Source: Candidatus Woesearchaeota archaeon (lineage in GTDB: Archaea; Nanobdellota; Nanobdellia; Woesearchaeales; UBA525). Taken from it: a stretch of 11,882 nucleotides of DNA. The DNA lies in NCBI GenBank assembly GCA_003694385.1, contig RFKA01000030.1, positions 1 to 11,882 of the forward strand. The letters run 5' to 3'. The notes beneath the pieces were generated by a model. The model was not told the origin of the DNA. It worked only from the letters and a program-made list of their open reading frames with translations, and did not search any database. Both the position numbers and the translations under genes were made by a program. Positions 1 through 11,882 of this stretch are shown here, piece after piece; the stretch's first letter is position 1; the number at the start of each line of letters is the position of its first letter.

Positions 1-35
1 ACCCCCGTGGGTGATCTACGAACGCCAATGTTGGG

Positions 36-638
36 TTATTCTTCTGTGAAATCCTCAACAGTGAACGGTGGCGCCTGCCCTTTATTGAGCAGACCGCGCT
101 CTTCCATAATACCCTTCGTGAGGAGGTAGAAGACGAGACCAAGGCTCTTCTTCCCTTTATTATTGCAGGGAATGACAAGGTCGATATTGTTCGCTTGGTT
201 GTTCGTATCACAAAGCGCCACAATGGGGATGCCAATTTTGAGGGCATCCGATATCACATTTCGGTCTGGCCAGGGATCGCTGACGAGCACGAGCTTCGCC
301 TCAACGAAAGCGTCGAGTCGCGGATTCGTCAAGACACCTGGAGGGTAGCGGCCGGCGAAGTGCTTGACGCCAAGCAGCTCGGCCATCTTCTTCACGCCCT
401 TCCAGCCATTTTCACGACGAGAGACTACGAGGATGTCGTGAGGGTCATAACGTGCGAGGAATTTAATTGCTGTCTTGAGGCGTGCATCAATTGCCTCAAT
501 GTTGAGGACGCTGAGGCCGTCTTGGCGCGTCTTGTAGATAAAGTCCTTCATAAAGCGTGTCTTAAACTTCGTCCCTATGTGGATGCCGCTCTTGAGGTAG
601 TCCTCATTCGGAATGAGGAGATTCTGTTCTTCAGCCAT
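36..638 (-). CDS. rps2: Archaeal 30S ribosomal protein S2 (uS2)
   Basis: This 200-residue protein is a structural component of the small ribosomal subunit. The S2 family signature GIHIGT is at residues 18-23, and the second conserved block covers about 133-167 with IGIPIVALCDTN and IDLVIPCNNKGKKS. Length and sequence match archaeal S2 (around 200 residues) rather than the longer bacterial RpsB. The frame stays open upstream for 80 more codons, but homology begins at MAEEQNLLIP. An ATG there follows GGAGAG with a 7-nt spacer, so I start at 638. A TATA-like element at 767-774 would give a leader of about 100 nt containing two hairpins. In many archaea this gene follows rpoN, rpoK and eno; here thpR lies upstream, separated by 146 nt. 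Confidence in identity is very high. Confidence 0.97.
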   Translation of the reverse strand: MAEEQNLLIPNEDYLKSGIHIGTKFKTRFMKDFIYKTRQDGLSVLNIEAIDARLKTAIKFLARYDPHDILVVSRRENGWKGVKKMAELLGVKHFAGRYPPGVLTNPRLDAFVEAKLVLVSDPWPDRNVISDALKIGIPIVALCDTNNQANNIDLVIPCNNKGKKSLGLVFYLLTKGIMEERGLLNKGQAPPFTVEDFTEE

Positions 639-645
639 CGTTACA

Positions 646-714
646 CTCTCCGGAAGAACGCTCTTAGGCGTCGTTCCGTAGCTATTATCACCCGCCACGC
701 CCCCCGCCGGGAGG
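646..714 (-). promoter_or_regulatory. Structured 5' leader of rps2 with two hairpins and the ribosome binding site
   Basis: Read on the minus strand, a GC-rich hairpin (CCTCCC, loop GGC, GGGGGG) lies at 714-700. A second hairpin at 677-652 has a 10-bp stem (GGAACGACGC against GCGTTCTTCC, with one C:C mismatch and one G:U pair) and the 6-nt loop CTAAGA. The Shine-Dalgarno GGAGAG (651-646) starts directly after the second stem, 7 nt before the ATG. The first hairpin's CCTCCC arm could also pair with GGAG. This arrangement would suit translational control of a ribosomal protein gene. The structures are read by eye, and the regulatory role is inference. Confidence 0.45.
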
Positions 715-766
715 TAGTGCCCAACGCTGTGAGCACAAGGGTAATGGTTCCGCGATCGCCCGTTTT

Positions 767-780
767 CTTTTAAATCTTTC
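767..780 (-). promoter_or_regulatory. Candidate archaeal promoter (BRE and TATA box) of rps2
   Basis: The minus strand reads GAAAGATTTAAAAG, which is a purine-rich BRE-like stretch followed by the TATA-like TTTAAAAG at 774-767. Start of transcription is expected about 25 nt downstream, near 745, giving a leader of about 105 nt. It lies just beyond the stop of thpR at 785, in the only non-coding stretch before rps2. The same octamer occurs before the gene at 10269. Confidence 0.5.
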
Positions 781-784
781 CAAA

Positions 785-1267
785 TTATTTTTCCATAGAG
801 AAAATTTCTAGTTTTCTGTAACGCACTCCTGAAGGCGTCGAGAGACTCTCGTAGAGGACGAATGTTGAGGCTAACCACGTCCGCACAAAGCGTTTACCAG
901 ACCACCCAGAAATCCTCGTGCGCGTGCGCCCCAGGGTGATGTGCGGGACAAAGCGCGCAGGCGCGTCTCGTGGGCTCGTGGCATCTACAAGTGACTTGTG
1001 AAGTGCTTGCAAGTCAGGGGAGGGTTCAATACCAAGCCATGCTGCGTGGGTAAACGCGCCCGTACGAGTAGTCGTGACAAAGAAGGGCTTGCTCTTCACT
1101 CGGCGCAGATTCTCAAGACGGTCTCGTGCACATTCCCCGAGAAACACGAGTGTAACATGAAAATTTTCCTTTGGTACTTTTCGTGCGTGCTGAGGAAGCG
1201 AGTTCTGCAGTTCGACGAGTTCATCCGAGATAGCGTTAGGGACTGGCAGGCCTATGAAGAGACGCAT
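785..1267 (-). CDS. thpR: RNA 2',3'-cyclic phosphodiesterase, 2H phosphoesterase family (2'-5' RNA ligase-like)
   Basis: The 160-residue protein belongs to the 2H phosphoesterase superfamily (LigT/ThpR), whose members hydrolyse RNA 2',3'-cyclic phosphates and in vitro can join tRNA halves through 2'-5' bonds. Both catalytic HxT motifs are present: HVTL at residues 37-40 and HITLGR at 109-114. The start MRLFIGLPVP is typical of the family. At 160 residues it is somewhat shorter than the usual 175-190. No Shine-Dalgarno sequence precedes the ATG. A weak TTTGAATA element about 25 nt upstream (within 1287-1301) would fit a leaderless transcript, but co-transcription with the TRAM gene 34 nt upstream is equally possible. 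Substrate in this organism is unknown, with a tRNA or RNA end-processing role inferred from the family. Confidence 0.93.
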   Translation of the reverse strand: MRLFIGLPVPNAISDELVELQNSLPQHARKVPKENFHVTLVFLGECARDRLENLRRVKSKPFFVTTTRTGAFTHAAWLGIEPSPDLQALHKSLVDATSPRDAPARFVPHITLGRTRTRISGWSGKRFVRTWLASTFVLYESLSTPSGVRYRKLEIFSMEK

Positions 1268-1301
1268 AACAAAACATAGAGAAAAGGGTATTCAAATGTT
1301 T

Positions 1302-1601
1302 TTAGAAATCCTCTGAGTCAAGCTCCTCATGCGGGTCGAATTCTGGCTCTGGCTTCTTCTCGGGGCGACGACGCTTCTCAGGAGCTGCTACTGGCGAAGC
1401 CTCGCCTATCTTCTCCGCGAACCCGACTTTCTGCAAGACCTTCGTCACGCGAATCTTTACGCGATCACCCTGTTTCGTGTTCGCCACGAAGAGCACAAAG
1501 CCTTGTTTCCGGGCGATACCATCGCCTTTTTCGCCAACGGCTTCTATCGTTACATCAAACTCTTCTCCTTCGGAGACAGGGGGTGTCTGGAAATCCCTCA
1601 T
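1302..1601 (-). CDS. Small TRAM-domain RNA-binding protein
   Basis: This 99-residue protein consists mainly of a TRAM domain (about residues 9-66), a beta-barrel RNA-binding fold found in tRNA-modifying enzymes and, in archaea, as stand-alone proteins. Some of the stand-alone proteins act as cold-responsive RNA chaperones. Diagnostic parts are VSEGEEFDVTIEAVGEKGDG and the following GFVLFVANTKQGDRVKIRV strand pair. The C-terminal 30 residues form a charged tail, first basic (EKRRRPEKK) then acidic (HEELDSEDF), likely disordered. A GTG at 1613 in the same frame is possible, but I choose the ATG at 1601. It is preceded by GGTGG, and known family members start with MRDF/MRDY just before the PPV segment. 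Stop is 34 nt from thpR, so the two may share a transcript. Confidence 0.92.
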   Translation of the reverse strand: MRDFQTPPVSEGEEFDVTIEAVGEKGDGIARKQGFVLFVANTKQGDRVKIRVTKVLQKVGFAEKIGEASPVAAPEKRRRPEKKPEPEFDPHEELDSEDF

Positions 1602-1650
1602 AGCACTATCCACCTTCCGCGCTAGGCGCAGAGAGAGAAAGCAGAGAATC

Positions 1651-1661
1651 GTTTAAAAAAG
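1651..1661 (-). promoter_or_regulatory. Candidate TATA box of the TRAM gene; the T-run may also end the radA transcript
   Basis: Directly after the radA stop the minus strand reads CTTTTTTAAAC. As a TATA-like element it would start transcription near 1629, giving a leader of about 28 nt that still includes the GGTGG ribosome binding site. The six-T run is also the kind of U-rich tract at which archaeal RNA polymerase terminates, so it could serve radA as well. Both uses are inference from position and composition. Confidence 0.4.
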
Positions 1662-1664
1662 TTA

Positions 1665-2672
1665 TTACGCATCCTCGAGGCCGTGCTCCGTAACGTGAAA
1701 GACGCACTCGGCATCTGGCATGTTGGGGGCGTCGACGAGCTTCGCAACCCTCGTTCCTTTCTTCCCGCGACGCAAATAGACGCGGAACGTACTGTTATGG
1801 CCAACAATGTGTCCCCCTATCGCTTCCGTCGGGTCGCCGAAGAACTGGTCGGGCTTCGCCATAACTTGGTTCGTAACATAGACGGCGAGATTATACATGT
1901 CTGCGAGTTTGCTGAGCACGTGCATATGCTTGTTCAGTTTTTGCTGACGCTCTGCGAGGTTACCGCGCCCGACAAATTCAGCGCGGAAGTGCGCTGTGAG
2001 ACTGTCAACGATGACGAGTCGCACGTTCTCACCTTCCTTGATGAGGTCTTCTACTTTCTCTGCTAAGAGCATTTGGTGGTCACTGTTATACGCTTTCGCG
2101 ACACGAATTTGCGCCAGGACCTGTTCTGGCTTGAGACCCCTTGCCTTCGCGAATTGTGTAATGCGTTCAGGGCGAAAAGTATTTTCTGTGTCGATGAATA
2201 CGACTACTGCGTCAGGTGCTGAAGCGATGAGGTTCACGGCGATTGCGTGCGCGACTTGCGTCTTCCCGCTACCATACTGCCCAAAACACTCGGTAATGCA
2301 GCCAGTCTCGAAGCCACCACCGAGCATCTCATCGAACATTTTTGCACCTGTAGAAATCTTCATGACTGCTTCTCGCTTTGCAAGGATATCAAGGCCGCTC
2401 GTAAAGCCCATATCGAGGCTGTCGCGCGCGGCACGGATGATTTTACGTGCAGTTGCTTCCGTGACACCGCTTGCATCGACGAGCTCTCCGGGCGTGGCGA
2501 CTGCAATACTCATTAAGTCGTCGAAGCCGCTACTGATGAGTTTCTCGGCTGTGGCGGCGCCGACACCGGGGAGGTCGGTAATTCCTGGCTCTTGTTTCAT
2601 CGGCTTGGGGATCATGAGGGCTGCTTCTTGGGGCAGCCCTTCATCTGCGTGTTTCTCTGTTTTTGTAGGCAT
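1665..2672 (-). CDS. radA: DNA repair and recombination protein RadA
   Basis: RadA is the archaeal RecA/Rad51-family recombinase that forms ATP-dependent filaments on single-stranded DNA and catalyses strand exchange. The 335-residue protein has an N-terminal helix-hairpin-helix domain (about 28-88, with [15 protein letters not shown]), then the ATPase core. Walker A is GQYGSGKT (131-138) and Walker B is LVIVDS (219-224). The polymerisation motif position reads FTSG (90-93), an FxxG form that I also recall in haloarchaeal RadA, instead of FxxA. No intein is present. I start at the ATG at 2672 rather than the in-frame GTG at 2681, because GGTGG at 2682-2678 lies 5 nt before it. It follows the small 78-residue gene by 22 nt and is probably co-transcribed with it. 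Confidence 0.97.
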
Positions 2673-2676
2673 GAGT

Positions 2677-2683
2677 ACCACCC
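2677..2683 (-). promoter_or_regulatory. Ribosome binding site fixing the radA start
   Basis: Minus-strand GGGTGGT, complementary to the 3' end of archaeal 16S rRNA, lies 4-5 nt before the ATG at 2672. It overlaps the alternative GTG at 2681, which makes that GTG an unlikely start. Confidence 0.6.
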
Positions 2684-2694
2684 TTGTTTTATAG

Positions 2695-2931
2695 TTATGC
2701 TTCTGCCTCGTTCCCTAACGCGAGGTACTCATAGGCCTTTGTAAGAACAAGCGCGGCCTTTGGCAGGTCGTTGAGCCGTAGAGACGAGGTGGTCTTCCAC
2801 GTGCCGTCTTTGTCTTTATAGCCGCGTTCGAAGCTGACGGTGTTATACTCGCCGCCTTCCTTCGACGTGTTCGTCCAGATTGTGGCGCTGACTGCGCCTG
2901 CTCGGAATTTTTTCAGGGGGGTGTTTTCCAT
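2695..2931 (-). CDS. Conserved 78-residue protein of unknown function between RPA and RadA genes
   Basis: I do not recognise a named function. The protein starts [19 protein letters not shown] and continues with a charged, aromatic beta-rich middle ([12 protein letters not shown], then [13 protein letters not shown]) and a C-terminal helix (about 60-74, [14 protein letters not shown]). I recall similar small 'KFRAG..SATIW' proteins from other archaea and some bacteria, always uncharacterised. The four-strand-plus-helix layout resembles PC4-type single-strand DNA-binding proteins, but this is inference from pattern only. The start is decided by a perfect AGGAGG 6 nt before the ATG. In-frame starts at 2964 (ATG) and 3063 (TTG) are less likely. 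Its position between a single-strand DNA-binding protein gene and radA suggests a role in DNA recombination or repair. Confidence 0.85.
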
Positions 2932-2937
2932 TGTTTT

Positions 2938-2943
2938 CCTCCT
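2938..2943 (-). promoter_or_regulatory. Strong ribosome binding site of the 78-residue gene
   Basis: Minus-strand AGGAGG with a 6-nt spacer (AAAACA) before the ATG at 2931. It is the best Shine-Dalgarno match in the window. It favours the short form of the protein over the N-terminally extended frame. Confidence 0.75.
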
Positions 2944-3069
2944 TGCTTTCGCTTTTTGTTTCATCTTCCCGGCTCCCGAAGGAGTGTGTGAGGCGGCGAT
3001 GGGCGTCGGGCCGCCTGACACTGGGGGAAGGGAGGCCGCTGATGCGACAAGAATAAAGAGCAAGGGCTG

Positions 3070-3078
3070 CTTAAAAAG
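3070..3078 (-). promoter_or_regulatory. Candidate TATA box for the small gene and radA
   Basis: Minus-strand CTTTTTAAG lies in the 243-nt gap between RPA and the small gene. Transcription would begin near 3048, leaving a leader of about 115 nt before the ATG at 2931. I see no RNA gene, repeat or convincing ORF in the rest of this gap (2932-3174). Confidence 0.35.
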
Positions 3079-3174
3079 CGCTACGCGGTGTTGTCCAGTG
3101 CCCTGCTTTCTATGAGAGCGCTTAATGATGGGGTTTTCGCTGTCGAGAAGGACTGGCGGAAATAATCCGGGTAA

Positions 3175-4356
3175 CTAGAGCGTTTCCTCAAGGTCATCGA
3201 GATCGTCAAGGCTGATGGCTTCTTCTTCCGCTTCATTAGTGATTTCTTCCTCGACGACATCCTCAGTGACCTCTACTTTTGCCGCATGAGGCGGGGGCTC
3301 AAGGGTCTCTTTTATTTGCTCTTTAAGTTCTTGTGGAGCGTCGAGTTTGTCGACCTGCGCTTCACTCTCTTTTCTGAGGCGCTCGAGCTCTTCCTCAGGG
3401 TCAATATTCCGGAAAACGAGGCCTGCAGTGAGCTCGATGCGGTCAAGAGCTTCATTCTTCTTGCAACGACCGACCACCTTGATGATCTCTCCCAGCATCT
3501 CTGTCTTCACGTCCGCAAATGCCGCGGGGTTCTCCTTGTACGCGAGTATTTCAGCATCGCTCTTCTCGAGGAGCCGCTGGCTTTGCTGTCGCCAGAACGT
3601 TGCGCGTATCGTTCCGGTACCATCATCGAGGAAGGCTGAGAGGACATAGTTCGTCTGTGGTGTGACCTCGCCGTGTTCAGCACAGACTGTTGTGTCGCCG
3701 TCGCTCGTGACGCGCTTGTTACACTCGGGGCAGACGTCGAAGAACCGGGGGTCATAGAGTTGGACGATTGTGCCGAGTATCTCAATATTCTCCTCATCGC
3801 CGGTGAGCTCCTTGATGGCTTTGCGCTCTCGCTGGGCGCGCGGAACGCCCTGGAATTCCTTAACGTGGACGCCTTCGGGGTTCACCTCTATCTTTGCATC
3901 ACTGTTCAAGTGGAGTTCTTTATAGCCACGGTTCTCTTTCACGTAGGCGTTTGAAACCCTGAGTGTATCGCCTTCCTTGAACGTGTCGAAATGCGCTGTT
4001 TGGTCGTTCCAGAGTGTCACGCGTATCTGACCAGTCTCGTCACCGAGGAAGAAGCTACCGACTTTTCCTTCACGGCCGTCCTTTGTGAACGTGCGTACTT
4101 CGAATTTCCTCGTGACCTTACCGGGGAGCGAGACGTTCCGCATCCCCGCGTAGAGGTCGCTAATCTTCGCCGCCCCCTCCTCGGCTAAGAGTTGGACGCC
4201 GAGTTCATTCGCGATGATGTGGGCCGCGCCTTGCTCGCTGATAAGGCCCGAGAGCTGCTTGAGTTTCTCGTTTATCTTCTCGCGGATCTCTCCCTCGGAG
4301 AGCCCTTTTTGGTCTTGAATTTTCTTAACGATATCAGCAGTTGGTATCTCAATCAT
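3175..4356 (-). CDS. rpa: Replication protein A, OB-fold and zinc-finger type
   Basis: RPA binds and protects single-stranded DNA in replication, recombination and repair. The 393-residue protein has an N-terminal helical region (about 1-65) containing the archaeal RPA pattern LISEQGAAHIIANELGV. A first OB fold follows at about 73-158 (VRTFTKDGREGKVGSFFLGD). A second OB fold at about 190-312 holds an inserted zinc finger with ligands C209, C212, C225 and H228 (CPEC and CAEH). A coiled, charged linker follows, then a strongly acidic tail (363-393) ending DDLDDLEETL, likely a protein-docking tail. The frame extends six codons to a TTG, but the ATG at 4356 has GAGGGG 6 nt before it. A TATA box at 4391-4398 gives it its own promoter. 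Confidence 0.95.
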   Translation of the reverse strand: MIEIPTADIVKKIQDQKGLSEGEIREKINEKLKQLSGLISEQGAAHIIANELGVQLLAEEGAAKISDLYAGMRNVSLPGKVTRKFEVRTFTKDGREGKVGSFFLGDETGQIRVTLWNDQTAHFDTFKEGDTLRVSNAYVKENRGYKELHLNSDAKIEVNPEGVHVKEFQGVPRAQRERKAIKELTGDEENIEILGTIVQLYDPRFFDVCPECNKRVTSDGDTTVCAEHGEVTPQTNYVLSAFLDDGTGTIRATFWRQQSQRLLEKSDAEILAYKENPAAFADVKTEMLGEIIKVVGRCKKNEALDRIELTAGLVFRNIDPEEELERLRKESEAQVDKLDAPQELKEQIKETLEPPPHAAKVEVTEDVVEEEITNEAEEEAISLDDLDDLEETL

Positions 4357-4390
4357 CACGAACCCCTCAGGCAAGGGATGGTTGTGGGTG

Positions 4391-4398
4391 TTAAAAAG
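4391..4398 (-). promoter_or_regulatory. Candidate TATA box of the RPA gene
   Basis: Minus-strand CTTTTTAA lies between the stop of the 1215-residue surface protein (4402-4400) and RPA. Transcription is expected near 4368, giving a leader of about 12 nt that just includes the GAGGGG ribosome binding site (4368-4363). This separates RPA and the informational genes from the surface cluster upstream. Confidence 0.5.
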
Positions 4399-4399
4399 C

Positions 4400-7300
4400 T
4401 TATGCCCGGTCGTACTGCCTGCGGAGCTGTTCCTGCTTGTAGGCGGGGAGGTGGCTCCAGAGTGTATCGTCGAAATCCTTGAGGGGAGTTATGGGGAGCG
4501 AACCAGGTTGGTTGAGGATGAGAGGGATGAGTGGGGCGCTGTCTGGACAGAAGAGTTGCCAGTTCCGCACGAAGTTCATCTGGGGCGCCAATCCTTTATC
4601 ATCGCTATACGCGGGTGCTCCGACAAGGGGAAGCTCGTCATCGTCGAGGGGATGCCAGTCGCGGTCGCTCTTCCTGAGGGGCGTCACGCGTAGGCGCAGG
4701 GGCTGCTGTATGTTCGCGTTCCCCGCTCGGTCAACGGGGACGAGGTAGAGGTAGCCGCTGTAGGTCTTCCAGAAGTCGGGGCGCGCGGCGCCACGCCAGA
4801 GGCGCGGGATTTCGAGATCGTTAATATTGAAGAAGATGCAGTTGAAGGGCGAGTCATTCTCGTCGCGCACATAGCGGAGTTGGCCGACGATCTGCTGTGC
4901 ATCTCTGTTGAAGGGGTTGCTTGGCGGGGGAATGGTTCGGGGGTCTTTCATGTAGACGAGGTAGAGCGCTTGGTCGAGTTGTGGTTGGCGCAGGAGGAAG
5001 TAGCCAGTGAGGGGGTCGTAATAGGCATCGAGCGCTTGCGGGACTTCATTATAAGGGGGGTTGCACTGCGGGTTCACGACACCTGTTGGGATACCTCCAG
5101 CACAAACCCAGTAGTTGCAAGGGTTGAAGCACGCTGGTTTGGGGACTGCTCGAGCAACAAGGAGCTGGGGCGGGGTCTGCGGGGGCGGCGGAGGCCTCCG
5201 CTCCTTGTTTTCAAGCGAGAACTGCAACGGGGGAGCTTCGTCTGTGAGGTTCGCGCAGAACGCGTACTTCGTCTTGATAACTGCGCAAGTCTCGTCATGC
5301 TCGTGCGGCTCTCTGAACGTGAGCACTGCTTCTGGCCTCGTGTCTTTGTCGAAGACGAAGTCCCCGCCGACCTTGCGGAACCTGCTGCTCTTGAAGCCGC
5401 CATTGATATCTTGTGGCGCATAGTAGCGGTACGACCAGAGCAGTCCGTGCTCTGAGAGGACGAATGTGACTCGCTGAATATCTTTCTTAGGGTCGTAGTC
5501 GGCCGGTTTCTCGTCGAATGCCGCATCAAAGACCGCGTTAATATCGGTGAATCGTGGGGGAGTGCTATCAGTGAAGTGTGTGGTGAAGCGCTTCGCGGTG
5601 GCTTCTTTCGTTTCGAGCGTGAGCGTAAGCATATACTTCTCTCCTGGAGCAACGTCTGGTGGTGTGGGGAGCGGGCACGTGCAGTTCCACTGGAGGTTTT
5701 CTGCACAGTCTTCGAGGGCGAGGACGAGCTTGTCGAAGTAGGCTTGGACTGGGTCGTCACTGCATTCAACGCGATGGTGGGCGACGGCGAGACCATTGAG
5801 CTGTGTTTGGGCCGCGCCTGTCAGCTCCTGGTAGCTCTGGTTCTGTTTGGCTTCGCGTTCGAAGCTCGTGATCATCGGGTCATGGCTCAACGCCTCTCTA
5901 AGGAGGCAGCGTTCAGAATCCCTGGGGTCGTTCTCGCAGCGCTGGAGCGTCTGCCGTGCCCAGTCCATAACGTCCGCGAAGGGTGTGAGGAGGTCGGGAA
6001 CGTCAACCCAGAACGTCGGGTTCCAGATATACTCACCAATAGGCACGAGATTTTGCGACCCGGCACTCAGGGCGAGGTTCCCAGCCCCCTTCGTGCAGGG
6101 TATGCCGCCATTCCATGCTTGGCAGTAGGCGAGGACGAGCTCGACGTAGTTGAGTGTTTCGTGCTGGGGGTTCTTCTTGCGGAGCACGTCCGCTACGTCC
6201 TCCCAGCGTACATCTTCATTCCGCACATTCGTCTCCTTGATCCACTGATTAAGATTGCCTGCTCCCGCGTTGTACTCGGCGAGCGCAAACGCTATCTGGT
6301 CTTCGCGGAACGCGTGCCGCTGGAGGTAACTGCTAATGAGCTCTGCCCCGGCGTAGATGTTCCGTTTCGCGTTGAAGCGGTCATCGTTGTTCGCATTGCA
6401 GCGGCAGTCGGTATCGGTTGTCCCCGTACAGTCTGAGTTGCGGCACTGCCAGTCATTCGGCCCTGTTGGGCATTGCCAGCACGCCGTTGCGTGGGGGAGT
6501 TCCGTGAGGCCCTGCTTGTTGTTCTGCCGCGCGTAGTTTTGCGCGTTGAGGTGGTGGAGCTGCATGAGGCCTGCACAGCAGCCCGTGAAGGAGATCGCCT
6601 CTGGCTGGCCGGCGCTCTCCTGCGTGATGATGCCGAGGAGGAGGCTCTGCGGCACAGTATATTTCGTGGCGGCCCCAATAATGTACTGACCCCAGTCTAA
6701 GTCATGCATTCGTTGAAAAGTTCGAGACAACTTCTGCGAACTGGCGGAGGGGGGTGCGTTAGGAGAGAGCGAGGGCATAACGGAGGAGAGGCGTTCAGTC
6801 GGAGCTGGTCGGTTCGTCGGACTCGTCGCGTTTTCTGGAGCGGCGCCAACAAACGTGATGCCGTACTCATCACAGTATGCTGTCCGCGGGTCTGCTTGTT
6901 TCGCGCAGGTTGCTTGTGTCTCTGAAGGGCGAATGATGACATCAGAAAGGGTTTTTTTGCTGAAGAAGCAGACAGGGTTGAGGGCGTAGAGGCCGCTCAC
7001 GTCGCTGGCTTTGGGTGCGTACATGTGCGCTGTCTTCGTGATGCCCGCCTTGTCGGTGAGGACTTCGAAGTGGAGGTGGGGTGCTGCGGCGCGGGTGTCC
7101 CACGCATAACCAATAATTTGCCCTGCGCGCACCGGCTGGTTCTGGCGCACTTTAATATCCGTTGGGCGTTCATTCTTGAGGTGGAGGTAGCGCGTATAGA
7201 GGACGCGTCCGCCGGGGGTTTTTGGTGGGTGCTTGATGAGTACTGTGCCGTAAGTTGATGCTTGTGGGTTGTTGATGACGATGCCGTCGGCTGCCGCGAC

Positions 7301-8047
7301 GACTGCGCCGCCCTTTGCTGAACGGGGGGTCCTGCTTGGCAGGTCGAAGCCCATGTGCACGTCACTCACACCCACGCCCGCTCGCGGCCCAAAGCAGCTC
7401 GTGATGCGCTTGTAGTTCTCGAGAGGCCCACTTGGAGCGCGCGGCCAGCGGAGGCCCTCGACGGCGCCGAAGCTGCTCGTGAGGACCTCCCCAACTGCTT
7501 GGCCGGGCATGATGCCGCGGAGGATTGGCTCGACAGGGTAGGGCTTCTGCGCGTTGAACCTTAGTCTGAGCTGTTCCGGCAAGAATTCTGTTGTGAGAGT
7601 GAAGAATGCCGTGAAGGGTCCGAGGGGGTGCTGGTTTGTCAGGTCGCCCATGACTGGCTCGAGATTCTGGTGGAGGTGTTCAGCGGGGAGGTCGCGTGTA
7701 GGGACTGTTTTGTCGTCGAGGAGGCAGTCGTCGCGCGTCCTCCTTGACCAGAGGCTGAAGTGGTAGTAGCCACAACCGCTTTCTGCTTCGCCGCCGCTTT
7801 CTCCGAAGTAGCGGTTCTGGTCCGTGTAGAGAATATCTGCCGCTTCGGTGAATGCGGCTCTCGCTGCGCTCTCGAGATAGAAACGCTTGAGGTCTGCTCG
7901 CTGATATGCGTTGAGGAGCGCCCCTTGGTGCCGCCCAATCTCGTCGGGGAGGTTGCTGAAGCTCACGGCGAGGAGGATGAGCGCGGCCATGGCCGCAACG
8001 AGGTAGACAATGAGGAGCCCGAACAGGAAGACTTTTCCTTGCTTCAT
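4400..8047 (-). CDS. Membrane-anchored M23 peptidase / SLT lytic transglycosylase fusion, 1215 residues
   Basis: A single N-terminal helix (about 6-29, after MKQGK) should anchor the protein with the rest outside. Residues about 214-330 form an M23/LytM metallopeptidase domain with zinc ligands H231, D235 (HMGFD) and H326 and catalytic H289 and H324 (YLHL, HLHFEV). A Ser/Thr/Pro-rich linker (about 400-440) leads to a lysozyme-like SLT domain at about 453-602. This has catalytic E477 (ITQESAGQP), GLMQL (493-497) and AEYNAGAG (590-597), plus a Cys-rich insertion at 519-555. The C-terminal 455 residues hold a Pro-rich linker (950-960) and apparently beta-rich, Ig-like parts such as YLVPVDRAGNAN. 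There are 30 Cys in total. In bacteria these two domains cut peptidoglycan peptides and glycan strands; the target here is unknown. It is translationally coupled to the upstream gene (ATGA overlap) and ends the operon. Confidence 0.93.
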   Translation of the reverse strand: MKQGKVFLFGLLIVYLVAAMAALILLAVSFSNLPDEIGRHQGALLNAYQRADLKRFYLESAARAAFTEAADILYTDQNRYFGESGGEAESGCGYYHFSLWSRRTRDDCLLDDKTVPTRDLPAEHLHQNLEPVMGDLTNQHPLGPFTAFFTLTTEFLPEQLRLRFNAQKPYPVEPILRGIMPGQAVGEVLTSSFGAVEGLRWPRAPSGPLENYKRITSCFGPRAGVGVSDVHMGFDLPSRTPRSAKGGAVVAAADGIVINNPQASTYGTVLIKHPPKTPGGRVLYTRYLHLKNERPTDIKVRQNQPVRAGQIIGYAWDTRAAAPHLHFEVLTDKAGITKTAHMYAPKASDVSGLYALNPVCFFSKKTLSDVIIRPSETQATCAKQADPRTAYCDEYGITFVGAAPENATSPTNRPAPTERLSSVMPSLSPNAPPSASSQKLSRTFQRMHDLDWGQYIIGAATKYTVPQSLLLGIITQESAGQPEAISFTGCCAGLMQLHHLNAQNYARQNNKQGLTELPHATACWQCPTGPNDWQCRNSDCTGTTDTDCRCNANNDDRFNAKRNIYAGAELISSYLQRHAFREDQIAFALAEYNAGAGNLNQWIKETNVRNEDVRWEDVADVLRKKNPQHETLNYVELVLAYCQAWNGGIPCTKGAGNLALSAGSQNLVPIGEYIWNPTFWVDVPDLLTPFADVMDWARQTLQRCENDPRDSERCLLREALSHDPMITSFEREAKQNQSYQELTGAAQTQLNGLAVAHHRVECSDDPVQAYFDKLVLALEDCAENLQWNCTCPLPTPPDVAPGEKYMLTLTLETKEATAKRFTTHFTDSTPPRFTDINAVFDAAFDEKPADYDPKKDIQRVTFVLSEHGLLWSYRYYAPQDINGGFKSSRFRKVGGDFVFDKDTRPEAVLTFREPHEHDETCAVIKTKYAFCANLTDEAPPLQFSLENKERRPPPPPQTPPQLLVARAVPKPACFNPCNYWVCAGGIPTGVVNPQCNPPYNEVPQALDAYYDPLTGYFLLRQPQLDQALYLVYMKDPRTIPPPSNPFNRDAQQIVGQLRYVRDENDSPFNCIFFNINDLEIPRLWRGAARPDFWKTYSGYLYLVPVDRAGNANIQQPLRLRVTPLRKSDRDWHPLDDDELPLVGAPAYSDDKGLAPQMNFVRNWQLFCPDSAPLIPLILNQPGSLPITPLKDFDDTLWSHLPAYKQEQLRRQYDRA

Positions 8048-8850
8048 TCGTCGTACCTCCCAATGTAGTTGATCTCAATCGTGACCACGTCTGACTCGTC
8101 AGCGATGAAGGTCTTCGCTTGGGCAAAGGGAAGGTTTTCGAGTTGTGCTCGTGCTAAGCGTTGCTCTGCTTTTCGCATCTGGTAGCGCCATTCACCTACT
8201 ACCGCACCTCCTAGTAAACTCGACTCACCAACGAGGTTATTGTACTGGAGGTAGTGGAGACCATCCATTATGGCTTTTGGGTCGCCACGCATCTTGGCAT
8301 GACCAAGGGTAAACTCTGCCCGAGAGCTTTTTACGTGCACGGAGAAGAGATTCCCGACGACAAAGCTCCTGAAGAACGCGAAGGTGAGCCGGTGAACAAT
8401 ATGGCAGAGCCTGCTCTGTGCATCATCGCCAAGGATGGGTGGTGCGGTTGGTAAAGGGGCGAGCTCTTCTTCAGTGCCGAGTTTCCCCTTGTCTTCGTCG
8501 CTCAGCCAAGCAATGCATCGCTCATCGTCGAGTAGTTTGACAAGCGCTTCCTCCATCGTGAGGTCTTGGAGTCCCTGCGTGTTCAGTCTTCCAAGATTCT
8601 CAAGGCCGTTCTCGTGGCGCGCAGCAAAATCGGCGAGTGGCTGCGAGAGGCGTTGACGCAGGTACGCATTCATGACGAAATCAGCAGTGAGTGAACCTGC
8701 TTGGAATGCAAAGTCGAGTTTCCCGTCTCGGTTGCCAAGATGATCTCTCTGGAGGACGAAGAAGCCGAAGATGATGAGGGCGACGAAGAAGAGCACGAAG
8801 AGGACGATGATGTCGTTGATGTTGATGACGCCGCGACGGTCGTTACGCAT
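8044..8850 (-). CDS. Membrane-anchored protein of unknown function, 268 residues
   Basis: I do not recognise the family. Residues 1-7 (MRNDRRG) are basic, then a strongly hydrophobic helix spans about 14-33, followed by a soluble, helix-rich part, so an N-in, C-out single-pass protein is likely. R6-G7-V8-I9 fits the loose archaeal class III (prepilin peptidase) pattern just before the hydrophobic stretch, though N10, N12 and D13 follow the putative cut. A helical middle (about 85-130) carries many acidic residues, and only two Cys occur (112, 149). A GGAG ribosome binding site precedes the ATG. The start overlaps the upstream gene by 8 nt and the stop overlaps the M23/SLT gene by 4 nt, so it almost certainly works with them. 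A subunit of the same envelope assembly is inferred. Confidence 0.85.
   Translation of the reverse strand: MRNDRRGVININDIIVLFVLFFVALIIFGFFVLQRDHLGNRDGKLDFAFQAGSLTADFVMNAYLRQRLSQPLADFAARHENGLENLGRLNTQGLQDLTMEEALVKLLDDERCIAWLSDEDKGKLGTEEELAPLPTAPPILGDDAQSRLCHIVHRLTFAFFRSFVVGNLFSVHVKSSRAEFTLGHAKMRGDPKAIMDGLHYLQYNNLVGESSLLGGAVVGEWRYQMRKAEQRLARAQLENLPFAQAKTFIADESDVVTIEINYIGRYDE
8055..8061 (-). promoter_or_regulatory. Ribosome binding site of the M23/SLT gene inside the upstream gene
   Basis: Minus-strand GGGAGGT lies within the last codons of the 268-residue gene, 7 nt before the ATG at 8047. Together with the ATGA start/stop overlap it indicates efficient re-initiation and near-equal production of the two proteins. 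Confidence 0.65.
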
Positions 8851-9406
8851 ACACTCTCCTCACTACTTCGATGTCAAGCCACTTGGTCGTGTCGGTGTAC
8901 TCTTTCGTTCCTTGGTTATACGAGCGGACCGTCACGGGGAAGACGTGCCGCTTGTAAAGCGCCCCGCCAGCCATTGAGAGTCCTGCCCGGCCGAAAGAGG
9001 CGTAGGCGTCGTACACCGGCTTGTGATGGTAAGCCTCCCGCACAGGAGTCCTATTGATGTCTTGCGCCCGGTTATAGAGCCTGATGCGCGCGCCGTAGCG
9101 CTCCGCCCCGGGGTACTCTGTGTAGGGGTCTTCGTTCTCGAGTTGCGTCGTCGTGATGCGCGCCTCATCAATGACCCATGGCACTGGGTGTGCTCCTTTG
9201 GGGTCATCGACTGGGTCACGATAGAGGATGCCGTGCGGCCCGGCGAGGAGACGGTACATGTAGATGTCGAGCTCCATCTCCTTCGAGGTGGTCGTCGTCT
9301 CGGTCACCATCCATATCTGGAGCAAGAGGAATATCATGAGCGCGGCTGCGATGATGAGCCGGGCAACCCATGGGAAGACTTCACCGAGTACTGCGCGTTT
9401 GTTCAT
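8843..9406 (-). CDS. Membrane-anchored pseudopilin-like protein, 187 residues
   Basis: The protein has a short basic start (MNKR), a hydrophobic helix at about 15-33 and an extracellular part beginning with MELDIYMYRLLAGPHGILYR. I recall small single-pass proteins from DPANN archaea with the same plan: an 'LL..P.GI.Y.DP' motif after the helix, a middle AR.RLYN strand, and a GxxGLSMAGG-type segment before a final beta strand. Function is not known. R4-A5-V6-L7 fits the class III signal pattern, but R16 inside the helix is atypical of pilins. No Shine-Dalgarno sequence precedes the ATG; translation probably depends on the ATGA overlap with the upstream gene. A minor-pilin or pseudopilin role is inference. 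Confidence 0.83.
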   Translation of the reverse strand: MNKRAVLGEVFPWVARLIIAAALMIFLLLQIWMVTETTTTSKEMELDIYMYRLLAGPHGILYRDPVDDPKGAHPVPWVIDEARITTTQLENEDPYTEYPGAERYGARIRLYNRAQDINRTPVREAYHHKPVYDAYASFGRAGLSMAGGALYKRHVFPVTVRSYNQGTKEYTDTTKWLDIEVVRRVYA

Positions 9407-10269
9407 GTTTCGAGGAAAGCGGCGACTGCCGCGCTCACTGCTTGTGCAGTGCTATTGATGCGGAGTTCTTCGTCTGATGGGGGGAAGATGAGGCTGACGT
9501 GAATGCCACTAGTGACGGGCCCGGGGCCTTGTGTGAGGTTGTAGAAAGGCTTGAGCGAGGCGCGCAAGAGGCAGCCGAGGTCTTCCGAGAGGTCTGCCTG
9601 CGGGCCTCCCCCAATGGCGATGCGCGCCTGGTCCGCGAATTGTCGCACATCAAGGCGGAGTATGTAGCGGTGCACATTGATGGTGGGGAAGCCGAGCGGG
9701 CCAGGGCTAATGACGGGTGGCGCGAGGAGGCCATCATCATTGAGTTGTTTTCGTACTTGGTTCGCGATTGCGCCGGCGCCCGTGACGAACACTGACGTGT
9801 CTTTTTTCGGGATGGCGTTCTCTGCGCCTGCACAGGCAGGCCCGGGGTTGTTGTCGAAACGCACTTGGCTCGGGTTACGGTTGATCGTGATGCTGAACGG
9901 CTGGTAGAGCGTGTCGGGAAGCACCTCGAGACGGGGCGTTGCTTGGGGATGCGGCGAGCCATAGTATTGCAGTACCCTCCAGAGTATCCTGTCGACGCTC
10001 CCATTGGTTTTCTGCGCGCTCAAGCGGACATAGTGAGGGCTAAAATCAAAGATGAATTCGTCTTGTGGTCTGATCGAGCGGTAGTTAAGGGTGACGCTGC
10101 CGCGCGAGGCCATCACGGTATCGACGGTTGTGCCCAGGTCCTTCGCGTAGAAGCGGAGGAAGTACTGCGTTGGGTCGCTGTTATTGATTGCTGCAAGGAA
10201 GAAGGCGAGCCCTATGAGAACGAGCATCACGGCCTGCAGAATCATATCCTGAACATTCTCCCCTGCCAC
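9403..10269 (-). CDS. Membrane-anchored protein of unknown function with GTG start, 288 residues
   Basis: One hydrophobic helix lies at about 9-27. Unlike its neighbours, the N-terminus (MAGENVQD) is acidic, so topology is less certain. The helix is followed by TQYFLRFYAKDLGTTVDTVM and ASRGSVTLNY, a pattern I recall from other DPANN surface clusters. The end of the protein (about 253-286, with FPPSDEEL and a final Ala-rich helix) weakly recalls the last segment of Amidase_3 N-acetylmuramoyl-L-alanine amidases. The zinc-ligand motifs of that family (HGG, conserved Glu, SIHAN) are absent, so any such domain would be inactive. The start is GTG. A TATA box at 10290-10297 would place transcription almost exactly at this codon. 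The 3' end overlaps the next gene by 4 nt. Confidence 0.83.
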   Translation of the reverse strand: MAGENVQDMILQAVMLVLIGLAFFLAAINNSDPTQYFLRFYAKDLGTTVDTVMASRGSVTLNYRSIRPQDEFIFDFSPHYVRLSAQKTNGSVDRILWRVLQYYGSPHPQATPRLEVLPDTLYQPFSITINRNPSQVRFDNNPGPACAGAENAIPKKDTSVFVTGAGAIANQVRKQLNDDGLLAPPVISPGPLGFPTINVHRYILRLDVRQFADQARIAIGGGPQADLSEDLGCLLRASLKPFYNLTQGPGPVTSGIHVSLIFPPSDEELRINSTAQAVSAAVAAFLET

Positions 10270-10289
10270 GCACCACCCCGAAGAAAGAG

Positions 10290-10297
10290 CTTTTAAA
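10290..10297 (-). promoter_or_regulatory. Candidate internal promoter of the surface operon
   Basis: Minus-strand TTTAAAAG in the context CTATTTAAAAGC lies in the only real gap (33 nt) of the surface cluster. The centre is about 25 nt from the GTG at 10269, which suits a leaderless transcript covering the last four genes. The octamer is identical to the one before rps2. Confidence 0.55.
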
Positions 10298-10302
10298 TAG
10301 TT

Positions 10303-11115
10303 TTACTGCGCAAGCCAACTCCCCGTGAGGCACACATCTGCCGGGCAGGGTCGCGCTGGATCCTTACTGATGCGGAAAATGAGTTCTTTCTTTTGTGCAC
10401 CTTGCTGCCGCGAGTTCTCGACGGCCTGCACTGCAGTGTTGTAGTCATTGTTCACAGGCATTGAAATAAATAATGAGCTTTGCTGATCACCATCGGGTGG
10501 GCGAATAACCCTGCACTCACTGACGCCGTCAATAATCTGTGTTGCAGCCTCGTCAACCTGCCCCAGGGGCAATTCGGGAAGTGCCCGAGAGAAACAGAGG
10601 CAGGGCAAGAGAACATCTTTGCCTTTTTCGTTTACTGTACAGTGCTCCTCCCAGAAATCCATGAGGCAAATCTGGTCCAGCGCATTGCAACCCATTTTCT
10701 GCGAAGCGGCCACTTCCAAACCAAGCGAAGTGACTTTTCCTGAGATTACGCTCGCACCCCCTGCCGCCCCGACTGGAGGCTGTGGATCACTAAAGGATAC
10801 TCGGAGCACTCCATTAACTTCCATTTGTGATATCGCAAAGAAAACCCCCTTGTATTTCTTCCGCCCTTCGAAGCGAGCAAGAGGAGCGAGGTCAAAGAAT
10901 TGGTCGCGATGGGTTGCTCCGGGTTCATCAATGACGCTCTGCATTAGGTCAGCGACGAGCCTGAATTCGTTGCGTGCCTTCTTGTCGACGCCGTGCAGGC
11001 TCTTCCAAAAAGCTACCGCCACGAGGAGTATGCTGACGACGACGAGGATGCTCAGGACGATGTCGACGAGTTTCTGTCCACCATAAGCGACGTCTCCACG
11101 CTTGCGGCGCCTCAT
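10303..11115 (-). CDS. Membrane-anchored Cys-rich protein of unknown function, 270 residues
   Basis: A strongly basic start (MRRRKRGD) precedes a hydrophobic helix at about 17-37, so an N-in orientation with an external C-terminal part of some 230 residues is likely. R6-G7-D8-V9 fits the class III signal pattern, though K15 and D18 follow. The outer part has eight Cys (143, 150, 159, 172, 174, 201, 257, 262), consistent with up to four disulfides. I do not recognise the family. The ATG has GAGGGG 6 nt upstream and overlaps the stop of the preceding gene (ATGA). The first residues after the helix (VDKKARNEFRLVADLMQSV) are helical, as in pilin-like stalks. A role as an envelope subunit alongside its neighbours is inferred. 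Confidence 0.84.
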   Translation of the reverse strand: MRRRKRGDVAYGGQKLVDIVLSILVVVSILLVAVAFWKSLHGVDKKARNEFRLVADLMQSVIDEPGATHRDQFFDLAPLARFEGRKKYKGVFFAISQMEVNGVLRVSFSDPQPPVGAAGGASVISGKVTSLGLEVAASQKMGCNALDQICLMDFWEEHCTVNEKGKDVLLPCLCFSRALPELPLGQVDEAATQIIDGVSECRVIRPPDGDQQSSLFISMPVNNDYNTAVQAVENSRQQGAQKKELIFRISKDPARPCPADVCLTGSWLAQ

Positions 11116-11882
11116 TGTTTCCCCTCGAGGTGTTTTGAGATGGGCAACACGAAGGGCCCAAGAGAGTATTGGTCACCGATATGGCTCATGCCTTGTCCCG
11201 CGGGCCGCCACCACGAGCTCTCTACAGTGAAGGTGGCTTCGACCGGGCTCTTATCTGCTGCGTCCTGCGGTGCGAGAAGCTGGGGATTACCGAGTTTCTT
11301 CGCCCATTCCTGCGGCGTGAAAGGCTTCGCGACCGTGACGAAACCATAGAGGGTGTCGGTGTTCTCACAGTTGTACTCCGCAGGCATCCCTTTCTGCGCA
11401 ACGGTCTGTGGCGTGATACCTTCAAAGAGGGTGAGGTATTCCTGGCGTTGCCCGTGAGCCAGGCCGATCTTCTCGAGGTAGCAGAACGTGGAGTATGGCT
11501 GCTTGTTCCCGTAGAATGGAGGTGCGGAGCTGAGCGGCTTGTACTTGAAGGTCATCTTCACATTCTTAGGGATGCCTGAAGGAGGTATGACTTTAATGCG
11601 GGGTCCTTCGTAGGTCTGACCTATAACTTCATCCGTCACTGTTTCAACAAAGAACTCCTTATAGGGTTCGTACCCTTCTTCGTACTCGATTACGAAAGCC
11701 TGGTATGGACGATTGTTGCACTCTGGGACTGGCGGCTTCGTGACGCCAGCATCGGGAAGGAGCGCCCCCTCACCACCTCCCAAAGTATAGTCAGAGATAC
11801 GGCACACACCAAATATCCTGAACGTTGCTTGGTGGGCGCCGCTGAGCTCGAGGAGCACCGTGCCTTCCGGGTAGTACTCGTC
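11112..11882 (-). CDS. Partial extracellular-type protein of unknown function (N-terminus beyond the window)
   Basis: The frame is open to the window edge; the visible part has about 256 residues, starting DEYYPEGTVLLELSG. A GTG at 11858 exists, but the codons upstream of it read like continuing protein, so I treat the gene as truncated by the window. The visible part has no hydrophobic segment. It looks beta-rich, with four Cys and repeated Tyr/Phe-Glu patterns (IEYEEGYEPYKEFF). I do not recognise the family. Its stop overlaps the start of the next gene (ATGA), so it belongs to the surface cluster, and by analogy its missing N-terminus may carry a membrane helix. Function is unknown. Confidence 0.8.
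   Translation of the reverse strand, partial: DEYYPEGTVLLELSGAHQATFRIFGVCRISDYTLGGGEGALLPDAGVTKPPVPECNNRPYQAFVIEYEEGYEPYKEFFVETVTDEVIGQTYEGPRIKVIPPSGIPKNVKMTFKYKPLSSAPPFYGNKQPYSTFCYLEKIGLAHGQRQEYLTLFEGITPQTVAQKGMPAEYNCENTDTLYGFVTVAKPFTPQEWAKKLGNPQLLAPQDAADKSPVEATFTVESSWWRPAGQGMSHIGDQYSLGPFVLPISKHLEGKQ

What the first reader, a model, noticed from the sequence alone, without database searches (positions are those of the whole stretch)
4400..8047. Archaeal protein combining an apparently intact M23 endopeptidase and SLT lytic transglycosylase on one membrane anchor
Seen: all key residues of both enzyme families (H231, D235, H289, H324, H326; E477, GLMQL, AEYNAG) in one protein, next to clearly archaeal genes. 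Known: both families act on bacterial peptidoglycan, which archaea are not known to make; pseudomurein has different glycan linkages and peptides. Inference: the protein may attack bacterial walls (competition, predation or symbiosis), or the fold may be reused on another polymer. Pairing a peptide cutter with a glycan cutter resembles modules of conjugation machines and phage tails.
Basis: partly seen in the sequence, partly recalled or inferred. Interest (0 to 1): 0.85.

Follow-up and report, generated by a model that had tools for sequence, protein, structure and literature searches.

The report
Archaeal pilin-like operon with wall-cutting enzymes
A tiny archaeon carries a conserved set of pilin-like surface genes ending in a protein with two enzymes that cut bacterial cell walls, and relatives carry other wall-cutting enzymes at the same spot, which suggests a surface device for attacking or opening bacteria.

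Summary
Observation confirmed. The 1215-aa protein has M23 and SLT domains; H231, D235, H289, H324, H326 and E477 are invariant in 14 aligned proteins, window included. A chimera is very unlikely: RPA lies directly downstream and follows the operon in 53 of 82 loci.

The protein is the last gene of a conserved operon of single-TM, pilin-like proteins. Markers u2 and u3 occur in 82 and 71 of 97 genomes of the order. u3 has an amidase_3 fold, with the metal-site motif kept in some relatives and absent in the window. The terminal gene keeps its N-domain in 75 of 82 loci but its enzyme varies: M23, SLT, Amidase_2, YkuD, M74, M15/VanY, 3D; at least 47 of 82 loci carry one. These unrelated folds share peptidoglycan as substrate (established knowledge), and PBP transpeptidases occur in 3 of 97 genomes, not this one. 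Foreign bacterial wall is the likely target.

Murein-transglycosylase proteins of Woesearchaeota were already published; my nine literature searches did not show this operon. Filament assembly and attack on bacteria are inference.

The parts
4400..8047 (-). Terminal operon gene: N-terminal TM + conserved N-domain + M23 + SLT + C-terminal region (1215 aa)
7448..8047 (-). TM helix and conserved N-domain (residues about 1-200), shared with terminal genes across the order
7043..7405 (-). M23 endopeptidase domain (residues 215-335; H231, D235, H289, H324, H326)
6098..6700 (-). SLT/GH23 lytic transglycosylase domain (residues about 450-650; E477, Q496, Y592)
4403..6070 (-). C-terminal region of unknown function (residues 660-1215) with invariant cysteines; some relatives have weak fn3 matches (two of the three terminal proteins scanned, both under the cut-off; 4 of 45 and 1 of 48 downstream proteins at E 0.001)
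8044..8850 (-). u1, single N-terminal TM, 4-nt overlap with the terminal gene
8843..9406 (-). u2, single N-terminal TM; operon marker found in 82 of 97 genomes of the order
9403..10269 (-). u3, single N-terminal TM; homologues in 71 of 97 genomes
9406..9810 (-). u3 C-terminal domain (residues 154-288): amidase_3 fold by model, without the DPGHG-type metal motif
10303..11115 (-). u4, single N-terminal TM, conserved operon member
11112..11882 (-). u5, cut by the contig end; no homologue found
3175..4374 (-). RPA/OB-fold gene directly downstream; within six same-strand genes of u2 in 53 of 82 loci

Best explanation
The protein is the enzymatic end piece of a conserved, chromosomally inherited surface apparatus of Woesearchaeota-type DPANN archaea. 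The operon encodes large Ig-repeat proteins (seen in relatives), a series of single-TM pilin-like proteins, a membrane-anchored amidase_3-fold protein (u3) and a terminal protein whose anchor/N-domain is constant and whose enzyme module is exchangeable among peptidoglycan-acting folds. In the window the terminal protein pairs an M23 endopeptidase (peptide cutter) with an SLT transglycosylase (glycan cutter). On contact with a bacterium the apparatus would hold these enzymes against the foreign wall and open it locally, for attachment, feeding or symbiosis. Shown: domains, conserved catalytic residues, operon conservation, enzyme exchange, scarcity of PBP transpeptidases. Inferred: assembly as a type IV/Tad-like filament or patch, contact action, and a bacterial target in nature.
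Against: No assay and no imaging. In 35 of 82 loci I found no wall enzyme (22 of the 42 first negatives were not rescanned one by one). The window's u3 lacks the metal motif. T2SSE/T2SSF lie elsewhere in the genomes, and prepilin peptidase was not searched. TadE/G and TadF matches are marginal (E 0.015 in one protein; 0.11 in 1 of 23 u2 members). The window's u1, u2, u3 and u4 have no Pfam family. The K/R-G/A start was found in only 3 of the window's 6 operon genes (52 of 62 over five operons). Both structure models have low mean confidence (59.7 and 62.3). No host is known for this archaeon.
Confidence: 0.62

Rival explanations
1. Secreted or surface-tethered bacteriolytic weapon without any filament: each operon protein stays in the membrane and the hydrolases act as nearby wall cutters for competition or nutrition.
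For: Archaeal peptidoglycan hydrolases that kill bacteria are published (PMC12352652, passages). A single N-terminal TM could be a plain anchor. The Tad similarity is marginal.
Against: The conserved order of several pilin-like genes with the N-domain protein suggests a joint assembly rather than a lone enzyme.
Confidence: 0.22
2. Envelope-penetration part of a DNA or protein transfer machine (VirB1/PrgK-like), with hydrolases opening the recipient wall for conjugation-like transfer.
For: Monoderm VirB1 proteins join SLT with a second wall-cutting domain, and M23 occurs in some Patescibacteria VirB1 homologues (PMC12102498, passages). RPA/RadA neighbours are DNA-processing genes. Isolated weak matches: TraQ_transposon 3.7e-4 in 1 of 48 downstream proteins, TrbH 0.049 in one terminal protein, T4SS_pilin 0.065 in one u3.
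Against: No T4SS family over its cut-off among 20 Pfam-scanned proteins, 16 of them from the operons of two relatives. RPA/RadA are ordinary housekeeping genes. I did not search for VirB4 in the genomes.
Confidence: 0.08
3. The enzymes act on the archaeon's own envelope or on a non-murein polymer, the folds being reused.
For: The substrate is untested; the window's u3 lacks the metal motif, so one fold seems already repurposed. Some M23 domains have D in place of H326 (6 of 23).
Against: Several unrelated folds that share peptidoglycan as substrate occupy the same slot, and M23 and SLT keep their catalytic residues. PBP transpeptidases in 3 of 97 genomes.
Confidence: 0.08

Closest known systems
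Large murein-like lytic transglycosylase proteins of Woesearchaeota/Pacearchaeota (fam00969, module 98; Castelle 2021, PMC8204110, abstract and passages)
   Same: Same archaeal group, transglycosylase domain, large extracellular protein, proposed bacterial wall target.
   Different: The words M23 and pilin do not occur in its main text, and the passages I read describe no operon, exchange slot or amidase-fold neighbour. Whether this protein belongs to fam00969 could not be checked (supplements not open to me).
Archaeal peptidoglycan hydrolases that kill bacteria (Strock 2025, PMC12352652, passages)
   Same: Archaeal wall hydrolases, prominent in Nanoarchaeota, some with M23; by its title and abstract shown to kill bacteria.
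   Different: The passages concern modular proteins with a wall-binding and a catalytic domain and concentrate on haloarchaeal zoocin A homologues. Here the protein is membrane-anchored and ends a pilin-like operon.
Myxococcus Kil Tad pilus with interchangeable tips (Herrou 2025, PMC12075869, abstract and passages)
   Same: Pilin-like proteins with variable exposed domains, used against bacteria on contact.
   Different: Bacterial; 'peptidoglycan' and 'hydrolase' occur nowhere in its main text. Homology of u1-u4 to TadE/F/G is not shown here.
Monoderm T4SS wall hydrolases, VirB1-like two-domain proteins (PMC12102498, passages; PrgK recalled)
   Same: One protein combining SLT with another wall-cutting domain.
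   Different: No T4SS family over its cut-off beside the operon in the proteins scanned.

Membership tests
Peptidase family M23 | Pfam profile and HxxxD / H / HxH residues | tested here: met
Peptidase family M23 | Zinc-dependent peptidase activity on murein | not testable with these tools
   needs an assay
SLT / GH23 lytic transglycosylase | Pfam profile, catalytic Glu, lysozyme-like fold | tested here: met
SLT / GH23 lytic transglycosylase | Activity on murein glycan | not testable with these tools
   needs an assay
Amidase_3 (window u3) | Fold | tested here: met
Amidase_3 (window u3) | DPGHG-type metal motif and Pfam profile | tested here: not met
   No such motif in the window u3 and no Pfam hit; 5 of 10 aligned u3 relatives keep DPGHG. 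So the window u3 is a relative of the fold, not filed as an amidase
Type IV filament / Tad pilus | Pilin-like N-termini: one early hydrophobic helix after a positively charged start | tested here: met
   Early TM in 58 of 62 listed genes of five operons, 5 of 6 in the window (the sixth is truncated); K/R-G/A before it in 52 of 62, 3 of 6 in the window. This feature alone is not specific
Type IV filament / Tad pilus | Sequence homology of u1-u4 to known pilins | tested here: inconclusive
   Only TadF 0.11 in 1 of 23 u2 members and TadE/G 0.015 in one operon protein
Type IV filament / Tad pilus | Assembly ATPase and TadC-like membrane protein | tested here: inconclusive
   T2SSE and T2SSF in 15 of 15 genomes, none at the operon coordinates
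Type IV filament / Tad pilus | Prepilin peptidase | not tested
T4SS hydrolase (VirB1/PrgK-like) | Linked to T4SS genes such as VirB4 | tested here: inconclusive
   No T4SS family over cut-off in 20 Pfam-scanned proteins; weak isolated TraQ, TrbH and T4SS_pilin matches; VirB4 not searched in the genomes

The most novel reading that the evidence does not exclude
Woesearchaeota-type archaea share an ancestral, previously undescribed wall-breaching nanomachine: a pilin-like filament or patch with giant Ig-repeat adhesins and an exchangeable peptidoglycan-enzyme head, by which archaea without murein attach to or feed on bacteria. The diversity of the head would reflect the wall chemistry of each lineage's bacterial host.
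Probability: 0.42. Interest if true: 0.92.

Novelty: new variant of a known kind. Interest (0 to 1): 0.8.

Why it matters
The hosts and way of life of most DPANN archaea are unknown. A conserved operon whose end gene carries different peptidoglycan enzymes in different lineages points to bacteria as partners or prey of this large archaeal group, and makes that testable: the enzyme type in each genome predicts a wall-cleavage activity, and the operon gives markers for imaging and expression studies. It also suggests that enzyme-headed contact devices, known from phages and in a pilus form from predatory bacteria, may exist in archaea.

Tried and rejected
Chimera or contamination: rejected. RPA follows the operon within six same-strand genes in 53 of 82 loci; in the same-genus relative G001 (L026, on a 191-kb contig) the terminal gene is followed by RPA and, recognised by eye from their N-termini, RadA-, TRAM- and LigT-like genes.

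Viral origin: one scan of viral contigs with the family alignment found 28 pattern matches, none encoding a relative. This is absence in one collection only.

Conjugation module: little support in the scanned proteins, but VirB4 was not searched.

u5 identity: no homologue found by iterative search of the loci then held, no Pfam hit, no match to the G001 neighbour.

u2 and u3 profiles against PDB sequences: no match up to E 1 for either. Amidase homology of u3 came from relatives and from the fold. The profile comparison between the window-family u3 and the amidase-bearing u3 group aligned only their N-terminal 150 residues or so, so for the window the C-terminal relation rests on the model.

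A regex search for further enzyme motifs found one hit only and was replaced by Pfam scans.

Not done: trees of M23/SLT against bacteria, active-site distances, prepilin peptidase and VirB4 searches, murein-synthesis genes other than PBP transpeptidase.

Literature: the nine searches listed no paper that I recognised as describing this operon; several returned far more papers than were listed, most subscription papers and all preprints are not held, and supplements could not be opened.

Full report

2. The genome. The window is a whole contig (C36) of an 890-kb genome in 130 contigs, 86.7% complete. The flanks are archaeal: S2, LigT, TRAM, Rad51/RadA and RPA-type families. RPA also follows the terminal gene in G001, with RadA-, TRAM- and LigT-like genes recognised by eye further on. 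A chimera is therefore very unlikely.

3. The operon. Upstream lie u1 to u4, each with one N-terminal TM; u5 is cut by the contig end. Four of the five gene junctions overlap by 4-8 nt. Iterative profiles on the fetched loci found u2 and u3 next to the same terminal gene repeatedly. A census of 97 genomes of the order (this one included) found u3 in 71 and u2 in 82; in 237 genomes of 80% or more completeness drawn from the phylum, u2 is in 167. RPA lies within six same-strand genes downstream of u2 in 53 of 82 loci; some of the rest reach a contig end. Further upstream, relatives show 80-95-aa single-TM genes, often in tandem, and giant proteins of 1000-5400 aa; all three of those with 1686-2531 aa that I scanned have Big_13 Ig-like domains over the cut-off, the 1008-aa one does not. 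Of 62 operon genes listed from five operons, 58 start with an early hydrophobic helix and 52 have a K/R-G/A-type start before it; in the window the counts are 5 and 3 of 6. Profile matches to Tad pilins are marginal.

5. The terminal gene is an enzyme-exchange slot. A profile of the N-domain finds a matching protein downstream of u2 in 75 of 82 loci. Using four Pfam families, 40 of 82 loci have a wall-enzyme domain within 7 kb downstream on the same strand: M23 15, SLT 10, M23-SLT 7, Amidase_2-M23-SLT 3 (all in the window's own family), Amidase_2 3, Amidase_2-SLT 1, M23-Amidase_3 1; 42 have none. This count goes by distance, so a few domains may lie on the next gene. Among the 42, 20 N-domain proteins were rescanned: 7 carry YkuD, M74, 3D, M15 (two), M15/VanY or SLT over the cut-off, 2 have weaker matches (VanY/M15, NlpC/P60), 11 have none. 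The other 22 were not rescanned singly. Two batch scans of 45 and 48 downstream proteins also list NlpC/P60, CHAP, a polysaccharide deacetylase and a lysozyme-like domain, each in one or two proteins, together with plainly unrelated neighbours such as MCM, SufBD and XPG; I do not know which of those rare hits lie on N-domain proteins.

6. Is the association real? The first 23 u2 loci were mostly fetched because they resembled the M23-SLT protein, so they are biased, and 20 of the 23 sequences of the u2 model come from them. In the 59 other loci, found through the u2 model, 22 have a downstream wall-enzyme domain, and the operon holds 15 of 45 M23 loci (0.14 expected), 8 of 69 SLT (0.22), 4 of 14 Amidase_2 (0.04) and 11 of 15 Amidase_3 (0.05) of the genomes outside the first 23. 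Genome sizes are rounded, related genomes are not independent, and a few of the 59 genomes had also matched the first protein search.

7. Function. These folds are unrelated and have peptidoglycan as their shared substrate (established knowledge of the families); their presence in turn at one slot is the strongest available evidence on the substrate. PBP transpeptidases are in 3 of 97 genomes and not in this one, while 10 of 14 control genomes have them, so self-murein is improbable; other murein-synthesis genes were not searched. The target is then most likely a bacterial neighbour. T2SSE and T2SSF genes occur in all 15 genomes tested, away from the operon, so a pilus motor could exist, but linkage, prepilin peptidase and filament assembly are unproven. 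I favour a contact apparatus that holds wall cutters against bacteria (0.62), over a tethered weapon without filament (0.22), a transfer machine (0.08; weak TraQ, TrbH and T4SS_pilin matches are its only sequence support) and another polymer (0.08).

8. What was known. Castelle 2021 (abstract and passages) reported large murein-transglycosylase proteins in Woesearchaeota and Pacearchaeota and suggested bacterial hosts. Vigneron 2022 (passages) proposed predation from such enzymes together with a pore-forming toxin. Strock 2025 (passages) reports archaeal wall hydrolases that kill bacteria and finds homologues prominent in Nanoarchaeota. Two further papers mention such enzymes in DPANN (passages; the second found none in its own chimney genomes). 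The nearest mechanistic parallel is the Myxococcus Kil Tad pilus with interchangeable tips (abstract and passages). None of the passages I read describes the operon, the amidase-fold u3 or the exchange slot; I did not read full texts or supplements.

9. Verdict. The protein alone would be a new member of a known kind. The conserved operon with an exchangeable enzyme end is, as far as my searches reach, a new variant, and it makes the question of bacterial hosts of these archaea testable.

Noticed in passing
L044:6720-8276 and 8273-10267 (-) (G000:C84): Two adjacent SLT-domain genes in the window's own genome, on another contig than the operon (E 6.8e-25 and 1.9e-24).
   Followed up: partly
L045:2579-3718 (-) (G000:C51): A further protein of the same genome with SLT and a LysM domain.
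   Followed up: partly
L042:7850-10417, L047:8593-12714, L054:7851-11072, L055:9253-12378: A second type of locus in relatives: multi-TM proteins matched by the M23-SLT query, followed by lipoprotein-like genes; in three of them (not L054) a single-TM gene precedes.
   Followed up: no
P0013 (Woesearchaeota protein, 1538 aa): A homologue with an L,D-transpeptidase (YkuD) domain listed between M23 and SLT.
   Followed up: no
G055:C263:4153-6258 (-): M23 and PBP transpeptidase matches that appear to lie in one 1207-aa open frame of a relative.
   Followed up: no
L057:1-16149, L058:1159-13807, L059:1-7200, L060:702-12692: Giant surface-type proteins (about 1700-5400 aa) on the 5' side of the operon; Ig-like domains in the three scanned (L058, L059).
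   Followed up: partly
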